64,000 bases of DNA from Nitrospirota bacterium (GTDB lineage: Bacteria; Nitrospirota; Nitrospiria; Nitrospirales; Nitrospiraceae): contig JAUSMA010000069.1 of NCBI GenBank assembly GCA_030645475.1, positions 186,001 through 250,000 of the forward strand. Direction: 5' to 3'. Both the position numbers and the translations under genes were made by a program. The notes under the pieces were generated by a model. The model was not told the origin of the DNA and made no database searches. It saw only the letters and a list, made by a program, of their open reading frames with translations. Shown here one piece after another: positions 1 through 64,000 of this stretch (position 1 is the stretch's first letter; every line of letters begins with the position of its first letter).

Positions 1-1
1 A

Positions 2-55
2 TTTTGGGGCATCATCAACGAACCGCCCCCGGACAGCTCAGAATCGACCAACTAG
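2..55 (+). CDS. C-terminal end of a CheY-like response regulator (partial)
   Basis: Only the last 17 codons are present; the gene begins outside the window. The frame reads FWGIINEPPP followed by a short polar tail and a TAG stop. This resembles the conserved C-terminal strand and helix of Rcp1-type stand-alone receivers, which often end in a YW-x-x-x-NEPPP pattern and commonly sit directly before hybrid histidine kinases. The next gene starts 18 bp later and is exactly such a kinase, which supports the reading. The assignment rests on a very short tail. Confidence 0.45.
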   Translation, partial: FWGIINEPPPDSSESTN

Positions 56-73
56 CCGCTCAGTAAAGGATTT

Positions 74-1696
74 GTGAAAACCCCTCTCAGCCTGCTCCAA
101 CTTGAAGACAATCCGGTTGACGCCGAATTGATTACGGCCACCTTGATCGAGGGCGGAATTCCCTGTCAGTCGCAACTCGTCGACACGCGTCAGGCCTTTC
201 TGGCGGCCCTGAAGGCCGGCCGGATCGATCTCATCCTCGCGGACTATTCCATCCCAGGTTTCGATGGCATGGCCGCCCTCGCGTTAGCCCGTCAGCATTG
301 CCCCGAGGTGCCGTTTCTCTTCGTCTCGGCTACCATTGGAGAGGAGCTGGCGATCGACGCCATGCATCAAGGCGCGACGGATTATGTGCTCAAGCAACGG
401 CTTGGACGATTGGTGCCATCGATTCAGCGCGCATTGCGCGAACTCGACGATCGAGCCGAGCGGAAACGGGCTGAAGAGGCCCTTCGGCAGAGCGAGAAAC
501 AGTTTCGGCAGTCCCAGAAGATGGAAGCGGTGGGACGGTTGGCTGGAGGGATCGCGCATGACTTCAATAATCTCCTGACCGTTATTTTGGGCTACAGCCA
601 AGTCATCTCGACGGAACTTGGCCCTCAGCATCCTCTTCGGGGAAAGGTCGATGAAACCTTAAAGGCCGGCGAACGGGCTGCGACGTTGATCCGTCAGCTA
701 CTCGCGTTCAGCCGCAAACAATCGCTGGACCCCAAAGTGCTGTCGCTCAACACCGCCGTCACAAGTTTGGTCAGTCTGCTGGGTCGCTTGATCGGCACGA
801 ATATCAAACTGGTTACCATGCTCGACCCAACGAATGGTCGGCTGTGCGCCGACCAGGCTCAGCTTGAGCAGGTCCTGGTCAACCTCGTCGTCAACGCGAG
901 AGACGCCATGCCGAATGGCGGGACGCTGACGATTGAAACAGCCCAGGTTGAACTCACGCGCAGTCCGGTCTATCACCTTACCCCGCTACCTCCAGGTCCC
1001 TACGTCCGATTGGCCGTCACAGATACCGGCTGCGGTATGGACCGCAAGACCCAATCCCATATCTTTGAGCCCTTCTTCACGACGAAGGGGGAGGGGAAGG
1101 GCAGCGGTCTGGGCCTCTCCACGGTATTTGGCATTGTCACCCAGTGCGGCGGCGCCATCGACGTCACCAGCCGAGTGGGTCATGGCACGCGCTTCGACCT
1201 CTATTTCCCGAACGTCGAGTCCGATCTCTTCATCCCTCCGGCGATCCAATCATCGGGACAGCCTCAGCGAGGCACGGAAACGATTCTTGTGGTGGAAGAT
1301 GAGCCGAGCGTCCGTACGCTTGTGCGAGACGAACTGCGGAAACTGGGGTACCGTGTCATAGAAGCCAAGAGTGGAATTGAGGCCTGCTTACTGGCGACAC
1401 AGCAAGCAGGATCGCTACAACTGCTGTTGACCGATGTCGTCATGCCGGGCATGGGTGGACGGGAGTTGGCACAGCATCTCTCCGCCATCAAGCCGGATTT
1501 GCGAACGCTGTTTATGTCGGGGTATATGGATGACGTCGGTATTATGGCAGGACAAGAAGAAGGCACGAGCAGTTTCTTGCAAAAACCCTTCACGCCGGAG
1601 GTTCTCGCCCGCGCAGTCCGTGACTTACTGGATCTTCAGACCTTATCCGATAAGACCGGCACCCCCTCCTCAACACCTCAGCCGACCCCGCGCTGA
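74..1696 (+). CDS. Hybrid sensor histidine kinase with N- and C-terminal receiver domains
   Basis: Soluble two-component hybrid of 540 residues with no membrane segment. The N-terminal receiver spans about residues 5-122, with phosphoacceptor Asp57 in ILADYSIPGFDG. A short coiled linker follows, rich in Arg, Glu and Gln. The HisKA box is RLAGGIAHDFNN with His162. The HATPase_c domain has N (VNARDAM), G1 (DTGCGMD) and G2 (GKGSGLGLS) motifs. The C-terminal receiver, about residues 403-520, has Asp454 in LLTDVVMPGMGG. The GTG start is chosen because an AAAGGA ribosome site lies 3-8 bp upstream. An N-terminal receiver on a kinase usually means that it takes phosphate or a signal from an upstream kinase. 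The truncated receiver gene just before it is the likely partner. The stimulus cannot be read from the sequence. Confidence 0.93.
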   Translation: MKTPLSLLQLEDNPVDAELITATLIEGGIPCQSQLVDTRQAFLAALKAGRIDLILADYSIPGFDGMAALALARQHCPEVPFLFVSATIGEELAIDAMHQGATDYVLKQRLGRLVPSIQRALRELDDRAERKRAEEALRQSEKQFRQSQKMEAVGRLAGGIAHDFNNLLTVILGYSQVISTELGPQHPLRGKVDETLKAGERAATLIRQLLAFSRKQSLDPKVLSLNTAVTSLVSLLGRLIGTNIKLVTMLDPTNGRLCADQAQLEQVLVNLVVNARDAMPNGGTLTIETAQVELTRSPVYHLTPLPPGPYVRLAVTDTGCGMDRKTQSHIFEPFFTTKGEGKGSGLGLSTVFGIVTQCGGAIDVTSRVGHGTRFDLYFPNVESDLFIPPAIQSSGQPQRGTETILVVEDEPSVRTLVRDELRKLGYRVIEAKSGIEACLLATQQAGSLQLLLTDVVMPGMGGRELAQHLSAIKPDLRTLFMSGYMDDVGIMAGQEEGTSSFLQKPFTPEVLARAVRDLLDLQTLSDKTGTPSSTPQPTPR

Positions 1697-1785
1697 CGAT
1701 GCGAGGGCCGCGTCGCAGCCGGCACCTCGCTCCCTCGACGGAATTGACGCTCTATAGCTGCGCTCTCTATACTCGATTCTGAGAT

Positions 1786-2682
1786 ATGATGGCACAGGAC
1801 TCTCGCATCTATTCGTCTCCCCCTCGCACCCGCATCACCCAGTTTCTCCTGGGGCTCCTCTTTGCTGTGCTCAGTGGCCAGTCGATCGCAATGGCGCAAG
1901 ATCTCTCGGGGGATCGATTGGGAGACGGTTTATCCATCTCCGTCTGGAATCCGCACGCGCAATGCCCAGACGTGACCCCGTTGATCGCCGTGGATATCGA
2001 TCCCGATCGGTATCGCTTTACCGTCCATTACTATCAGCAAGAGGGCCTTTCGGACCCGCCCGATATTCGCCAATGGCAAGAACGTACCGGCCACGACCTG
2101 GTCTTCAATGCGGGGCTGTTCCGTGAGAATTATGCGTACCTGGGTCTCCTCTATGGGAACGGACGCTCGATGGGGAGCAAGCGGCATGCAACCTGGCTGG
2201 GGCTGTTTGCGGCAGAACCGGCTGAGGCTAGTTCACGACGTGCACGGGTCTTGGACTTAACCTTTGACGCGTTTGACGAACAGCAGGTTCCCTATCGAGA
2301 AGTGGCGCAATCGCTGATGTTGTTGGACCGGACAGGAAAAGTTCGTGTGCGGCAAACCGGAAAACGCGCCCATCAGACCCTCGTTGCAGAACAGGGCAAT
2401 GGGCATCTCCTCATCCTCAAGACCACGGAAGTGGTGTCGCTCCATGCCCTTGGAGAATGTCTGCGCGATGCCTTTCCTTCCCTGCGCCAGGTCATGGCCA
2501 TGGATGGAGGGTCCTCCTCCGATGTCGCCGTCAGTCCTTCGCTTCGACAGGCCACGACGGCGATGGCAGGATTTCACAGTTGGATACCGTTGTTAGAGGG
2601 CAGCACGACAATCCACATAGGGCTTCCGGCCGTGATCGGGATCAGTCCGCGCCGCGACCAACCGGCCGCCAAGGCCCGATAG
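1786..2682 (+). CDS. Secreted phosphodiester glycosidase (NAGPA/DUF2233) family protein
   Basis: A 298-residue exported protein. The first ~38 residues form a signal peptide: basic start, hydrophobic FLLGLLFAVLSG, cleavage near AMAQ. The mature part has family landmarks of the phosphodiester glycosidase domain (PF09992): FNAGLF near the start, the NGRSMG segment, and the C-terminal MAMDGGSSSDVAV, which carries the conserved Asp-Gly-Gly. Family members act on N-acetylglucosamine-1-phosphodiesters or related sugar-phosphate linkages in the periplasm or cell wall. The substrate here is unknown. A second ATG follows immediately, so the start could be one codon later. It lies 89 bp behind the kinase gene on the same strand and may be co-transcribed. 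Confidence 0.8.
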   Translation: MMAQDSRIYSSPPRTRITQFLLGLLFAVLSGQSIAMAQDLSGDRLGDGLSISVWNPHAQCPDVTPLIAVDIDPDRYRFTVHYYQQEGLSDPPDIRQWQERTGHDLVFNAGLFRENYAYLGLLYGNGRSMGSKRHATWLGLFAAEPAEASSRRARVLDLTFDAFDEQQVPYREVAQSLMLLDRTGKVRVRQTGKRAHQTLVAEQGNGHLLILKTTEVVSLHALGECLRDAFPSLRQVMAMDGGSSSDVAVSPSLRQATTAMAGFHSWIPLLEGSTTIHIGLPAVIGISPRRDQPAAKAR

Positions 2683-2714
2683 AACGGATGAGATCGTGGA
2701 GAAATACATCGGGC

Positions 2715-2950
2715 TGGCAGGCTGCAGAAAAACCGTTTAGGCACTGAGGAGATTCGACGATCTGCACCTCTTGGACATGAGGAGCATGTCCATGCAGGAT
2801 GCTCAAAAAGACCGTCTAGCAAGGCCGCAACGAGCGAAGAGGCGAGGCGTACCCTTGTGGTACATTGAGCCTCTGAGCGAAGCGACCTGCCTGCGCGAAG
2901 CCGCTTCGGCGAAGGCAGAGAACGATGCAGGCGGACTTTTTCAGCATCCT
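2715..2950 (-). repeat. Dispersed inverted-repeat element, long subtype, copy 1 (reverse orientation)
   Basis: The core runs from 2796 (AGGATGCTCAAAAAG) to 2950 (CTTTTTCAGCATCCT), with outer arms complementary to each other. Read on the minus strand it matches the other copies in this window: a CGTTCTC segment, a GTACC/GGTAC inner pair and a GCGGCCTTGCT segment. It contains an extra ~31-nt palindromic insert (CGCCGAAGCGGCTTCGCG core), shared only with the copy at 17996. An outlying tail motif at 2715-2732 (TTTTTCTGCAGCCTGCCA on the minus strand) also follows the copies at 17996 and 48280. The element ends 1 bp from the rhodanese stop codon, so it may also terminate that transcript. Confidence 0.85.
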
Positions 2951-2951
2951 G

Positions 2952-3377
2952 CTAGCGGGATCCTGGTTCAACCGGATAGCCCGCCTCAAGCCAGGCGTTC
3001 ATGCTGCCGGTGACGTTATAGACATGGCGGTAGCCCAAGTCTGCCAACGTTTCTGCGGCAATGTTGCTGCGATGGCCGGATTGGCAATAGACCACCAGAT
3101 GGTCCTCAAGCTGCGCCCTAAGCTCCCGATGCCGAGCCTTAATTTCTCTGAAGTCGATATTCACGTCGGTTCCGGGAATAAATCCGGCCGCATGTTCTTC
3201 CGTGGATCGGACATCGATCAAGATAAACCCTTTCTGGTTCATTGAGGGGCCCTTGTTCAATCCGGCGCGTAATTGCTGTACGGTGAGCAAATAGGAATGA
3301 TAGGCCGACACGCCACTGATCGTGACGGTAGTCAGAAGCAACAGACTGACGAGGGTGATGAATATGCGCGTGGTCAT
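2952..3377 (-). CDS. Membrane-anchored rhodanese-like sulfurtransferase
   Basis: A 141-residue protein with one N-terminal membrane segment (about residues 4-28), then a single rhodanese domain. Its active-site loop VVYCQSGHRS holds the catalytic Cys and the usual six-residue loop. The FILIDVRSTEE motif marks the start of the domain. The anchor places the catalytic part outside the cytoplasm. The start at 3377 is preferred over an upstream in-frame ATG at 3428 because AAGGAGG lies 6 bp before it. The gene diverges from a small lipoprotein gene and ends against a repeat element. Rhodaneses move sulfane sulfur; the physiological donor and acceptor are unknown. Confidence 0.88.
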   Translation of the reverse strand: MTTRIFITLVSLLLLTTVTISGVSAYHSYLLTVQQLRAGLNKGPSMNQKGFILIDVRSTEEHAAGFIPGTDVNIDFREIKARHRELRAQLEDHLVVYCQSGHRSNIAAETLADLGYRHVYNVTGSMNAWLEAGYPVEPGSR

Positions 3378-3452
3378 GGCTGGCCTCCTTGCAGTAAACA
3401 GAGTAGACAATCGTTTCACCGAGTTCATTCCCCTGAATATGATAGGGACCGC

Positions 3453-3761
3453 ATGAAGATTTGGTCAAGCCTCGCACTCCTCATGGTCATCTCCTTGCTC
3501 GGCTGCGCCGAAGGAGCCAAACTGCTTCAGGAACGGGGAGACGGTGGGGTTGTTTCCTATCCCTTCAAAGGGGAGCAGGGATCGATGTTGTCATCGTTTC
3601 GCAAAGATGCTCTGGCCCTGATGAAAGAAAAATGCGGCGGCCTCTATACCATTGTGCGTGAGGGCGAAACGAAGGGCCGATCTCGTATGGCCAGCCCGGT
3701 TGAAGGCGCGCAGGAACTCGTGCGGGAGCGCCGGTGGGGTATGGAGTTTCAGTGTAAGTAG
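3453..3761 (+). CDS. Small predicted lipoprotein of unknown function
   Basis: A 102-residue protein. The N-terminus MKIWSSLALLMVISLLGC is a lipoprotein signal with lipobox LLGC (Cys17). The rest is polar, with one further Cys pair (Cys in KEKCGG and at the C-terminus FQCK) that could form a disulfide. The reading frame is open further upstream, but the ATG at 3453 gives the textbook signal. It is divergent from the rhodanese and convergent with pyrE. I do not recognise a family. Confidence 0.72.
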   Translation: MKIWSSLALLMVISLLGCAEGAKLLQERGDGGVVSYPFKGEQGSMLSSFRKDALALMKEKCGGLYTIVREGETKGRSRMASPVEGAQELVRERRWGMEFQCK

Positions 3762-3772
3762 GAGGCGCTTCG

Positions 3773-4354
3773 TTACGAGGGAGTTGGTCGCGCGCTCGTC
3801 AAGTCGTCAATGGTTAAGAGACTCATGAGGGTCAGCCCTTCAGCTTCGACCTTCTGTCTTCCATCCTGCTCCTTCCGATCGACAATCACCAAGGCATGCG
3901 TCACAACCAGACCTGCGCCTCTGGCCGCCGCTACTGCCTTGAGGAGCGATCCCCCGCTTGTGAGCACATCGTCCACGATCACGGCTCGATTCCCTGGTTG
4001 AAACGATCCTTCAATGAGTTTCCCGAGCCCATGATCCTTCGCTTGCTTTCGTACCACGAAGGTTCGCCAGATTCTCGCTGGCTGGGCCGCGAAAGCAAAA
4101 TCCGAGATGCTGGTCGCAATGGAAATCGCCCCGATCTCGAGGCCACCAAGGCAGTCGAGCTCGACCGGCCGCAACGCTTCATAGGCCAAGCCGGCCACAA
4201 TGCGGCGCGACCCAGGATGGGCCATCAAAGACCGGCAATCAACGTAGAAAGGGCTCTTCAAGCCGGACGCGAGTGTGAACCCTGTGCCCGGGTCCCACTT
4301 GAATGATTGGGTCTCGTGGAAGGCTTTGGCTAACTCAATTTTAAGAAGCAACAT
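3773..4354 (-). CDS. pyrE: Orotate phosphoribosyltransferase
   Basis: Transfers the phosphoribosyl group of PRPP to orotate, giving orotidine 5'-phosphate in pyrimidine synthesis; cytosolic. The 193-residue length is normal. The PRPP-binding motif is AVIVDDVLTSGGSLLKA near residue 125, and the orotate-binding start FTLASGLKSPFYVDCR lies at residues 26-41. It stands 125 bp downstream of the CbiX-like gene on the same strand and converges with the lipoprotein gene. No strong ribosome site is visible before the ATG. Confidence 0.93.
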   Translation of the reverse strand: MLLLKIELAKAFHETQSFKWDPGTGFTLASGLKSPFYVDCRSLMAHPGSRRIVAGLAYEALRPVELDCLGGLEIGAISIATSISDFAFAAQPARIWRTFVVRKQAKDHGLGKLIEGSFQPGNRAVIVDDVLTSGGSLLKAVAAARGAGLVVTHALVIVDRKEQDGRQKVEAEGLTLMSLLTIDDLTSARPTPS

Positions 4355-4479
4355 TGTATGACTCGATTAACTTCGTGCATGCTGTCGGTATTGTACACTT
4401 GGCGAGAGCGAAAAAAGAATCCTCCAACCGTAAATTAATTCTTTGCCTCTGCCCGCACACATACCTCTCAGGATACTGT

Positions 4480-4989
4480 TCAAGAAAAGCGCTTGATCTG
4501 CTCCGCCAAGGTGGTTGCGACAAGTTTCAAATCGAATGGCCAGGCGTAACGCAGTTCGACCCCTGGATACTGTGGACGTAAGTGATCGAGAATTTCAGGA
4601 ATTTCCACCTCCGAGTGCGACCCGCCAGGCGTGAACATCGTCGTGGTCACGGTAATGTGGGTCGCGCCTTTCTGGACCAACTCCACCACCGACGCTTCCA
4701 AGGTCGGTGCACAGAATTCGTTGTAGGCCACGGCGAATAAGACATCTCCCAGGTTGGCTTTCAACTGAGCCGCCACCGACTCAAGTCCCGACTGATAGGG
4801 GTCCGTCTCAGGGGTCCTCGGCATCTGGCGGATCCTGGTATCCAATTCGATTTCTTCCGCCGACGCCGGCATCTTTGCGGCACGCCGCTGACCCTCCAGC
4901 CGTTTTAGTTTCGTCACTAATTCCTGCGGACAGCCCTTGGGAATGCCGCCATGACCGACTAAAATCACTCCTCGTATCGTTGCCGCCAT
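4480..4989 (-). CDS. CbiX/SirB-like sirohydrochlorin (cobalto/ferro)chelatase family protein
   Basis: A 169-residue protein. It opens with GVILVGHGG, the family's first conserved segment with the metal-binding His. A later THITVTTTMFTPGGSHSEVEIP segment ends in the second His region, followed by YPGVELRYAWPFD. Single-domain CbiX proteins insert Co2+ or Fe2+ into sirohydrochlorin for cobalamin or siroheme. A 50-residue charged stretch after the first motif (residues 20-60) is longer than usual. AAGAGGAG lies 7 bp before the ATG. It is the distal gene of the cluster that starts at the B12-dependent regulator, so a cobalamin link is plausible, although siroheme is also needed by the reductase at 37.6 kb. 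Confidence 0.78.
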   Translation of the reverse strand: MAATIRGVILVGHGGIPKGCPQELVTKLKRLEGQRRAAKMPASAEEIELDTRIRQMPRTPETDPYQSGLESVAAQLKANLGDVLFAVAYNEFCAPTLEASVVELVQKGATHITVTTTMFTPGGSHSEVEIPEILDHLRPQYPGVELRYAWPFDLKLVATTLAEQIKRFS

Positions 4990-5028
4990 CTTTTTGCTCC
5001 TCTTGTTAAAACTCGCATCCGTTTTCTC

Positions 5029-5400
5029 TCACCGTGAACCAGTTGTAACCTCGAGGTACTCTTGTAGATTGGTCTTCCCGTAACGACTCCCCGGGTATAC
5101 TGTCCGGATGAATCCCGCCACCAGGGCCATCACCTTCTTCACTGCGGGGGTCTTCTCAGGATCTGTGGCTGGCAAGAGCCGCACCGTGATAGCCTTCTCG
5201 TGCAATTTGAGCTGTACGAAAAAATTGCACGCAACCCCCTCCTCGATTGCGATCGACTCCAGGAGTGCTTCTTTGCCGTTTCGTCCCAGGTAGCATTCCT
5301 GTACTTTGAGAATATCGGTCCCCGCCCGCTGAATGATCGGTGCGAAGGCCTGATAGACGCCCTGCAGGTCCCCTGCTTCTTCTATGACAATGTGCGGCAT
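5029..5400 (-). CDS. Conserved small protein, possibly tautomerase-like
   Basis: A 123-residue cytosolic protein beginning Met-Pro-His. The Pro-2, the beta strand CNFFVQLKLHEKAITVRLL and the following helix distantly resemble 5-carboxymethyl-2-hydroxymuconate isomerase of the tautomerase superfamily, where Pro-1 of the mature chain is the catalytic base. The similarity is by eye and weak. AGAGGAAG precedes the start. It sits 12 bp downstream of the DUF523/DUF1722 gene and 39 bp upstream of the CbiX-like gene, inside the photolyase cluster. The function is unknown. Confidence 0.7.
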   Translation of the reverse strand: MPHIVIEEAGDLQGVYQAFAPIIQRAGTDILKVQECYLGRNGKEALLESIAIEEGVACNFFVQLKLHEKAITVRLLPATDPEKTPAVKKVMALVAGFIRTVYPGSRYGKTNLQEYLEVTTGSR

Positions 5401-5412
5401 GATGCTTCCTCT

Positions 5413-6366
5413 CTACACATGATTGCGCAGCATGAGTTCCTTCGGATGCGGATTGAGATAGACTTGATCGTGAATGTAGCCGACGTCAAAGATCCGGACG
5501 TAGTGCTTGATCAGGGTCAGCGGAACCACCAGGGGCGTAAGGCCACGATGATAATCGCCGATCACGACCAACAGCTCAGCTTTTTCCTGAGCCCCCAATC
5601 GGTCCTTGAAGTAGCCCAGGATGTGGTGGAGGACATTCACATGCTTGCGCACCGTCGCCTTCATGGCCAAGGCTTTCATGAACAGTTCGCCATAGCGGTT
5701 TGCAAGTTCCTTGGGACGGTACCGCTCCGCTTGACCGACCAGCCGCCCGAGGACTTGGTACTGCTGCGGGCTATGGGCCAACAGCAAATATTTGTGGATC
5801 GTGTGGAACTGCACCAGGGTCTGCCTCGTGACTCCGCTCTGTACGAGATCCTGCCAGCGGCGGTAACAGAAGACCCGTTCGATAAAATTCTCCCTGAGCG
5901 GCGCATCACAAAGCCGCCCTTCCTCCTCGACCGGAATCAGCGGAAACTGCTCGATAAAAGCCCTGGCGAACAGCCCGACTCCATTCCGGTTGGGCATCCC
6001 CTGCTCATTGTAGATACGCACTCGCTCGATCCCGCAGCTCGGCGAACCCTTTTTAAAGACATACCCCGATAGATCTAGCTCTTCGAGTTCCTTGATACGA
6101 TTCTCGGTCATCTTTTCGACCGCGCGTGTGTGATCTGTCCCGCTCTTGATCGTCACAAGCCGTGGATGATGAGGATCGCCAATCAGCCGCATCGCTTCCC
6201 TGGGCGCGCCGAGACCGGCTTCAACCTCAGGGCAGACCGGAACCCACTCCACGTAATGACCCAATACATCGGTGAGAAAACCGTCCCGCTTATGCCCCCC
6301 GTCGAACTGGACTTCGTCCCCCAGGAGGCAACGGCTGATCCCGAGACGGAGCGCCAGGGTCGTCAT
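5413..6366 (-). CDS. DUF523-DUF1722 fusion protein (YbgA-type)
   Basis: A 317-residue cytosolic protein. The N-terminal DUF523 part (about 1-150) has the conserved SRCLLG, the PEVEAGLG region and KKGSPSCG with the motif cysteines. The C-terminal DUF1722 part (about 190-310) has FHTIHKYLLLAHSP and a Pro-rich end. The ATG at 6366 overlaps the photolyase stop (ATGA), so translation is coupled. The frame stays open 285 bp further upstream, but that stretch only shadows the photolyase gene. In several bacteria this family lies with photolyase and CarH/LitR regulators. One proposal is a thiouracil desulfidase-like or flavin/antenna-related role, but the biochemistry is unsettled. Confidence 0.88.
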   Translation of the reverse strand: MTTLALRLGISRCLLGDEVQFDGGHKRDGFLTDVLGHYVEWVPVCPEVEAGLGAPREAMRLIGDPHHPRLVTIKSGTDHTRAVEKMTENRIKELEELDLSGYVFKKGSPSCGIERVRIYNEQGMPNRNGVGLFARAFIEQFPLIPVEEEGRLCDAPLRENFIERVFCYRRWQDLVQSGVTRQTLVQFHTIHKYLLLAHSPQQYQVLGRLVGQAERYRPKELANRYGELFMKALAMKATVRKHVNVLHHILGYFKDRLGAQEKAELLVVIGDYHRGLTPLVVPLTLIKHYVRIFDVGYIHDQVYLNPHPKELMLRNHV

Positions 6367-7811
6367 CTCGTCACCAGTTGTTTGCCAAGGGCTATATATT
6401 CGTCGCGGGCCTGCCGGTGATCTACGATGGGCGAAGGATAGTCCTTGCCAATACGGCATCCGGCCAAAGCTTGTTCCTCCAGAGTCATCAGATGCGGCGC
6501 ATGAATCCGGTCCGTCGGAACGGCGGCAAGTTCCGGGACATATTGCCGAATGTAGGCACCGTCCGGATCGAACTTCCTGCTCTGCAGCAGAGGATTGAAA
6601 ATTCGGTATCCCGGCATGGAGTCCGTCCCGGTCGCGGAGGCCCATTGCCAATTGCCGTTATTGGCCGCAAGATCGGCATCGACGAGTTGCTGCATGAAAT
6701 AGCGCTCTCCACTTTGCCACTCGATCCGGAGGTCCTTGATGAGAAACGACGCCACGACCATCCGCACGCGATTGTGCATCCACCCGGTCTGATTCAGCTG
6801 CCGCATACCGGCATCCACCAATGGATAACCGGTCCGTCCTTCACACCAGGCGGCATGGAGCCGATTCCATTCCGCTCCCGCCGGACGGGGTCGCGGCAAC
6901 CCGTCCTTGCTGCGGAACGGGCCGGAGGCCACCTGAGGAAAGGCGGACAAGATTTGTTGGAAAAACTCCCGCCAGATCAATTCATCGATCCAGGTGAGCA
7001 GGTCGCGACGCGAGACGGAGCTGCCTGTCGCGAGCGTGCCTAAGGCTGCATGCACGGCGGTTCGCACCGAAAGCGTTCCGAACCGGAACTGGGGAGACAG
7101 TTTGGATGTCCCGTCGACCGCGGGAAGATTCCGTCCTTCAACGTAGCGATGGACGGGACCGTCGAGAAACCAGCGAAGCCGCCGCAGCGCCTCCTTCTCT
7201 CCCGGCTTAATCGACAAGGGAACGGTCTGATAGCCGAGATCTTCCACCGTCGGCAGCGCAATGCTGGGCGACGAGGTGCCGGTTCGCTGTTTTCGCAGCC
7301 TGGCAGGGGAGGGTAGGAGCGGCGGGGGTGCGGCATGCCACTTGGTCCACCATCGGGAGCGATAGGCACTGTATCGCTGTAACGGATCTCCCGTCGAACC
7401 TCTGATCTCTTCGGCCTCGAAGACCACATGGTCCTTGAACGTGCGAACCACCACTCCACGGGCCATAAGTGCCTGCTGGGCTTTCCGGTCTCGCTGGATC
7501 GCCGCCGGTTCGTAATCGCGATTCCAGTAGATCACATCGGCCTTGACGTCCTCGACGAAACGGAGCACCTCCTCGATCTGATTCCCCCGCCGCCATTGTA
7601 GAGAAAGCCCTCGCCCGGCCAGGGTATCGGCCAGCTCTGCCAGACAGGAGACCATGAACGTCACGCAAGGTGAGCCGAACTGCCGTAAACGCAGGAGGGG
7701 ATCGTCGAATATAAAGAGCGGGATCACCTCGTCGCAGTCTGCGCAAGCGGCAGCGAGTGCCGGCTGATCCTGTAGCCGAAGATCCCGTCTGAGCCAGACA
7801 ACCCCTCTCAT
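6363..7811 (-). CDS. phrB: Deoxyribodipyrimidine photolyase, class I type
   Basis: A flavoprotein that repairs UV-induced pyrimidine dimers using blue light. The 482 residues include the N-terminal photolyase domain (VVWLRRDLRLQDQPAL) and the FAD-binding domain. FAD and DNA contacts are visible in TSKLSPQFRFGTLSVR, WIDELIWREFF, GYPLVDAGMRQLNQTGWMHN and NNGNWQWASATGTD. The Trp residues of the electron-transfer chain are present in the expected WMHNR and NWQW positions. Its stop overlaps the start of the DUF523/DUF1722 gene, and its ATG shares one base with the upstream stop (TGATG). Placement under a CarH-like regulator predicts light induction. Confidence 0.96.
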   Translation of the reverse strand: MRGVVWLRRDLRLQDQPALAAACADCDEVIPLFIFDDPLLRLRQFGSPCVTFMVSCLAELADTLAGRGLSLQWRRGNQIEEVLRFVEDVKADVIYWNRDYEPAAIQRDRKAQQALMARGVVVRTFKDHVVFEAEEIRGSTGDPLQRYSAYRSRWWTKWHAAPPPLLPSPARLRKQRTGTSSPSIALPTVEDLGYQTVPLSIKPGEKEALRRLRWFLDGPVHRYVEGRNLPAVDGTSKLSPQFRFGTLSVRTAVHAALGTLATGSSVSRRDLLTWIDELIWREFFQQILSAFPQVASGPFRSKDGLPRPRPAGAEWNRLHAAWCEGRTGYPLVDAGMRQLNQTGWMHNRVRMVVASFLIKDLRIEWQSGERYFMQQLVDADLAANNGNWQWASATGTDSMPGYRIFNPLLQSRKFDPDGAYIRQYVPELAAVPTDRIHAPHLMTLEEQALAGCRIGKDYPSPIVDHRQARDEYIALGKQLVTR

Positions 7812-8236
7812 CAGTGTGTCTCCTCCGAAACCCTATGGTGATGCTTCGCGGCCGGGTCTTCGTCTGTAAACAGAGCCCGTCTCCAGATTACATAGGCCAC
7901 AAACAGTATCGTCGTGACCATGAATCCCGATCGGACAGGGTGAAAGCCGAACGACAGTTGATTCATGGTCTCGCTCACAAGGCCGAATCCCGCATAGGCC
8001 AGGCTCAGTCCCCAGGCCCAGGGTCTCAGCCAGAGGAAGCCATAACCGATGAGCAGGTGTACGGCAGGGGAATGGAGCTTCACGAGATACGACGAGGGGC
8101 CGGTCACGGCCACCCCGAACAGCTTGAAGACATAGGAAGGAAACAGGGCGATGACGACCAGATCGACCGTGCCGAAGATCAGAAAGAGTCCACCCAGTAT
8201 TTTGATATCAAGCCCGATTCGTGTTCTGCGCACCAT
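7811..8236 (-). CDS. Small integral membrane protein of the photolyase cluster
   Basis: About 141 residues with four hydrophobic segments: LGGLFLIFGTVDLVVIALF, LLIGYGFLWLRPWAWGLSLA, a short one near AGFGLVSE, and TTILFVAYVIW. The tail is His-rich (AKHHHRVSEETH). GGAGG lies very close to the ATG at 8236, so the GTG one codon downstream (5-base spacing) is also possible. Its TGA overlaps the photolyase ATG by one base, indicating translational coupling. No family is recognised. Confidence 0.78.
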   Translation of the reverse strand: MVRRTRIGLDIKILGGLFLIFGTVDLVVIALFPSYVFKLFGVAVTGPSSYLVKLHSPAVHLLIGYGFLWLRPWAWGLSLAYAGFGLVSETMNQLSFGFHPVRSGFMVTTILFVAYVIWRRALFTDEDPAAKHHHRVSEETH

Positions 8237-8280
8237 TGCCTCCACCAGATGGAAGCGGACCGTTCAATGTTCCACTCGCT

Positions 8281-8811
8281 TCAACGCCATGCGTCCGGCA
8301 TACCGGTCCACCAGGTCTGTGGATTTGCCGTACGCCATTGAGTCTGTTGTTGCCACAACCGATCGGCTTCGCTCTTATTCAGCCTGGTGGCCATCGCCGC
8401 ACTTACATCAGCCTGTTGGTGGACGCTGGTCTGAATCATTTCCTTCGCCATGCGGGCCAGCCCACCGGGGGGATCGATCAAATCTTGCGGATCTTTGTAG
8501 GCCAGATTCAGATGCAACTGTTCGACCATGTTCCACCGCTCCTCCATAGACAGATGGTCTAAGTAGGCATCGATCGCATGGAAGACATAGGTCACATGGA
8601 TATAGGCCTCGACGGAAGGTGCGTTGTCGATTTCTTTCTGACAGGCCTCCAGCGCTCGACGATAATCGCCGGCCACCATGTAGATATTCGCTTTCATCAG
8701 GCTGGTCCGAGGTGAGCCGGCTACAGCGGCGGCCGGTTCCCCGAACGCAGGCCCCCCGCCAAGCATGAGCAGGAGTCCAAGAACTGCGACCGTCTTCAGG
8801 CTATTGAGCAT
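8281..8811 (-). CDS. Exported TPR-like protein of unknown function
   Basis: A 176-residue protein with a signal peptide (LLLMLGGGPAFG, cleavage near residue 25). A helical body follows, with one TPR-like hairpin (ANIYMVAGDYRRALEACQKEIDNAP). The C-terminus is rich in Trp (DRLWQQQTQWRTANPQTWWTG). It starts 9 bp after the PDZ gene stop and has TAGGGGTGA before the ATG. Probably periplasmic and part of the same transcript; no function can be assigned. Confidence 0.78.
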   Translation of the reverse strand: MLNSLKTVAVLGLLLMLGGGPAFGEPAAAVAGSPRTSLMKANIYMVAGDYRRALEACQKEIDNAPSVEAYIHVTYVFHAIDAYLDHLSMEERWNMVEQLHLNLAYKDPQDLIDPPGGLARMAKEMIQTSVHQQADVSAAMATRLNKSEADRLWQQQTQWRTANPQTWWTGMPDAWR

Positions 8812-8820
8812 GAGTCACCC

Positions 8821-9297
8821 CTATCGTGCCGGACTACCATGGGATCCCATTTCGCCCTTGTAGAGTTTCTCGCTGGCGATGCGCGTGATCGCCAGCTCGC
8901 GCAGAGCCCCATCTCCCTTCACGCCCAGCTTCACCACGGTACCGGCTTCCCCGCGCACCATCTTCACGACCTGCTCATAGGTCTTCCCGGTGACTGCCGC
9001 ACCATTCACCGTCACCACTTCATCGCCGTGCTTGAGTCCCGCTTGCTGAGCTGGACCCTCCGGATGCACATGGGCCACATACAATGAAGCCGGATCGCCG
9101 ATCCGTTCCGCCCCGACATGCAGCGATACGCCAATCACCCCGTTCGGCAGATTGGCGTCATCTCCGTAGGGTCGACTCATATCACTCTTGGGCTTGTCCT
9201 GCTCCTCCGCAGCCAGCACCTGACTTGTGCTGCCAGATAGAGCACAGAGCGCGGTGAGAAAGAAGATTGCGGCCATGTTGTGTCTATTTCTGTTCAT
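8821..9297 (-). CDS. Exported PDZ-domain protein
   Basis: A 158-residue protein. The signal peptide covers about residues 1-30 (AAIFFLTALCALSGSTSQVLA). One PDZ domain covers about residues 50-140, with LPNGVIGVSLH at its start, the GPAQQAGLKHGDEVVTVNG motif and the YEQVVKMVRGEAGTVVKLGV strand. There is no protease domain, so it probably binds protein C-termini or scaffolds periplasmic partners. The ATG at 9297 is chosen over a more upstream one because AAGGAGGG sits 7 bp before it and because it yields a clean signal peptide. Confidence 0.88.
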   Translation of the reverse strand: MNRNRHNMAAIFFLTALCALSGSTSQVLAAEEQDKPKSDMSRPYGDDANLPNGVIGVSLHVGAERIGDPASLYVAHVHPEGPAQQAGLKHGDEVVTVNGAAVTGKTYEQVVKMVRGEAGTVVKLGVKGDGALRELAITRIASEKLYKGEMGSHGSPAR

Positions 9298-9316
9298 CTG
9301 ATTCCCTCCTTGTGAA

Positions 9317-9787
9317 TTAGAGTTTTTGTGCAAGCCACAGCAGACAGAGTCCTACCAGTAACACCATCGAGTTCAGATAGACCGACCGTTGATGCAATCG
9401 ATTCCACGAGACCTGTAAGGCGGGATCGACAGTCCCACGCGATTCCTGCTCCTTGAGTCGATCTCTCATGGCGTTGCTCTGCGGAGTGAGGGGAGCGCGG
9501 CAATAGGTTTCGGCAGCCAGGATGATCAGCCACATCGCAGCAATGAGATGCCGGGCCTGATTCGCGTCGTGGATCATCCCCAAACCGGTCACGGAGACCA
9601 CTCCTACGATAGCGGCGCCCATTCCAAGCGCATAGTAGGCAGGAAACAATTGACGAACGACCGCACTGAAGGATTCTCTCTCTAGCGTCTTCGCAAGGAT
9701 CGGCGCGACCACGAACGACAAGAGCACCACCTTGCCGACGAGAACAGCGACGGCCAGCATGTGAACATAGGAGATCAGCGAAATCAT
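9317..9787 (-). CDS. DUF4149 family membrane protein
   Basis: A 156-residue protein with four predicted membrane helices: near residues 5-30, 50-72, 80-95 and 135-155. The VGKVVLLSFVVAPILAKTL opening, FPAYYALG and the CRAPLTP segment fit the DUF4149 (TMEM205-like) family, of unknown biochemical role. GGGAGGGGG precedes the start. It is 13 bp downstream of the epimerase gene and 19 bp upstream of the PDZ gene. Confidence 0.83.
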   Translation of the reverse strand: MISLISYVHMLAVAVLVGKVVLLSFVVAPILAKTLERESFSAVVRQLFPAYYALGMGAAIVGVVSVTGLGMIHDANQARHLIAAMWLIILAAETYCRAPLTPQSNAMRDRLKEQESRGTVDPALQVSWNRLHQRSVYLNSMVLLVGLCLLWLAQKL

Positions 9788-9800
9788 GTCACCCCCTCCC

Positions 9801-10718
9801 TCATTCCTTGGTCAGGATTGCCCGCAAGGCCAGTTCCAGCGTCGGATAGTGAAACACGTATCCCGCGGAGAGCGCCTTCGACGGCTTGACCCGTTGGCCC
9901 GTAGTCATGAGTGTTCCCAGCTCACCTAAGGCCACGTGCAACGCGAAGCCCGGCACGGGAAGCCAGGAAGGCCGATGGAGTGCTTGCCCGAGCACCTGGC
10001 AGAACCGGTTCATCGTCACAGCCTCTGGCGCTACCGCATTGACAGGACCAGAGACGCTTGGTGCCGTGAGGAGCCATTGGATTAAACCGATATGATCGCG
10101 CCGATGGATCCAGGACACCCATTGCGTGCCTGGCAGGATCGGACCGCCCGCAAAGAGCCGGAACGGCAACAGCATTTTCGACAAGGCCCCGCCGTCTTGT
10201 TCGAGCACCATGCCGGTCCGCAACATGACGACTCGCACACCGAACTCCGCTGCTCGCAGCGCCTCCGCTTCCCAGGCAAGACAGAGATCGGCCAGAAAGC
10301 CTTGGCCGCGCGCCGCTCCCTCATTCAGAATATGATTGTCGCAGGCTCCGTAGTAGCCGATACCGGAGGCGCTAATCAGCATGCGAGGTTTGGAGGACCG
10401 GCGGGACATGGCTACTACCAGCAGGCGAGTGGTGAGGATCCGACTTAGAGTGAGGAGGCGCTTGTGGGCATCGGTCCAGCGTGCCTCGGCAATGGGCGCA
10501 CCGGCGAGATTGATGACAGCATCGGCCCCTTCGAGAGATTGCTCCCAGGTCCCCGTCTCTGTGCCATTCCATTCGACGGCCGTCACAGCGGAGCCGAACA
10601 ACCGTTGCGCCTCTTCCTTCCTTCTCGTGAGGAGAGTGACCCGGTGCCCCTCCTGAACGAGAGAGGCGCATAAGGGCCGACCGATGAAGCCTGTTCCGCC
10701 GGTGACAACAATGTGCAT
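9801..10718 (-). CDS. TIGR01777 family NAD(P)-binding epimerase (YfcH-like)
   Basis: A 305-residue short-chain dehydrogenase/reductase-like protein. The Rossmann motif GGTGFIGRPL is at residues 7-16. INLAGAPIAEARW, LISASGIGYYG and QWVSWIHRRDHIGLI are typical of the TIGR01777 epimerase family, and a DUF1731-like C-terminus follows. AAGGAGA lies before the ATG. Members of this family recur in CarH/LitR light-inducible gene sets next to photolyase. The substrate is unknown. Confidence 0.92.
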   Translation of the reverse strand: MHIVVTGGTGFIGRPLCASLVQEGHRVTLLTRRKEEAQRLFGSAVTAVEWNGTETGTWEQSLEGADAVINLAGAPIAEARWTDAHKRLLTLSRILTTRLLVVAMSRRSSKPRMLISASGIGYYGACDNHILNEGAARGQGFLADLCLAWEAEALRAAEFGVRVVMLRTGMVLEQDGGALSKMLLPFRLFAGGPILPGTQWVSWIHRRDHIGLIQWLLTAPSVSGPVNAVAPEAVTMNRFCQVLGQALHRPSWLPVPGFALHVALGELGTLMTTGQRVKPSKALSAGYVFHYPTLELALRAILTKE

Positions 10719-10865
10719 GGTCGCATCTCCTTATCAGGATACCATCGAAGGACCGACAATTCGTTAGCCGCCTGGCCGCCTTTCATCCTCATGGCTGCCT
10801 TGATGTCGGCCACCGGACTCTCCACGATCGACCCGTTGCGCATATTTTCGCTGCTTCGTACCGTG

Positions 10866-11088
10866 CTAGAGATCCGGCGTCTGGTTCAGTCGGTTCCGAA
10901 GAATGACCGGATCGACGACCTCCCCACAACTGGTGCAACGCAATCCCGTGATGCCGATTTGACTGGTATCGTCCTGAAGGTCCAGATAATACTCTGTGAC
11001 CAGCAATCCCCCCGCAGCGCATACAGATTCGGTCGCCGGATGGCTGGGGGAAGGGTAGAGGATTGTTTGGTCTCCCATTCGATGCCAC
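10866..11088 (-). pseudogene. Zinc-ribbon protein, frameshifted paralogue of the 14839-15141 gene
   Basis: Starting at GTG 11088 (GAGGG ribosome site 5 bp upstream), the frame reads MASN...RICMRCGG. A shift by one base then gives LLVTEYYLDL...RCTSCGEVVDPVILRNR and a stop at 10866. The joined product matches the intact paralogue: CSRCGG-LMVSDFCMDL...RCVQCGEVVDPVILRNR. The shift lies in a G6 tract on the minus strand (C6 at about 11008-11013); five Gs would restore the frame. An alternative uninterrupted frame from ATG 11078 (70 residues) loses one of the four cysteines. It may be a sequencing error, a true pseudogene or slippage. Confidence 0.6.
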
Positions 11089-11130
11089 TAGAACCCTCGC
11101 TGGCGATCACAACAGCCAACTGCCTGCTCC

Positions 11131-11250
11131 TCACGTGATTCGAGGCCTACCCGATCCGGTCTGCCGCTGCCGCGCGACAGCCGGTCTCCATAACGCGGCA
11201 CTTGCCCACAAGCACAATGCTCCCATCGCCCACAAGATCATCTGCTCCAT
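11131..11250 (-). CDS. Possible 39-residue single-span membrane peptide
   Basis: A short frame with a good ribosome site (GAGGAG, 6 bp upstream). It reads MEQMILWAMGALCLWASAAL and then an Arg/Gln-rich tail ending in RIT. One hydrophobic span is followed by a basic tail, an N-out/C-in like arrangement. It lies between a SUMF1 gene and the frameshifted zinc-ribbon gene, in the same direction. No homologue is recognised. Support is the ribosome site, the hydrophobic pattern and the lack of any other gene here. Confidence 0.4.
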   Translation of the reverse strand: MEQMILWAMGALCLWASAALWRPAVARQRQTGSGRPRIT

Positions 11251-11467
11251 GCGGTACTCCTCATCACGGCCGTCAGTCGCGCGCCTTCATTCCGGCAACC
11301 AGCCTCTTTTCTATACTGAGGAGACAGGTCCCTCCCGATGGAGGGAGCTGTCTGCCTCAGCGGGAGACGCCGTGCGGAGTCGCGGCGCCACCCTGATGGA
11401 AATAAGAAACCGGCCTCCGTGTTTCTGTTGTGCGCAGCATGTTTCATCGCGTCACCACATGTACTGC

Positions 11468-12307
11468 TTACTTCTGCTGGGTCTGGACTTCGAGACCCCG
11501 GACACAGCGAAAGCCAGTCCCATGAGTCTGCAGCGCGAATCCGCCGCGCCCGCGAGCCGTCGTTGTGATGTCAGAGATCGGGCTATGCCAGGACCCTCCG
11601 CGAATCGATCGAACCACACCTTTTTTGTCCGGACCCTGCGGATTTCGATCCGGCGCATGCTGGTAATACTCAGGGTCATACCAATCCTGCACCCACTCGC
11701 GTGCATTGCCGGACATGTCCTTCACGCCGTAGGGTGAATCGCCGCCTGGCAAGGACCCGACCGGATGCAAGGTGTGCTCATCCTCCCACTCACGGTCGAA
11801 ATTCGCCCGCTTCGATGTGGTCGACTCGTTGCCCCAGGGAAACAGCCGGCCATCGGTGCCGCGAGCGGCCTTCTCCCATTCCGCTTCCGTCGGGAGCCGT
11901 TTCTTGGCCCAACTACAATAGGCCTTGGCGTCGTACCAGGTGGCCTGCACGACCGGAAGCTGTTCGATGCCTTTCACGGAGACGAGCGGGCCGGTGCCAT
12001 AGGGATTCGGAGGGCTTCGATGGCCTGTGGTGGCCACGAACGCCAGATACCGTTCATTGGTCACTTCGACCTGATCGATCGCAAACTCGTCGAGGTACAC
12101 CGATCGCTGCGGCCATTCATCTGCCCGGCCTTTGCCTTCCGGATTCCCCATCAGAAATGCGCCAGCCGGAATCGTCACCATGGGAACCTGGTCGAGCTCC
12201 TTGGCCGCCGGCGCAGCTGCCACGACAGGTACAACGGCACAGGTTAGGGCCATCATTGCCACAATACTTCTCCAGCCGGTTTCTCTCCTCCTCAGACCTT
12301 GTGTCAT
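11468..12307 (-). CDS. Exported SUMF1-fold (FGE-sulfatase domain) protein 1
   Basis: A 279-residue protein with a signal peptide (VAMMALTCAVVPVVAAAPA) and a full formylglycine-generating-enzyme-like domain: VTIPAGAFLMGN, VEVTNERYLAF, KRLPTEAEWEKAARG, LFPWGN, NAREWVQDWY, RGGSW and the terminal GTGFRCVRG. The Cys pair that human FGE uses (CYRYRC) is replaced by residues without Cys, so copper-dependent oxidase activity is not expected. The ATG at 12307 overlaps the preceding stop (ATGA). The upstream extension of the frame is a shadow of the neighbouring gene. Likely periplasmic; it may bind a ligand or protein through this C-type-lectin-like fold. Confidence 0.9.
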   Translation of the reverse strand: MTQGLRRRETGWRSIVAMMALTCAVVPVVAAAPAAKELDQVPMVTIPAGAFLMGNPEGKGRADEWPQRSVYLDEFAIDQVEVTNERYLAFVATTGHRSPPNPYGTGPLVSVKGIEQLPVVQATWYDAKAYCSWAKKRLPTEAEWEKAARGTDGRLFPWGNESTTSKRANFDREWEDEHTLHPVGSLPGGDSPYGVKDMSGNAREWVQDWYDPEYYQHAPDRNPQGPDKKGVVRSIRGGSWHSPISDITTTARGRGGFALQTHGTGFRCVRGLEVQTQQK

Positions 12308-12672
12308 TTCTTCTGCTCCTTGCTCCCCTCGATGGCCTTGGTGGTATGGGCTTTCACTTGGCTCACAAGACGCTCCACTTGACGCTTGTCTCCCCGCTCG
12401 GCTGCCTCTTGCGCCTGGGTGATGAGGGTCCTGGCTTCGTGCAGGTGTTCTTCGATGTCCGCCTGCAGGGCAGGGGACGCAACTGTTCCGCCTAACGCCG
12501 CGCGATGGTAGATTTCCCACGCATGGTCCACGTCATGCTGAGCCTCATGCACCACCTTTGCACTCTCCGGGTGAGGATGCCGGGCAGGATCGATGGGACC
12601 TGCCTGTAGGGGTGAGGCCCCGAGTAGCGCGATGAGGACAAACCCTGAAAGAAAAATCTTGTCGTGTGTCAT
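12304..12672 (-). CDS. Small exported His-rich helical protein
   Basis: A 122-residue protein with a signal peptide (GFVLIALLGASPLQAG). The mature part is helical and His-rich at its start (HPHPESAKVVHEAQHDVDHA) and later (HLHEA), which may bind metal. GGAGGGG lies 5 bp before the ATG. Its stop overlaps the start of SUMF1 protein 1, so the two are translationally coupled and probably work together. No family is recognised. Confidence 0.78.
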   Translation of the reverse strand: MTHDKIFLSGFVLIALLGASPLQAGPIDPARHPHPESAKVVHEAQHDVDHAWEIYHRAALGGTVASPALQADIEEHLHEARTLITQAQEAAERGDKRQVERLVSQVKAHTTKAIEGSKEQKK

Positions 12673-12725
12673 AGCTGCCCCTCCGTCACGATCAAACTAT
12701 GAGCAAAAACCGTCTCAACATTTCC

Positions 12726-13784
12726 TCACGACCGCTTCATCGACTGTTCAATAAGCGAGTGAAGTTCCAGTAATTCGATATTCTTGGGATCGATGGCCAA
12801 CCCACGACCCACTGCCTCCTGTGCCTCCGAAAACCGCTCTCGTCCCATGTCCACCAACGCCGCGATGTAGCTGTCCCTGATCTGCTGTTCGATTTCCGGC
12901 GGGGCGCTCTTGGCACATCGGAAACCCAGACCCACGCCATAACTATTATTGAGCGGGTGATTCCAGAACCGGTGTGTTGCCCTGACCGTACCTTCCGGCG
13001 CGATCCATGAGCCGCCACGAATGACGCGCTTTTCACCGACTGTGAGCCGATCCACATAGGTGCCGGTTCCACCCATCCATATAGGTTTGCCGGGGCCGGT
13101 CGGATTCACCATAGTTTCAAGCTTTCCGTAGTAGCGGGGGTCATACCAGTCCGAGACCCACTCGAACACATTGCCTGCCATGTTATAAGCGCCATAATAA
13201 CTGGCACCTTCTGGATAGGAATCCACCGGCATGGTCGCGTCGTGACTTTTTCCATAGTTGACTTTTGCTGGATCGAAGTCATTGCCCCAGGGATAGAGGC
13301 TGGCCTTGGGGCCACGAGCTGCCTTTTCCCATTCCGCTTCCGTTGGAAGCCGCTTGCCGCGATATTCACAGAATGATTTCGCGTCGTCCCAATTCACCCC
13401 GACCACAGGCTGCCCCGGCTTATTTAAACGAGGATCGTCCCAGTAGGCCGGAGCCGGATGCCCTTTCGTCTTGACGAATTGGCCGTAGTCCTTGTTCGAG
13501 ACTTCGTAGGTATCCATGAGGTATGAATCCAAGAACACCATGTGCGCCGGACCTTCGTCGTTCAACGCCTCGGCGGACCAGGGACCCTTCATCCTCCTGT
13601 CATAGGCTGTGGGATTTTTGCCTGAGTCCGCAGGGGCTTTCTTGTCGATCCCCATCACCGATGGCCCATGGCCGACATAGACCATCTCTTTGGGGATCAA
13701 GGATTCCTCCGCATAGCTTGTTCCGGCCAGCATCGTTACGCCCGTCACCAAGACCGTCGCCATTAATGTTCTAGATCCATTCAT
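12726..13784 (-). CDS. Exported SUMF1-fold protein 2 with C-terminal helical repeat
   Basis: A 352-residue protein. After a signal peptide (ATVLVTGVTMLAGTSYAEE), the SUMF1 domain shows PAPAYWDDPRLNKPGQPVVG, KRLPTEAEWEKAARG, NMAGNVFEWVSDWYD, VIRGGSW, THRFWNHPLNNSYGVGLG and FRCAK. The region aligned to the FGE catalytic pair is THRFWNH, without Cys. A C-terminal ~50-residue extension (YIAALVDMGRERFSEAQEAV... to MKRS) looks like one TPR. It is closely related to the next gene, which shares PAPAYWDDPRL and the HRFWN segment, so the pair arose by duplication. AGGAGG precedes the start. Confidence 0.9.
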   Translation of the reverse strand: MNGSRTLMATVLVTGVTMLAGTSYAEESLIPKEMVYVGHGPSVMGIDKKAPADSGKNPTAYDRRMKGPWSAEALNDEGPAHMVFLDSYLMDTYEVSNKDYGQFVKTKGHPAPAYWDDPRLNKPGQPVVGVNWDDAKSFCEYRGKRLPTEAEWEKAARGPKASLYPWGNDFDPAKVNYGKSHDATMPVDSYPEGASYYGAYNMAGNVFEWVSDWYDPRYYGKLETMVNPTGPGKPIWMGGTGTYVDRLTVGEKRVIRGGSWIAPEGTVRATHRFWNHPLNNSYGVGLGFRCAKSAPPEIEQQIRDSYIAALVDMGRERFSEAQEAVGRGLAIDPKNIELLELHSLIEQSMKRS

Positions 13785-13850
13785 GTCAGACCTCCTGTCA
13801 CGGAATCGGCCTTCGGGGGGCGGCAATGCCGCCCCCTATTGGTCCTTCCA

Positions 13851-14816
13851 CTATTTCTTCTTCATGCTCTTCTTGATCAGATCGCGGGTCGCCAGGTATT
13901 CCTTGTTGCCAGGCTCCGACGCCAAGGCCTTTTCGATGGAGGCCATCGCATCGGCGTTCTTCTCCGCACCCATTGCCACTAATGCCTGAATGAACGCATC
14001 ACGACCTGCTTGTATCGCTTCATCGGACACCGTCTGTGCCGACTTCGCGCAACGGAACCCGAGGCCGACCCCATAAGAGTTATTGTCCGGTTGATTCCAG
14101 AACCGATGGCTCGTATGGAGGGAGCTTTCCGGCGCGAGCCAGGAACCGCCGCGCAACACCTTCACCGGGCCTTGATTGGCGAAGTTGTAGCCCTTCTCGG
14201 CGCCACGTGGATTCAGGGCAGGGCTCTCCTTATAGAACTTCTGGTCATACCAGTCCTCCACCCATTCGAACACGTTCCCCGCCATATTATAGACTCCGAA
14301 CCCGCTCACTCCTTCCGGGTAGGAATCCACCGGGGTGGTATGGCCGACATTCTGCCCATAGTTGGCTTTCTTCGGATCGAGTGTATGGCCCCAGGGATAA
14401 TGGTTGTCGCCTTGCGGACCCTTGGCAGCTCGCTCCCATTCTGCTTCCGTCGGAAGCCGCTTCGCGTCCCACTTGCAGAAGGCGCTGGCGTCAGTCCAGC
14501 TCACACCGACCACCGGCTGATTGGCTTTGCTGAGCCGCGGATCGTCCCAATAGGCCGGAGCCGGGTGACCGGTGGATTTCATAAATTCTTTGTACCTGGC
14601 GTTCGACGTTTCGAACTTGTCGATCAGATAGGCATCGAGTACGACCTGGTGCCTGGCCTCATCTGAATGGTGACTGCTCCCCATGGTGAACTCACCCTTT
14701 GGGATGAGCACCATGTCCTTGTCGCTACTTGGCATGTCCGCCGCACCGGCGACGGATATGGCCCCTGCCATCAATGCCACCCCCATTCCGACCTGAAGAA
14801 CCGTTTGACTCCGCAT
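13851..14816 (-). CDS. Exported SUMF1-fold protein 3 with C-terminal helical repeat
   Basis: A 321-residue paralogue of the preceding gene. It has a signal peptide (VGMGVALMAGAISVAGAA), VLIPKGEFTMGSSHHSDEAR, KRLPTEAEWERAAKG, NMAGNVFEWVEDWYD, VLRGGSW, SHRFWNQPDNNSYGVGLG and FRCAK, then a TPR-like tail ending MKKK. Again there is no Cys at the catalytic pair. AAGGAGG lies 6 bp before the chosen ATG. The frame extends upstream without evidence of coding. It is the second gene of the divergent transcript that begins at 15141. Confidence 0.9.
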   Translation of the reverse strand: MRSQTVLQVGMGVALMAGAISVAGAADMPSSDKDMVLIPKGEFTMGSSHHSDEARHQVVLDAYLIDKFETSNARYKEFMKSTGHPAPAYWDDPRLSKANQPVVGVSWTDASAFCKWDAKRLPTEAEWERAAKGPQGDNHYPWGHTLDPKKANYGQNVGHTTPVDSYPEGVSGFGVYNMAGNVFEWVEDWYDQKFYKESPALNPRGAEKGYNFANQGPVKVLRGGSWLAPESSLHTSHRFWNQPDNNSYGVGLGFRCAKSAQTVSDEAIQAGRDAFIQALVAMGAEKNADAMASIEKALASEPGNKEYLATRDLIKKSMKKK

Positions 14817-14838
14817 GGGAAACCTCCTTGGTTGAAAA

Positions 14839-15141
14839 CTACGACCGGACCACTCTTTGAGACGTAGAGGACTTACTTCGCACATGTGCCGGAGGCGCCA
14901 GGATCAGCTCATGCCTGGTTCCTCGATTCCGCAGGATGACCGGATCGACGACCTCGCCACATTGCACACAGCGTTTCGCGGCGAACTCCAACTCGCCGGT
15001 GCTGTTCAGCAAATCCATGCAGAAGTCGCTCACCATGAGCCCGCCGCACCTGCTGCATGTCGATTGATGTTGGGTAACCGAAGAGACGCTGGAGTTTCCT
15101 AGCTGCTCAATTCTGGTTTTCTCCGCCATCGCTCTGGCCAT
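14839..15141 (-). CDS. Small zinc-ribbon protein, first gene of the light-response cluster
   Basis: A 100-residue cytosolic protein with two Cys pairs, CSRCGG and RCVQCGE, about 35 residues apart: a likely Zn-binding ribbon. The second pair lies in RCVQCGEVVDPVILRNR, identical in pattern to the frameshifted paralogue at 10866-11088. The ATG at 15141 is chosen for GGAGG 5 bp upstream; earlier in-frame ATGs lack one. It is transcribed from the promoter at 15191-15219 that faces the CarH-like gene. A regulatory or nucleic-acid-binding role is possible but not shown. Confidence 0.8.
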   Translation of the reverse strand: MARAMAEKTRIEQLGNSSVSSVTQHQSTCSRCGGLMVSDFCMDLLNSTGELEFAAKRCVQCGEVVDPVILRNRGTRHELILAPPAHVRSKSSTSQRVVRS

Positions 15142-15161
15142 GATCGCCTCCATAGGATTGA

Positions 15162-15255
15162 TGTCCAATGTTCGAAGCAAGTATGTCTAACGTATAAACC
15201 GTATTGTCCAATGTGTCAAGTGTTATGTTGGTAAATATTTGACAAACATTGGACA
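15162..15255. promoter_or_regulatory. Three 10-bp operator copies between the CarH-like gene and the cluster
   Basis: The exact 10-mer TGTCCAATGT occurs at 15162-15171 and 15205-15214, and inverted (ACATTGGACA) at 15246-15255. Two copies lie in the spacers of the two divergent promoters. The third lies in the 5' leader of the leftward transcript. MerR-family regulators bind operators in or near promoter spacers, so these are the best candidates for the binding sites of the regulator at 15280. Confidence 0.75.
15191..15219 (-). promoter_or_regulatory. Sigma-70-type promoter of the leftward light-response cluster
   Basis: On the minus strand there is TTGACA at 15214-15219, a 17-bp spacer containing an operator copy, and TATACG at 15191-15196. 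Transcription would start near 15184 and give a ~43-nt leader containing another operator copy. Confidence 0.65.
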
Positions 15256-15267
15256 TTCTAATATAAT
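15239..15267 (+). promoter_or_regulatory. Consensus sigma-70 promoter of the CarH-like gene
   Basis: A perfect TTGACA at 15239-15244 and a perfect TATAAT at 15262-15267 are separated by 17 bp, with the inverted operator copy inside the spacer. The predicted start near 15274 lies only ~6 nt before the ATG at 15280, so the mRNA would be almost leaderless; no Shine-Dalgarno sequence is present. Confidence 0.8.
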
Positions 15268-15279
15268 GAAACTTAAATA

Positions 15280-16200
15280 ATGAATACTCATAGAATTCAT
15301 AGAGTTGCGAAGCTCACCGGTCTCTCGAAGGATGTTATTCGCGTCTGGGAGAGGCGGTATGGTCTTGTCAAACCTTCACGGAGCTCCAATCGCTATCGCG
15401 AATATAGCGACGAAGAGGTGGCGCTCCTCCGCTTTGTAAAGAACCAGATGGAACAAGGCGCAACGATCGGTTCACTCGCAACGGAGGGACACGACTCGCT
15501 TGTCGCACGTATGCGCATCGCGACTCCTGTTTCTCTGGAGGATCAGAAGCCTCATGATCGCCTGCTAGACGATTTGATGGGATCGCTTGACCCGCTCGAT
15601 AAGGCAGGATTCGAGCGGAGACTGAACGGTGCAGTGGCCGTCATTCCGTTTGAAGAAGCCGTTCAGCGGATTCTGCTCCCGCTACAACGCCGAATCGGCG
15701 AGCTGTGGCACGAAGGTCGATTGAGTGTTGCTGTCGAACACTACGTCACGAAGATTATCCAACAGAAGTTGTTTTCGGTCATGAATCAACTTCCGGTAAA
15801 TGAATTCGGTCCACGGATCCTCATCGCCTGTCCGGAGGGCGAAACACATGAGATTGGCGCCCAGGCCGTGGCCTACATCGCCGCAACCAAAGGGTGCCAC
15901 GTCTATTACCTCGGCCCCAACCTTCCCTATTCAGGTCTCCTGACATTTTGCGAGCAGATCAGGCCCGATCTCGTGCTCCTTTCTCTCACTGAGGTGAGGT
16001 TGGAGGCCGCGGCACTGCAACAACTCCATGAACTTGAGCATCTTGCGACCCGTTGGTCTGTGGCCGTGGGTGGCCAGGGTGCCCGTGCCATGGGAGACCG
16101 CCTTCGCGATAGCAAGATTGAACTGCTCGATGATCTCACCGCGCTACACAGCCGCCTGATGATGCTTCTTTCAACCCACAGGCTCGCCGCTCGTTCCTAA
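15280..16200 (+). CDS. B12-binding MerR-family regulator, CarH/LitR type photoreceptor
   Basis: A 306-residue DNA-binding protein. The N-terminal MerR helix-turn-helix covers about residues 3-70 (RVAKLTGLSKDVIRVWERRYG). A four-helix B12-capping domain holds the light-sensor signature W-x9-EH (Trp143, Glu153-His154, in LWHEGRLSVAVEH). The C-terminal cobalamin-binding domain has EGETHEIG, with His190 the likely lower Co ligand. Known CarH proteins bind adenosylcobalamin, form tetramers on DNA in the dark and release on light. It lies divergent from a cluster containing photolyase, with operator copies between them, so it probably represses both itself and that cluster in the dark. The family match is strong; light control is inferred. 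Confidence 0.9.
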   Translation: MNTHRIHRVAKLTGLSKDVIRVWERRYGLVKPSRSSNRYREYSDEEVALLRFVKNQMEQGATIGSLATEGHDSLVARMRIATPVSLEDQKPHDRLLDDLMGSLDPLDKAGFERRLNGAVAVIPFEEAVQRILLPLQRRIGELWHEGRLSVAVEHYVTKIIQQKLFSVMNQLPVNEFGPRILIACPEGETHEIGAQAVAYIAATKGCHVYYLGPNLPYSGLLTFCEQIRPDLVLLSLTEVRLEAAALQQLHELEHLATRWSVAVGGQGARAMGDRLRDSKIELLDDLTALHSRLMMLLSTHRLAARS

Positions 16201-16326
16201 TCTAACGTTTGGGTAGCAGTCGAATACTGGTTGTTCATCTAGCGAAAGAATGCGGATGGCGAATGGTGACAAGCACTCAGCCTGGCTGAGTTGTTCTTAT
16301 GACGAGAAATCTGAAATGGAAGTAGT

Positions 16327-16413
16327 TGGTGCCGAAGGCGGGATTTGAACCCGCACACCCTTGCGGGCGCTAGACCCTGAATCTAGTGCGTCTGCCAGTT
16401 TCGCCACTTCGGC
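16327..16413 (-). tRNA. tRNA-Leu (CAG)
   Basis: An 87-nt class II tRNA with an encoded 3' CCA. The acceptor stem is GCCGAAG/CTTCGGC. The anticodon arm is CTAGA-TTCAGGG-TCTAG with anticodon CAG. The long variable arm (GCGCCCGCAAGGGTGT) is typical of tRNA-Leu, and the T arm has GGTTCAAATCC. Confidence 0.96.
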
Positions 16414-16475
16414 ACATCGAGGTGGAAGGGGATTATCCTGAATTATTGAGGTCCCCGTCAAGCAAGGGGCTTGAG

Positions 16476-17927
16476 TTACTTCGCTTGCGCTGCTCGCGAG
16501 GCCCAGAGGCTGGCCTTCCCGATGTCCCTGGTGTCTCCACTGATCACGATCCGCTCGCGGACAAGCCCGGCTGCGCTGAGCAAGGGGGCTGCCGCGATCC
16601 AGGGCGCCTCATCGGCGATCAAGACATCGAACCGGACCCGGCTGAACAGGGGATCGCTCAGCACCCGCGATGCGGTGGTGACCACGAGACGCCGATTTTG
16701 GATGAAGGCCTGGCGGTTGGTATCTTCCTCGGCCGCGAGCAATTCCCGGATCTTTTTCGTCCCGCCCAGATGGACGATGTCTTCTTTGAGTTCGTCAAAT
16801 TCCGGCCGCATGTCTTTCGGTACAGCGGCCTCCGGCACGAGTTCGTCGATTCGCACCTTGGCGACATCGAGTTCCCCCTTCAATTCAGCGCATTGACTCT
16901 CATACAGTTCGAGATATTGATGCAGAGTTTCGACGTTTTTCCCGACGGCCTGCAGGCTGAGCCGTCGAAAGAGCGGGAGGTTCTCGTATTCAGCCAGCGT
17001 GGCAGTCACGTCTTTGATCTTGTTCTGTATGTCGGTGAGCTGCGTGAGCAGCCGCCATTCCAGCAGGCGCACTTCATCGAGATCTTTTTGTTTCTGCCCC
17101 TTGTAGGCCAACACAGGGGTCAACTCTCGAAACCGCTCGTATTTGCGCCGGAGCGCGGCCTTGTCTGCGCGAGACTTGGCATAGAACTGGTGCATCTGGG
17201 CTTCGAACCCCAGTTCCTGAATCCCGATACCCTCGGCCTGGTGGGCCAAGGTCATTTCATAGCGACTGATCCAGGTCTTATACGTGAGTCCGACGGCTTT
17301 CATGGCCCGCGCGATGGTTCCGGCGAGTGCATCCGCCGCCTGGTGATCGGAACAGACCAGCAGGATACGCTTATTCGCACGAATCAGTTCGATGACGAGG
17401 ACAGCCAATCGCTGCCGTCGTACCGAAAGCTCGTCTGACCAAATGGTCATGAGAATTGAGGAGCCAGGCCCTGTTCCGGACAGTTCTCCTGCTTCAGTCG
17501 TCGTCTCGAGGAGGGGAGCCAATCGGTCTGCCGGACCGAGCCGATAGGAGTCCGGTTGTGCGAGCATGTCGCGCAATCGCTTGGCCGACGTAGCGAGAAG
17601 CCCGGCACGATCAGGAACCACAGTTGTGTTGGCGCAGGACTGTCCGATCGTATCGAACGTCTGCACAAGGATTACGTTACCTTGCCCGCCAAGTACGATG
17701 CCTTCTGTTGGTTCCATATCGTCAGAAGGGATAATGGAGAGGGGCGTATCATGCGCGATGGACGAACCATGCGGGAGCGTCAGCTCGTAGAGGTGCAGCG
17801 TGCCGATGGTATGCAGCAGTCGGCCTGCTACCTGAGCAATCGGCTGGTCAAGCGTTGAGGTGCCCACCCGTTTCTGCTCGGCTTCAAGCCGAAGTGCCCA
17901 TGTCTCGATGAGGTCCCGCGCAGTCAT
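16476..17927 (-). CDS. SF1 (UPF1/DNA2-like) helicase-related protein lacking Walker A and RecA2
   Basis: A 483-residue protein. Two parts resemble motifs of UPF1-like SF1 helicases: ANKRILLVCSDHQAADAL (motif Ia-like, after the P-loop region) and RLVVTTASRVL...FDVLIADEAPWIAAAP with the DEA Walker B, then VISGDTRDIGK. The expected P-loop GPPGTGKT is replaced by WSDELSVRR. The chain ends just after motif III, so the second RecA domain is missing. A ~200-residue helical insert lies between the parts. The ATG at 17927 is chosen for AAGGA 5 bp upstream; an in-frame ATG at 17981 has none. Function unknown; possibly a non-catalytic relative. Confidence 0.75.
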   Translation of the reverse strand: MTARDLIETWALRLEAEQKRVGTSTLDQPIAQVAGRLLHTIGTLHLYELTLPHGSSIAHDTPLSIIPSDDMEPTEGIVLGGQGNVILVQTFDTIGQSCANTTVVPDRAGLLATSAKRLRDMLAQPDSYRLGPADRLAPLLETTTEAGELSGTGPGSSILMTIWSDELSVRRQRLAVLVIELIRANKRILLVCSDHQAADALAGTIARAMKAVGLTYKTWISRYEMTLAHQAEGIGIQELGFEAQMHQFYAKSRADKAALRRKYERFRELTPVLAYKGQKQKDLDEVRLLEWRLLTQLTDIQNKIKDVTATLAEYENLPLFRRLSLQAVGKNVETLHQYLELYESQCAELKGELDVAKVRIDELVPEAAVPKDMRPEFDELKEDIVHLGGTKKIRELLAAEEDTNRQAFIQNRRLVVTTASRVLSDPLFSRVRFDVLIADEAPWIAAAPLLSAAGLVRERIVISGDTRDIGKASLWASRAAQAK

Positions 17928-17995
17928 GCGATCCTTGGAAAGTGGTCTTTGTGTAGCGTCGGCCATCATACGGTTGGGCATTGCGCCTGTCTAGC

Positions 17996-18130
17996 AGGAT
18001 GCTGAAAAAATACGCCAGTTTCGTTCTTTCCTTCGCCGAAGCGGCTTCGCGCAGACAGGTTTCTTATTGTTCCGGCATGTAGGCCATTGGGATTTTGCCG
18101 TGCACAGTGACTATTTCGCAGCCTGCTAGC
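17996..18130 (+). repeat. Dispersed inverted-repeat element, truncated long subtype, copy 2
   Basis: It starts with AGGATGCTGAAAAAA and carries the ~31-nt palindromic insert (CTTCGCCGAAGCGGCTTCGC) also found in the copy at 2796. It then breaks off and joins a tail of ~49 nt (GGCCATTGGG... to GCAGCCTGCTAG) that matches the tail of the copy at 48280. The 3' arm of the core is missing. It lies between divergent genes, so it cannot serve here as a terminator for either. Confidence 0.75.
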
Positions 18131-18224
18131 CTGAGAATCGTGTGTCTGCTTGACCCCACCGAACAGTTCCATTAGCGTAGGCTTTTTGTAGTGCCTGCTC
18201 GATAGCCATTGGAGGACGTCATAC

Positions 18225-19403
18225 ATGCATGTAGTTGGACTTATGTCTGGGACATCCGGTGACGGAGTCGATGCCGCACTTGTGGACATTACCGGGCGAG
18301 GCCGTACGGTGAAGGCGAGGACCTTGGCCGCGCATACGCTGGCCTATCCACGTTCGTTACAGCAGCGTATTCTCTCCGCGTCTGTTTCCGGGACGGTCGC
18401 AGATATTTGTCATCTCAATGCGCTGCTCGGTGAATGGTTCGCCAATGCCGCGCTGCATGTGATTCGGCAGGCAAAACTTCAGCCAAGCGATGTGACGTTG
18501 ATCGGTTCGCATGGGCAAACCGTGCACCACCTTCCGCACGGCGTTCATGCGCCGGGTGTCGGCTCGATTCGTTCAACCCTCCAAATTGCCGAGCCGGCCG
18601 TGATTGCCGAGCGAACGGGGATTACCACGATTGCGAACTTTCGGCCGCGGGATATTGCTGCAGGAGGCCAAGGGGCTCCACTGACGCCGGCCGCGCATGC
18701 TCTGCTGTTGAAACATGCGCGCCGTGCACGGTTGGTCGTGAATCTCGGGGGCATCAGCAACGTGACCTATGTGCCGAAGGGGGGACGTCTTAGTGGAGTG
18801 CAGGCCTTCGATACGGGGCCGGCTAATATGGTGCTGGACAGTCTGATGGTGCGCGTGACCGACGGGCGATTGTTGATGGACCGCGATGGAAAGTTAGCGA
18901 TGAAGGGGCAGGTCGATTCACGATTGCTGGGCAAGTTGCTCGCTCACCCATTTCTGTCAAAACGACCCCCGAAATCAACCGGACGGGAAGCGTTTGGTCC
19001 TGATCTCATCGAGGAGCTGATTGCGATTCAACAGCAACGGAGCCTCTCTATCGAGGATTTGTTGGCGACCTGCAGTATGTGGACGGCCAAGGCGGTGGGG
19101 ACGTCGCGGCGGTGGATCAACGGAGAGATCGATGAGGTGGTGGTGGGCGGCGGTGGCGTCCGCAATCGGGCGATCATGACTCATCTCGCAACCGTATTCG
19201 CTCCGGTTCCGGTCACCACATTCGAAGCACTGGGGTGGGACAGTAAGTCGTTTGAAGCGGTGGCCTTTGCACTGTTGGCCTATCAAACCGTGACCGGCCA
19301 ATGGGGCAATATTCCGTCAGTGACGGGCGCTACGCATTCCGTGATTCTTGGTACGATTGTGCCGAACGGACCACGCTGGCGTGAATCCTTTCCTGCGCGA
19401 TAG
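18225..19403 (+). CDS. anmK: Anhydro-N-acetylmuramic acid kinase
   Basis: Phosphorylates and opens 1,6-anhydro-MurNAc to MurNAc-6-phosphate in cytosolic recycling of peptidoglycan. The 392-residue length is normal. Family motifs are GLMSGTSGDGVDAALVD at the start, GSHGQTVHHLP, TIANFRPRDIAAGGQGAPL, LNLGGISNVTY-type RLVVNLGGISNVTY, and FDTGPANMVLD. GGAGG lies 9 bp before the ATG. The DUF2726 gene begins 4 bp after its stop. Confidence 0.96.
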   Translation: MHVVGLMSGTSGDGVDAALVDITGRGRTVKARTLAAHTLAYPRSLQQRILSASVSGTVADICHLNALLGEWFANAALHVIRQAKLQPSDVTLIGSHGQTVHHLPHGVHAPGVGSIRSTLQIAEPAVIAERTGITTIANFRPRDIAAGGQGAPLTPAAHALLLKHARRARLVVNLGGISNVTYVPKGGRLSGVQAFDTGPANMVLDSLMVRVTDGRLLMDRDGKLAMKGQVDSRLLGKLLAHPFLSKRPPKSTGREAFGPDLIEELIAIQQQRSLSIEDLLATCSMWTAKAVGTSRRWINGEIDEVVVGGGGVRNRAIMTHLATVFAPVPVTTFEALGWDSKSFEAVAFALLAYQTVTGQWGNIPSVTGATHSVILGTIVPNGPRWRESFPAR

Positions 19404-19407
19404 CAGC

Positions 19408-19923
19408 ATGATGGAGAATATTGTTATCGGACTTGCCATCGCGTCTCTGGTGTTTCTGATTTGGCGCCTGATGATTTCATCAAGCAGTGAGCCGGCCAGG
19501 AAAGAGAGCGTAGTGATTCCTCCTGGCGTGACGTTGCGGCCTCAGCCCTTGCTGACCGACACCGATCTCATGCTCTACAATCTCATACGTTTGGCCGTAG
19601 AAGATCATTATCTTGTCTTTGCGAGGGTTCCACTCTGGTCTGTTGTCAGTGTCGAGGCGGAGGGAAAGGTTCGGTCTCAGGTGTTGAGGCAGATCGCGCT
19701 GAAGCAACTCGACTTTGTGTTGGTTCACCCGGGAACGAAGGCGGCCGAGCAGGTTGTGTTGCTTGAGGAAGGGTTCCCTCCTCAGCCACATGAGGTCACT
19801 CGAACTCGCGAGATCCAGGCTGTTCTGCAGGCAGCGGGCATTACCTTGACCACCTTGAAGCCCAACACGTCTTATACCGTGCCTCAGCTGGCTCAGCTGC
19901 TTGGCGTCGGCGAAGACGAGTGA
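19408..19923 (+). CDS. DUF2726 protein with N-terminal membrane anchor
   Basis: About 171 residues (the first of two consecutive ATGs is used). One N-terminal membrane span (IVIGLAIASLVFLIWRLM) precedes a cytosolic domain with the DUF2726 pattern: PLLTDTDLMLYNLI, ARVPLWSVVSVE, KQLDFVLVHPGTK and a C-terminal ILQAAGI-like strand (VLQAAGITLTTL). This fold is related to restriction-endonuclease-like domains. The family Asp in LDFVLV is kept, but the usual IELD core reads VLLEEG, so nuclease activity is doubtful. It converges with the next gene, with 16 bp between stops. Confidence 0.78.
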   Translation: MMENIVIGLAIASLVFLIWRLMISSSSEPARKESVVIPPGVTLRPQPLLTDTDLMLYNLIRLAVEDHYLVFARVPLWSVVSVEAEGKVRSQVLRQIALKQLDFVLVHPGTKAAEQVVLLEEGFPPQPHEVTRTREIQAVLQAAGITLTTLKPNTSYTVPQLAQLLGVGEDE

Positions 19924-19939
19924 CCGCCGGGATGCGACT

Positions 19940-20452
19940 CTATTCGCCAGGGCCGGTGCCAACCAGCTGTGTTGCCGGTTCCACATCACGTATCGCGGCG
20001 ACGTCAATGGCTTTCCTCGCCAGTTCGGCTTCTGCGCTCTCTGGATATTGATCGATGACTCGTTCGTACATCATGCGGGCTTTCTCATGATCCTTGATCT
20101 TGGCGTAGGTTTGACCAAGTTTGAGCGTGGACGCCGCAAGTTTTTGGCTCATCGGATAGTCGGACACGACGTTGTAAAATGACTTCAGGGCTTCCTTATA
20201 GCGCCCGAGCCGGTACTGGCATTCTCCCACCCAATACTGCGCGTTGGCGGCCAAAGAGGATTGCCCGTGCAGTTCGAGAAAGAATCGAAATCCTGCCAGC
20301 GCAGCTTCGTAATCCCGATGTTTAAACTCTTCCATCACTCGATCATAGAGGTGTCGAGACGAGTCCTGCATGTGGGACGGTGCAGCGACAGCGGGATTGA
20401 ACGATAGCAGCACCGCCAGGATTCCTGGGAGCACAATTTTCAGTATTGTCAT
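19940..20452 (-). CDS. CpoB/YbgF-like periplasmic TPR protein
   Basis: A 170-residue protein with a signal peptide (IVLPGILAVLLSFNPAVA) and three tandem TPR units. The second, SSLAANAQYWVGECQYRLGRYKEALKSF-type repeat, is characteristic of the tol-pal-associated YbgF/CpoB C-terminal domain. The usual N-terminal coiled-coil is absent and no tol-pal genes are nearby, so the role may differ. GGAGG lies 7 bp before the ATG. Confidence 0.82.
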   Translation of the reverse strand: MTILKIVLPGILAVLLSFNPAVAAPSHMQDSSRHLYDRVMEEFKHRDYEAALAGFRFFLELHGQSSLAANAQYWVGECQYRLGRYKEALKSFYNVVSDYPMSQKLAASTLKLGQTYAKIKDHEKARMMYERVIDQYPESAEAELARKAIDVAAIRDVEPATQLVGTGPGE

Positions 20453-20810
20453 CGTGATGCCTCCATACTGCTCAGCCTGGTCTCATTACCCATATCCCCG
20501 TGATACCGCAATCGCCATGCCACCATACGAGCGATCCGGCATGGCTAAAACAGATGTGAATCCAGTAGTTTGGCCTCGTTCCGTGGCAGAAGTTGCCGAG
20601 TGCCAGTCCTGCCTGGATGACAGATTTGTACGAGGTGTGTGTGATTCCTGGCTTGACAAAATTGAGACCACTATTGAGTTGAAGTGACGGGTGTCAACGG
20701 CTTGAGATGAACTTGACTTGCGTGGATCTGCCCGAAATAATGCCGCTCCTGATTTTGGGCCAGTGGCCGAGTGCAGAGAACCAATCCTGTGAGGATGAAG
20801 AGATGTGGAC
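20453..20810. other. Intergenic region with one doubtful short frame
   Basis: The region lies between the divergent CpoB-like and beta-helix genes. A rightward frame at 20517-20687 would give 56 residues (MPPYERSGMAK...) with CQSCLDD and VCDSW cysteines, but it lacks a ribosome site. The direct repeat GCCGAGTGC occurs near 20595 and 20767. A TTGACA occurs near 20660 without a good -10 partner. I see no tRNA or hairpin terminator. Confidence 0.4.
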
Positions 20811-21599
20811 ATGAAGACTGAGCCTCCGCCGAATCCACTCGGTGGAAAGACTTTGATCGTCGATGCGAATGACGCCGACGCCTATCCGCGACCCAGTGCG
20901 GCGCTTCTCGATGCTGGTGAGCTGGACCAGGTGTTTGTTCGTCCCGGGATCTATGAGGACAAAGTCTTTGTCACGGGGCGACCGATACATTTGGTTGGAG
21001 CCGGTCGAGATGACGTGCAGATTTTTTCCCGTCGTGGAGGGCCTCTCTATCTCCAGCAGGTCCCCAGTGGGCGCATCTCTGGCATCACGTTTCGATACGT
21101 CGGAAGTGACCAAAATTCTGCGATGAACCTGCTCGACTCCTCTTGTACGGTGACCCAGTGCCGTGCCACGGAGGGTATTCTCTCCGGCGTGGTAATTTAT
21201 GGGCCGCAATCACGACTGACATTTGTCGGGAATGAAGTTTGTGGCAACCGGGAATCGGGGATATTTGTGTTTGCCGGAGCACAGCCGAGGATTGCCGACA
21301 ATGTCTGCAGGGGCAACCACCATTTCGGCATTGCGGTCCGGGATTCAGGGAGCCATCCTGAGCTCGTTAGAAACCAGTGCCGTGAAAACATGCTGAGCGG
21401 GATTCTCCTCTTCCATCACGCGGAAGCACTTCTCGTCGACAATACCTGCAGTGAGAATCAGCATTGGGGGATTGTGATGACTCCCGATTCCCACCCGACT
21501 CCTGGTCGGGAGGCGCTCGACACCTCAAACATTCTTGCCCCCAATCCGCGAGGAACCTTGATCGTAACAGACCAGCCGCTAGGTGACATCGGACGGTGA
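20811..21599 (+). CDS. Right-handed beta-helix (NosD/pectate-lyase-like) repeat protein
   Basis: About 262 residues without a signal peptide. Successive ~23-residue rungs carry the NosD-type pattern V-x-N-x-C-x-x-N: FVGNEVCGNRESGIFVF, IADNVCRGNHHFGIAVR, LVRNQCRENMLSGILLF and LVDNTCSENQHWGIVM. This is the parallel beta-helix fold seen in carbohydrate-binding or lyase proteins. No catalytic residues are evident. The ATG at 20811 is used; a GTG two codons upstream is also possible, with GAAGAG nearby. Confidence 0.82.
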   Translation: MKTEPPPNPLGGKTLIVDANDADAYPRPSAALLDAGELDQVFVRPGIYEDKVFVTGRPIHLVGAGRDDVQIFSRRGGPLYLQQVPSGRISGITFRYVGSDQNSAMNLLDSSCTVTQCRATEGILSGVVIYGPQSRLTFVGNEVCGNRESGIFVFAGAQPRIADNVCRGNHHFGIAVRDSGSHPELVRNQCRENMLSGILLFHHAEALLVDNTCSENQHWGIVMTPDSHPTPGREALDTSNILAPNPRGTLIVTDQPLGDIGR

Positions 21600-21711
21600 C
21601 GAGGATACCTGCTATCTCGGCTGGGCGCGTAAAGTGAAAAGAGAAAATCTTGGAGGACAGGAAGCCTGTACTGGCCCTCGATACTCTGGATGCCAGCAGC
21701 CTGTGGCTACG

Positions 21712-22635
21712 TTATGCGGGGAGATTCGGAACGTGCGCCTCAGCGGCTTCGTGTAGGTGAAAGCTGTTGCCGCCTTGCTGTTTTGCTCGATACATTGCCG
21801 TGTCGGCATGCTTCAGTAATTCGTCGACGGGATGATCGTCGTGCGGATAAATCGTCACGCCAATGCTGACCCCGATGGAGATGTGATGGCCCTGTAGTTC
21901 GAACGGCGTGGCGATCGACTCCGTGATGCGTTTCGCCACCACCAGGATATTCTGGTCAGAGGAAACGCCTTCCAGGATAATGGTGAACTCGTCTCCGCCC
22001 ATCCGGGCCACGGTATCGACTTCACGCACACAGGTCTTGAGACGCTCCGATACGGCCTTAAGCAGGTCGTCACCCATGTCGTGCCCAAAGGTATCATTCA
22101 CGGCCTTGAACCGATCGAGGTCGAGGAGCATGAGGCCAATCGGTTGTTGTAGTCGCTTGCTTCGAGCCATGGCTTGAAGCAGCCGATCACGAAAGAGGCT
22201 GCGATTCACCAGCCCAGTCAAGTGATCGTACTGCGCGAGGTAGGTCAGGCGTTCTTCTGAGCGTTTCCGTTCTATCGCATAACGGACGGCACGAGCTAGC
22301 AGTTCAGGATGGCCTTGCCCTTTGACGAGATAATCTTGCGCCCCCTGTTGAACGGCTTGAAGCGCCAGGCTTTGGTCGCTGACACCGCTTAGGACGACCA
22401 CCGGGATTGTTGGACTTGTGGCGTGGACTTGTCTGACAGTCGGAAGACCGAAGGCATCCGGGAGGGACAGATCCAAGAGGACTGCGTCGAACCGGTCACG
22501 GCCGAGTAGCGCCAGTCCCTCTCCCAGCGTTTTCACGCGAGTGATCCTGAATTCCTCGATGCTCCATTCAGACAGGAGATCTTGCGTGAGTTGCGCGTCG
22601 ACATCATTGTCTTCGACGAGGAGCACTTTGATCAT
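21712..22635 (-). CDS. Response regulator with GGDEF diguanylate cyclase output
   Basis: A 307-residue protein that makes cyclic di-GMP. The receiver (about 1-125) has phosphoacceptor Asp55 in AVLLDLSLPDAFG and Lys in YLVKGQG. The GGDEF domain has an intact active site (RMGGDEFTII) and an upstream inhibitory site RxxD (REVD). DLDRFKAVNDTFGH is the metal- and base-binding segment. There is no EAL domain. The start at 22635 follows GGGGGAG; the frame continues upstream with a lipoprotein-like stretch but no start codon, so it is ignored. No histidine kinase lies nearby. A PilZ protein lies 1.3 kb away. Confidence 0.93.
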   Translation of the reverse strand: MIKVLLVEDNDVDAQLTQDLLSEWSIEEFRITRVKTLGEGLALLGRDRFDAVLLDLSLPDAFGLPTVRQVHATSPTIPVVVLSGVSDQSLALQAVQQGAQDYLVKGQGHPELLARAVRYAIERKRSEERLTYLAQYDHLTGLVNRSLFRDRLLQAMARSKRLQQPIGLMLLDLDRFKAVNDTFGHDMGDDLLKAVSERLKTCVREVDTVARMGGDEFTIILEGVSSDQNILVVAKRITESIATPFELQGHHISIGVSIGVTIYPHDDHPVDELLKHADTAMYRAKQQGGNSFHLHEAAEAHVPNLPA

Positions 22636-22764
22636 CCAACTCCCCCGCTGCCGAGTGAATCCATCTCGTTCGGCGTCTTGTTCCTTGTCAGTTGCCTCTG
22701 AGGAACATGCCAGATTCGGCAGTGTGATTATAGCCAAGAGGAGAGGGATGACAAAGCAAATGCG

Positions 22765-22783
22765 GAAAACCTGTGAGGTTTTC
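22765..22783. terminator. Perfect 8-bp hairpin between two leftward genes
   Basis: GAAAACCT-gtg-AGGTTTTC is a perfect stem with a 3-base loop, ~125 bp past the stop of the 22907-23284 gene. It has low GC content and no clear T tract on either strand. It may end that transcript or be a protein-binding palindrome. Confidence 0.35.
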
Positions 22784-22906
22784 TTCCAGGTTCAGGACAT
22801 AACTACCCCTCGCAAGCAGATGCAATCCAACGTGATTCCTTCCAGGCCACTCCCTAGGGGCGGTCATGGAAGTTGCCACGGACCATTCGGGATGCAGCGT
22901 CCTGGT

Positions 22907-23284
22907 CTACGCTACATGAAGTGCTTCAGCTCGTCGCCGAACTTCCTCAGCTTTCTGTGACTGTCCCAGGTTGTCATAGAGCGAGGCGATGTTGGCATGC
23001 AAGTGCGACAAGAGTTGTCCCAACTGGGCTTCTTGTGCGATCACGTTGGCTTCAAGCGCCAGCTTCTTTTCCTCGCTCCGGCGGAAGCGTTCCTCAAGTC
23101 GCTGCACGAGTTGGACCCAGCCTTTGACCTTGCCGGAATCCAAGTCAGGAATGGTCGGCAGGGCTTCGGCACGATCGAGGGATTTTTCTGTTTGATTCAT
23201 CCAATTGATGAACACGAGAAAATCCCCGAGCGTAATTTTCAGTGCGGATGAGGCGCCTTCTTCTTCGATAACTAGGTCTTCCAT
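22907..23284 (-). CDS. Small coiled-coil protein of unknown function
   Basis: A 125-residue cytosolic, highly charged protein. Residues ~60-120 form a long helix with heptad spacing (RLEERFRRSEEKKLALEANV, LLSHLHANIASLYDNLG). The start MEDLVIEEEG follows AAGGAG by 6 bp. A candidate promoter with a palindrome lies ~225 bp upstream. No family is recognised. Confidence 0.75.
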   Translation of the reverse strand: MEDLVIEEEGASSALKITLGDFLVFINWMNQTEKSLDRAEALPTIPDLDSGKVKGWVQLVQRLEERFRRSEEKKLALEANVIAQEAQLGQLLSHLHANIASLYDNLGQSQKAEEVRRRAEALHVA

Positions 23285-23509
23285 GGCAACTCCTTCTACA
23301 TAAAATTATTGCGAATAGTGTGCGGCCGGCGAATCAAACACTTCTGCGAATTTACCGATGAACGTTGCTGCTATCGGTTCCTGAAAAGTGAGTAGCTCGG
23401 CGAGCTCAACGTGAGCCACCTCCTTCCGTAGGTTTTGGCTTTTGGCCGGAAGCGGAGAGGGAGTCCAAGAATGGACAACTCATAGGCTACATCCAGTAGT
23501 GTTAGCCGA

Positions 23510-23539
23510 TTGATACTGCTCCAGCAGTGGTATTGTCAA
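23510..23539 (-). promoter_or_regulatory. Candidate promoter with a palindrome in its spacer
   Basis: On the minus strand there is TTGACA at 23534-23539, an 18-bp spacer and TATCAA at 23510-23515. The perfect palindrome ACTGCT-cc-AGCAGT (23515-23528) fills the spacer and could be an operator. It would drive the gene at 22907 with a ~220-nt leader. The rest of the 23285-23626 gap shows nothing else convincing. Confidence 0.4.
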
Positions 23540-23626
23540 CAGCTCTCTTGGGGGATTGATAAGAAGAAATAGCTGTTGGGTTTTAGAAATGGGGGTGAAC
23601 CCAAAAAGAGCGGGAAGCGAGCGCTA

Positions 23627-23947
23627 TTATCCTTGAGGTGAGAGGGGTGGAACGTTCGGATAGGGCCCGCGTAGGAGGCGTTCGGGGCCGATGGCCCCTT
23701 CGCACGCATACCCTGGCTCGAAGGGCCAGAGGAGGGATCGACCTTCCCAGGAACCTCTCACTTGAATCGTGCGAAATGTGACCCCAAGCTGAGCGGCTTC
23801 CTCGTGCATCGTGGAGAGGCAGCCTTCGTAGGAGTAGGCCCGGCGACCCATCACGAGCGGGTTGCCTGTCTGGTTATGGAACACCGTATAGGGTTCAGCG
23901 CAGCCGGCGAGAAACAGTACCATGGTGATCAGAATGCCTCTTGTCAT
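23627..23947 (-). CDS. Small predicted lipoprotein
   Basis: A 106-residue protein with a lipoprotein signal (GILITMVLFLAGC, Cys16). The mature part has two further cysteines (YEGCLST, YACEGA) that could form a disulfide and a Pro-rich end. GGGGGG precedes the ATG. It lies 13 bp downstream of the PilZ gene in the same direction, so it is likely co-transcribed. Function unknown. Confidence 0.72.
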   Translation of the reverse strand: MTRGILITMVLFLAGCAEPYTVFHNQTGNPLVMGRRAYSYEGCLSTMHEEAAQLGVTFRTIQVRGSWEGRSLLWPFEPGYACEGAIGPERLLRGPYPNVPPLSPQG

Positions 23948-23960
23948 GTATTTCCCCCCC

Positions 23961-24335
23961 TTACCGGCCGATCCGACGATTAGGAGCGCGCCCTTGCCAC
24001 CTATCGGTCTGAGGTAGCAGGGCGAGGGGAGCCTCTTTTTTGACCAGCCGACCTAAGTGGACTTGGTCTTCACCAGGCATTCGGATAAATTCGACACCGA
24101 ACTGTCGGCCCTCGCACCAGCGCACTTTGGCTAACCCGACTCGGAGCGGAGACGGGGCGTCAGGAACGAGTATTCTCATCTCAAGATAGGAGCCAGGCCG
24201 TACTCGCTTTCGACTGTGAATAGCGCAGCCAGGGACAGATACGTTGAGCACGGTTCCCTCCCCCACGTAGGCCTCACCGGCAAATACAACAGGGAAGTGC
24301 GTGTCGACTCGTTCACAGTACCGAAGCTTCGTCAT
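23961..24335 (-). CDS. PilZ-domain protein, probable c-di-GMP receptor
   Basis: A 124-residue single PilZ domain. The N-terminal R-x3-R motif is RYCER, and the second c-di-GMP-contact motif (D/N-x-S-x-x-G) is NVSVPG. The later strands (VRWCEGRQFGVEFIRM) fit the family barrel. Both binding motifs are present, so it should bind c-di-GMP. The partner is unknown; the nearest cyclase gene is at 21712. It is divergent from the lytic transglycosylase. Confidence 0.85.
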   Translation of the reverse strand: MTKLRYCERVDTHFPVVFAGEAYVGEGTVLNVSVPGCAIHSRKRVRPGSYLEMRILVPDAPSPLRVGLAKVRWCEGRQFGVEFIRMPGEDQVHLGRLVKKEAPLALLPQTDRWQGRAPNRRIGR

Positions 24336-24409
24336 GACAATCGATTCCTTCCCAGTCAGATAACTCGGAGAGCAGAGCGTAACACAGTCTTTCTTGGGGA
24401 GGCGAGAAA

Positions 24410-24539
24410 CCCCCTCATTTGTGGGATCTTGAATAAAAGAGAGGGCTCTCCCGTAGGATATTCACCGAGCCGCAAAGTGCGGCAAGGAGAGCCAAAAAAA
24501 TGATAGACCCCATCCTCATCTCCCCGCAAAATGAGGGGG
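24410..24539 (+). promoter_or_regulatory. Nested inverted repeats, probable structured leader RNA
   Basis: Three stems nest inside each other. Outer: CCCCCTCATTT (24410-24420) with AAATGAGGGGG (24529-24539), 11 bp. Middle: GGCTCTCC (24444-24451) with GGAGAGCC (24486-24493), 8 bp. Inner: GCCGCA-aag-TGCGGC (24469-24483). The middle stem's 3' arm overlaps a ribosome site (AAGGAGAG) before ATG 24500. It lies 170 bp before the transglycosylase gene and may control it or the short frame at 24500. I could not match it to a known riboswitch class. Confidence 0.6.
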
Positions 24540-24580
24540 TGCCTGGTAGCCGCAAGTCATTGAAATCATGGCAGAGCTAA
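24500..24580 (+). CDS. Possible 26-residue leader peptide
   Basis: ATG 24500 follows AAGGAGAG (7-base A-rich spacer) and gives a frame MIDPILISPQNEGV... ending WQS before TAA. The ribosome site lies in the 3' arm of an 8-bp stem, so its translation may depend on RNA folding. No codon bias can be judged at this size. It may be a regulatory upstream frame or chance. Confidence 0.3.
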   Translation: MIDPILISPQNEGVPGSRKSLKSWQS

Positions 24581-24708
24581 GGATTTCTCCCTCCCCGCAA
24601 GGCGGCACAGAACCTGCGCGTACAACGACAGAGGGTCGAGTGAGCTCCCGAGTAACATGAAAGCCGATCCATAGGGCGACAGAGGTTTCGGCATGGGGAG
24701 GAGACAAG

Positions 24709-25410
24709 ATGAACAGGGTTGAGACTTACAATGAATCATCTAGCAATGGCTCTGGTCTTAGAACCTTCATCCCTTTAGGTTCTGCCAGTTTTCTTGCCTG
24801 CGTAGTGGCGATATTGATGGTGACGTCAGCGCCGTCTGCTCTCGCCGACGAGCCGGTATTTGGATACGTCGGTCCCACGAATGTGGTGGACATCGGGCAT
24901 CGACGGACAGACGATTCTGTTACAGCCGTTCGCCGCAAGGCCCACTACCACCATGGGTTGGCGGATCTGGAGCTTGAACAGGCGGTTAGTCGTGCGGCAC
25001 AGCAGTATCAGATTCAACCGGCCTTGCGCCTTGCGGTGATGAAGGCTGAGTCTTCATTTAATCCGACAGTGGTTTCAAAGGTAGGAGCGGTAGGACTGAT
25101 GCAATTGATTCCGGAAACCGCTATCCGTCATGGCGTGCGCAACTTGTACGATACGAACGACAACATCACCGGTGGAGCCAAACATTTGCGTTACCTTCTG
25201 GATCGGTTCCACGGAAATCTCCGGTTAGCCGTGGCTGCCTATAACGCGGGCGAACGAAAGGTGGATCGATATGGGCAGATCCCGCCTTATAAGGAAACGC
25301 AGGATTATGTGAAAAAGGTATTCGCCTACTATCGTGGCTACAGGAAAGACGGTTGGGTTATGCCGGTCGTGATGATCGATCCGCCTCTGCTCGCAGGCCA
25401 ACAGTACTAG
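24709..25410 (+). CDS. Lytic transglycosylase, SLT family
   Basis: A 233-residue exported murein hydrolase. The signal or membrane segment is at about residues 27-46 (FLACVVAILMVTSAPSALA). The SLT domain covers about residues 95-210, with catalytic Glu in VMKAESSFNP, then GAVGLMQLIPETA, NLYDTNDNITGGAKHL, AVAAYNAGERKVDRYG and IPPYKETQDYVKKV. It cleaves the MurNAc-GlcNAc bond of peptidoglycan, giving 1,6-anhydro-MurNAc, the substrate of the AnmK encoded at 18225. GGGGAGGAG precedes the ATG. A long structured leader lies upstream. Confidence 0.93.
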   Translation: MNRVETYNESSSNGSGLRTFIPLGSASFLACVVAILMVTSAPSALADEPVFGYVGPTNVVDIGHRRTDDSVTAVRRKAHYHHGLADLELEQAVSRAAQQYQIQPALRLAVMKAESSFNPTVVSKVGAVGLMQLIPETAIRHGVRNLYDTNDNITGGAKHLRYLLDRFHGNLRLAVAAYNAGERKVDRYGQIPPYKETQDYVKKVFAYYRGYRKDGWVMPVVMIDPPLLAGQQY

Positions 25411-25486
25411 AGGTCGAGTTCAAGAGTCTGGAGAGATTCACGAGCAAAACGAAAGGTACAATCAGAATGTTGAAGGGGGAGAGGCG

Positions 25487-25684
25487 TTAGACAGGTTTTT
25501 CAGCGACGTAATCCAAGTACTTCCACAGCTCTTTGGCATCTTCTTCGGCGAAGACCAGCGGGGTATTGTTCGCGGATCCGGCGAAATAGACCTTGAGCGA
25601 CATCTCATCTTGCCAAATCTGTGCTTCGCAGTAGCTTACACTATCGAGATTGAGGGCTTTTTTGCCGATGCGGACGAAGTGCAT
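25487..25684 (-). CDS. Small conserved-looking cytosolic protein
   Basis: A 65-residue protein, MHFVRIGKKALNLDS then VSYCEAQIWQDEMSLKVYF and FAEEDAKELWKYLD. It has alternating strands and a final helix, and reads like a compact single-domain protein. GAGGAG lies 6 bp before ATG 25684; a longer upstream frame lacks one. Function unknown. Confidence 0.68.
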   Translation of the reverse strand: MHFVRIGKKALNLDSVSYCEAQIWQDEMSLKVYFAGSANNTPLVFAEEDAKELWKYLDYVAEKPV

Positions 25685-25847
25685 GGAACTCCTCACGTCT
25701 TGTGCTTGCAGGACGCAATATAGCATCAGAAGAGGATTCGTCCAATGCATACCACAATTCCGTGCAAGTGCTGAGACGCCAAATAGCGAACAGAGGCCTG
25801 CTTGAGACTGCGATCATGGACGATGAAGTGAGGAGAAAAGAACTGGT

Positions 25848-25924
<77 letters not shown>

Positions 25925-26015
25925 GAAGGATGCTAACAAAGCGTTGAACGGCAAGTCAAGCCGCTCTCCTTGCCTCCAAGTTGCTTTCGCTCACCTGCAA
26001 TGCTAAAGCGATAAT

Positions 26016-26963
26016 ATGCGTCTTGTATTTATGGGCACACCAGACTTTGCGGTTGCCTCTCTTGAGGCCTTGTTGCAGTCGGACGATTCCGTTGTTGGGG
26101 TGGTCACACAACCGGATCGCCCGAAAGGGCGCGGGCAAGTCCTCACGCCGTCACCGGTAAAACTGCTGGCCCTGCGAGCAAAAATTCCTCTGCTGCAACC
26201 ACTCAAGATGAAGGATCCTGAATTTCTCCAGACTCTGGCTGGCTGGAAGCCGGACTTCATTGCGGTTACGGCGTTCGGGCGTATCTTACCTCCGGCCATC
26301 CTCTCACTTCCCCTGCGTGGCTGCATCAATGTGCATGGTTCCCTTCTTCCCAAATATCGCGGCGCCGGTCCGATCCAGTGGGCCATCATCAACGGCGAGA
26401 TGGAAACAGGCATTACGACCATGCTGATGGATGAGGGGATGGATACCGGCGCGATGTTGCTTCAAGAAGCCATCCCTATTACCCCTGAGGATACGGCAGG
26501 CACCCTCTCGCCACGTTTGGCGGAACTCGGAGGCAGATTACTGGTCGAAACGATTGCCCGACTCAAGGCCGGCACCCTCGTGCCGCGGCCACAAGATTCG
26601 TCACAGGCGACGTTGGCACCCTTACTGAACAAAGAAGATGGCGTGATCGATTGGGCCTTGCCTGCCACGGTGTTGGCCAATCGGGTCCGTGGCCTCGCTC
26701 CCTGGCCGGGGGCCTATACCTCCGTGGCTGGAGGTGACCGATGGACGATCTGGCGAGCCCTGGCGCTTTACGAATCGGCCTCAAAGCCTCCGGGGACAGT
26801 TGTTGCCGTGACCAAAGAGGCGATTCATGTCGCAACCGGAGAGGGAGTCCTTGCCGTGATGGAATTGCAGCCGGCCAATAGTCGCCGCATGGTTGTCTCT
26901 CAATATTTGGCAGGCCACCCGATTGCCGTTGGATTGCAGTTAGGGGGACCGGTTCCTTCCTAG
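26016..26963 (+). CDS. fmt: Methionyl-tRNA formyltransferase
   Basis: Transfers a formyl group from 10-formyl-THF to Met-tRNA-fMet. The 315-residue length is normal. Motifs: start MRLVFMGTPDFAV, catalytic core INVHGSLLPKYRGAGPIQW (Asn, His), and TGITTMLMDEGMDTG with the Asp. A C-terminal tRNA-binding barrel follows from about residue 210 (LANRVRGLAPWPGAYT). No clear ribosome site precedes the ATG. The initiator tRNA gene is next to it, divergent. rsmB and rpe follow on the same strand. Confidence 0.96.
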   Translation: MRLVFMGTPDFAVASLEALLQSDDSVVGVVTQPDRPKGRGQVLTPSPVKLLALRAKIPLLQPLKMKDPEFLQTLAGWKPDFIAVTAFGRILPPAILSLPLRGCINVHGSLLPKYRGAGPIQWAIINGEMETGITTMLMDEGMDTGAMLLQEAIPITPEDTAGTLSPRLAELGGRLLVETIARLKAGTLVPRPQDSSQATLAPLLNKEDGVIDWALPATVLANRVRGLAPWPGAYTSVAGGDRWTIWRALALYESASKPPGTVVAVTKEAIHVATGEGVLAVMELQPANSRRMVVSQYLAGHPIAVGLQLGGPVPS

Positions 26964-27009
26964 TTTCCTGTCTATTCATTCAACAATCTGAGTATCCTCT
27001 GAGTCACCT

Positions 27010-28452
27010 ATGGCATCTGGTCCTCGATCCCTCTTTACTGTCCAGACCGCACCGTCAGCCCGTGCGATCGCCCTCTCGTTGCTGGTGGAGTCCGACAAGA
27101 GCGAGGAGGGCGTTGATGTGCTGTTGGACCGAGCCCTTGCGCGTTGCTCGTTCGACAGTCGTGATCGGGCGCTCACGGTGGAACTCACCTATGGAGTCTT
27201 GCGGCGGCTTGCAACTATCGATTGGCGGCTTGAACCGGTTTTGGACAAGCCGTTGCTTCGCCTTCCCGTCGCCGTGCAGATGGTGCTTCGTCTCGGGGCC
27301 TATCAACTGTTGTTTCTCGATCGTATTCCACAGTCTGCTGCCGTCAACGAATCAGTCAACCTCACCAGAGCTTTTGCCGGCACAGTGGGCAGGGACTGGA
27401 GCGGTCTCGTCAATGCGGTGTTGCGCTCGCTCTTGCGTCATCCTCCTGAGCCCTGGCCCAGTATGGACCAGGATCCGGCTCAGGCCCTCGCCGTACGGTA
27501 CTCAATTCCTGGATGGCTCAGCCGGCGATGGGTGGAGCGTCTAGGTCCAGCCACTGCGGAGGCGGTTTGCGAGGGAGTCAGCATTGCGCCTCCGATGACG
27601 CTTCGGGTGAACCAGCTCGTTACGAGTAGGGACGCGCTCCTCGAACAGTTTGCGCAGGCTGGTATTGCAGCTAAGCAGACCACCGTAAGCCCGTTTGGCA
27701 TCGTGCTGGAAGACGGTGGCCTCGTGCCTTCGCTTCCGGGGTTTCAAGAGGGCGCCTTTTATGTCGAAGATGAAGCCGCGCAATTGATTCCTCTTCTTCT
27801 TGACCCTCAGCCTGGTGATGTCATACTCGATGCTTGTGCGGCGCCGGGAGGGAAATCCACCCATCTGGCCGATCTGATGCAGAACAAGGGGACGATCTAC
27901 GCCGTCGATCGGAAAGGGACCCGCCTGGATCTGCTGAAAAGTAATTGCAGCCGGCTCAACCTTCAGATTGTCGTGCCGATCATCGGCGATATTCGCCAGC
28001 CGAGGGAGTGGGTTCCTCTGATCGAGACGGCCGCTGGTTCCTCCGTGAAGAAAACCAAAGTCGGCGAACTATTGGTTGATCGAATTTTGGTGGATGCCCC
28101 CTGTAGTGGGCTCGGTGTGTTACGGCGGCATCCCGAAGCGAAGTGGCGAAAGGATGAGCAGTCGCTCCCTCGACATCAGGCGCTTCAGTGCCAGATTCTT
28201 GAGGCCGTTGCGCCATGCTTGCGGCCCGGCGGGGTGCTGGTCTATAGTACGTGCTCGACAGAATCGGAAGAAAATGAAGATGTGATCGAGCAATTCTGTC
28301 GTGCCCATGCGGAGTTTCAGCGTGAGTCCGTTGTTCGCTGGCTCCCGCCTGAGGCACGTGGTTTTGTCACCGAACAAGGCGCATTCTCGACAGTAGGGAA
28401 CCAGTTCTCGATGGACGGATTTTACGCTGCACGACTGAAGAAGGTTTCCTGA
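27010..28452 (+). CDS. rsmB: 16S rRNA m5C967 methyltransferase
   Basis: Methylates C967 of 16S rRNA using SAM. The 480 residues have an N-terminal NusB-like RNA-binding domain (about 15-155) and a C-terminal Rossmann methyltransferase. The SAM motif is ILDACAAPGGKSTHLA. Catalytic cysteines lie in VDAPCSGLGVLRRHP (motif IV) and VYSTCST (motif VI). It starts 46 bp after fmt, and its TGA overlaps the rpe ATG by one base (TGATG). Confidence 0.95.
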   Translation: MASGPRSLFTVQTAPSARAIALSLLVESDKSEEGVDVLLDRALARCSFDSRDRALTVELTYGVLRRLATIDWRLEPVLDKPLLRLPVAVQMVLRLGAYQLLFLDRIPQSAAVNESVNLTRAFAGTVGRDWSGLVNAVLRSLLRHPPEPWPSMDQDPAQALAVRYSIPGWLSRRWVERLGPATAEAVCEGVSIAPPMTLRVNQLVTSRDALLEQFAQAGIAAKQTTVSPFGIVLEDGGLVPSLPGFQEGAFYVEDEAAQLIPLLLDPQPGDVILDACAAPGGKSTHLADLMQNKGTIYAVDRKGTRLDLLKSNCSRLNLQIVVPIIGDIRQPREWVPLIETAAGSSVKKTKVGELLVDRILVDAPCSGLGVLRRHPEAKWRKDEQSLPRHQALQCQILEAVAPCLRPGGVLVYSTCSTESEENEDVIEQFCRAHAEFQRESVVRWLPPEARGFVTEQGAFSTVGNQFSMDGFYAARLKKVS

Positions 28453-29153
28453 TGGCACGCCCTATTTTTATCGCTCCTTCAATTCTTGCGTCTGACTTTG
28501 CCAGACTGGCCGATGAAGTGGCAGCCGTGGAGCGGGGAGGGGCTGACTTTCTCCATATCGATGTCATGGACGGGCATTTCGTCCCCAATTTGACCATCGG
28601 TCCGCCGATCGTGGCGGCGCTCAGAAAAGTGACCAAGTTGCCGCTCGATGTCCATCTCATGATGACGAATGCCGATGCCTTCATCGCGGAGTTCGCCGAG
28701 GCGGGAGCGGATTACCTCACGGTTCACGTAGAAGCCTGCCCTCATCTCCATCGCACGGTGCAATCGATCAAGGAACGAGGCGTCAAGGCCGGGGTGACGC
28801 TGAATCCGGCCACCTCACTCAGCACGATTGAGGAAATTCTCTCCGAGGTCGATTTGGTCCTGATCATGTCAGTCAATCCTGGTTTTGGCGGCCAAACGTT
28901 TATCCCTTCCTGTCTCAAGAAGATTGCTTCGGCGCGGGCCATGATCGATCGGGCGGGAAGCCGCGCGTTGCTCGAAGTGGACGGTGGCGTCAAGATCGAC
29001 AATGCGAACCAGGTGCTTGCTGCGGGAGCCGATGTCTTGGTCTCAGGATCGGCCATTTTCTCTAGTCGTGACTATGCCGCAACGATCGCTGCGATGCGCG
29101 CAGCCGGCCAACTTTCTTCCACGACGCCACAGCGCGTCTCTGTTCAACGATAG
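28452..29153 (+). CDS. rpe: Ribulose-phosphate 3-epimerase
   Basis: Interconverts ribulose 5-phosphate and xylulose 5-phosphate; cytosolic TIM barrel of 233 residues. Motifs: APSILASDFARLADEV (Ser and Asp), LHIDVMDGHFVPNLTIGP with catalytic Asp and His, LDVHLM, MSVNPGFGGQTFI, and LEVDGGVKIDN with the second catalytic Asp. It is translationally coupled to rsmB. pheS begins 9 bp after the stop. Confidence 0.97.
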   Translation: MARPIFIAPSILASDFARLADEVAAVERGGADFLHIDVMDGHFVPNLTIGPPIVAALRKVTKLPLDVHLMMTNADAFIAEFAEAGADYLTVHVEACPHLHRTVQSIKERGVKAGVTLNPATSLSTIEEILSEVDLVLIMSVNPGFGGQTFIPSCLKKIASARAMIDRAGSRALLEVDGGVKIDNANQVLAAGADVLVSGSAIFSSRDYAATIAAMRAAGQLSSTTPQRVSVQR

Positions 29154-29162
29154 GCCTCGCGA

Positions 29163-30725
29163 GTGAATATTTCTTCCCTCATCGATAGCCTCCATCCCCT
29201 CGAAGTCAAAGTCCTTTCGACCTTTGCCTTGAATCCCTCTGCGGTGCTCCAAACAGAACAGTTGGCGCAGTCCTCCGGGTTGGAGCCCTCGCAGCTGAGC
29301 ATGGCGGTCGAATGGTTGCTTGCCAAGTCGTTGTTGGCAGTCGATACCGAGATCGTGACGCCGATGGTCTCGCTCACCAAAGTCGGCGAGCTGTACGTTG
29401 AAAAGCATTCGCCGATTGAACGGGTGCTCGCTGCCGCTCGCGAGGCGGCGACAACGGGCAAACGTCTGACCATTCAGGATATCCAATCGCGGGAGGGGCT
29501 GGAACCGGCCGAAGTGAGCGGTGCGATTGGTCGGCTTAAAAAAGAAGGCGCACTCCTGATCATTCAAGGCGGCTGTATCGAATCGACCGGCCGGCCGAGC
29601 CCAACTGCAGAGGCCATACGGGGATTACTACAACAGGTTCATCAAGCGCCTCGGGAGATGCAGTCATTTTCAGACGCACAACGGCAAGTCATTCAAGACC
29701 ATGCCGTCAAACGAGGAAATGCGAAAGAGCCATTCCGCATCGATGATCGGGTCGCCAGATCGCTGAAGCTTTCTGCCGCCGGTATGGAGGCTGCGCAGCA
29801 GCTCTCCAAACAAGGGGTCTTGGAAGAGGTCTCCCAGCTGACTCCCGAGCTATTGAAAGACGGGAGCTGGCGAACGAAACGCTTCCGTAAGTACACGATC
29901 AGTCTTCGCGCGCCACGGATTGCGCCGGGCAAAAAACATCCCTATCGCGAGTTTCTCGATACCGTGAAGACGAAGCTTGTGAGCATGGGATTCCAGGAAA
30001 TGCGGGGCCCGCTGGTGGAGACCGAATTCTGGAACATGGACGCCCTCTTTATGCCGCAGTTCCATCCGGCACGAGACATCCATGACGTCTATTTCGTCAA
30101 GGAGCCGAAACAGGCCACGTCGATTGCAGAACCGTTTTTGTCTCGGGTCGCGCAAGCGCATCAGGATGGCGGTGCAACCGGTTCAACCGGCTGGAACTAT
30201 CCCTTCGATATGGCGCGTGCGCGCCGGCTGGTCTTGCGAAGCCAGGGGACGGCCGTTTCGGCCCATACGTTGGCCGCACAACCGGCGGTACCGGGAAAGT
30301 ATTTTTCCATCGCCCGTTGTTTTCGTTATGACCAAGTCGATGCGACGCATGCGACCGATTTTTTCCAGGTGGAAGGGATCGTCCTTGGCGAAGACATCAA
30401 CTTTCGTACGTTGCTCGGTCTGCTGAATCTCTTTGCCCGTGAAGTGGCCCAGGCGAAGGAGGTCAAGTTTCTTCCGGCCTACTTCCCGTTCACCGAACCC
30501 TCGGTCGAGATGCATGTGCGCCATCCGAAGCTTGGCTGGATGGAGCTTGGCGGAGCCGGGCTGTTCCGGTCGGAGGTCACTCTTCCGTTGGGTGTGACCG
30601 TTCCGGTGATCGCCTGGGGGCTTGGGCTCGATCGCATGGCGATGGTGGCGCTCGGGATTCACGATATTCGCGAGTTGTTTACCGACAATCTTGATCTCAT
30701 CCGCTCCACCAAGGGGGCTTTCTAG
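29163..30725 (+). CDS. pheS: Phenylalanyl-tRNA synthetase alpha subunit, archaeal/eukaryotic type
   Basis: A 520-residue class II synthetase subunit charging tRNA-Phe. Bacterial PheS is ~330-350 residues with a coiled-coil N-terminus. This one instead has ~210 residues of winged-helix-like repeats (HPLEVKVLSTFAL, QTEQLAQSSGLEPSQLSMAV, SREGLEPAEVSGAIGRLKKEG), as in archaeal and eukaryotic PheRS. The catalytic core has motif 1 (FLDTVKTKLVSMGFQEM), motif 2 (FSIARCFRYDQVDATH) and motif 3 (WGLGLDRMAM). The GTG start lies 9 bp after rpe. pheT follows after 7 bp. Confidence 0.94.
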   Translation: MNISSLIDSLHPLEVKVLSTFALNPSAVLQTEQLAQSSGLEPSQLSMAVEWLLAKSLLAVDTEIVTPMVSLTKVGELYVEKHSPIERVLAAAREAATTGKRLTIQDIQSREGLEPAEVSGAIGRLKKEGALLIIQGGCIESTGRPSPTAEAIRGLLQQVHQAPREMQSFSDAQRQVIQDHAVKRGNAKEPFRIDDRVARSLKLSAAGMEAAQQLSKQGVLEEVSQLTPELLKDGSWRTKRFRKYTISLRAPRIAPGKKHPYREFLDTVKTKLVSMGFQEMRGPLVETEFWNMDALFMPQFHPARDIHDVYFVKEPKQATSIAEPFLSRVAQAHQDGGATGSTGWNYPFDMARARRLVLRSQGTAVSAHTLAAQPAVPGKYFSIARCFRYDQVDATHATDFFQVEGIVLGEDINFRTLLGLLNLFAREVAQAKEVKFLPAYFPFTEPSVEMHVRHPKLGWMELGGAGLFRSEVTLPLGVTVPVIAWGLGLDRMAMVALGIHDIRELFTDNLDLIRSTKGAF

Positions 30726-30732
30726 GTTTCAC

Positions 30733-32451
30733 ATGCCCACGATTACGATTTTCAAACAGGATCTTGAGGGATTGCTTGCAGGGCCTGGAGAGGCCCGTCA
30801 ACCGATTACGCTGGAACAAATCGAAGACTCGTTGATGCTCGTGAAGGGTGAGTTGAAGGGGCAGAATCCGGATACCGGCGAACTGCGCATTGAATTACAA
30901 GATAGCAACCGTCCCGATCTCTGGTGCTGCGAAGGGATTGCACGGCAGATCCGGGTGAAGCGGCAGGGTTCCCTTCCGAAGTACGACTTTCTTGCGACCA
31001 AACCGCAATCACCGAAGCGACTGAACGTGACTCCCGGCCTGGAGAAGGTTCGCCCATTTGTGGCGGCCTGCACGGCGACCGGTTATCGCGTGACGAAAGA
31101 TGGTCTTGCGCAGCTGATCCAGACACAAGAAAAACTGGCCGAGATGTTCGGCCGTAAACGACGGACCGTGTCGATCGGGCTCTATCGGCTTACGGCGATC
31201 GAGTTTCCTGTTACCTATGACTTGGTGAAGCCAGGCGAAGCCGCCTTCACGCCGCTGGGTATGGATACGGTCATGACGTTGGGAGAAATATTGCTCGTCC
31301 ATCCCAAGGGCTTGGAGTTCGGCGGGATTCTCGCTGGGCAGGATCGGTTGCCATTCTTGCGCGATGCGAAGGGGCGAGCCCTTTCCTTCCCGCCGATCAT
31401 CAATAGCCGTGAAATCGGCGAAGTGAAGGTGGGAGACGATGCCCTCTTCGTCGAGGTGACTGGCACTGACCTTTCGATGGTGGTCCTGACTCTCAATATT
31501 TTTGCAGCGAATCTGGCAGATCGTGGCGCAGTGATTGAGCCGATCGAAGTGCGCTATCCCTACAAGACCGATCTCGGCGAGGCCGTTATGACTCCCCAAG
31601 ATCTGGGAAGGTCGCGGACACTTTCTGTCCATACGATTGAGCAGGCCCTTGGGCAGGCCTTAGGCGTTCATGAAGTGGCCAAGGCCTTAGTGGGCTATGG
31701 CTATGAGGTGACGACGGAGGCTGAACAAGTGACGGTGACACTTCCGTTGTATCGACAGGATCTGATGCATGCGATGGATGTCGTCGAAGATGTGGCGATC
31801 AGTCGAGGATACGCGGACTTTTTGCCGGTGATGCCTTCGCAGTTCACGGTCGGGGGGCTTTCACGTATCGAAGAGTTCTCCGACAGGGTGCGAGCGCTCA
31901 TGGTCGGTATGGGCTTTCAGGAAATTATTTCCAACATTCTCGGTTCCCCGCAGGACCTGCGTGATGCGATGCGGCTGGAAGGGACTGAGTGGGGGCAGCT
32001 GGTCGAGGTGGACAATGTAATGTCCTTGAACTTCTCTGCGCTTCGGCAATGGATGCTTCCGTCGTTGCTTCGCGTAGAAGCGGCATCGAACCGGGCCTTT
32101 TACCCCCATCGGATATTCGAAGCCGGCGAAGTGGCCAGGCCTGATCCTGCGCAGGCTCTCGGGTCACGCACAGTCATGGTGCTCGGCGGGATGATCGCTC
32201 ATGCCGATGCGCATTTCTCTGAAATCCACTCCTGTCTGGACACATTATTTTACTATGTGGGACAAGCGTACAGCTTAGAGCCGATTCAGCATCCGTCATT
32301 TCTTGCCGGACGTGCAGGCAGTGTTATGTCCGAAGGGAAACGGGTTGGTGTGATTGGGGAGTTGCACCCGGAAGTACTCGAACGATGGCAGATCAGCGTC
32401 CCAGCCGTCGCATTTGAAATCGAGCTGACACAACTAGCCGAGCGGCCCTGA
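30733..32451 (+). CDS. pheT: Phenylalanyl-tRNA synthetase beta subunit, archaeal/eukaryotic type
   Basis: A 572-residue subunit, against ~790-800 in ordinary bacteria. It begins MPTITIFKQDLEGLL, as in archaeal PheT. It has the B1/B3/B4 core (ELQDSNRPDLWCCEGIARQIR; MVVLTLNIFAANLADRG; the B5-like ALGVHEVAKALVGYGYEVT; the catalytic-like end VGVIGELHPEVLERW). It lacks the EMAP/tRNA-binding N-domain and the C-terminal anticodon-binding FDX domain of bacterial PheT. It is paired with the archaeal-type pheS and ends 85 bp from the convergent rplT. Reading upstream of 30733 runs into pheS, so this ATG is the start. Confidence 0.94.
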   Translation: MPTITIFKQDLEGLLAGPGEARQPITLEQIEDSLMLVKGELKGQNPDTGELRIELQDSNRPDLWCCEGIARQIRVKRQGSLPKYDFLATKPQSPKRLNVTPGLEKVRPFVAACTATGYRVTKDGLAQLIQTQEKLAEMFGRKRRTVSIGLYRLTAIEFPVTYDLVKPGEAAFTPLGMDTVMTLGEILLVHPKGLEFGGILAGQDRLPFLRDAKGRALSFPPIINSREIGEVKVGDDALFVEVTGTDLSMVVLTLNIFAANLADRGAVIEPIEVRYPYKTDLGEAVMTPQDLGRSRTLSVHTIEQALGQALGVHEVAKALVGYGYEVTTEAEQVTVTLPLYRQDLMHAMDVVEDVAISRGYADFLPVMPSQFTVGGLSRIEEFSDRVRALMVGMGFQEIISNILGSPQDLRDAMRLEGTEWGQLVEVDNVMSLNFSALRQWMLPSLLRVEAASNRAFYPHRIFEAGEVARPDPAQALGSRTVMVLGGMIAHADAHFSEIHSCLDTLFYYVGQAYSLEPIQHPSFLAGRAGSVMSEGKRVGVIGELHPEVLERWQISVPAVAFEIELTQLAERP

Positions 32452-32536
32452 GGTATACGCCGGCTGGCGCATTCCTCAAGGCTCGCATCCTGTCCCGATC
32501 AATGGTTCGAAGAGTGCTCTTGCGAGGCGGCTGCGC

Positions 32537-32905
32537 TTAGGCAGCAGCCGGAGCAAGGTGTTGCTTGGCAAGACCGACCAACTGCTCGAATCCCGTGGCA
32601 TCCTTGATCGCCATATCCGAGAGGACCTTGCGGTCCAAGAGGATATTCGCTTTCTTCAGGGCATTGATAAACCGGCCATAGGTGAGTCCATGTGCCCGAA
32701 CTGCCGCGTTGATGCGCGCAATCCACAATACACGAAAATCCCGTTTCCGATTTTTCCGTCCGGTATAGGCGTACGCCTGTCCCTTATCAACTGATTCTGT
32801 TGCAGTGCGGAACAGACGGCTCTTCCCACCGTACTGTCCTTTAGCCAGTTTCAGCCGTTTCTTCCGACGATGTCTTGTTTTGGGGCCACCTTTTGCGCGA
32901 GGCAT
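32537..32905 (-). CDS. rplT: 50S ribosomal protein L20
   Basis: A 122-residue basic protein needed early in 50S assembly. It has [41 protein letters not shown] and [16 protein letters not shown], all typical of L20. AAAGGAG lies 9 bp before the ATG. It is last in thrS-infC-rpmI-rplT. In many bacteria L20 represses rpmI-rplT by binding the mRNA; no mimic was traced here. Confidence 0.98.
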
Positions 32906-32948
32906 GGGTCAATACTCCTTTTGGTTAACGCGAGTCGTGTCTTCTCAT

Positions 32949-33152
32949 TTAGCTGTAGGGCAATAAGCGATCCAGCGCCTGAGTTTTGGTCTTATCCACG
33001 AGAACCGTGCCGCTCAACCGGCGCTTCCGATCCTGCGTCTTGCTGGTGAGGATATGGCGCTTTCCCGCTTTCCGCCTGACCAATTTTCCAGAGCCGGTGC
33101 GGGTAAACCGCTTTTTGGCTCCACTATGGGATTTCATCTTCCTTTTCTTCAT
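32949..33152 (-). CDS. rpmI: 50S ribosomal protein L35
   Basis: A 67-residue highly basic protein: MKSHSGAKKRFTRTGSGK after a short KKRK-rich start, then KRHILTSKTQDRKRRL and ALDRLLPYS. AAGGAAG 7 bp before ATG 33152 supports the longer start over the internal Met6, where L35 usually begins. Confidence 0.97.
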   Translation of the reverse strand: MKKRKMKSHSGAKKRFTRTGSGKLVRRKAGKRHILTSKTQDRKRRLSGTVLVDKTKTQALDRLLPYS

Positions 33153-33193
33153 GTCCGTGCTTCCTTTTGTTAATAGCGTTCGGGCCGACCGTC

Positions 33194-33700
33194 TTACTTG
33201 GGCGCCACGATCATGATCAAGCTCCGCCCTTCCATTCGGGGGGCGTACTCGATCGTGCCCTTCTCTCCCACTTCGGCGATCACCGTATTCATGAGCGTTC
33301 GGCCCATTTCCTGGTTCGCCATTTCACGCCCGCGGTATGTCAAGACGACTTTCGTCTTATTGCCGTCGGCCAGAAATCCCTTGATCTGTCGAACCTTGAT
33401 CTCCAAGTCGTGTTTATCCGTTCGAGGGCGCAGCTTGATTTCTTTGACCTGCGTCGACTTTTGGTGGCGCCGGTTTTGGTGATCTTTCTTGCTCAGCTCA
33501 AACTTATATTTCCCGTAGTCCATAATGCGGCATACGGGAGGCACTGACGTCGGGGCGATCTCGACGAGGTCATACCCCTGATCTTGTGCCTGTTTGAAGG
33601 CATCCGCCGTCAGGAGAATGCCAAGCTGTTCACTCTCTGGCCCAATCACCCGGACTTCGCGTACTCTGATCTCTCGGTTAACTCGTAGTTTGGGGACGAT
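33194..33700 (-). CDS. infC: Translation initiation factor IF-3 with an AUC start codon
   Basis: A 168-residue factor that keeps 30S subunits free and proofreads initiation. From the codon ATC at 33700 the product reads IVPKLRVNREIRVREVRVIGPE, the standard IF-3 N-terminus. Starting at the first standard codon (GTG 33649) would delete 17 conserved residues. The only ribosome site, GAGG just after the thrS stop (TAAGAGGTGTCTTATC), sits 6 bp from this ATC, and the frame is closed by TGA 24 bp further upstream. Rare AUU/AUC starts are known for infC in E. coli and Myxococcus and allow IF-3 to repress itself. Confidence 0.93.
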   Translation of the reverse strand: MVPKLRVNREIRVREVRVIGPESEQLGILLTADAFKQAQDQGYDLVEIAPTSVPPVCRIMDYGKYKFELSKKDHQNRRHQKSTQVKEIKLRPRTDKHDLEIKVRQIKGFLADGNKTKVVLTYRGREMANQEMGRTLMNTVIAEVGEKGTIEYAPRMEGRSLIMIVAPK

Positions 33701-33710
33701 AAGACACCTC

Positions 33711-35642
33711 TTATTGTGTCAGTGAATGTTGCTGCCCTGCCGGCTTAAGGTCTGCACGGAGCAGGTCGAGCGCTCCCGCGACGGTCATGCTGCCGAGGTT
33801 GGCACCGCTCCGGCCCCGTATAGCCAGAGTCCCACTCTGCACTTCTCGGTCGCCAACCACAAACATAAATGGAACCTTCGCTTTTTCTGCTTCTCGAATT
33901 TTGAGCCCTATTTTTTCATTCCGAAGGTCTGCTTCAGCGCGGAATCCGGCAGCCTTGAGCTGGGCCACGACCTCGGCAACGTAGGGCCGCTGGCTATCCG
34001 TGATGGACATGACGGTTGCCTGAACCGGGGCGAGCCAGGTTGGGAAGGCGCCGCCGAAATGCTCGATCAGAATGCCGAAGAACCGTTCGATCGATCCCAT
34101 CAGGGCCCGATGGATCATGATCGGCTGGTGAACTTTGCCGTCTTCTCCGATATAACCCAACTCGAACCGCTCGGGATTATTGAAGTCGACTTGAATGGTC
34201 GAGCATTGCCAGGAGCGACCCAGCGCATCCTTGATTTTGATATCAATCTTTGGCCCGTAGAAGACGCCTTCGCCCGGATCGATCTGGTAGACGATGCCTC
34301 GACCCTTCAATGCGGCTTCGAGCGCGCTGGTGGCCTGGGCCCATCGTTCTTCCGAACCGACTGACTTCTCCGGTTTCGTCGAGAGGTACACTTCAAAGTC
34401 GGTGAATCCGAAGGTGCCGAGAATAAAGAACGTGAAGTCCAGAACCTGGCTGACTTCGCTTTCAATCTGATCGGGCCGACAGAACAGGTGCGCATCGTCT
34501 TGTGTAAAGCCTCGGACTCGCAGCAAACCATGGAGTACGCCGGTCCGTTCGTACCGGTAGACGGTCCCTAATTCGCCATAACGGATGGGGAGGTCCCGGT
34601 AACTGCGCAGATGCGACTTATAGATCATGATATGGAACGGGCAATTCATCGGCTTGAGCTGGTATTCGCTGTTCTCAAGCATCATGGGTGCGAACATATT
34701 ATCGCGGTAGTAATCGACGTGGCCGCTGGTTTTCCAGAGATCGAGCCGCGCGACATGAGGGGAATACACCAGTTCGTACCCGTTCTGAATATGCTGGTCG
34801 CGCCAAAAGTTTTCGATCAACAATCGTATCGTTGCGCCCTTCGGGTGCCAGAGGATCAGGCCAGGGCCGATTTCATCCTGGATTGAGATCAAGTCGAGCT
34901 CCTTGCCGACTTTGCGGTGGTCTCGTCGCTTAATCTCTTCGAGCCGGGCAAGATGCGCGTCGAGCTCCGCCTGGGACGGGAAGGAGGTCCCGTAGATCCG
35001 CTGCAGCATGGGATTGCGCTCGTCACCGCGCCAGTAGGCTCCGGCCGTGTTCAGCAGCTTGAACGCTCCGACATGACCTGTCGTCGGAAGATGCGGGCCG
35101 CGGCAGAGATCGGTAAATTCCCCCTGACTATAGGCAGAGATCGGTTCGTTATCCGGGAATCCCTGAATTAGTTCAACTTTATAGTTCTCGCCACGAGACT
35201 GAAAAAACTTCACGGCCTCTTGTTTTGAGAGTTCCGTGCGTTTCACGGGAAGGGCGCGCTTGATGATCTCTTTCGCACGCGCTTCAATTCTCTCAAGATC
35301 TTCCGGGGTAAAGGGGCGTTCATAGGCAAAGTCGTAGAAGAACCCGTCCTCAAGAGCCGGGCCGACCGTCAGTTGTGCGGTGGGAAATATTTCTTTGACG
35401 GCCTGCGCCATGATGTGGGTGCTGCTATGGCGGTAGACCTCGCGGCCTTCCACGCTGTCGAATTGCAATGGGGCCACTTCAGCATCTTCAGTCAGTGCAC
35501 ATGAGAGATCGACGGTTTGGCCGTTCACCTTCGCAGCGAGGATGTTCGGGCCAAGCTTCAGGCCGAGAGCCGACAGGGCAGACCCAACGGTTTGTCCTGC
35601 CGGAATATCCCGACTACTGCCGTCTGTGAGCGTAATTTTCAT
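33711..35642 (-). CDS. thrS: Threonyl-tRNA synthetase
   Basis: A 643-residue class II synthetase. Order: TGS domain (1-62, MKITLTDGSSRDIPAG), SAD editing domain with HSSTHIMAQAV and FTDLCRGPHLPTTGH, catalytic core with motif 2 (RYGELGTVYRYERTGVLHGL, RVRGFTQDDAH) and zinc ligands (MNCPFHIMIYKSH), and anticodon-binding domain from about 540. ATG 35642 begins at the TGS domain; a TTG six codons upstream is also possible and neither has a strong ribosome site. The infC ATC is 10 bp after its stop. Confidence 0.97.
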   Translation of the reverse strand: MKITLTDGSSRDIPAGQTVGSALSALGLKLGPNILAAKVNGQTVDLSCALTEDAEVAPLQFDSVEGREVYRHSSTHIMAQAVKEIFPTAQLTVGPALEDGFFYDFAYERPFTPEDLERIEARAKEIIKRALPVKRTELSKQEAVKFFQSRGENYKVELIQGFPDNEPISAYSQGEFTDLCRGPHLPTTGHVGAFKLLNTAGAYWRGDERNPMLQRIYGTSFPSQAELDAHLARLEEIKRRDHRKVGKELDLISIQDEIGPGLILWHPKGATIRLLIENFWRDQHIQNGYELVYSPHVARLDLWKTSGHVDYYRDNMFAPMMLENSEYQLKPMNCPFHIMIYKSHLRSYRDLPIRYGELGTVYRYERTGVLHGLLRVRGFTQDDAHLFCRPDQIESEVSQVLDFTFFILGTFGFTDFEVYLSTKPEKSVGSEERWAQATSALEAALKGRGIVYQIDPGEGVFYGPKIDIKIKDALGRSWQCSTIQVDFNNPERFELGYIGEDGKVHQPIMIHRALMGSIERFFGILIEHFGGAFPTWLAPVQATVMSITDSQRPYVAEVVAQLKAAGFRAEADLRNEKIGLKIREAEKAKVPFMFVVGDREVQSGTLAIRGRSGANLGSMTVAGALDLLRADLKPAGQQHSLTQ

Positions 35643-35723
35643 GACATGCACGAACTTCAATCAAGCACTAGAAACAACAAAGGCACCCCGCCTACGAGAA
35701 GCAAGCGGATGCCCTCAGCTGGG

Positions 35724-35798
35724 TGGTAGGCGCGGACGGTCTTGAACCGTCGACCTCTACCGTGTCAAGGTAGCGCTCTCCCCCTGAGCTACGCGCCT
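35724..35798 (-). tRNA. tRNA-Val (GAC)
   Basis: 75 nt with encoded CCA. The acceptor is AGGCGCG/CGCGCCT. The D arm is GCTCAGGGGGAGAGC. The anticodon arm is CTACC-TTGACAC-GGTAG with anticodon GAC. The T arm is GACGGTTCAAGACCGTC. Confidence 0.96.
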
Positions 35799-35844
35799 GT
35801 CGATCCGAAGGCGCATGCTAATATAGCCCTGCCCAACCTGTCAA

Positions 35845-35898
35845 GAAACGCATAAAGAGAAGGGAGCGCACTTCTTGATAGAAATGGCTCCCCTCTCT
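35845..35898 (-). terminator. Hairpin terminator of the HU gene
   Basis: AGAGAAGGGAGC (35856-35867) pairs with GCTCCCCTCTCT (35887-35898), 11 of 12 matched. On the minus strand the stem is followed by TTTATGCGTTT. It lies 38 bp past the HU stop and before the tRNA-Val gene. Confidence 0.6.
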
Positions 35899-35936
35899 CT
35901 CGTTTCCCGCCAGCAGGATCAGATAATCGTGAGAGA

Positions 35937-36209
35937 TTACCGGACGGCTGACTTGAGAATTTTCCCTGCCGAGAACTTCGGGACTTTGGCGGCGGGAATT
36001 CGTAGCGCCTCACCGGTTCGGGGATTACGTCCAAGCCGGGCTTTCCGTTTGGCGACCGTAAAGGTCCCGAAATTCACCAGCGACACGCGTTGTCCCTTTT
36101 TCAGGGATGTGGTCACTGCGCCGGTAAAGGCCTGTAACGCAGTGCCTGCGGCAACCTTGGTGATACCAGCGGATGCCGCCATTTTTGCGATCAGCTCTTC
36201 TTTCGTCAT
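35937..36209 (-). CDS. HU-family DNA-binding protein
   Basis: A 90-residue nucleoid protein that bends DNA as a dimer. It has TKEELIAKMAASAGITK, the LVNFGTFTVAKRKARLGRNP core and TGEALRIPAAKVPKFSAGK with the DNA-intercalating Pro region. AGGAGGGG lies before ATG 36209; the upstream extension of the frame lacks support. A hairpin terminator follows. Confidence 0.95.
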   Translation of the reverse strand: MTKEELIAKMAASAGITKVAAGTALQAFTGAVTTSLKKGQRVSLVNFGTFTVAKRKARLGRNPRTGEALRIPAAKVPKFSAGKILKSAVR

Positions 36210-36307
36210 CGTGCCCCTCCTGTTGTTGGGTTGAACTACGCGACTCCTTGCCATCGATGTCTTTTCTGCGCATCCGTGAGTCTGTGCCGTTGGAGGCACT
36301 CGACCGG

Positions 36308-36898
36308 TTAGGTTTCTCGCGTTCGCGTAGTCCGATTCCGTTTCACGGGAATATGCAGGTCATGGATCTTTTTTCTAAGGGTGTTCCGGTTCAAGCCTAG
36401 TAACTCTGCTGCCTGGATCTGGTTGCCTTTGGTTTCCTGAAGCGCTCTGGTGATCAAGGGCCGTTCGATGGCCGTGATCAACATGGGATGTAGGTTGCGT
36501 CCTGAACCGTTTCGCATCCCCTTCACGAAATCTCCCATCTTCCATTCGAGATAGTCCTCAAGCGACAGGGCGTCTTTTCCGTTCGCTCCCGTATTATTCT
36601 GCCGCGCGATCACCTGCATGGACTTGGCGGCTCGTTTGAGTACGGTTCGGGAACCGGTGATGAGCAGGCTCTGCGCGAGATTCATATCGGTGGAGATGGC
36701 AGCGGTTCCATCGGACGATCCGGGTTTCGATTCGACGATGACTACATCAAATGTGCGTCGCGCTGTCTCTTTGGGCAAAGCGGCCGCGTCTTTTGCCATC
36801 GTCACAGAGGCATCTTTGAATATGTGGTTGACCTGACTCTGGACGTCTGGGTCGCCGCAGAGAAGCAAAATACTGAAGACGGAAGATGTAGGCGACAT
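36308..36898 (-). CDS. Fis-type HTH regulator with a degenerate receiver-like N-domain
   Basis: A 196-residue protein. The N-terminal ~100 residues follow a receiver-like strand pattern (FSILLLCGDPDVQSQVNHIF, FDVVIVESKPG), but the phosphoacceptor position in VIVESK is Glu. There is no AAA+ domain. The C-terminus is a Fis/NtrC HTH_8 (ITRALQETKGNQIQAAELL, GLNRNTLRKKIHDL). This makes it a regulator that cannot activate sigma-54 by itself and probably does not need phosphorylation. The ribosome site is weak, so the start is uncertain; the frame is open for 165 bp more. Confidence 0.78.
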   Translation of the reverse strand: MSPTSSVFSILLLCGDPDVQSQVNHIFKDASVTMAKDAAALPKETARRTFDVVIVESKPGSSDGTAAISTDMNLAQSLLITGSRTVLKRAAKSMQVIARQNNTGANGKDALSLEDYLEWKMGDFVKGMRNGSGRNLHPMLITAIERPLITRALQETKGNQIQAAELLGLNRNTLRKKIHDLHIPVKRNRTTRTRET

Positions 36899-37105
36899 GC
36901 AGGTTCCAGGAGAAGGGCGAAAAGTGGTGCGGATTATTGCCCAGAGCCCATTTGATGTCAACGAGGAAAATAGAGAAAGCGTTGTTCTTGTTGGCTCACG
37001 TGGGAGGAAATCGTCGAGATTTACGTCGCCGGATGAAGGGCGTACCTCTGGTTCCACAGCCAAATTTTCAGGACCATGTGGCGAGGAATATCAGGGAGGG
37101 GTGAC

Positions 37106-37167
37106 TTGACAGGGGAGCCGTTCAAGTAGTATTAAAATGACCAGAATGTTTTAATTCCTACCGGAAT
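37106..37167 (+). promoter_or_regulatory. Promoter and palindromic operators of the sulfur-assimilation operon
   Basis: TTGACA (37106-37111), an 18-bp spacer and TATTAA (37130-37135). Downstream are GAAT-gtttta-ATTC (37144-37157) and ATTCC-tacc-GGAAT (37154-37167), which overlap and end 8 bp before the Rrf2 start. ATTCC/GGAAT half-sites resemble the CymR-type boxes of Rrf2 regulators of sulfur metabolism, so autoregulation is likely. Confidence 0.6.
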
Positions 37168-37175
37168 ACTCATGT

Positions 37176-37625
37176 ATGAAAGTGTCTTTGAGGGCAACGT
37201 ACGGGATCATGGCGGCTGTCGACTTAGCGATGCATCTTGGGACGGCGCCTGTTCAGGCCAAATCGATTGCACGCCGGCAAGCCATCCCTGCTCGCTTTCT
37301 CGAGCAGGTCCTCCATGGAATGAAGAAGGCCGGTCTTGTGTCGAGTCTTCGAGGTGCTCAAGGGGGCTATGTGTTGTCGAAAAAACCGTCCGAAGTATCG
37401 GTCGTCGAAATCCTCGAAGCACTCGATGGCCCGCTTTCAACCCCGAGCGGCGGCGCTGGGCGCGCACAGGTGAAACGGCTGAGTAAGCCGGAGTTGCTGC
37501 TTGGAAAGATGTGGGAGCAGGTCCATCAGGCGGAGCGCCATGTGCTCGAAGCGATCAGCGTGGAAGAATTAGCCGGGCAGCAACGAGCGCTCGAGCAAGA
37601 GCGATCGTTGATGTACCATATTTGA
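37176..37625 (+). CDS. Rrf2-family transcriptional regulator (CymR-like, no Fe-S cysteines)
   Basis: A 149-residue winged-helix repressor. It opens MKVSLRATYGIMAAVDLA and contains ARRQAIPARFLEQVL, LRGAQGGYVLSKKP and SVVEILEALDGPL, all Rrf2 landmarks. There is no Cys in the whole chain, so it cannot bind the Fe-S cluster of IscR or NsrR. It is rather like CymR, which senses sulfur status through a partner enzyme. Its stop is 7 bp before the siroheme reductase start, whose ribosome site (GAGG) overlaps the stop. It probably controls the operon that follows. Confidence 0.88.
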   Translation: MKVSLRATYGIMAAVDLAMHLGTAPVQAKSIARRQAIPARFLEQVLHGMKKAGLVSSLRGAQGGYVLSKKPSEVSVVEILEALDGPLSTPSGGAGRAQVKRLSKPELLLGKMWEQVHQAERHVLEAISVEELAGQQRALEQERSLMYHI

Positions 37626-37632
37626 GGTCATG

Positions 37633-40128
37633 ATGAGTCATACACCATTGAATACAGTTTCGATCAAGACAGAGCCCATTTCTCCTGCCATTGCCGAGGA
37701 GATCGAGACCTTTGAAGCCGAGGCGACACGCTTGGCTTCCGGCGACGTGTCGAGCGATTTGTTCAGGCCGTTTCGTCTCCAATACGGTATTTACGGACAG
37801 CGGCAAGCCGGTGTCCAGATGGTGCGTATCAAGATCCCTTTCGGTGGCATGACGGCCAATCAGCTTCGCCGCGTTGCAGAATTGACCGAGCAATATGCGA
37901 CCGGGGTTGGACATGTCACGACGCGTCAGGATATCCAGTTGCATTTCGTCGAACTCAAGGATGTGCCGACAATCATGCGTGGGTTGGCAGAAGTCGGGTT
38001 AACGACGAGAGAGGCCTGCGCCAACACCGTTCGTAATGTGACGGCCTGCCATCTTGCCGGGGTCTGTCAGGGGGAAGTATTTGACGTCACGCCCTATGCG
38101 AAAACCGTGGCGCTGCACCTGTTGCGGAACCCGCTCAACCAGAGCCTTCCCCGAAAGTTCAAGATCGCGTTCTCCGGTTGCAAACAGGATTGCGCGCTCA
38201 CACCGATTCACGATGTCGGTCTGCTCGCGGCGAAACGTGCCGATGGAGTCATCGGCTTTCGCATGGTGGCAGGCGGCGGACTCGGTTCGGCCCCTCGCCT
38301 GGCCCAGGTCCTCCGGGAGTTCACCCCGATGGACGAACTCATTCCGAGTGTCGAAGCGGTGATCCGAGTATTCGATACCTTGGGCAATCGAAAGAATCGG
38401 ACGAAGGCCCGGATGAAGTTCGTGATCGAAAAGCTGGGCTTCGAGGAGTTTAAACGTCGTTGGGAAGAGGCCTATATATCGATGGGGCATGCCCGTCCGA
38501 CCCACGAGCCCATCAAATTACTGTCGTATCCGGATGAACCTGTTCCCCTCATCATGCCGACGTCGAGTAGACCGAAGCAGGCGGCGGGGCAAACCAATGG
38601 CCATGCCAATGGCGCACCGGCGGAGACGCCGTTCGAGATGTGGCGACGGACCAATGTGGTGCGGCAGAAGCAAGAAGGTTATGTCGCCGCCGTGACCAAG
38701 CTCTTTATGGGCGATCTCACGACAGAGCAGATGCTGCTCATCGCTGATCTTGCCGATCGCTATTCCAATGGCAACATCCGGACGACGATCAATCAGAACA
38801 TGATCATTCGCTGGATACCGGAGTCGCGCATCGCCGATCTCTATGCCGATTTGGCCTCACAGGGCTTGGCCGATCCCGGCGCCGAATTGGTTGAAGATAT
38901 TATTGCCTGCCCCGGTACCGATACGTGCGGTCTGGGGATCACGTCTTCCAAGGGGCTCGCGCGGGCCCTGGCAGAGGTATTTCCAGCCGGGCGGGTTCCC
39001 GAAGATTTACATGACGTCACGGTCAAGATTAGCGGCTGTCACAACTCCTGCGCGCAACACCATATCGCCACGATTGGTTTGCATGGTGTCGGGAAGCGGA
39101 TTGCCGATCATGTCGCGCCGTTCTATGAATTGCATTTGGGCGGGAAGGTCGACGGGACCGCGAAAATCGGACAGATGGTGGTGAAGTTGCCGGCGAAGAG
39201 CGTGTCGGCGGCGATCACACATTTGATTCGCGTCTACCGGCGAGATCGCCTTTCAGGTGAAGGGTTGCCGGCCTTCATCGATCGTGTCGGCAAGATCAAA
39301 CTCAAGGACGAGCTGATTCCCTATACCATCGTTCCATCCTTTCAAGAGGACCCTACGTTTTACTATGACTGGGAAGGTGAGGCCGAGTTCGTTTTGGAAG
39401 ATCTCGGACCAGGCGAATGCGCTGGTGGCGCGCTTGAAATGATCGAGAACGGCATTCTCGAAGCCGATCAAGAGCTCTATCAGGCAAAGCTGCTTGTCGA
39501 CAACCATCAGTATTCCGTGTCGGTGAACAAGTCCTATCGGGCCGTGCTGTCTGCTGCGAAGGCGTTGCTCGTGACGGAAGGACTTGAGCCCTCGACCGAT
39601 GCAGAAACCTTCATCGAGTTTGATAGCCGCATTGCACAGAAGGGCATCGTTCCGGCGATGTATCGGGACTTGAGGAAGAGTGTTGGCGATTTAGGGCCCA
39701 AGGAGACGACCGGCGAATCGGCCCGGGAGAAGATGGTGTTTGCGAAGGGTTTCGTCGATGCCTGCCGTTCCGCCACGGAGCAGATGGGCAAAGATCTCAA
39801 GTTGGCTGCGGTGGGCCAGGCCACAGTGGTGACGGCCAGCCCGACGCCGGCGGTGAAGCCAGCGTTGTCTTCTGTCACCGCGCCTGCTGCGTCCGGTGCG
39901 CCGGTGTACGATCTGCGGGGGGTGGCTTGCCCGCTGAACTATGTGAAGACGAAGTTGAAACTTGAGATGATGGATGCGGGTGAGCAATTGGAAGTCTGGC
40001 TTGATGCAGGCGAGCCGATCAAAAACGTGCCCCTGAGCTTAAAGAACGATGGGCATAAGCTGTTGTTGCAGGAACCACTCGAAGCCGAGGCGGCTCATTA
40101 TCGGATTCTGGTCGAAAAAGTAGAGTAG
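37633..40128 (+). CDS. Ferredoxin-type siroheme (sulfite/nitrite) reductase fused to a TusA-like domain
   Basis: A ~831-residue cytosolic protein. Two complete reductase halves follow each other (about 45-290 and 335-600). Each has the C-x5-C and C-x3-C siroheme/4Fe-4S motif: Cys140/146 with 184/188 (CHLAGVC, GCKQDC) and Cys427/433 with 470/474 (CPGTDTC, GCHNSC), numbered from 37630. Typical members keep only one set. A helical HEPN-like segment (about 625-730) and a Pro/Ala linker lead to a TusA-type domain (about 757-832) with YDLRGVACPLNYVKTKL and Cys767. It sits with cysH, cysD and cysN, so sulfite reduction to sulfide is the likely role. The start at 37633 is set by GAGG 5 bp upstream; ATG 37630 is possible. 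Confidence 0.93.
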   Translation: MSHTPLNTVSIKTEPISPAIAEEIETFEAEATRLASGDVSSDLFRPFRLQYGIYGQRQAGVQMVRIKIPFGGMTANQLRRVAELTEQYATGVGHVTTRQDIQLHFVELKDVPTIMRGLAEVGLTTREACANTVRNVTACHLAGVCQGEVFDVTPYAKTVALHLLRNPLNQSLPRKFKIAFSGCKQDCALTPIHDVGLLAAKRADGVIGFRMVAGGGLGSAPRLAQVLREFTPMDELIPSVEAVIRVFDTLGNRKNRTKARMKFVIEKLGFEEFKRRWEEAYISMGHARPTHEPIKLLSYPDEPVPLIMPTSSRPKQAAGQTNGHANGAPAETPFEMWRRTNVVRQKQEGYVAAVTKLFMGDLTTEQMLLIADLADRYSNGNIRTTINQNMIIRWIPESRIADLYADLASQGLADPGAELVEDIIACPGTDTCGLGITSSKGLARALAEVFPAGRVPEDLHDVTVKISGCHNSCAQHHIATIGLHGVGKRIADHVAPFYELHLGGKVDGTAKIGQMVVKLPAKSVSAAITHLIRVYRRDRLSGEGLPAFIDRVGKIKLKDELIPYTIVPSFQEDPTFYYDWEGEAEFVLEDLGPGECAGGALEMIENGILEADQELYQAKLLVDNHQYSVSVNKSYRAVLSAAKALLVTEGLEPSTDAETFIEFDSRIAQKGIVPAMYRDLRKSVGDLGPKETTGESAREKMVFAKGFVDACRSATEQMGKDLKLAAVGQATVVTASPTPAVKPALSSVTAPAASGAPVYDLRGVACPLNYVKTKLKLEMMDAGEQLEVWLDAGEPIKNVPLSLKNDGHKLLLQEPLEAEAAHYRILVEKVE

Positions 40129-40252
40129 TGCGGCGGAGGGATCATTCCCTTGCTCGCGCAACGCGCGGCCTGAGAAGGCCCTCGTTGGACGCGCGCAGTG
40201 AGGGGCACCCCTTCGCCGCTTGCAGTGTGTGTGTGAAGGAAGAGAGAGCTGA

Positions 40253-40960
40253 ATGGGCAGTCTATCATCGGAAGAATTGAACGCCTGGAGTGAGTCGTTT
40301 GAGGCGAAGCAGCCACAAGAGCTGTTGGCCGCAGCGATTGAGCGGTTTACGCCGAAGATCGTGCTTGCCTGCAGTTTTGGAGCGGAGGATATGGTGCTCT
40401 TGGACATGGTCCACCGCATCAATCCCTCCGTGCCGCTCTTTTATCTCGATACGGAGTTCCTGTTTCCTGAGACCTACGCGACGCGCGATCGTGTGATCGA
40501 ACAGTACGGGCTACAGCCGCAACAGGTCATTCAGGTAAAGTCGCTGCTGACGCCGGAGCAGCAGGCGGCTCAGCAGGGCGAGACTCTGTGGACGCGCCAT
40601 CCCGATCAATGTTGCGAATTGCGCAAAGTGGAGCCGCTGACCCGCGTGCTCAAGGGATTCGATGCTTGGATCACCGGCATCAGGCGGGACCAGTCTCCTA
40701 CGAGAGCCCATGCGAAACTGATCGAGTGGGACCAGAAGTTTCAGTTGGTCAAAGTGAATCCCCTCGCGAAGTGGACGTGGGAGGATGTCTGGACCTACAT
40801 TCGTGTCTACGAGGTTCCCTACAATGCACTGCATGACCGCAACTACCCCAGTATCGGCTGCACCCATTGTACGAGCCCGGTGATGCCCGGCGAAGACCCC
40901 CGCGCGGGACGATGGAAAAATTTTACCAAGACGGAGTGCGGGTTACACAAGGCCCCGTAA
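40253..40960 (+). CDS. cysH: Assimilatory adenylyl-sulfate (APS) reductase
   Basis: A 235-residue PAPS/APS-reductase-family enzyme that reduces activated sulfate to sulfite using thioredoxin. The PP-loop-like ACSFGAEDMVLLDM is near residue 38. The paired cysteines CC (120-121) and C-x2-C (203/206, GCTHC) that bind a 4Fe-4S cluster are present, marking the APS-using type. The catalytic Cys229 lies in KTECGLH near the C-terminus. It is in the sulfur operon after a 124-bp gap and is preceded by GGAAGAGAGAG. Confidence 0.95.
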   Translation: MGSLSSEELNAWSESFEAKQPQELLAAAIERFTPKIVLACSFGAEDMVLLDMVHRINPSVPLFYLDTEFLFPETYATRDRVIEQYGLQPQQVIQVKSLLTPEQQAAQQGETLWTRHPDQCCELRKVEPLTRVLKGFDAWITGIRRDQSPTRAHAKLIEWDQKFQLVKVNPLAKWTWEDVWTYIRVYEVPYNALHDRNYPSIGCTHCTSPVMPGEDPRAGRWKNFTKTECGLHKAP

Positions 40961-40965
40961 TATTG

Positions 40966-42021
40966 ATGCAGGAATTTATTGCGAAAATTGCCAAGGGGCC
41001 AAGGGCTGCCAAGGATCTGACCTGGGACGAAGCGAAGCGGGCGATGAAGGCACTCATTGAAGGAGAGGCCACGCCGGCACAGGTGGGGGCCTTTCTCATT
41101 GCCATGAGAATAAAGATGGAGTCCGTTACTGAATTGGCTTCGATGACCGCGACCGCACGTTCGTATGTCGCGCCTGTGCCGATCCCCCGAGAGCTCGGTG
41201 TCGTGGATCTGCCGAGTTACGCAGGGAAGCAGGAAACCTTTCATGCCCTTGCGGCTGCCGCCATCGTGGCAGCATCGGCCGGTGCGTCGGTGTTGATGCA
41301 TGGCTATGACGGGATTCCCGGTCGCGCGGGGAATGCCGGGGTGCTCAAGGCCCTGGGCTTGCCGATTGACATGGAGCCGAAAGTCGCGGCAGAGGCGGTG
41401 AAGAAGCATGGGTTCGCCTATCTCGACATCGCTTTGTACCATCCCCCGGTCTATCGCTTTTTGGAGATGCGACAGGAGTTGGGAGCGCGGAACGTTTTTC
41501 ATCCGATTGCAAGACTGTTGAATCCGGCTCGCGCCGCGTCACAGGTCGTCGGTCTGTCTCATCCGCCTCACTTTGAAAAGACCGCTGAAGTGTTGCGGAT
41601 GTTGGCCTGTCCGCGGGCGCTGGTGGTCAGCGGCGTGGAAGGTGACCCAGAGCTGTCGATTAGCGCACTCACCAGGGTGTTGGAATTGCGGGATGAGCGG
41701 ATTACCCCTCTCTCGTTCGCATCAAAAGATGCCGGATTGCCGCTGGGCACGCCGCGCGACATGGCCGGCTTTCCGTCGGACCAGCGAGACAAGGAAGCCG
41801 ATCTGCTTCGACGGATTCTCCATAATCAGGTCCAGGGCGGGTCGCACAACTGGGTATTGATGAATGCGGCCTTGATTTTGTACGCCGCAGGCAAAGGCGC
41901 GACGTGGACGGCCTGCATTCCGCTGGCGCGGCGAGCGCTCGAAGAGGGAGCCGCGGCACGAAAGTTAGAAGAGCTGACACAGGAGCCGGTGGGCACAGGC
42001 GTCCCCGGACGAACCCATTGA
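40966..42021 (+). CDS. TrpD2/YbiB-like protein of the anthranilate phosphoribosyltransferase family
   Basis: A 351-residue protein with the two-domain TrpD fold: an N-terminal helical domain with [19 protein letters not shown], then [33 protein letters not shown] and [18 protein letters not shown]. The TrpD catalytic loops are altered. GTGGD is replaced by PSYAGKQ, and KHGNRSVSS by [10 protein letters not shown]. Anthranilate phosphoribosyl transfer is therefore unlikely; YbiB/TrpD2 proteins are described as nucleic-acid binding. It lies between cysH and cysD with 5-20 bp gaps. No clear ribosome site. Confidence 0.85.
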
Positions 42022-42041
42022 CACAGGAGAGGATCGAGTCC

Positions 42042-42839
42042 GTGCGACATCTTCGTCAATTAGAAGACCAGAGCGTCTACATTCTCCGGGAAGCCTATAA
42101 ACATTTCGATAACCTGGCCATGTTGTGGTCGATGGGGAAGGATTCGACCGTCCTGCTGTGGCTGGCCAGAAAAGCCTTTTTTGGCCATGTCCCGCTTCCG
42201 CTTCTCCATGTCGACACGAGTTACAAAATTCCGGCCATGATCGAATATCGAGATCGAGTCGCCCGCGAATGGGGCCTTAAATTGGTCGTGGGGCAAAACA
42301 AGGAAGCGCTTGCGGCCGGGATGAATCATACGCTGGGCCGCGTCAATTGCTGTACCGCCTTGAAAACCAATGGGCTCAAGCAATTGATCGAACAAAAGGG
42401 CTATACGGGCATCATTCTCGGTGTGCGGGCAGACGAGGAAGGGACCAGAGCCAAGGAGCGCTATTTCTCACCGCGCGACAAACATGGCGATTGGGATTTC
42501 CGCGATCAACCACCGGAACTCTGGGATCAATTTAAGACGACCTTTCCTCCGGGGACCCATATCCGGATCCATCCGTTGCTGGATTGGACGGAAATCAACA
42601 TTTGGGAATACATCAAATACGAGAACATTCCCTTCATCGATCTCTATCTCGACAAGGGGGACGGGACTCGTTATCGCAGTCTCGGCTGTGCCCCCTGTAC
42701 CACGCCGATCAAATCGACGGCGAAGACCGTGGATGAGATTATTGACGAATTGCGGCATACCACGGTGGCGGAGCGATCGGGCCGGGCGCAGGATGAAGGG
42801 CGCGGGATGGAGCTACTCCGCAAAGACGGCTACATGTAG
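42042..42839 (+). CDS. cysD: Sulfate adenylyltransferase subunit 2
   Basis: The catalytic subunit of ATP sulfurylase: ATP plus sulfate gives APS and pyrophosphate. 265 residues starting [16 protein letters not shown] after a GTG codon. The PP-loop is [19 protein letters not shown], with [44 protein letters not shown] and [11 protein letters not shown]. The GTG at 42042 is chosen for GGAGAGG 9-13 bp upstream; E. coli CysD is ~300 residues because of a longer C-terminus. A repeat element separates it from cysN. Confidence 0.94.
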
Positions 42840-42843
42840 GGGC

Positions 42844-42966
42844 AGAATGTTGAAACAGGCATCCAGCGGCGTTCTCGGGTCGGAGAAATCCTCAACGTAC
42901 CGCAGAGGGTACGCCTGCGGTTTCTCCTCCCCTGCGGCCTTGCTGGGCTGCCTGTTTGAACATTCT
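42844..42966 (+). repeat. Dispersed inverted-repeat element, short subtype, copy 3
   Basis: 123 bp from AGAATGTTGAAACAGGC to GCCTGTTTGAACATTCT, with complementary arms. The inner part has GCGTTCTCG, CTCAACGTACC...GGGTACGCCT and TGCGGCCTTGCTGG, as in copies 4 and 5. It lies inside the cysD-cysN operon. The GGAG ribosome site of cysN begins at the first base after it. Confidence 0.85.
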
Positions 42967-42977
42967 GGAGAGTGAAA

Positions 42978-44822
42978 ATGGCGGAAATAATTTCGAAATC
43001 ATCGGACAATCTCAACATCGTCATCGTCGGGCATGTGGACCATGGCAAATCTACCTTGCTGGGGCGGCTCTATGCCGATACGGGATCGTTGCCGGACGGC
43101 AAGCTCGAAAAAGTTCAAGCCATCTGTCAGCAGCAGGGGAAGGAATTCGAGTACGCATTCCTGTTCGATGCCTTCCTGGAAGAGCAGGAGCAGGGGATCA
43201 CGATCGATACGGCGCGGACGTTCTTCGGCTGGAAGGGCCGGCAATACATCATCATCGATGCGCCGGGGCATAAGGAGTTCCTCAAAAACATGATTTCCGG
43301 GGCGGCCCGTGCTGAAGGGGCGTTGTTGCTGATCGATGCCTTGGAGGGCGTGAAGGAGCAGTCCAAGAAGCATGGCTATCTCTTGTCGCTGTTGGGCGTT
43401 CGCCAATTTGCCGTCGTGGTGAACAAGATGGATCTGGTCGGCTATCGGCAGGATGTATTCGACGGGATCGAAAAGGAATACCGCGAGTTTCTCGGGCAAT
43501 TCAAGGCGGTTCCGCAGCAGGTTATTCCGGTCAGTGCCAAGCTCGGCGATAATATCGCCAACCGGAGCGAGCAGATGCCCTGGTACAGCGGTCCGACCGT
43601 GCTGGATGCGCTCAGTGCGTTCAGAAAGGAGCCCGGACGTTCCGAGCAGCCGCTTCGCCTGCCGGTTCAGGACGTGTACAAGTTCGACGCCCGCCGCATC
43701 ATCGCCGGACGTGTGACGGCAGGCCAATTGAAGGTCGGCGATTCACTGGTGTTCTCGCCCTCGAATAAGCGGGCGACGGTCAAATCGATTGAAGCGTTCA
43801 ATGTGGATCCTCTGCCGGTTGAAGGCCATGCAGGCCAGTCCGTTGGTGTCACACTCGATGAGCAGATCTTTGTCGAGCGGGGAGAGGTGGCGTCGCATCA
43901 GGAGCAGCTTCCACTCGTGTCGACCGCCTTTCGAGCGAATGTGTTCTGGCTGGGCCGGAAGCCGTTGGAGCGAGGACGGCGGTATCAGCTCAGAGTGGCG
44001 ACGAAGGAAGTGGATTGTGAAGTTGCCACCATTCACCGGATCATCGACACGATGGATCTGGCTCAACAGCAGGGTAGCAGTGTGGTGAATAAGAATCAGG
44101 TTGCAGAGATTACCATTCGAGCCAAAGCGCCGGTGGCGTTCGATCTCTCGGCTTCGTTCGAGGCGACTGGCCGGTTCGTTCTCGTGGATGAGTACGACAT
44201 TGCCGGTGGCGGCATCGTGACAGAACTGGTCCATGACGATCAGGAGTTCCTCCGGGAAGAGGCTCGGCAGCGCGACTTTGCCTGGGTGAAGGGGGAGGTC
44301 GGGGTCGAGGATCGCGCGCAACAATATGGTCATCGCGCCGCGATTGTGTTGGTGACCGGGGGGCGGCATACGGGGAAGTCGTTCTTGGCCAGGACTATCG
44401 AGGCCCGGCTTGTGGCAGATGGCCGGCATGCCTACTTGCTCGACGGAGGCAATCTCCGACGCGGGCTTGACGCAGACCTCTCGGAAGGAGAACGAGGACA
44501 GGCGACCGAGATGGCTCGCCGTTATGGCGAAGTGGCGAGGTTGCTGGTGGATACCGGGTTGATCGTGGTCTCGACGACCAATCCCTTCGGGCTGGCCTAT
44601 GTCGAAGCGGCACAGGCTATTCGAACGCTCGTCCACCCGGTCCCAGTCATCGCGATTCACATGAGCAAGGCGCCAGAAGAGGCTCCGCCAAATACGGATA
44701 TCGTGTTGTCAGGCCCGACAGACTTTGATGCAGCTACTCGACGAATTCTTGAGGAGTTGAAACGGCGTGGAGTTCTGGCTCAGGCGATCGGGGCGAAGCC
44801 GACCTTTCAATATTCGATCTGA
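42978..44822 (+). CDS. cysN: Sulfate adenylyltransferase GTPase subunit fused to a degenerate APS-kinase domain
   Basis: 614 residues. The CysN part (about 1-425) is an EF-Tu-like GTPase: P-loop GHVDHGKST, switch region [17 protein letters not shown], and NKMD. It drives APS synthesis with CysD. The C-terminal ~170 residues resemble CysC: P-loop [11 protein letters not shown] and [20 protein letters not shown]. There the conserved DGDN Asp is Gly, and the later substrate motifs are not recognisable. As the reductase is of the APS type, APS kinase is not needed, which fits decay. ATG 42978 is set by GGAG 7 bp upstream. Confidence 0.93.
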
Positions 44823-44823
44823 C

Positions 44824-44946
44824 AGGATGCTGAAAAAGCCCGTCAGCTTCGTTCTTGTCTCATCGAAATCCTCAACATACCCGTGAGGGTACGCCTCCGG
44901 TTTCGATTCGCCTGCGGCCTCGCTGGACGAACTTTTTGAGCATCCT
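44824..44946 (+). repeat. Dispersed inverted-repeat element, short subtype, copy 4
   Basis: 123 bp from AGGATGCTGAAAAAG to CTTTTTGAGCATCCT, beginning 2 bp after the cysN stop. Inner CTCAACATACC...GGGTACGCCT and CTGCGGCCTCGCTGGACG match the other copies. The stem with its T5 run could terminate the sulfur operon. Confidence 0.87.
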
Positions 44947-45348
44947 ATGTCACCTTCTCTATCTGACTCGCAATCGGTTCTCTCTCTTACTTGACGAAGC
45001 CTATGAATCGGCTGAGAATGTGCCGCGCCATTCATGCGCCTCTGGGTCGGAGGCAGGTGTTGTGGGAGACGAAGAAGCGGTGGTGTGGTCCTGGGAATGC
45101 ATTAGGACGCACAGGATGACAGCTAACGCGCGAGCGGGCACTCCTGGTCGTCCCGCGGAAAGCCATGTAGATTCAGAAGCTTGCGCAATTGCCTGTCCTC
45201 CGCATGGCCTGGGATTAGCAGGCAGTTTCTGCCGGTATTGCCGAAATGATTTGGACGTCGAATTATAGTTAGAGCGACGACAATCGATCGGGCACACCGA
45301 AAGCACACCAAACACGCCGTCAGCGCTTTAATAGGGAGACCATTGCCG
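44947..45348. other. Non-coding stretch before the AIPR gene
   Basis: About 400 bp without a convincing gene. Open frames on both strands lack ribosome sites and sensible composition. It contains GCTAACGCGCGAGCGGGC near 45122. GGGAGA lies just before the AIPR start. No tRNA or attachment site is evident. Confidence 0.5.
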
Positions 45349-47088
45349 ATGATTGCTCAGATCCAGCGAGAAATTGCCGAGGACCCGTACTACCGAAACA
45401 ACTTCGACAACGATGGGCAGCGCTTCATCGCCTGGTACCTCCGACGCGTGCTCCTGCGTGACGACGCGCAGACCCGCGATGACATCACGGACGGACCGAA
45501 CGACAAGGAGATCGACGCCGTGATCGTGGATGAAGAGGAACAGCGCATCGTTGTGATTCAGGGCAAGTTCATCACGGCTGGCCAAGTGGATGGTGGGCCG
45601 ATTCAGGAAGTCCTGACCGCATGGCTGAGGATCCAGAAGTTGGACTCGCTACAGAAGGACTGCAACGAGCGACTCAAGAAGAAGATCGAAGCGATCCGCA
45701 CCGCGCTGGATGAGGACTACCGGGTGGAGTTTGAGTTACTGACCACGGGGACGCTCACGCAGGCCGCGCAGGCCGACCTCAAGGCATTCGCCGAGCAAGT
45801 ATCGGAGTTCGAAGACTTCTCGGCGAGTCTGCACCTTATCGACACCGAGATGTTGACCGCGCGTCTTGCCGAGGCAGAAAACACAGTGCTTCCATCGCTG
45901 GAGCACACAGTCACGCTCGATCCCGCCAAGATTGTCCACACGCCATTTCCGAGCGCAAACACTATCATCGCCATGCTCCCGCTTACGGAATGCCTCAAGT
46001 TTCCCGGCATTACCGACGGGCGGCTGTTCGCAAAGAACGTGCGGCAATCACTCGGCAGCAACAACAAGGTCAATCGCGCATTGAAACGGACCATCCACGG
46101 CGAGCGCGTCCGCGACTTTATGTTCTACCACAACGGAATCACTGCGATCTGCGACTCCATGACTATGAGCGCCGACCGAACCAAACTAACGCTCAAGGGC
46201 GTGAGCGTGGTCAACGGCTGCCAATCGCTGAGCACGATCTACACATGTTCCGAGCGAGTCCGTGCTCCGGAAGCCAAAGACGCCCACATCCTTTTTCGGT
46301 TTTACGAGATCAAGGATCGCGCCTTTGGCGACCACATCAGCATCAATACCAACTCGCAAAGTGCCGTTAAGCAGCGTGATCTACGCAGTAATGATCGCGT
46401 GATGGTGGGCCTGAAGAAGGCGTTCGAGACACGATACCCGACCGGAGCATTTCTTACCAAACGTGGCGAAATGGCACCCGAGGACAAGGTCAAGACGCCC
46501 GAGCTCGTGATGGATGCCTCCTCATTCGGTAAATGCGTGATGGCGTGGCACTGTCAACGCCCGAATATCTCGCACAATGAGAACAAAGTTTTTGACGAAT
46601 ACTACAAGACGCTGTTCCGCACTGCCTATCCGCCAGAGAACATCGCCGCGTTGAACGGCTGGATTCAGGCTATCGAGAAGGCGTGGCCGAATCTAAATAT
46701 GAACAACGAGTTGCGGGCGGGACGGTCTCACGTCAAGTACCACATCCTATTCGCGGTGTCGTCTCTCATCGCTGCCATCAATAAGCAGCCCCAGGCCGTC
46801 GTGGCACCGGGGGCCACGACGAAGGCGCTGGAACAGGCCAGTGATATTCTTTCAATGGCCGCTACCTGCGTCGAGAACGCCATGCAGAATGCGCTTATTC
46901 AGACTCAGACCGCCGGTAAAATATTTAGTCCGCAAAACTGGCTCAAGAGCAACTCCAGTTGGCAGGGGGAAACGCTCGTCGCAGGAACACAAGCGGGCAT
47001 GTTGTCGGGTTTCCCCACGGGTCCAGGACTCATCGAGCGGATGAAAGCTCCACCGACGGCATTCAGCCCTCGATGGTCGGCGGAATAG
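45349..47088 (+). CDS. AIPR-family protein (putative abortive phage infection)
   Basis: A 579-residue cytosolic protein with the AIPR (PF10592) pattern. An N-terminal nuclease-like part has KEIDAVIVDEEEQRIVVIQGKF (D...V-x-QGK, reminiscent of the restriction-endonuclease core). Later come LFAKNVRQSLG, DFMFYHNGITAICDS, GVSVVNGCQSLSTI and INTNSQSAVKQRDLRSND. Members are tied to abortive phage resistance and sometimes sit next to restriction-modification genes; none are present here. ATG 45349 is 9 bp after GGGAGA. Codon use has more CGC/GCG and fewer CGG/GTC patterns than its neighbours, and it lies between repeats, so horizontal gain is likely. Confidence 0.85.
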   Translation: MIAQIQREIAEDPYYRNNFDNDGQRFIAWYLRRVLLRDDAQTRDDITDGPNDKEIDAVIVDEEEQRIVVIQGKFITAGQVDGGPIQEVLTAWLRIQKLDSLQKDCNERLKKKIEAIRTALDEDYRVEFELLTTGTLTQAAQADLKAFAEQVSEFEDFSASLHLIDTEMLTARLAEAENTVLPSLEHTVTLDPAKIVHTPFPSANTIIAMLPLTECLKFPGITDGRLFAKNVRQSLGSNNKVNRALKRTIHGERVRDFMFYHNGITAICDSMTMSADRTKLTLKGVSVVNGCQSLSTIYTCSERVRAPEAKDAHILFRFYEIKDRAFGDHISINTNSQSAVKQRDLRSNDRVMVGLKKAFETRYPTGAFLTKRGEMAPEDKVKTPELVMDASSFGKCVMAWHCQRPNISHNENKVFDEYYKTLFRTAYPPENIAALNGWIQAIEKAWPNLNMNNELRAGRSHVKYHILFAVSSLIAAINKQPQAVVAPGATTKALEQASDILSMAATCVENAMQNALIQTQTAGKIFSPQNWLKSNSSWQGETLVAGTQAGMLSGFPTGPGLIERMKAPPTAFSPRWSAE

Positions 47089-47099
47089 GCGCAGTCGGT

Positions 47100-47234
47100 A
47101 CGTTAGCAAGATCGTGCACGGCATTGAGACATCTTCAACCGGGCTCTGCCCACCCGCGCTCTACAAGCCATTCGAGACGGACCTTCGCAAGCGGGCTTCG
47201 CCCGCCTGCTCGGTCGCTCAATGAGACGTTAGCC
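47100..47234 (+). repeat. Short repeats downstream of the AIPR gene, weakly attC-like
   Basis: The direct repeat ACGTTAGC occurs at 47100-47107 and 47226-47233. CATTGAG (47122-47128) is complementary to CTCAATG (47217-47223), and a GCGGGC-ttc-GCCCGC hairpin lies inside (47191-47205). The CTCAATG...CGTTAGCC end recalls integron attC sites, but the core is not a full match (GTTRRRY fails at one base) and no integrase is seen. Confidence 0.3.
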
Positions 47235-47344
47235 TTGGAATGTGTGCCATCTGCGGGCTGGATGTATGGAGTTTGACTCTCCAGAAACCCCTATGGTACC
47301 GTTCCATCTCGCTGTATTTGCACAGTTAACAAGGGGTATTTCCC

Positions 47345-48265
47345 ATGGCGGTCGAGAAAGATTTGAAAGCCATTCTTGGTAAACTGAAGTTCTCGGACGA
47401 CGCCAAGGTCCTCGCGCAGCTTTCTGAAAATACTAAATTAGTCCATGCCCGCATGGCCGGCATCAAGCACAAGCTGGTGGTCATGAGCGGCAAAGGCGGC
47501 GTGGGCAAGAGCATGACGACCGTGAACCTGGCGTTGGCCTTTGCGCGACAGGGAGGGAAGGTCGGATTGCTCGACGTGGATCTGAATGGACCCTGTGTGC
47601 CTCGCATGCTGGGTATGCATGGTCAGTCATTGACCATGAGGCCAGAGGGAGCGATCCCCCCGGTTGGGCCGCTTGGCGTGAAAGTCGCGTCGATGGACTT
47701 CTTTCTGGACGATGCCTCGCCGGTTCGCTGGAAGGGGCCGATGGATGTCAGCCCGGTGTGGCTGGGTCTGATGGAAATGAACGTTATCCGTGAGTTTTTA
47801 GCCGATGTCGTGTGGGGCGAACTCGACTACCTCCTCGTTGATTTACCTCCAGGAGCCGCGGCGGACAAGCCACCCGTCATCGCTGGCTTCATTCCGGATT
47901 TGGCGGGAGCGATCGTCGTCACGACCCCGTCGGAAGTGGCGTCAGACGTGGTGCAAAAGTCTGTCACCTATGCGCGGGATATGGGGATCAAGGTCCTGGG
48001 CATGGTCGAGAACATGAGTGAGTATCGTTGTCCCTCTTGCGGGGAGGTCAACGAGTTATTCGAAGGCAACACCGAGGCCATGTGTGAAGCGCTGGATCTG
48101 CCGTTGCTCGGACGAATTCCTTTCGACCGGAAGCTCGCGCGCACCTTCGACAAGGGTGAGCCGTTGCTCGATGACACGTACCCGACAATTCAACGGTACC
48201 AAGAAATTGCCGGGCGCATTAGAACGTTGCTCGATTATAAGAAGGTGCTGGCCGATAAACTGTGA
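47345..48265 (+). CDS. Mrp/NBP35-family ATP-binding Fe-S carrier
   Basis: A 306-residue P-loop NTPase of the ParA/Mrp group, which carries and inserts Fe-S clusters. The deviant Walker A is VVMSGKGGVGKSMTTVNLA. Switch regions are LLDVDLNGPCVPRMLG and LLVDLPPGAAAD, the latter differing from the usual PPGTGD. The cluster-binding C-x2-C is YRCPSCGE. There is no N-terminal DUF59 domain. It follows the AIPR region after a 256-bp gap and may supply clusters to the Fe-S enzymes in this window, which is inference. Confidence 0.93.
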   Translation: MAVEKDLKAILGKLKFSDDAKVLAQLSENTKLVHARMAGIKHKLVVMSGKGGVGKSMTTVNLALAFARQGGKVGLLDVDLNGPCVPRMLGMHGQSLTMRPEGAIPPVGPLGVKVASMDFFLDDASPVRWKGPMDVSPVWLGLMEMNVIREFLADVVWGELDYLLVDLPPGAAADKPPVIAGFIPDLAGAIVVTTPSEVASDVVQKSVTYARDMGIKVLGMVENMSEYRCPSCGEVNELFEGNTEAMCEALDLPLLGRIPFDRKLARTFDKGEPLLDDTYPTIQRYQEIAGRIRTLLDYKKVLADKL

Positions 48266-48279
48266 TGTTACGCCCTAAC

Positions 48280-48480
48280 AGAATGCTGAAAAAGTCCACC
48301 AGCACCGTTCTCGCATCGCTCAGAGACTCAACGTACCGAAGCGTACGCCTCGCCTCTTCGCTCGCTGCGGCCTTGCTGGATGGCCTTTTTGAGCATTCTG
48401 TGCGATATGCTCCTGTTGTCCTAGATGTGCGGGCCATTGAGTTTCCACTGTACCACAATAGTTTTTCCGCAGCCTGCTAA
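48280..48480 (+). repeat. Dispersed inverted-repeat element with tail, copy 5
   Basis: The core runs 48280-48399 (AGAATGCTGAAAAAG to CTTTTTGAGCATTCT). Inner parts are CTCAACGTACCG, GCGTACGCCTCGCC and GCTGCGGCCTTGCTGG. A tail at 48432-48480 (GGCCATTGAG... to GCAGCCTGCTAA) matches the tail of copy 2. The element fills the space between the Mrp gene and the next ribosome site. Confidence 0.87.
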
Positions 48481-48492
48481 AGAGGAGACGCC

Positions 48493-49251
48493 ATGAAATT
48501 CGTGTGCCTCAATTGTGAAACCTACATGAACTTTGAGAAGGTGGAGAAGCCCGGAGAGGGCACGCTCGGCGTGTTCTTCGGCTGCCCGTCTTGCAGTGCC
48601 AAGTTTTCTATGGTGACCAACCCCGGCGAAACCCAGATGGTCAGTTCTCTCGGAGTGCAGTTGGGTGGACGAACCGTGGCGGCCGAGCCCTTTGAGATGA
48701 CGCGTGGCACGTTGAAGGACGAAGCCACCGCCGGATCCGGTCAAATGGCGGCCTATCTGAACGAGAAGATTCAGGGTGGCCAACCGGCTGCAGCAGCAGC
48801 GACAGCGGCGCCGGCCGGCAAGCCTGGAGAAAAGCCCAGTGGCGGTTGTCCCTTCTCCGCGATGGTGGCGGAAATGGGGCTGACGTCTGGCGGCAAGCCT
48901 GCTACCGGTGGCGCAGCGGCCTCGGAGTTTACCTGGTCGGCCGATGCAAAAGAGAAGCTCGACCGTCTTCCGTCATTTGTGAAGCCGATGGTACAGAGTA
49001 GCGTGGAGGCCTTTGCCCGCAAGCAGGGATATCAGACGATCACGTTGCAAGTGATGGACGATTCCAAGAGTGACTCGAGCAACGGGATGACCTGGACGCC
49101 TGAGGCTGAGAAGCGGCTTGAGAATATCCCGGACTTCATCCGTCCGATGGCTCGCAAAGAGGTCGAGCGGGTGGCGAAGGAGCGCGGGCTGGCGACCATT
49201 ACGGCTCAAGTGATGGATGAGACGAAAGATAAGTTTATGAAGTTCATGTAA
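48493..49251 (+). CDS. Zinc-ribbon protein with two PCP_red domains
   Basis: 252 residues. The N-terminal Cys pairs C5-x2-C8 and C31-x2-C34 likely form a zinc ribbon. After an Ala-rich linker come two PCP_red (PF08369-like) helical domains of ~47 residues: FTWSADAKEKLDRLPSFVKP...ITLQVMDD and MTWTPEAEKRLENIPDFIRP...ITAQVMDE. PCP_red is named from the C-terminus of light-independent protochlorophyllide reductase, but it also occurs in non-phototrophs with unknown role. AGAGGAG precedes the ATG, and a strong terminator follows. A larger relative starts at 63355. Confidence 0.87.
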   Translation: MKFVCLNCETYMNFEKVEKPGEGTLGVFFGCPSCSAKFSMVTNPGETQMVSSLGVQLGGRTVAAEPFEMTRGTLKDEATAGSGQMAAYLNEKIQGGQPAAAAATAAPAGKPGEKPSGGCPFSAMVAEMGLTSGGKPATGGAAASEFTWSADAKEKLDRLPSFVKPMVQSSVEAFARKQGYQTITLQVMDDSKSDSSNGMTWTPEAEKRLENIPDFIRPMARKEVERVAKERGLATITAQVMDETKDKFMKFM

Positions 49252-49280
49252 GGAATAGATTCGTGCGAGCGTGGGAACAG

Positions 49281-49310
49281 AGGCCCATCCAGTTTTCTGG
49301 ATGGGCCTTT
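49281..49310 (+). terminator. Rho-independent terminator
   Basis: AGGCCCATCCAG-tttt-CTGGATGGGCCTTT: a perfect 12-bp stem with a 4-base loop, 30 bp after the PCP_red gene stop. The T run is only three bases, but the stem is very stable. Confidence 0.75.
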
Positions 49311-49331
49311 CCATTGCAGCGAGGGAGTCCG

Positions 49332-50084
49332 TTGTCTGTCGCGTTCCGATTGGCGAGCCTGTGGATGGGGATTGCCATCGCCGTGATGGTTGTAGCCCTG
49401 TCCATTGACGCCGGCTGGCTCTATGCTGAGGCTGCTGGCGGCGGACATGCTTCCGGTCATGATCACCATGGCATCATCGTCAGTGGGTGGGAGGGCTCGG
49501 CTCGGGGCATCGCCTATTCGGAGTTCAATCACCATCTCGCCGGGCTCATTGTTCTGCTGATGGGTTGTGCCGAGTTGAGCCAGTCCTTACGTCTGACGTC
49601 TCTGTTGTGGCTTAGACTGTTGTTGCCCATCGCCATGTTATCGGGCAGCCTCGTCCTCCTGGTTTGGAGCGATCATGAAGCCTGGCCAATCGGATCTCTT
49701 GGTTTTCTACAGACATTTTCCGGGGAAGATCCGGAAATCCTCCAACATAAAATCTATGGATTCTTGCTGTTCCTTGTAGGGGCCATTGAAGCCTTACGGC
49801 GGCTTGGCCGTATCTCCGATGGCCTATGGAGTTTGCCCCTGCCCCTATTTGCCATCACCGGTGGGCTTATGCTCTTTGGCCATTCGCACGGAGCCCATCC
49901 CTCCGCGTACAACATCGCAATGGATCATGCGCTGATGGGAACCCTTGCCGTGACAGCTGGTTCGTCCAAGCTGTTCTTCGAACGGTTTCGCTCCCCGTCG
50001 CATACAGTTGGTTCCAAATGGGAGTTGCTCTGGGCTGGTCTGATCGTCCTCATCGGGATACAGTTGCTGATGTATTCTGAGTAA
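49332..50084 (+). CDS. Histidine-rich integral membrane protein
   Basis: About 250 residues with an N-terminal signal or span (GIAIAVMVVALSIDAGWLYA) and five or six further spans. An exposed loop GGGHASGHDHHG and scattered His (NHHLAG, HGAHPS, FGHSHG, MDHAL) resemble copper-handling membrane proteins, but no family is certain. The TTG start at 49332 is chosen because GAGGGAG lies 4-5 bp upstream and because the terminator at 49281-49310 lies before it; a longer frame would run through that hairpin. Confidence 0.75.
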   Translation: MSVAFRLASLWMGIAIAVMVVALSIDAGWLYAEAAGGGHASGHDHHGIIVSGWEGSARGIAYSEFNHHLAGLIVLLMGCAELSQSLRLTSLLWLRLLLPIAMLSGSLVLLVWSDHEAWPIGSLGFLQTFSGEDPEILQHKIYGFLLFLVGAIEALRRLGRISDGLWSLPLPLFAITGGLMLFGHSHGAHPSAYNIAMDHALMGTLAVTAGSSKLFFERFRSPSHTVGSKWELLWAGLIVLIGIQLLMYSE

Positions 50085-50216
50085 TTGGTTCCGTCGCGGG
50101 TGCCCCCTGGTCTAATTGACACCATTTCAGCCCTGTGCTACGTGTACCAGCTCTAATCGATCGACATCATGTTCTTGCGCGGTCGGCTCTCCTTGAGCCG
50201 GTTGCATGGAGTACAT

Positions 50217-50969
50217 ATGGGTGGACATAGCCATTGGGCAACGGTTAAGCGGCACAAGGGGGCCATGGATGTTAAACGCGGGAAGATTTTCACGAGAATC
50301 ATCCGCGAAGTGACGATTGCCGCTCGGTCAGGCTCTGACCCGGACGGAAATCCGCGTCTCCGGCTGGCCATCTTAAAGGCCAAAGAAGCCAATATGCCTG
50401 GTGATACGCTGAAGAAAGCCATTCAGCGCGGCACGGGGGAATTGCCCGGCGTCATCTATGAAGAGTTTCATTTGGAAGCATATGGGCCAGGAGGGACCGG
50501 CGTATTGATGGAGATCACGAGTGACAATCGTAATCGTACCGTTGCCGAGCTACGGAACCTCCTCACGAAAAATCACGGCAACATGGCGGAGGCCGGCGCC
50601 GTTTCCTGGCAGTTTCACAAGAAGGGCTTGCTCACGATCGAGAAGGGCAAAGTCGACGAAGATACGTTGCTTTCCCTTGCGCTCGACGCGGGAGCGGAGG
50701 ACGTCAAGGTGGGCGATTCAAGCTTTGAAGTGCTCACGGACCCGCACCACTTTGAGGCCGTGAAGAAAGCTGTCCTCGATGCCAAGATTGAGACCCTGCT
50801 GGCGGAAGTGACTTTTGTCCCGCAGAATACGATCAAGTTGGAGGAAAAGGCCGCCGAGCAAATGCTCAAGTTGATGGAGGTCTTGGACGAGCATGAGGAT
50901 GTCCAGAAAGTGCATGCGAACTTTGACATTTCCGACGAGGTGATGGAGAAGGTGGCCGCCGCTGGATGA
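50217..50969 (+). CDS. YebC/PmpR family protein (TACO1 type)
   Basis: A 250-residue cytosolic protein beginning MGGHSHWATVKRHKGAMDVKRGK, with ILKAKEANMPGDTLKKAIQRG, GPGGTGVLMEITSDNRNRT, NGN-like KNHGNMAEAGAVSWQF, and the acidic end. Members act as transcription regulators or help ribosomes through proline stretches. ATG 50217 follows GGAG by 6 bp. It often neighbours ruvC-ruvA-ruvB, as here, though ruvC is not present. Confidence 0.95.
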   Translation: MGGHSHWATVKRHKGAMDVKRGKIFTRIIREVTIAARSGSDPDGNPRLRLAILKAKEANMPGDTLKKAIQRGTGELPGVIYEEFHLEAYGPGGTGVLMEITSDNRNRTVAELRNLLTKNHGNMAEAGAVSWQFHKKGLLTIEKGKVDEDTLLSLALDAGAEDVKVGDSSFEVLTDPHHFEAVKKAVLDAKIETLLAEVTFVPQNTIKLEEKAAEQMLKLMEVLDEHEDVQKVHANFDISDEVMEKVAAAG

Positions 50970-50996
50970 ACAACAACGGTAACAATTCAGGTATCC

Positions 50997-51067
50997 AGGC
51001 TGAAGATGTTCAGGCTGAAGGTCGGAGTTCCGAACACTTCAGTCTTCAGCCTGAACACCTTCAGCCT
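50997..51067. repeat. Long imperfect inverted repeat between yebC and ruvA
   Basis: AGGCTGAAGATGTTCAGGCTGAAG (50997-51020, only its first part quoted in comparisons) is complementary to 51044-51067 with 23 of 24 bases matched; the loop is 23 nt. Each arm contains the unit AGGCTGAAG twice. No T tract follows. It is unrelated to the other repeat family. Confidence 0.8.
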
Positions 51068-51084
51068 ATGTTGCCTCATAGAGT

Positions 51085-51693
51085 ATGATCGCCTCACTGA
51101 CGGGCCGATTGGCCTTCAAGGCGCCAACCTATCTGGTTCTCGACGTCCACGGCGTCGGCTACGAAGTATTCATCCCGCTCAGTACCTACTATGGATTGCC
51201 CAATCTCAGCGAAAGCACCTTTCTGAGCGTACATACCCATGTCCGTGAAGACGCGATTCAGCTCTTCGGCTTTTTGACATCGCAGGAAAAAGAAGCGTTC
51301 GTGCTCTTGACCAGTGTCTCCGGCGTCGGTCCTAAACTGGCGCTCAGTGTCTTGTCGGCTCTTCCGGTATCTGACCTCGTTGTGGCGATTCAGTCGGCAG
51401 ATGTCGAGAAGCTGACAACGGTTCCAGGGATCGGGAACAAATCGGCCAGCCGTCTCGTGTTGGAACTCAAGGATAAGGTCGCAAAGCTTCATCCTGGGCT
51501 CGTCGCAGCATATGATTCACTCGGGCAGGGGCAGGATGTGACCTTCGATGACGCGTTGTCCGCGCTTGTGAATTTAGGGTATCGCCCGCAAGATGCCAAA
51601 GAGGCATTGAAACAGGTGAAGAAGTCCAACCCTGAGTCCATCGTGCTGAAAGACATGATTCGTGAATGTTTAAAAGAGCTGGCAAGGGGGTAA
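51085..51693 (+). CDS. ruvA: Holliday junction branch migration protein RuvA
   Basis: 202 residues. Domain I is MIASLTGRLAFKAPTYLVLDVHGVGYEV. Domain II has two helix-hairpin-helix motifs (LTSVSGVGPKLALSVLS and LTTVPGIGNKSASRLVLELKDK). Domain III is about 150-202 (DALSALVNLGYRPQDAKEAL). The RuvA tetramer holds the junction and loads RuvB. The ruvB gene follows after one interposed gene. Confidence 0.97.
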   Translation: MIASLTGRLAFKAPTYLVLDVHGVGYEVFIPLSTYYGLPNLSESTFLSVHTHVREDAIQLFGFLTSQEKEAFVLLTSVSGVGPKLALSVLSALPVSDLVVAIQSADVEKLTTVPGIGNKSASRLVLELKDKVAKLHPGLVAAYDSLGQGQDVTFDDALSALVNLGYRPQDAKEALKQVKKSNPESIVLKDMIRECLKELARG

Positions 51694-51698
51694 GGACG

Positions 51699-52184
51699 AT
51701 GGCGAGATCGACCCAACGAAGAGCCTGGATTCACCTATCGATCGGACTTGTCGTGCTGCTATTGGGGTTGTGGGCCATGCCCGTGCAAGCCGAAGAAACG
51801 AGCGAACCGAAAAGCATCCGGAAGACCTGCGGCCAGTGCCCCGACGGTTATGCGACGACCGGCGTGACTGAGTCCAAGGAGATCTGCAAGGACGGCGATC
51901 CCACTCTCGTTCAATGTGTTCCGCTCGGGGCGAATCTCTTGTCCGTCTGCGGATCCTGTCCTGAGGGCTACCGCGAAATCGGCAGCTCGTCTCTGCCGGG
52001 CCGCTGTGGGAGGCAGGACGGGGGGCGGCTCGCGCAATGTCAATTGGAGAAGATGGAGCAGAACCTTCCCGATCCGACCCAGGGCGGTAAGACGTGCCCC
52101 CCAGACTGCGGGAGTACGGCAACGCCTGGGCAGGGGGCCTTGCCTCCTCCACCCAAGTACCTCCCAACGCCTGAAAAGAAATAA
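51699..52184 (+). CDS. Exported cysteine-rich protein between ruvA and ruvB
   Basis: A 161-residue protein with a signal peptide ([21 protein letters not shown]). Two tandem ~40-residue repeats follow, each with four cysteines: [12 protein letters not shown]...C...QC and [12 protein letters not shown]...C...QC, then KTCPPDCGS and a Pro-rich end. They are probably disulfide-bonded in the periplasm. It begins 5 bp after ruvA. No link to recombination is evident; it is probably just carried in the operon. Confidence 0.82.
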
Positions 52185-52212
52185 GCGCACAACGAGAGAG
52201 GCTCCCTCAACG

Positions 52213-53220
52213 ATGGCCGAGCGAGTGGTCAGCACACAGATTACGGACGAAGAGCGCAGTACCGAGAATGTGCTGCGTCCGCAGACCTTGGATGAGTACA
52301 TCGGCCAAGAGCGGATGAAAGAGTCCTTGCGGGTCTGTATCGAGGCGGCAAAGCAGCGGAACGAAGCGCTCGATCATACGATTTTCTACGGTCCACCTGG
52401 ATTAGGGAAAACCACGATTGCGCATATCATTGCTCGTGAAATGGGGGCCTCCCTCCGGTCGACCTCCGGCCTTGTCTTGGCCCATGCGGGTGATTTGGCC
52501 GCAATTTTGACCAATCTCCAAGAGCACGATGTCCTGTTTATTGACGAGATTCACCGGCTTCCCGCCTCCGTCGAAGAGGCACTGTATCCGGCCATGGAGG
52601 ATTATCAGCTCGATCTCGTGATCGGCCAAGGGCCTGCCGCCCGAACGGTAAAATTGGATCTCCCGCGTTTTACGTTAGTTGGCGCCACGACGAGGGCCGG
52701 TGCTCTGACGTCCCCGCTTCGGGACCGGTTTGGCCTCGTCCATCGCCTGGAGTTCTACTCTCCCGCGGAGTTGGAGACCATTGTGACCCGTTCAGCGGGG
52801 GTGCTCGGGATTCCGATCGATTCCAACGGCGCGCGGGAAATTGCCTGTCGGGCTCGCGGGACTCCTCGCATCGTCAACCGGCTCATCAAACGAGTGCGCG
52901 ACTATGCTCAGGTCAAGGCGGAGGGGCGCATTACCCAGCCAGTAGCCCAGGATGCGCTCGCCTGGCTGGGCGTCGATACGGCGGGATTTGATGAGATGGA
53001 TCGTCAGATTCTGCTCACCATTATCGATAAATTTGCCGGGGGACCGGTCGGAGTCGAATCTCTGGCGGCGGCGGTCCAGGAGGATAAGGGTACCCTCGAG
53101 GATGTCCATGAGCCCTATTTGATTCAGGCCGGCTTTCTCGAACGAACCGGCCGCGGGCGCCAAGTCACGAAACTGGCCTTCGATCATTTCAAAAGACCCA
53201 GCTCCCTCCTCTTCTCGTGA
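52213..53220 (+). CDS. ruvB: Holliday junction branch migration helicase RuvB
   Basis: A 335-residue AAA+ motor. The N-terminal linker is [19 protein letters not shown]. Walker A is [17 protein letters not shown], Walker B is [11 protein letters not shown], and sensor 1 is [22 protein letters not shown]. The C-terminal winged helix is [15 protein letters not shown]...[13 protein letters not shown]. It starts 28 bp after the Cys-rich gene, with AGAGAGG upstream. Confidence 0.98.
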
Positions 53221-53411
53221 AAATTCTGGCCCCTGTCAGACTCTTCTGAATATAGGTTCAAACAGCTGGAGCGCCTCACGCAAGTCCCTGAAACGGCGAA
53301 GGTCTCCTTGCATTGCCTGGAATGATTCCTGTATCATTTCCCACTTAGCTTGTGCCATTCCAGCCGACGGACGGGTGACCGCCTCACTGGGCTGGGAAGA
53401 GGAGGTTGGCT

Positions 53412-54488
53412 ATGTCCGGAGACCTTTCCGACTACCGGAAAGAAATCGATCGCATCGATGACGAGATCTTGCGTCTGCTCAATGAGCGGTCCAAAAGCGT
53501 CATAGAGATTGGCAAGCTCAAGAAGCAGCAGGACGCTGATGCCAATCTCCATACCCCGGCGCGTGAGGCGGCCATCATTGAGCGTCTCATACAGCAAAAC
53601 TCCGGGCCCTTCCCTTCCGAGGCTATTCGGCCGGTCTATCGAGAAATCATGTCCGCGTCTCTCTCACTCGAAGGTCCGCAGAAGGTGGCCTATCTCGGTC
53701 CCCGAGCGACCTTTACGCATATGGCCTGCATGCAGAAGTTTGGGTCGTCGGCACAATATATCCCGGTCAATAGCATTAAGGACGTATTCAGCGAAGTTGA
53801 GCGTGGGCGCGCCAACTTTGGTGTAGTCCCGATCGAGAACACGACAGAAGGCGTGGTCAATCACACGCTCGACATGTTCATTGATTCCAATCTCCTGATC
53901 TATGGAGAGATTCATCAGGACGTATCCCACCATTTGATGTCGAAGTCTGGCTTGATGGAAGAGGTGAAGAAGATTCAGTCTCATCCCCAGCCCATTGCGC
54001 AATGCCGAAATTGGCTGGAAACGAACTTGCCCAATGTGCCTTTGGCGGAAGTGGCGAGTACCGCACGCGCTGCGGAGCTCTGCGTGGAGAATCCTTCTCT
54101 TGCCGCCATTGCATCGGAGCTCGCGGCTCAACTGTACGGCTTGAAGGTCATCAAGTCCCGCATCGAAGATAATATGAACAATATGACCCGCTTCCTCATC
54201 TTGTCTCAGAAGCCGCCTCAGCGGACGGGGAAAGACAAGACTTCATTGATGCTTTCGGTAAAAGACAAAGTCGGCGCACTGTACGATCTTCTCCGTCCTT
54301 TCGCTTCGCATGGCCTGAGCATGACCAAGATTGAATCGCGTCCCTCTAGACGAAAAGCCTGGGAGTACATCTTCTTTGTCGATATCGAAGGCCACATTGA
54401 GGACGATCGGGTTAAGAAAGCCATCGAAGAAGTCTCCGGTAGATGTTTGTTCATGAAAATCCTCGGGTCCTATCCGGCCCATAGCTAA
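53412..54488 (+). CDS. pheA: Bifunctional chorismate mutase / prephenate dehydratase
   Basis: Converts chorismate to prephenate and then to phenylpyruvate. 358 residues: AroQ mutase (about 4-85, YRKEIDRIDDEILRLLNERS), dehydratase (about 92-270, VAYLGPRATFTHMA, GVVPIENTTEGVV, MTRFLILS), and ACT domain (about 283-358, SLMLSVKDKVGALYDLL and KIESRPSRRKAWEYIFF) with the ESRP motif for phenylalanine feedback. ATG 53412 follows GAGGAGG. It is the first gene of the aromatic operon; hisC starts 4 bp after its stop. Confidence 0.97.
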   Translation: MSGDLSDYRKEIDRIDDEILRLLNERSKSVIEIGKLKKQQDADANLHTPAREAAIIERLIQQNSGPFPSEAIRPVYREIMSASLSLEGPQKVAYLGPRATFTHMACMQKFGSSAQYIPVNSIKDVFSEVERGRANFGVVPIENTTEGVVNHTLDMFIDSNLLIYGEIHQDVSHHLMSKSGLMEEVKKIQSHPQPIAQCRNWLETNLPNVPLAEVASTARAAELCVENPSLAAIASELAAQLYGLKVIKSRIEDNMNNMTRFLILSQKPPQRTGKDKTSLMLSVKDKVGALYDLLRPFASHGLSMTKIESRPSRRKAWEYIFFVDIEGHIEDDRVKKAIEEVSGRCLFMKILGSYPAHS

Positions 54489-54492
54489 CGCC

Positions 54493-55575
54493 ATGCCACT
54501 GAAGGTCCATCCAGATATTGCCTCGCTGAGTCCCTATGTTCCGGGGAAGCCGATTGAGGAACTTCAACGGGAGCTCGGGCTCGCACGTGTCATTAAGCTG
54601 GCGTCCAACGAAAATCCGCTGGGCCCTTCCCCAAAGGCGCTCGCTGCATTGAGCGATGGGTCCTCGACGCTGCATCGCTATCCCGACGGTGGCGCGTTTC
54701 GTCTCCGCGAAGCCTTGGCAGATCGCTGGAAGGTGACGCTGGATCAGGTCATCCTTGGGAATGGATCGGATGAAATTTTGGGCCTACTCGCCCGTACGTT
54801 TTTGGCGCCGGGCGATGAAGCGATCATGGCCGATCAGACCTTCGTCATTTACAAGATGGAAGTGACGGCTGCTCACGGAACGCCTGTCATCGTTCCGTTG
54901 AAGCAGTGGAGGCACGATCTTCCGGCAATGGCCGATGCGATTACCGACCGGACGCGGCTGCTGTTCCTCTGTAACCCCAATAACCCGACCGGAACGATGG
55001 TGTCGGCTGATGAGGTCGAACAGCTGCTCGCGCATGTCCCTGCGCATGTCGTCGTGGTATTGGACGAGGCCTATTTCGAATATGTCCGAAGCCGGCAGTT
55101 CCCGGATTCCATGGCCTATGTGCAGCAGGGGCGGAATGTGATCGTGCTGCGGACGTTTTCGAAGATCTATGGCCTTGCTGGATTGCGAATTGGATACGGC
55201 GTGACGACCGCAGAGATCGCCAATTTCCTGAACCGCCTCCGCCCTCCCTTCAACGCCAACAGTCTCGCCCAGCGTGCCGCGCTCGCCGCCCTCGGCGACG
55301 ACGAACATGTGGCGCGGAGCCGGGCGGTGAATGAGGCCGGAATGGGGCAAGTGGTCAAGGGGTTGACCGATCTTGGCTTTGCACCGATCCCGAGCGAAGC
55401 AAACTTCGTGTATGTCGATATTCGACGAGATGGCCGCAAGGTATTTGATGCCATGTTGAGAGAGGGTATTATTATTCGTCATATCGAGGGGTCCATGGTT
55501 CGAGTAACCATCGGCCTGGAAGAAGAAAACAGGGAATTCTTGGCTGTGTTCAAGCGGGTAATCCACTCGCAGTGA
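54493..55575 (+). CDS. hisC: Histidinol-phosphate aminotransferase family enzyme
   Basis: A 360-residue PLP aminotransferase of fold type I. It has IKLASNENPLGPSPKAL, NGSDEIL, LCNPNNPTGTM, VVLDEAYFEY and the PLP lysine in RTFSKIYGLAGLRIGYG. By sequence it is HisC, but its place in pheA-aroF-tyrA-aroA suggests it transaminates phenylpyruvate and 4-hydroxyphenylpyruvate (or arogenate precursors) as well as, or instead of, imidazole acetol-phosphate. No other his gene is in the window. Confidence 0.93.
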   Translation: MPLKVHPDIASLSPYVPGKPIEELQRELGLARVIKLASNENPLGPSPKALAALSDGSSTLHRYPDGGAFRLREALADRWKVTLDQVILGNGSDEILGLLARTFLAPGDEAIMADQTFVIYKMEVTAAHGTPVIVPLKQWRHDLPAMADAITDRTRLLFLCNPNNPTGTMVSADEVEQLLAHVPAHVVVVLDEAYFEYVRSRQFPDSMAYVQQGRNVIVLRTFSKIYGLAGLRIGYGVTTAEIANFLNRLRPPFNANSLAQRAALAALGDDEHVARSRAVNEAGMGQVVKGLTDLGFAPIPSEANFVYVDIRRDGRKVFDAMLREGIIIRHIEGSMVRVTIGLEEENREFLAVFKRVIHSQ

Positions 55576-55593
55576 GTGGAAGGTGAGGGCAAC

Positions 55594-56607
55594 ATGATCA
55601 TTGTATTAAAACCAGAAGCCAGTGAACGGGAAGTCGACCACATTATCGATCGTCTTCGTGAGTTGGGGCTGAAGTCGCAACTGACGACCGGTCAGGAACG
55701 GACGATCATCGGCGTGATCGGTGACGATCGGGTCTTGCACAATCAACCCCTCACGGCTTTGCCGGGCGTTGAAAGTGTGCTGCCGATTCTCGCACCGTGG
55801 AAACTTGTCAGCCGCGAGTTTAAGCGTGAAGGCACGATCATCGATGTGGGTGGCGTCAAGATCGGCGGCAACAAACTGGTGATCATGGCGGGCCCTTGTG
55901 CGGTGGAGCGGCTCGAACTCACGGTCGGTATTGCCCACGAGGTCAAGGCGGCGGGAGCGAGTATTTTACGCGGCGGCGCCTACAAGCCTCGCACCTCCCC
56001 CTATTCCTTTCAGGGGCTCGGACGCGAAGGGTTGGATTATCTCGTTGAGGCCAAGAAGCAAACCGGGTTGCCGGTGGTCAGTGAGATTTTGGATACTCGC
56101 GACATCGAATTGTTTCTCGAGAAAGCCGACATTATCCAGATTGGCGCACGTAATATGCAGAACTTCGAGCTTCTCAAGGAAGTTGGAGCGTACGACAAGC
56201 CGGTGCTGTTGAAGCGGGGACTTTCGGCGACGATCAAGGAGTTCCTCCTCTCTGCGGAATACATCATGTCCCGGGGGAATCAGAACGTCATGTTGTGCGA
56301 GCGGGGGATCAGGACCTTCGAGACGCAATATCGCAATACGCTCGACCTCGCGGCGGTTCCGACACTAAAAGAATTGTCTCATTTGCCCGTCATCGTCGAT
56401 CCTAGCCATGCCACAGGCAAGTGGAACTTGGTGGCGCCGATGTCAAAGGCAGCTGTGGCCGCTGGGGCTGATGGTATTTTGATCGAAGTTCATTCGAATC
56501 CGGAATGTGCGTTGTGTGATGGCGAAGAGTCCATTAAGCCGAGCAAGTTTAAAGAATTGATGCATGACATGCGAAAAATCGCGGTCGCCGTCGGTCGGGA
56601 ATTGTAA
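55594..56607 (+). CDS. aroF: 3-deoxy-7-phosphoheptulonate (DAHP) synthase, type I-beta with ferredoxin-like regulatory domain
   Basis: First step of the shikimate pathway. 337 residues. The N-terminal ferredoxin-like domain (1-70, MIIVLKPEASEREVDHII), as in Thermotoga, allows feedback by aromatic amino acids. The catalytic barrel has MAGPCAVE, LRGGAYKPRTSPYSFQG, IGARNMQN, LLKRGLSATIKEFL, VDPSHATGK and GILIEVHSNPE. The internal ATG 55594 has GAGGG close by; a GTG 18 bp upstream, directly after hisC, is less likely. Confidence 0.96.
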   Translation: MIIVLKPEASEREVDHIIDRLRELGLKSQLTTGQERTIIGVIGDDRVLHNQPLTALPGVESVLPILAPWKLVSREFKREGTIIDVGGVKIGGNKLVIMAGPCAVERLELTVGIAHEVKAAGASILRGGAYKPRTSPYSFQGLGREGLDYLVEAKKQTGLPVVSEILDTRDIELFLEKADIIQIGARNMQNFELLKEVGAYDKPVLLKRGLSATIKEFLLSAEYIMSRGNQNVMLCERGIRTFETQYRNTLDLAAVPTLKELSHLPVIVDPSHATGKWNLVAPMSKAAVAAGADGILIEVHSNPECALCDGEESIKPSKFKELMHDMRKIAVAVGREL

Positions 56608-56667
56608 ACAGAAGAACTGCGGTTGAAGGACGTAGGATTGAGGTTCGGCCTTGGTCCAGTTTGAAGA

Positions 56668-57561
56668 ATGGCGCTGCATTTTACTCAGGTCACGATCATC
56701 GGAGTCGGGCTGATCGGCGGATCGCTCGGCATGATCCTCCGCCGAAAGGGTTTGGCGACAAGAATCGTCGGGGTTGGGCGACGTGTCGAAAACTTAAAAA
56801 CCGCGGTTGAGTTGGGTGCGATTGACCGCTATGTCGTCGACCCAAAAGACGGGGTGAGGGATGCCGATCTGGTCGTGCTGGCCACGCCGGTCGATACCTA
56901 TGATCGACATTTGACAGAGTGGGCCTCCTGTTTGAAGCCGGGGGCAATTGTGACCGATGTTGGAAGCGTGAAGGGGCTGTTGGTGGAAGAGGCTGAACGG
57001 GCCATGCCGACCGGTGTTCATTTTGTGGGAGCCCATCCTATCGCCGGCAAGGAAAAGACGGGTGTGGCGGCCGGATCGGACCAGCTCTTTATGGGAGCGC
57101 GCTGCATCATCACGCCGACGAACAGGACAGACCCGCAAGCGCTTGAGCAGGTTCAAGCGATGTGGCGGGAGACCGGCTCTGTCGTGCTGACGATGGATGC
57201 CCACTTGCATGACAAGATTCTCGGTGCGGTAAGCCATTTGCCCCATGTGGCGGCCTTTGCCTTGATCAATGCCCTGGCTGAAATTCGCGATCAACAGATT
57301 CCCTCCCTCGATCTGGCGAGCCACTCGGGCGGCGGGTTACGGGATACGACGAGGATTGCCGCGAGTTCTCCTGAAATGTGGCGCGACATTTTTCTCTGGA
57401 ACCGCGACAATGTGGTCACGTTTATAGAAGCCTATGAGCGCTCACTGGGCCAATTGAAACAGCTTATTCGAACGGGCGATGCCGCAGGCATCGAGAAGGC
57501 ATTGGAACGGGCCAGGCAGGAACGGGAAAAAATTTCCACTCAACCGGCTGTGTCGGCGTAG
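56668..57561 (+). CDS. tyrA: Prephenate (or arogenate) dehydrogenase
   Basis: 297 residues; NAD(P)-dependent oxidative decarboxylation toward tyrosine. The Rossmann motif is VTIIGVGLIGGSLGM. Catalytic and substrate residues lie in VTDVGSVKG, FVGAHPIAGKEKTGV and AVSHLPHVAAFAL, with RDTTRIAASSPEMWRDI toward the C-terminus. No ACT domain is fused. Specificity for prephenate versus arogenate cannot be read here. aroA starts 7 bp after its stop. Confidence 0.95.
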   Translation: MALHFTQVTIIGVGLIGGSLGMILRRKGLATRIVGVGRRVENLKTAVELGAIDRYVVDPKDGVRDADLVVLATPVDTYDRHLTEWASCLKPGAIVTDVGSVKGLLVEEAERAMPTGVHFVGAHPIAGKEKTGVAAGSDQLFMGARCIITPTNRTDPQALEQVQAMWRETGSVVLTMDAHLHDKILGAVSHLPHVAAFALINALAEIRDQQIPSLDLASHSGGGLRDTTRIAASSPEMWRDIFLWNRDNVVTFIEAYERSLGQLKQLIRTGDAAGIEKALERARQEREKISTQPAVSA

Positions 57562-57568
57562 GATACCT

Positions 57569-58891
57569 ATGGCGTCGTTGACGATTACCCCAGGCCGACC
57601 GTTACAGGGAACGATTTCTGTCCCCGGCGATAAATCGATTACCCATCGCGCGATCATCCTGACTGCGTTGGCGAGCGGAGTGAGTCGGGTTTTGCGCTAT
57701 TGCCGGGGTGAAGATTGTCTCAACACGATGCGTGCGTTCCAGGCTCTTGGTGTACACATCGATGAATCGGCAGATGAACTCTCTGTGCATGGCAAGGGGC
57801 TTTGGGGTCTGACCAAGCCGAACGGGCCGATCGATTGCGGGAATTCAGGAACGGGCATTCGCCTTCTAGCCGGTTTGCTGGCGGGGCAGGACTTTTTTAC
57901 GGTATTGACCGGCGACGAATCGATTCGGCGTCGTCCAATGGGGCGGATCGTCAAACCATTGCGGGAAATGGGGGCGACTATTACCGGCCGCAAGGGCGGT
58001 GAGCTTGCGCCGTTAGCGGTGCAGGGAAGCCGTCTCCACGCCATCAGCTATGTTTCGCCGGTGGCGAGCGCACAGATCAAATCCGCACTGTTACTTGCGG
58101 CCTTGTTTGCCGAAGGGACGACTCGCTTTACGGAGCCTCGTCTCTCACGGGACCATACGGAGCGGATGTTTCAGTTTTTCGGTATCGGGTTGCGACGAGA
58201 AGGGACCAGCGTGCTGGTCGATGGACGGCCCTCGGTCGGGTGGAATGCGGTGCCTCAACTCGTCGTGCCTGGTGATTTTTCTGCCGCCGCGTTCTTCATC
58301 GTGGGTGCGACGATTGTTCCTGGCTCGGATGTGACGATTCGTCACATTGGCATCAACCCGACAAGAACAGGCTTGTTGGACGTGATGACGAGAATGGGCG
58401 CAGATATTCAATTGCTCAATCAGCGGGAAGAGGCCGGAGAACCGGTCGCAGACATTCGTGTGAAGTCGGCCAGGCTGCATGGGGTGGCGATCGGGCCAGA
58501 CTTGATCCCGCAGACGATCGATGAGTTTCCCATCTTGTGTGTCGCAGCCGCAGTGGCAGAGGGTGAGACGATCATCTCCGGGGCCGAAGAATTACGTGTG
58601 AAAGAGAGCGATCGGATTGCGACGGTATCGGCAGAGTTGGGAGCCATGGGGGCGCAAATTACGGAAAAGCCTGATGGGATGGTTCTGCAAGGGCTTGGCG
58701 CGGCAGCGAAGAATGGTCGGTTGCGGGCTGCGCATGGCCGTAGCCACGGGGATCACCGGGTGGCGATGTCGTTGGCGATTGCAGGCTTGACGGCTTCGGG
58801 GCCCACCCTGATTGACGAGACCGCCTGTATTGAGACATCATTCCCGGACTTTCATCAGACATTGTTGAATTTATTGGGCGATCGCCGGTGA
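57569..58891 (+). CDS. aroA: 3-phosphoshikimate 1-carboxyvinyltransferase (EPSP synthase)
   Basis: 440 residues. Motifs: ISVPGDKSITHRAIIL, the PEP-binding GNSGTGIRLLAG, SGDESIRRRPMGR-type TGDESIRRRPMGRI, GDFSAAAFFIV, EELRVKESDRI and GRSHGDHRVAMSLAIAG. The Gly in the GNSGTG motif is followed by I rather than A/T, as in class II-like enzymes. AGGAT lies 5 bp before ATG 57569. Its TGA shares one base with the cmk ATG. Confidence 0.97.
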   Translation: MASLTITPGRPLQGTISVPGDKSITHRAIILTALASGVSRVLRYCRGEDCLNTMRAFQALGVHIDESADELSVHGKGLWGLTKPNGPIDCGNSGTGIRLLAGLLAGQDFFTVLTGDESIRRRPMGRIVKPLREMGATITGRKGGELAPLAVQGSRLHAISYVSPVASAQIKSALLLAALFAEGTTRFTEPRLSRDHTERMFQFFGIGLRREGTSVLVDGRPSVGWNAVPQLVVPGDFSAAAFFIVGATIVPGSDVTIRHIGINPTRTGLLDVMTRMGADIQLLNQREEAGEPVADIRVKSARLHGVAIGPDLIPQTIDEFPILCVAAAVAEGETIISGAEELRVKESDRIATVSAELGAMGAQITEKPDGMVLQGLGAAAKNGRLRAAHGRSHGDHRVAMSLAIAGLTASGPTLIDETACIETSFPDFHQTLLNLLGDRR

Positions 58892-59610
58892 TGGTTATGA
58901 TGCGGGGGCACGACGTGGGGTCAGCTGCGAAAGAACAACCTGCGAGCCGGCTCATTATCGTCATCGATGGTCCGGCAGGGGTCGGGAAGAGTACGGTGGC
59001 GAAGTTGCTGGCCTCTCGAATGGATTATTTGTATCTCGATACGGGAGCCCTCTATCGGGCAACGGCTTGGGCCGTGATCGAGTCGAGACGGGATCCGGCT
59101 GATGCAGCGGCGGTCGCCGCTCTCTTGCCGAGCCTATCGATCCAAATGCAGCTCCATCACGGAGCCGCGACGGTGTTGGTCAATAACAGAGATGTGACTG
59201 GTGGACTCCGAACGCCTGAGGTATCGTCCGCAGCGTCGGTGATCTCAGCAATTCCCGCGGTTCGGGCCTGGCTATTGCCTATCCAGCGACAGATTGGACA
59301 GGGCGGTGCAGTGGTGGCTGAAGGGAGAGACATGGGAACAACGGTCTTCCCTTCCGCAGACGTGAAGTTTTTCCTCGAAGCAGATCCGAATGTCCGGGCG
59401 CAGCGCCGGCACCGGGAGCTTGTGACGGCAGGACATTCCGGGGCACTTGAGGAAACGAGTGCGGATTTATCGAGCCGTGATACAAGGGATCGTTCCCGTT
59501 CGATCGCCCCGCTGGCTCCCGCTGAAGATGCTCGGCATATCGATACTTCGAACGTGTCTGCCGCAGAGGTGGTAGACCAGATGATGGCTGTGATTGCGGC
59601 GAAGTTGTGA
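58891..59610 (+). CDS. cmk: Cytidylate kinase
   Basis: Phosphorylates CMP and dCMP with ATP. About 239 residues. It has the P-loop IVIDGPAGVGKSTVAKLLA, YLYLDTGALYRA, VAEGRDMGTTVFPSADVKFFL, and RRHRELVTAG, with DLSSRDTRDRSR as the lid. A cluster of ATG/GTG codons makes the exact start uncertain; ATG 58891 overlaps the aroA stop (TGATG). It is followed by plsC with a 4-bp overlap. Confidence 0.95.
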   Translation: MVMMRGHDVGSAAKEQPASRLIIVIDGPAGVGKSTVAKLLASRMDYLYLDTGALYRATAWAVIESRRDPADAAAVAALLPSLSIQMQLHHGAATVLVNNRDVTGGLRTPEVSSAASVISAIPAVRAWLLPIQRQIGQGGAVVAEGRDMGTTVFPSADVKFFLEADPNVRAQRRHRELVTAGHSGALEETSADLSSRDTRDRSRSIAPLAPAEDARHIDTSNVSAAEVVDQMMAVIAAKL

Positions 59611-60263
59611 GTTCGGCGATCTACGGGGTCTTATGGGCCTTCTTCCGGACCATCGGGCTGATCTGTTTTCGTTACCGAGTCGTGGGGGCGGTTCCCAAGA
59701 CCGGCGGGTTCATCGTGGCGGCGAACCACGCCAGTTATCTGGATATTCCGTTTCTCGGTTGTGGGATTTGGCGGCGGGCCTGGTATTTAGGCCGTAGCGA
59801 TCTCTTTCCCGTGCCAGGTTTCAAGGCGATCTGCCAATGGTTGGGATGGATTCCCTTGCGGACCGGCCGGTTGGATCGTGATGCATTTGGCAAGGCGGTC
59901 AGTCTCGTCAAGGCTGGAAAGATTGTGGTGATCTTTCCTGAGGGTGGCCGTAGCGCGGACGGACGGTTACAATCTCCTAAACCGGGGATTGGTGTGATAG
60001 TGGCGCAAACCGGTTGTGCTGTGATTCCGGCCTATCTCAAGGGCACCTATGAGGTGTTGCCGACAGGAACCATGTGGCCGCGCTTTCGCCCCGTGACCGT
60101 TCTCTATGGGGAGCCCATCACGTTTTCCCGGAATGGGGAGAACGGAGAAGCCAAGCAGTTTTATCAGGAGGTGACTCGCACCGTGATGGATCGCATTGCC
60201 TCCTTAGGTGACATCGAGTCTCCGGTTCAGCAGTCCCGTGCCGGCATTCGCAAGGCTGAGTGA
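59607..60263 (+). CDS. plsC: 1-acyl-sn-glycerol-3-phosphate acyltransferase
   Basis: A 218-residue membrane-associated enzyme making phosphatidic acid. The catalytic HX4D motif is NHASYLDIPFLG. FPEGGRSADGRL is motif III and VIPAYLKGTYE motif IV. An N-terminal hydrophobic segment (IYGVLWAFFRTIGLICF) anchors it. Its GTG start overlaps the cmk stop (GTGA). Confidence 0.94.
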   Translation: MSSAIYGVLWAFFRTIGLICFRYRVVGAVPKTGGFIVAANHASYLDIPFLGCGIWRRAWYLGRSDLFPVPGFKAICQWLGWIPLRTGRLDRDAFGKAVSLVKAGKIVVIFPEGGRSADGRLQSPKPGIGVIVAQTGCAVIPAYLKGTYEVLPTGTMWPRFRPVTVLYGEPITFSRNGENGEAKQFYQEVTRTVMDRIASLGDIESPVQQSRAGIRKAE

Positions 60264-60268
60264 ATGTC

Positions 60269-60302
60269 GGTTATATAACCATCAGCACCCGACTCCAGTC
60301 GG
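60269..60302 (+). promoter_or_regulatory. Two palindromes in the rpsA leader
   Basis: GGTTATATAACC (60269-60280) and CCGACT-cc-AGTCGG (60289-60302) lie between plsC and the rpsA ribosome site (AGGAT near 60310). S1 binds its own mRNA leader in E. coli, so these may be autoregulatory hairpins. The first could also be a promoter -10 region. Confidence 0.4.
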
Positions 60303-60320
60303 AAGGGTAGGATTTACATC

Positions 60321-62036
60321 ATGAGTACGGTTTCGCCATCGAGTGATCAGCAATTAGACCGCGCGGCCTTAGCGGCCCTCTACGAGGAGACTTTCAAGAA
60401 CCTCGAAGAGGGTACGATTACAGAGGGTCGAGTCGTTGCCGTCAGCAAAGACAAAGTGGTCGTCGATATCGGATACAAGTCCGAGGGCATGATCTCCAAC
60501 GATCAGTTCTCCACCGAGGAGCTCCAGAACCTTAAGGTAGGCGATCCGCTCAAAGTCTATATTGAGGAATGTGAAGACGCCGACGGCAATCTGGTTCTCT
60601 CCAAAGAAAAAGCCGACAAGATGAAGATTTGGGAGGAGCTGGAAAAGCTCTTCAACGAAGAAAAAAGCATCGACGGCAAGATTGTGGCACGGATCAAGGG
60701 CGGCATGATGGTGGATATCGGGGTGAAGGCATTTTTGCCTGGCTCGCAGATCGACCTGCATCCGGTGCGAGATCTCGACGGGTTGGTTGGGCGCACCTTC
60801 CCACTCAAGATCATCAAGATCAATCATCGGCGCGGCAATGTGGTCGTGTCCCGACGCGTGCTCTTGGAGGAGACGAGGGATTCGAAACGGAAGAATACCC
60901 TCTCCACGCTGAAGGAAGGCCAATTGATCCAAGGCGTGGTGAAGAACATCACGGACTACGGAGCCTTCATCGATCTCGGTGGCATCGACGGGTTGCTCCA
61001 CATTACGGACATGTCCTGGGGCCGTGTTGGCCATCCATCTGAGATGTTCAACATCGGTGACAAAGTGGAAGTCAGTGTTCTCAAGTACGATCGAGAGACC
61101 GGGCGTATTTCGCTGGGCTTAAAGCAGAAGAGCGCCGATCCCTGGAGCGGCGTTGCCGGCAAATACACGATTGGCACCCGCGTTCGAGGTCGTGTGGTGA
61201 GCCTGACCGACTACGGGGCCTTCATCGAGCTCGAGCCCGGTGTCGAGGGACTGGTGCATGTCTCTGAAATGTCCTGGACACATGAAGTCCGCCATCCGTC
61301 ACGCGTCGTCTCCATCGGAGATCAGGTCGAAGCGGCGGTACTGAACGTGGATCCTGGCAGCAGGAAGATTTCGCTCGGCATGAAGCAGACTGCGCCGAAT
61401 CCCTGGGATATGGTGGAAGGGAAGTACGCCATCGGTACACGCATTGAAGGAAAAGTGAAGAGCCTCACAGACTTCGGCGCGTTCGTCGGACTTGAAGAGG
61501 GCATCGATGGATTGATCCATATTTCCGACATGTCATGGACGAAGCACATCAAGCACCCCTCTGAACTCTTCAAGAAGGGCCAGAAGGTCGAAGCGGTGGT
61601 GTTGCGGATCGACAAAGAGAAGGAACGGCTGTCACTTGGGTATAAGCAGCTCGGGAGCGATCCCTGGGATGCCGAGATCCCGAATAAATATGGCGTCGGG
61701 GATGTGGCGGTCGGGAAGGTCAGCAAGATCGCCGATTTCGGCATTTTCGTCGAATTGGACGGAGGCGTCGAAGGGTTGATTCACATCAGCGAGGCGGGTC
61801 TCGACCAACAGGCCAAGCTGGAAGAGAAGTTCAAGTTGGGGGATGAAGTCACGGCCAAGATCATCAAGGTCGATCGCGAAGAGCGGAAGATCGCGCTCAG
61901 CCTGCGCGATCACCAGTCGGACAACGATCGCCGGCAGGTCGATGAATACCATTCCACGCAAGGCACGTTAGACCAAAGCTTGGGTCGCGCGGTCAAGCAG
62001 AGCCGGAAGCGGAACCAAGCTGAAGACGAGAAGTAG
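60321..62036 (+). CDS. rpsA: 30S ribosomal protein S1
   Basis: 571 residues with six S1 (OB-fold) domains at about 28-97, 113-180, 199-267, 284-353, 371-440 and 458-527. The last four share the ITDYGAFIDLGG/GLLHITDMSW pattern (SLTDYGAFIELEPGVEGL, SLTDFGAFVGLEEGIDGL). It helps mRNA bind the 30S subunit. The C-terminal ~45 residues are basic and Gln-rich. AGGAT lies 8 bp before the ATG. cmk-rpsA-ihf is a conserved order, here with plsC and sppA added. Confidence 0.97.
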   Translation: MSTVSPSSDQQLDRAALAALYEETFKNLEEGTITEGRVVAVSKDKVVVDIGYKSEGMISNDQFSTEELQNLKVGDPLKVYIEECEDADGNLVLSKEKADKMKIWEELEKLFNEEKSIDGKIVARIKGGMMVDIGVKAFLPGSQIDLHPVRDLDGLVGRTFPLKIIKINHRRGNVVVSRRVLLEETRDSKRKNTLSTLKEGQLIQGVVKNITDYGAFIDLGGIDGLLHITDMSWGRVGHPSEMFNIGDKVEVSVLKYDRETGRISLGLKQKSADPWSGVAGKYTIGTRVRGRVVSLTDYGAFIELEPGVEGLVHVSEMSWTHEVRHPSRVVSIGDQVEAAVLNVDPGSRKISLGMKQTAPNPWDMVEGKYAIGTRIEGKVKSLTDFGAFVGLEEGIDGLIHISDMSWTKHIKHPSELFKKGQKVEAVVLRIDKEKERLSLGYKQLGSDPWDAEIPNKYGVGDVAVGKVSKIADFGIFVELDGGVEGLIHISEAGLDQQAKLEEKFKLGDEVTAKIIKVDREERKIALSLRDHQSDNDRRQVDEYHSTQGTLDQSLGRAVKQSRKRNQAEDEK

Positions 62037-62062
62037 GTTCGAGCCAGCAGACATCAGCGTCA

Positions 62063-62088
62063 GCCGGGGGCGCGTATGCGCCCCCGGC
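62063..62088 (+). terminator. Strong GC hairpin after rpsA
   Basis: GCCGGGGGCGC-gtat-GCGCCCCCGGC: a perfect 11-bp stem with a 4-base loop, 26 bp after the rpsA stop. No T tract follows, so it may slow 3' decay or attenuate transcription into sppA rather than fully terminate. Confidence 0.6.
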
Positions 62089-62109
62089 ACTGTGAGCAGA
62101 TAATACAAT

Positions 62110-63006
62110 ATGAGTAATGAAGCAACAGAAAAGCCGGCCAAGCGCGGGATCGTGCGCAGAGTGTTTTGGGCGCTCGGCATCGGGCTAGGCCTGCTCTTTC
62201 TGATGAACCTATTTTTCCCCGATCTTGACCTTTCGATGGAGGATCGGGTTGGGCTGATCCGTATTGAAGGTGTTATTCTGGATGCCCAGTCCACGATCGG
62301 TGAATTGAAGCGATTTGCCGACAATCCTTCCGTGAAAGCCATTGTTCTGAGAATTGACAGCCCCGGGGGCGGAGTTGTGCCGTCGCAAGAAATCCATGAT
62401 GCGGTCCAGCGCATTCGGAACAAGAGCAATAAGCCTGTGATCGCCTCGATGGGATCTGTGGCGGCGTCAGGGGGCTATTACATTGCCGTGGCGACTGATC
62501 GCATCATGGCCAACTCCGGGACGCTGACGGGGAGTATCGGCGTGATCATGGAGACGGCCAACGTCGAAGGGCTGCTCAAGAAGATCGGGGTCGAAGGTGT
62601 GGTGATCAAGAGCGGCCGATTCAAAGACGTGGGGTCGCCCCTCCGGAAGATGAGTGACGAAGAACATGCGCTGCTCCAATCCGTCATGGACGATGTCCAT
62701 AAGCAGTTCATCGAGGCCGTAGCGGAAGGGCGCGGGCTTGCGTTGGTTGATGTGCAGGCTTTGGCGGATGGGCGAATTTTCACGGGCAGGCAAGCCAAAG
62801 AGTCGAAGCTGGTGGATGAGCTTGGCGATCTCGAGGATGCGATTCAGCTGGCTGCGGATTCGGCCGGCATCGAAGGTGAGCCGAAAATCATCGAGCCTCG
62901 CCGGAGATTTTCATTTAGAGAGTTGATCGAATCTCGAATCTCGATGCTCTTTCCCCGACTGGACTTTTACCATGGGCTCGGGTTCAAGTATCTCATGGCA
63001 TTCTAG
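62110..63006 (+). CDS. sppA: Signal peptide peptidase SppA, short type
   Basis: A 298-residue membrane-bound serine protease that degrades cleaved signal peptides. One N-terminal span (VFWALGIGLGLLFLMNLFF). The catalytic Ser is in VIASMGSVAASGGYYIA, and the general base Lys in VIKSGRFKDVGSP. IDSPGGGVVPSQEI is the oxyanion/binding loop. Ribosome site weak. It follows the GC hairpin. Confidence 0.95.
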   Translation: MSNEATEKPAKRGIVRRVFWALGIGLGLLFLMNLFFPDLDLSMEDRVGLIRIEGVILDAQSTIGELKRFADNPSVKAIVLRIDSPGGGVVPSQEIHDAVQRIRNKSNKPVIASMGSVAASGGYYIAVATDRIMANSGTLTGSIGVIMETANVEGLLKKIGVEGVVIKSGRFKDVGSPLRKMSDEEHALLQSVMDDVHKQFIEAVAEGRGLALVDVQALADGRIFTGRQAKESKLVDELGDLEDAIQLAADSAGIEGEPKIIEPRRRFSFRELIESRISMLFPRLDFYHGLGFKYLMAF

Positions 63007-63059
63007 TGCGGTCGGATCGACGAGCGGGTTGATTCATCAACACGAAAGGGGAGTCCGAT

Positions 63060-63341
63060 ATGACGAAGGCCCAGATCATCGAGCGCGTCTCAGAGCAGAT
63101 CACGACGTTGACGAAGCGGCAGGCGGAAGTCGTCGTCAATACGATTTTCGATTGTGTGCGTGATTCGCTGAAGAACGGGGATAAGACGGAGATTCGAGGA
63201 TTCGGCAGTTTTCGCCTGCGGGCACGCCGGATGAAAGAAGGACGAAACCCTAAGACCGGTGCGACCGTCGCGGTCCCTGCCAAGAAAGTTCCCTTCTTTA
63301 AGGCCGGCAAAGAATTAAAGGAACTTCTGAACCAGTCATAA
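63060..63341 (+). CDS. IHF/HU-family DNA-binding protein
   Basis: 93 residues. It has MTKAQIIERVSEQITTLTKRQ, the IRGFGSFRLRARRMKEGRNP core and TGATVAVPAKKVPFFKAGKEL. The RARRMKEGRNPKTG arm is more like IHF-beta than HU, and the position after rpsA matches ihfB. AGGGGAG lies before the ATG. Whether a second IHF subunit exists cannot be seen here. Confidence 0.92.
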   Translation: MTKAQIIERVSEQITTLTKRQAEVVVNTIFDCVRDSLKNGDKTEIRGFGSFRLRARRMKEGRNPKTGATVAVPAKKVPFFKAGKELKELLNQS

Positions 63342-63354
63342 CAGGAAGCGTACC

Positions 63355-64000
63355 ATGAATTCACCAGATTCCCACAATACAGCCGAGGTTGAGGTCCGGT
63401 GGACGGACGAGGCGTCCAAGCGTCTGGAGCGGGCACCGATATTTTTGCGCGGCATGGTCCGCCGGCTGGCCGAGAAAAAAGCTCGAGAGCTTGGCTATGC
63501 AGAGATCACGGGGGAAACTCTCGATCAGTTCAAGAACCAAATGATGGGCGGGATGGGTGGCGAATCCGGCATGGCGGACGCTGCGGAGCAAATGGCGCAA
63601 GGCCATCTGCCCTGGACTGCCGCGGCGAAGGAACGGCTGAATTCCGTTCCTGAGTTTATGCGCAACATGACCAAGCAGATTGCCGAGGAGATCGCCAAGG
63701 AACGGGGCCATCTCGAGGTGAACGTCGACCTGTTTGAAAAGGTTGAAGCACTGGGGGATCTCCGGGAGGCCTCTGCTCCTCCGCTTGAATGGAGTGAGGG
63801 CGCGTTGGCTCAACTTCATGAGAAGCTGAAGCAATCGCCCCCGATCGCCATCGAATTTGTCACGGACATGCTGCGGCGGGACACTGAAGATTTGGCAAGA
63901 GAGAAGGGCCTGACGCGGATCGACGAGTCGGTGCTGCTTCAGTTATGGGATGCGCCACAGGAGCGAGTGACGTGGACCGATGAAGCGTGGAAGCGCCTAC
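63355..64000 (+). CDS. Multi-domain PCP_red repeat protein (partial, runs off the end)
   Basis: The frame stays open from ATG 63355 (AGGAAG 6 bp upstream) to the window edge, over 215 codons. Four PCP_red-like repeats are visible: VRWTDEASKRLERAPIFLRG, LPWTAAAKERLNSVPEFMRN, PPLEWSEGALAQLHEKL and VTWTDEAWKRL. The first two have the full helix and IT/L-V end. It is related to the 48493-49251 protein but has no N-terminal zinc ribbon. It follows the ihf-like gene by 13 bp. Role unknown. Confidence 0.87.
   Translation, partial: MNSPDSHNTAEVEVRWTDEASKRLERAPIFLRGMVRRLAEKKARELGYAEITGETLDQFKNQMMGGMGGESGMADAAEQMAQGHLPWTAAAKERLNSVPEFMRNMTKQIAEEIAKERGHLEVNVDLFEKVEALGDLREASAPPLEWSEGALAQLHEKLKQSPPIAIEFVTDMLRRDTEDLAREKGLTRIDESVLLQLWDAPQERVTWTDEAWKRL

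Follow-up and report, generated by a model that had tools for sequence, protein, structure and literature searches.

The window, a stretch of DNA of 64,000 nucleotides from a Nitrospirota bacterium, carries on its forward strand a gene (37630..40128) for an 832-aa protein that ORF analysis, Pfam, conservation and fold search identified as a fusion of sulfite reductase, HEPN and TusA. The ORF starts at 37630; the preliminary description had started it at 37633, the second of two adjacent ATGs. The genome is of the Nitrospira type, the nearest named locus being that of a Nitrospira sp. MAG with 99% identity, and holds one copy of the fusion reductase; a 553-aa NirA-like reductase is encoded separately, and two further genes encode standalone TusA. 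The fusion gene is the conserved sulfite reductase (SiR) gene of Nitrospirales.

In Nitrospirales the gene lies in the operon rrf2-SiR-cysH-trpD2-cysD-cysN, and in several other Nitrospirota families in the order rrf2-aprA-aprB-SiR-sat. Since its neighbours are either cysH, cysD and cysN or aprAB and sat, the enzyme occurs with either sulfate-activation module, and the operon supplies sulfite through CysH/CysD/CysN in Nitrospirales and through AprA-AprB-SiR-Sat in other Nitrospirota. In the window, all genes of the operon are on the forward strand. The first (37176..37625, Pfam Rrf2 104 bits) encodes a CymR/IscR-like Rrf2-family regulator below the equivalog cut-offs (NCBIfam CymR, 99.9 bits against 195), and rrf2 adjoins the SiR gene in most relatives. 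Upstream of it, a promoter-like sequence (37106..37134, + strand) consists of TTGACA (37106-37111), a 17-bp spacer and GTATTA (37129-37134), and is conserved among relatives as TTGACA/GTATxx. Just before rrf2, alignment of upstream regions revealed the conserved, putatively operator-like sequence TTCCTACCGGAATA (37155..37168, + strand), and a match to the operator-like site TTCCnAnCGGAATA was present in 77 of the 86 upstream regions. The palindromic operator-like site and the promoter (37106-37168) were thus common to Nitrospira relatives; no Rfam match was found near the operon. The conserved promoter and operator-like site suggest that the Rrf2 protein may regulate its own operon according to sulfur status.

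Downstream of the fusion gene, a CysH-type (P)APS reductase with CC...CxxC cysteines (40253..40960; NCBIfam PRK02090 283 bits, cut-off 154) is followed by a TrpD2-like glycosyl/phosphoribosyl transferase family protein (40867..42021, start uncertain), a CysD-like sulfate adenylyltransferase subunit (41904..42839, start uncertain; PRK05253 362 bits, cut-off 195) and, by profile matches, a CysN large subunit of sulfate adenylyltransferase with an APS-kinase-like C-terminal domain (42972..44822). The TrpD2-like gene is kept inside the Nitrospirales sulfate-assimilation operon and was also seen beside AprAB-SiR in locus L115. The C-terminal P-loop domain of CysN scores far below the full CysC/CysNC models, and may be a degenerate or shortened kinase. 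Between cysN and an mrp-like gene, the window encodes an AIPR/AbiU-like protein (45343-47088; PADLOC AbiU 135 bits, weak MzaE). No AIPR gene was seen near SiR in the loci of relatives, many of which reach mrp, and the gene looks like a local insertion.

Within the 832-aa protein, Pfam found two NIR_SIR, two NIR_SIR_ferr, one TusA and one HEPN domain above cut-off. The reductase part is thus a tandem of NIR_SIR_ferr/NIR_SIR halves within one chain. The N half consists of NIR_SIR_ferr (residues 55-122) and NIR_SIR (residues 131-280) at 37792..38469 on the + strand, and its profile aligns to that of the C half with E=7e-23. The reductase core matched NirA-type enzymes in fold search (Z 18.7), and the solved structures nearest by sequence were siroheme nitrite and sulfite reductases. 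The protein belongs to none of the CysI, NirA and Sir equivalogs, missing every named NCBIfam cut-off (NirA, 280 bits against 523; ferredoxin-nitrite reductase, 245 against 594; CysI, 138 against 757; sir, 124 against 732). It is not a DsrAB protein either, with 73 of 342 bits for TIGR02066, 34 of 393 bits for TIGR02064, and different motifs. No dsrB above cut-off was found in 22 genomes that all have an SiR of this fusion family, and ten Nitrospirota genomes with dsrB gave only distant matches to the fusion protein. Two AlphaFold runs, with 22 sequences (mean pLDDT 57) and with 77 sequences (mean pLDDT 61, pTM 0.43), had low confidence in the core because only close relatives were usable in the alignment; the models suffice for domain folds but not for judging how far C597 and C767 lie from each other and from the active site.

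We weighed whether the enzyme is mainly a nitrite reductase, as its nearest solved structures by both sequence and fold (NirA/Nii) would favor. This role was judged very improbable and rejected: sulfate-activation genes lie alongside wherever the pathway context was seen, the NirA cut-off was missed, and nitrite is already covered by the separate NirA-like gene of the same genome. The protein would be an assimilatory and probably ferredoxin-dependent sulfite reductase, the donor being a point that we infer.

The N half carries the cysteine quartet C140-x5-C146/C184-x3-C188 (38047..38193, + strand), and the C half C427-x5-C433/C470-x3-C474 (38908..39051, + strand), the latter corresponding to C434, C440, C479 and C483 of CysI, which hold the catalytic siroheme-[4Fe-4S]. 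All eight ligand cysteines, and likewise C130 and C597, were identical in all 129 aligned sequences, that is, the window protein and 128 homologs, all from Nitrospirota and some nearly identical, so that the count overstates independence. The conservation of the cysteines is far beyond chance. At the N-half cysteine columns, E. coli CysI reads N,L,P,D, which bears out the preliminary description in that both halves keep the full C-x5-C/C-x3-C set, unlike ordinary assimilatory enzymes. In the outgroup alignment, the N-half cysteines were gone in CysI and in the Bacteroidota, proteobacterial, Deinococcus and Chlorohelix enzymes, two of four were kept in Thermus oshimai (C,S,C,H), and three of four in the NirA-like protein of the same genome, Haladaptatus and Planctomyces. 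Since the N-half set is incomplete in the outgroups, having both sets complete is a genuine trait of the Nitrospirota clade, and with its N-half quartet complete the enzyme falls outside the canonical single-cluster aSiRs. A wider sample revealed exceptions. In all seven genomes of family f31, which span three genera, the N half reads C,S,C,H (C146S, C188H), and these proteins still carry TusA with only C140 and C184 left; in another genome (G350) it reads C,C,C,R (C188R).

By alignment to CysI, the sulfite/siroheme-binding set of the fusion enzyme is R66, R99, R135, K176 and K178 (37825..38163, + strand), equivalent to R83, R117, R153, K215 and K217 of the E. coli enzyme and invariant in all 129 sequences. 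The protein therefore combines CX5CXnCX3C in the C half with the Arg/Lys set in the N half. These five basic residues are located only in the N half; half-to-half profile alignment placed V355, N388, E422, D462 and T464 at their C-half counterparts, where 117 of the 129 sequences have none of five basic residues and the other 12 have one. In the siroheme reductase fold, one unit contributes the basic residues that hold a siroheme and the other unit the cluster (PMC10229431). The N-half cluster could therefore carry a second siroheme only with basic counterparts in the C half. DsrA and DsrB from ten other Nitrospirota genomes were taken as the control. In DsrAB, the structural siroheme is faced by DsrB, which has Arg/Lys at four of these five positions (the equivalents of R66, R99, K176 and K178), and DsrA matches the N half of the reductase in its cysteines and in R66, R135, K176 and K178.

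These comparisons bear on the two-cofactor reading in the preliminary description, which in its strong form is probably wrong: the C half is without the basic residues for a second siroheme/sulfite pocket, and the natural members of f31 dispense with half of the N-half ligands, contrary to two equivalent sirohemes, a reading that was rejected. A chain that works as a fused DsrAB-like pair, with siroheme-[4Fe-4S] on both halves and the N-half one structural as in DsrA, would accord with the invariant motifs of both halves, with the alignment of the N half to DsrA, and with the structural siroheme kept in DsrAB (PMC10229431). We nevertheless consider it distinctly unlikely, because the C-half equivalents of the basic set, four of five of which are kept in DsrB, are non-basic here, and because C146 and C188 are lost in f31 and C188 in G350; basic residues do not surround both pockets as in a two-siroheme enzyme. 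From the residues, one catalytic siroheme and an accessory Fe-S site per chain are most likely. The catalytic siroheme-[4Fe-4S] would sit on the C half, with sulfite bound by the five basic residues of the N half. The N-half quartet most likely holds a second [4Fe-4S] without siroheme, as a retained ancestral, structural or electron-relay site; that the accessory site is a [4Fe-4S] cluster is probable, and this last step is one that we infer. A purely vestigial N-half motif that binds nothing, which is compatible with either view of TusA, appears rather doubtful. The losses in f31 and G350 speak for it, as does the retention of three of four cysteines in siroheme nitrite reductases such as the NirA-like protein and Haladaptatus; the retention of four of four throughout the first sample speaks against it and implies selection. 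Most lineages keep the quartet very well, as would hardly be expected of an unused site, and this counts against our preferred explanation.

The reductase core ends in a GECAG motif (residues 595-599; 39412..39426, + strand) with the invariant C597. The motif GECA is also found at the end of the core in Bacteroidota, and the Thermus oshimai enzyme has its very C-terminus at ...RGECAV, so that the cysteine equivalent to C597 is the third-last residue. By analogy with the C-terminal cysteine of DsrC, C597 is hypothesized as a candidate first acceptor of sulfur.

Residues 598-724 (39421..39801, + strand) form a helical bundle of HEPN fold. The match to Pfam HEPN is partial (residues 610-656) and weak by sequence, 23.4 bits against a cut-off of 22, and the profile matched all 22 aligned homologs. 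The bundle was predicted better than the rest of the 77-sequence model, and fold search with it returned AF_0298 (2hsb) at Z 15.4 with an rmsd of 2.7 over 119 residues, together with HEPN proteins at this Z and below, which supports the HEPN-like segment of the preliminary description. The R-x4-6-H RNase motif was absent from the window protein and from 110 of the 129 sequences, and a role as RNase or toxin was rejected. Because the window protein has no such motif, we take the bundle to be structural or to serve dimerization; it would be a linker or dimer domain without nuclease function.

The C-terminal TusA domain (residues 760-830; 39907..40119, + strand) scored 57.2 bits against a Pfam cut-off of 28.6 and matched TsuB in fold (Z 10.3), with the conserved Cys-Pro pair C767-P768 in CPxN. 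The domain is of the CPxN[FY]VKTKL type, in common with one standalone TusA of the same genome. It was kept in 127 of the 129 sequences, all 127 with C767, and the reactive cysteine that had been proposed is therefore intact. The fusion is the arrangement in nearly all aligned Nitrospirota, and is retained phylum-wide down to about 44-50% identity. Other arrangements were also found. The SiR of G139 is without the domain and is followed, about 45 bases downstream and on the same strand, by a TusA gene. G017 and G035 have a TusA gene directly behind a different, single-unit siroheme reductase of 332-335 aa with an inserted ferredoxin domain. In G069, the SiR has neither the domain nor an adjacent tusA in the operon. 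Beyond Nitrospirota, no TusA fusion was seen in plasmid records, where the best matches covered at most 81% of the query, and a search of the open-access literature brought up neither a description of a sulfite reductase-TusA fusion nor one of this Nitrospira enzyme.

These arrangements suggest that freshly reduced sulfur could be passed directly to the carrier instead of being released. The preliminary description had TusA catching product sulfide as a persulfide, and the hand-over is probably right in outline, given the independent neighbourhoods of TusA and sulfite reductase; the wording is chemically doubtful. Conversion of free sulfide to a cysteine persulfide needs oxidation, the persulfide sulfur being at the S0 level. 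A persulfide on C767 would therefore have to derive from an intermediate bound to the siroheme or from TusA in oxidized form, and could not come from free sulfide. The description of a self-contained machine from sulfite to sulfane sulfur was overstated, as no electron-donor domain is fused. S0 has been reported as the direct product of four aSiRs (PMC13188885), and an aSir-type arginine, here R99, has been interpreted as indicating full six-electron reduction (PMC10229431). R99 thus argues against a product at the S0 level.

In our preferred explanation, which we hold with somewhat better than even confidence, the protein is a variant of assimilatory sulfite reductase with one catalytic siroheme, an N-half cluster, a HEPN linker and a tethered sulfur carrier. 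Reduced sulfur would leave the active site bound to TusA as a C767 persulfide, possibly by way of C597 of the GECAG tail, and TusA would pass it on to acceptors further along, for example ThiS/CysO-type carriers that are activated by E1 and feed CysK. The two standalone TusA genes, and G069 with its SiR without TusA, count against this explanation. The alternative is an ordinary six-electron SiR that releases sulfide, in which the TusA tail serves tRNA/cofactor sulfur supply, regulation or partner binding and takes no sulfur from the active site. It gains from R99, from the presence of CysK in the same genome and from the absence of TusA in G069, and seems rather unlikely to us in view of the siroheme reductases that are paired with a separate TusA gene and the persistence of the fusion across the phylum-wide divergence.

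Possible acceptors are encoded on another contig of the same genome (C60, locus L173, 2147-7633), in a cluster of ThiS, CysK, E1, a second PLP enzyme, a second ThiS/MoaD-like protein, NIL, E1 and JAB. Both E1 proteins consist of the ThiF domain alone, without rhodanese. Sulfite reductase operons were described as always containing SirA, that is TusA, where the E1 is without rhodanese, and ThiS as fused to sulfite reductase in two actinobacteria, Nocardioides and Acidothermus (Iyer et al. 2006, PMC1779556). The gene set of the cluster fits the one tied there to sulfite reductase and SirA/TusA, and the cluster probably provides Nitrospira with a protein-thiocarboxylate route to cysteine or homocysteine. 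All 30 genomes checked had JAB, whether they carry SiR-TusA or DsrAB; the survey therefore does not discriminate, and the route is possible without being specific to the fusion enzyme.

Compared with NirA (1zj8), maize SiR (5h8v) and E. coli CysI (1aop), the fusion enzyme shares two NIR_SIR halves, the five basic residues and the catalytic C-half quartet, and adds the full N-half quartet, the GECAG tail, HEPN and TusA. The Bacteroidota and Thermus nitrite/sulfite reductases (L135-L137) share the GECA motif and, in Bacteroidota, a C-terminal extension that aligns to the helical bundle; both are without TusA and have an incomplete N-half set or none. With the ThiS-sulfite reductase fusions and SirA operons (PMC1779556), the common feature is that an assimilatory SiR is linked to a sulfur carrier, either by fusion or by operon; here, in another phylum, TusA/SirA itself is the carrier, and a HEPN bundle joins it to the reductase. 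In DsrAB-DsrC, as in the fusion enzyme, one half gives the anion-binding residues and a second cysteine set and the other the catalytic cluster, and a sulfur-carrier protein acts on the product, which for the fusion enzyme is a prediction, with TusA in place of DsrC. The fusion enzyme differs in being a single chain without an inserted ferredoxin domain, DsrA and DsrB being separate and having such insertions, and in having CX5CXnCX3C instead of CXnCCX3C and Arg instead of Thr at R99; no DsrC-family gene was found in the window's genome. The enzyme might even be a one-chain analogue of DsrAB and DsrC, reducing sulfite only to the S0 level, with C597 or C767 removing sulfur from siroheme and sulfide never released; we regard this as possible, if somewhat on the unlikely side.

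Nitrospira are leading nitrite oxidizers and comammox organisms. If the one-chain analogue were true, the sulfur assimilation of nitrite oxidizers and comammox bacteria would branch at TusA-bound sulfur. Whether assimilatory SiRs release H2S or S0 is debated, S0 having been reported as a direct product (PMC13188885), and a tethered carrier makes the question directly testable. Natural controls are at hand in the variants that have or lack the second cysteine quartet and in those whose TusA is fused, adjacent or absent.

Operons of the type AprA-AprB-SiR-TusA-Sat were seen at L115, L118, L119, L120, L122, L123, L125, L126, L163 and L164. The Nitrospirota families with this arrangement pair a dissimilatory-type APS reductase with an assimilatory-type SiR, and those tested had no dsrB above cut-off. 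At L133 (6208-9465) of G139, a 1086-aa protein was found in which a NirB-like disulfide oxidoreductase part is followed by both NIR_SIR halves, with some of the N-half cysteines kept.
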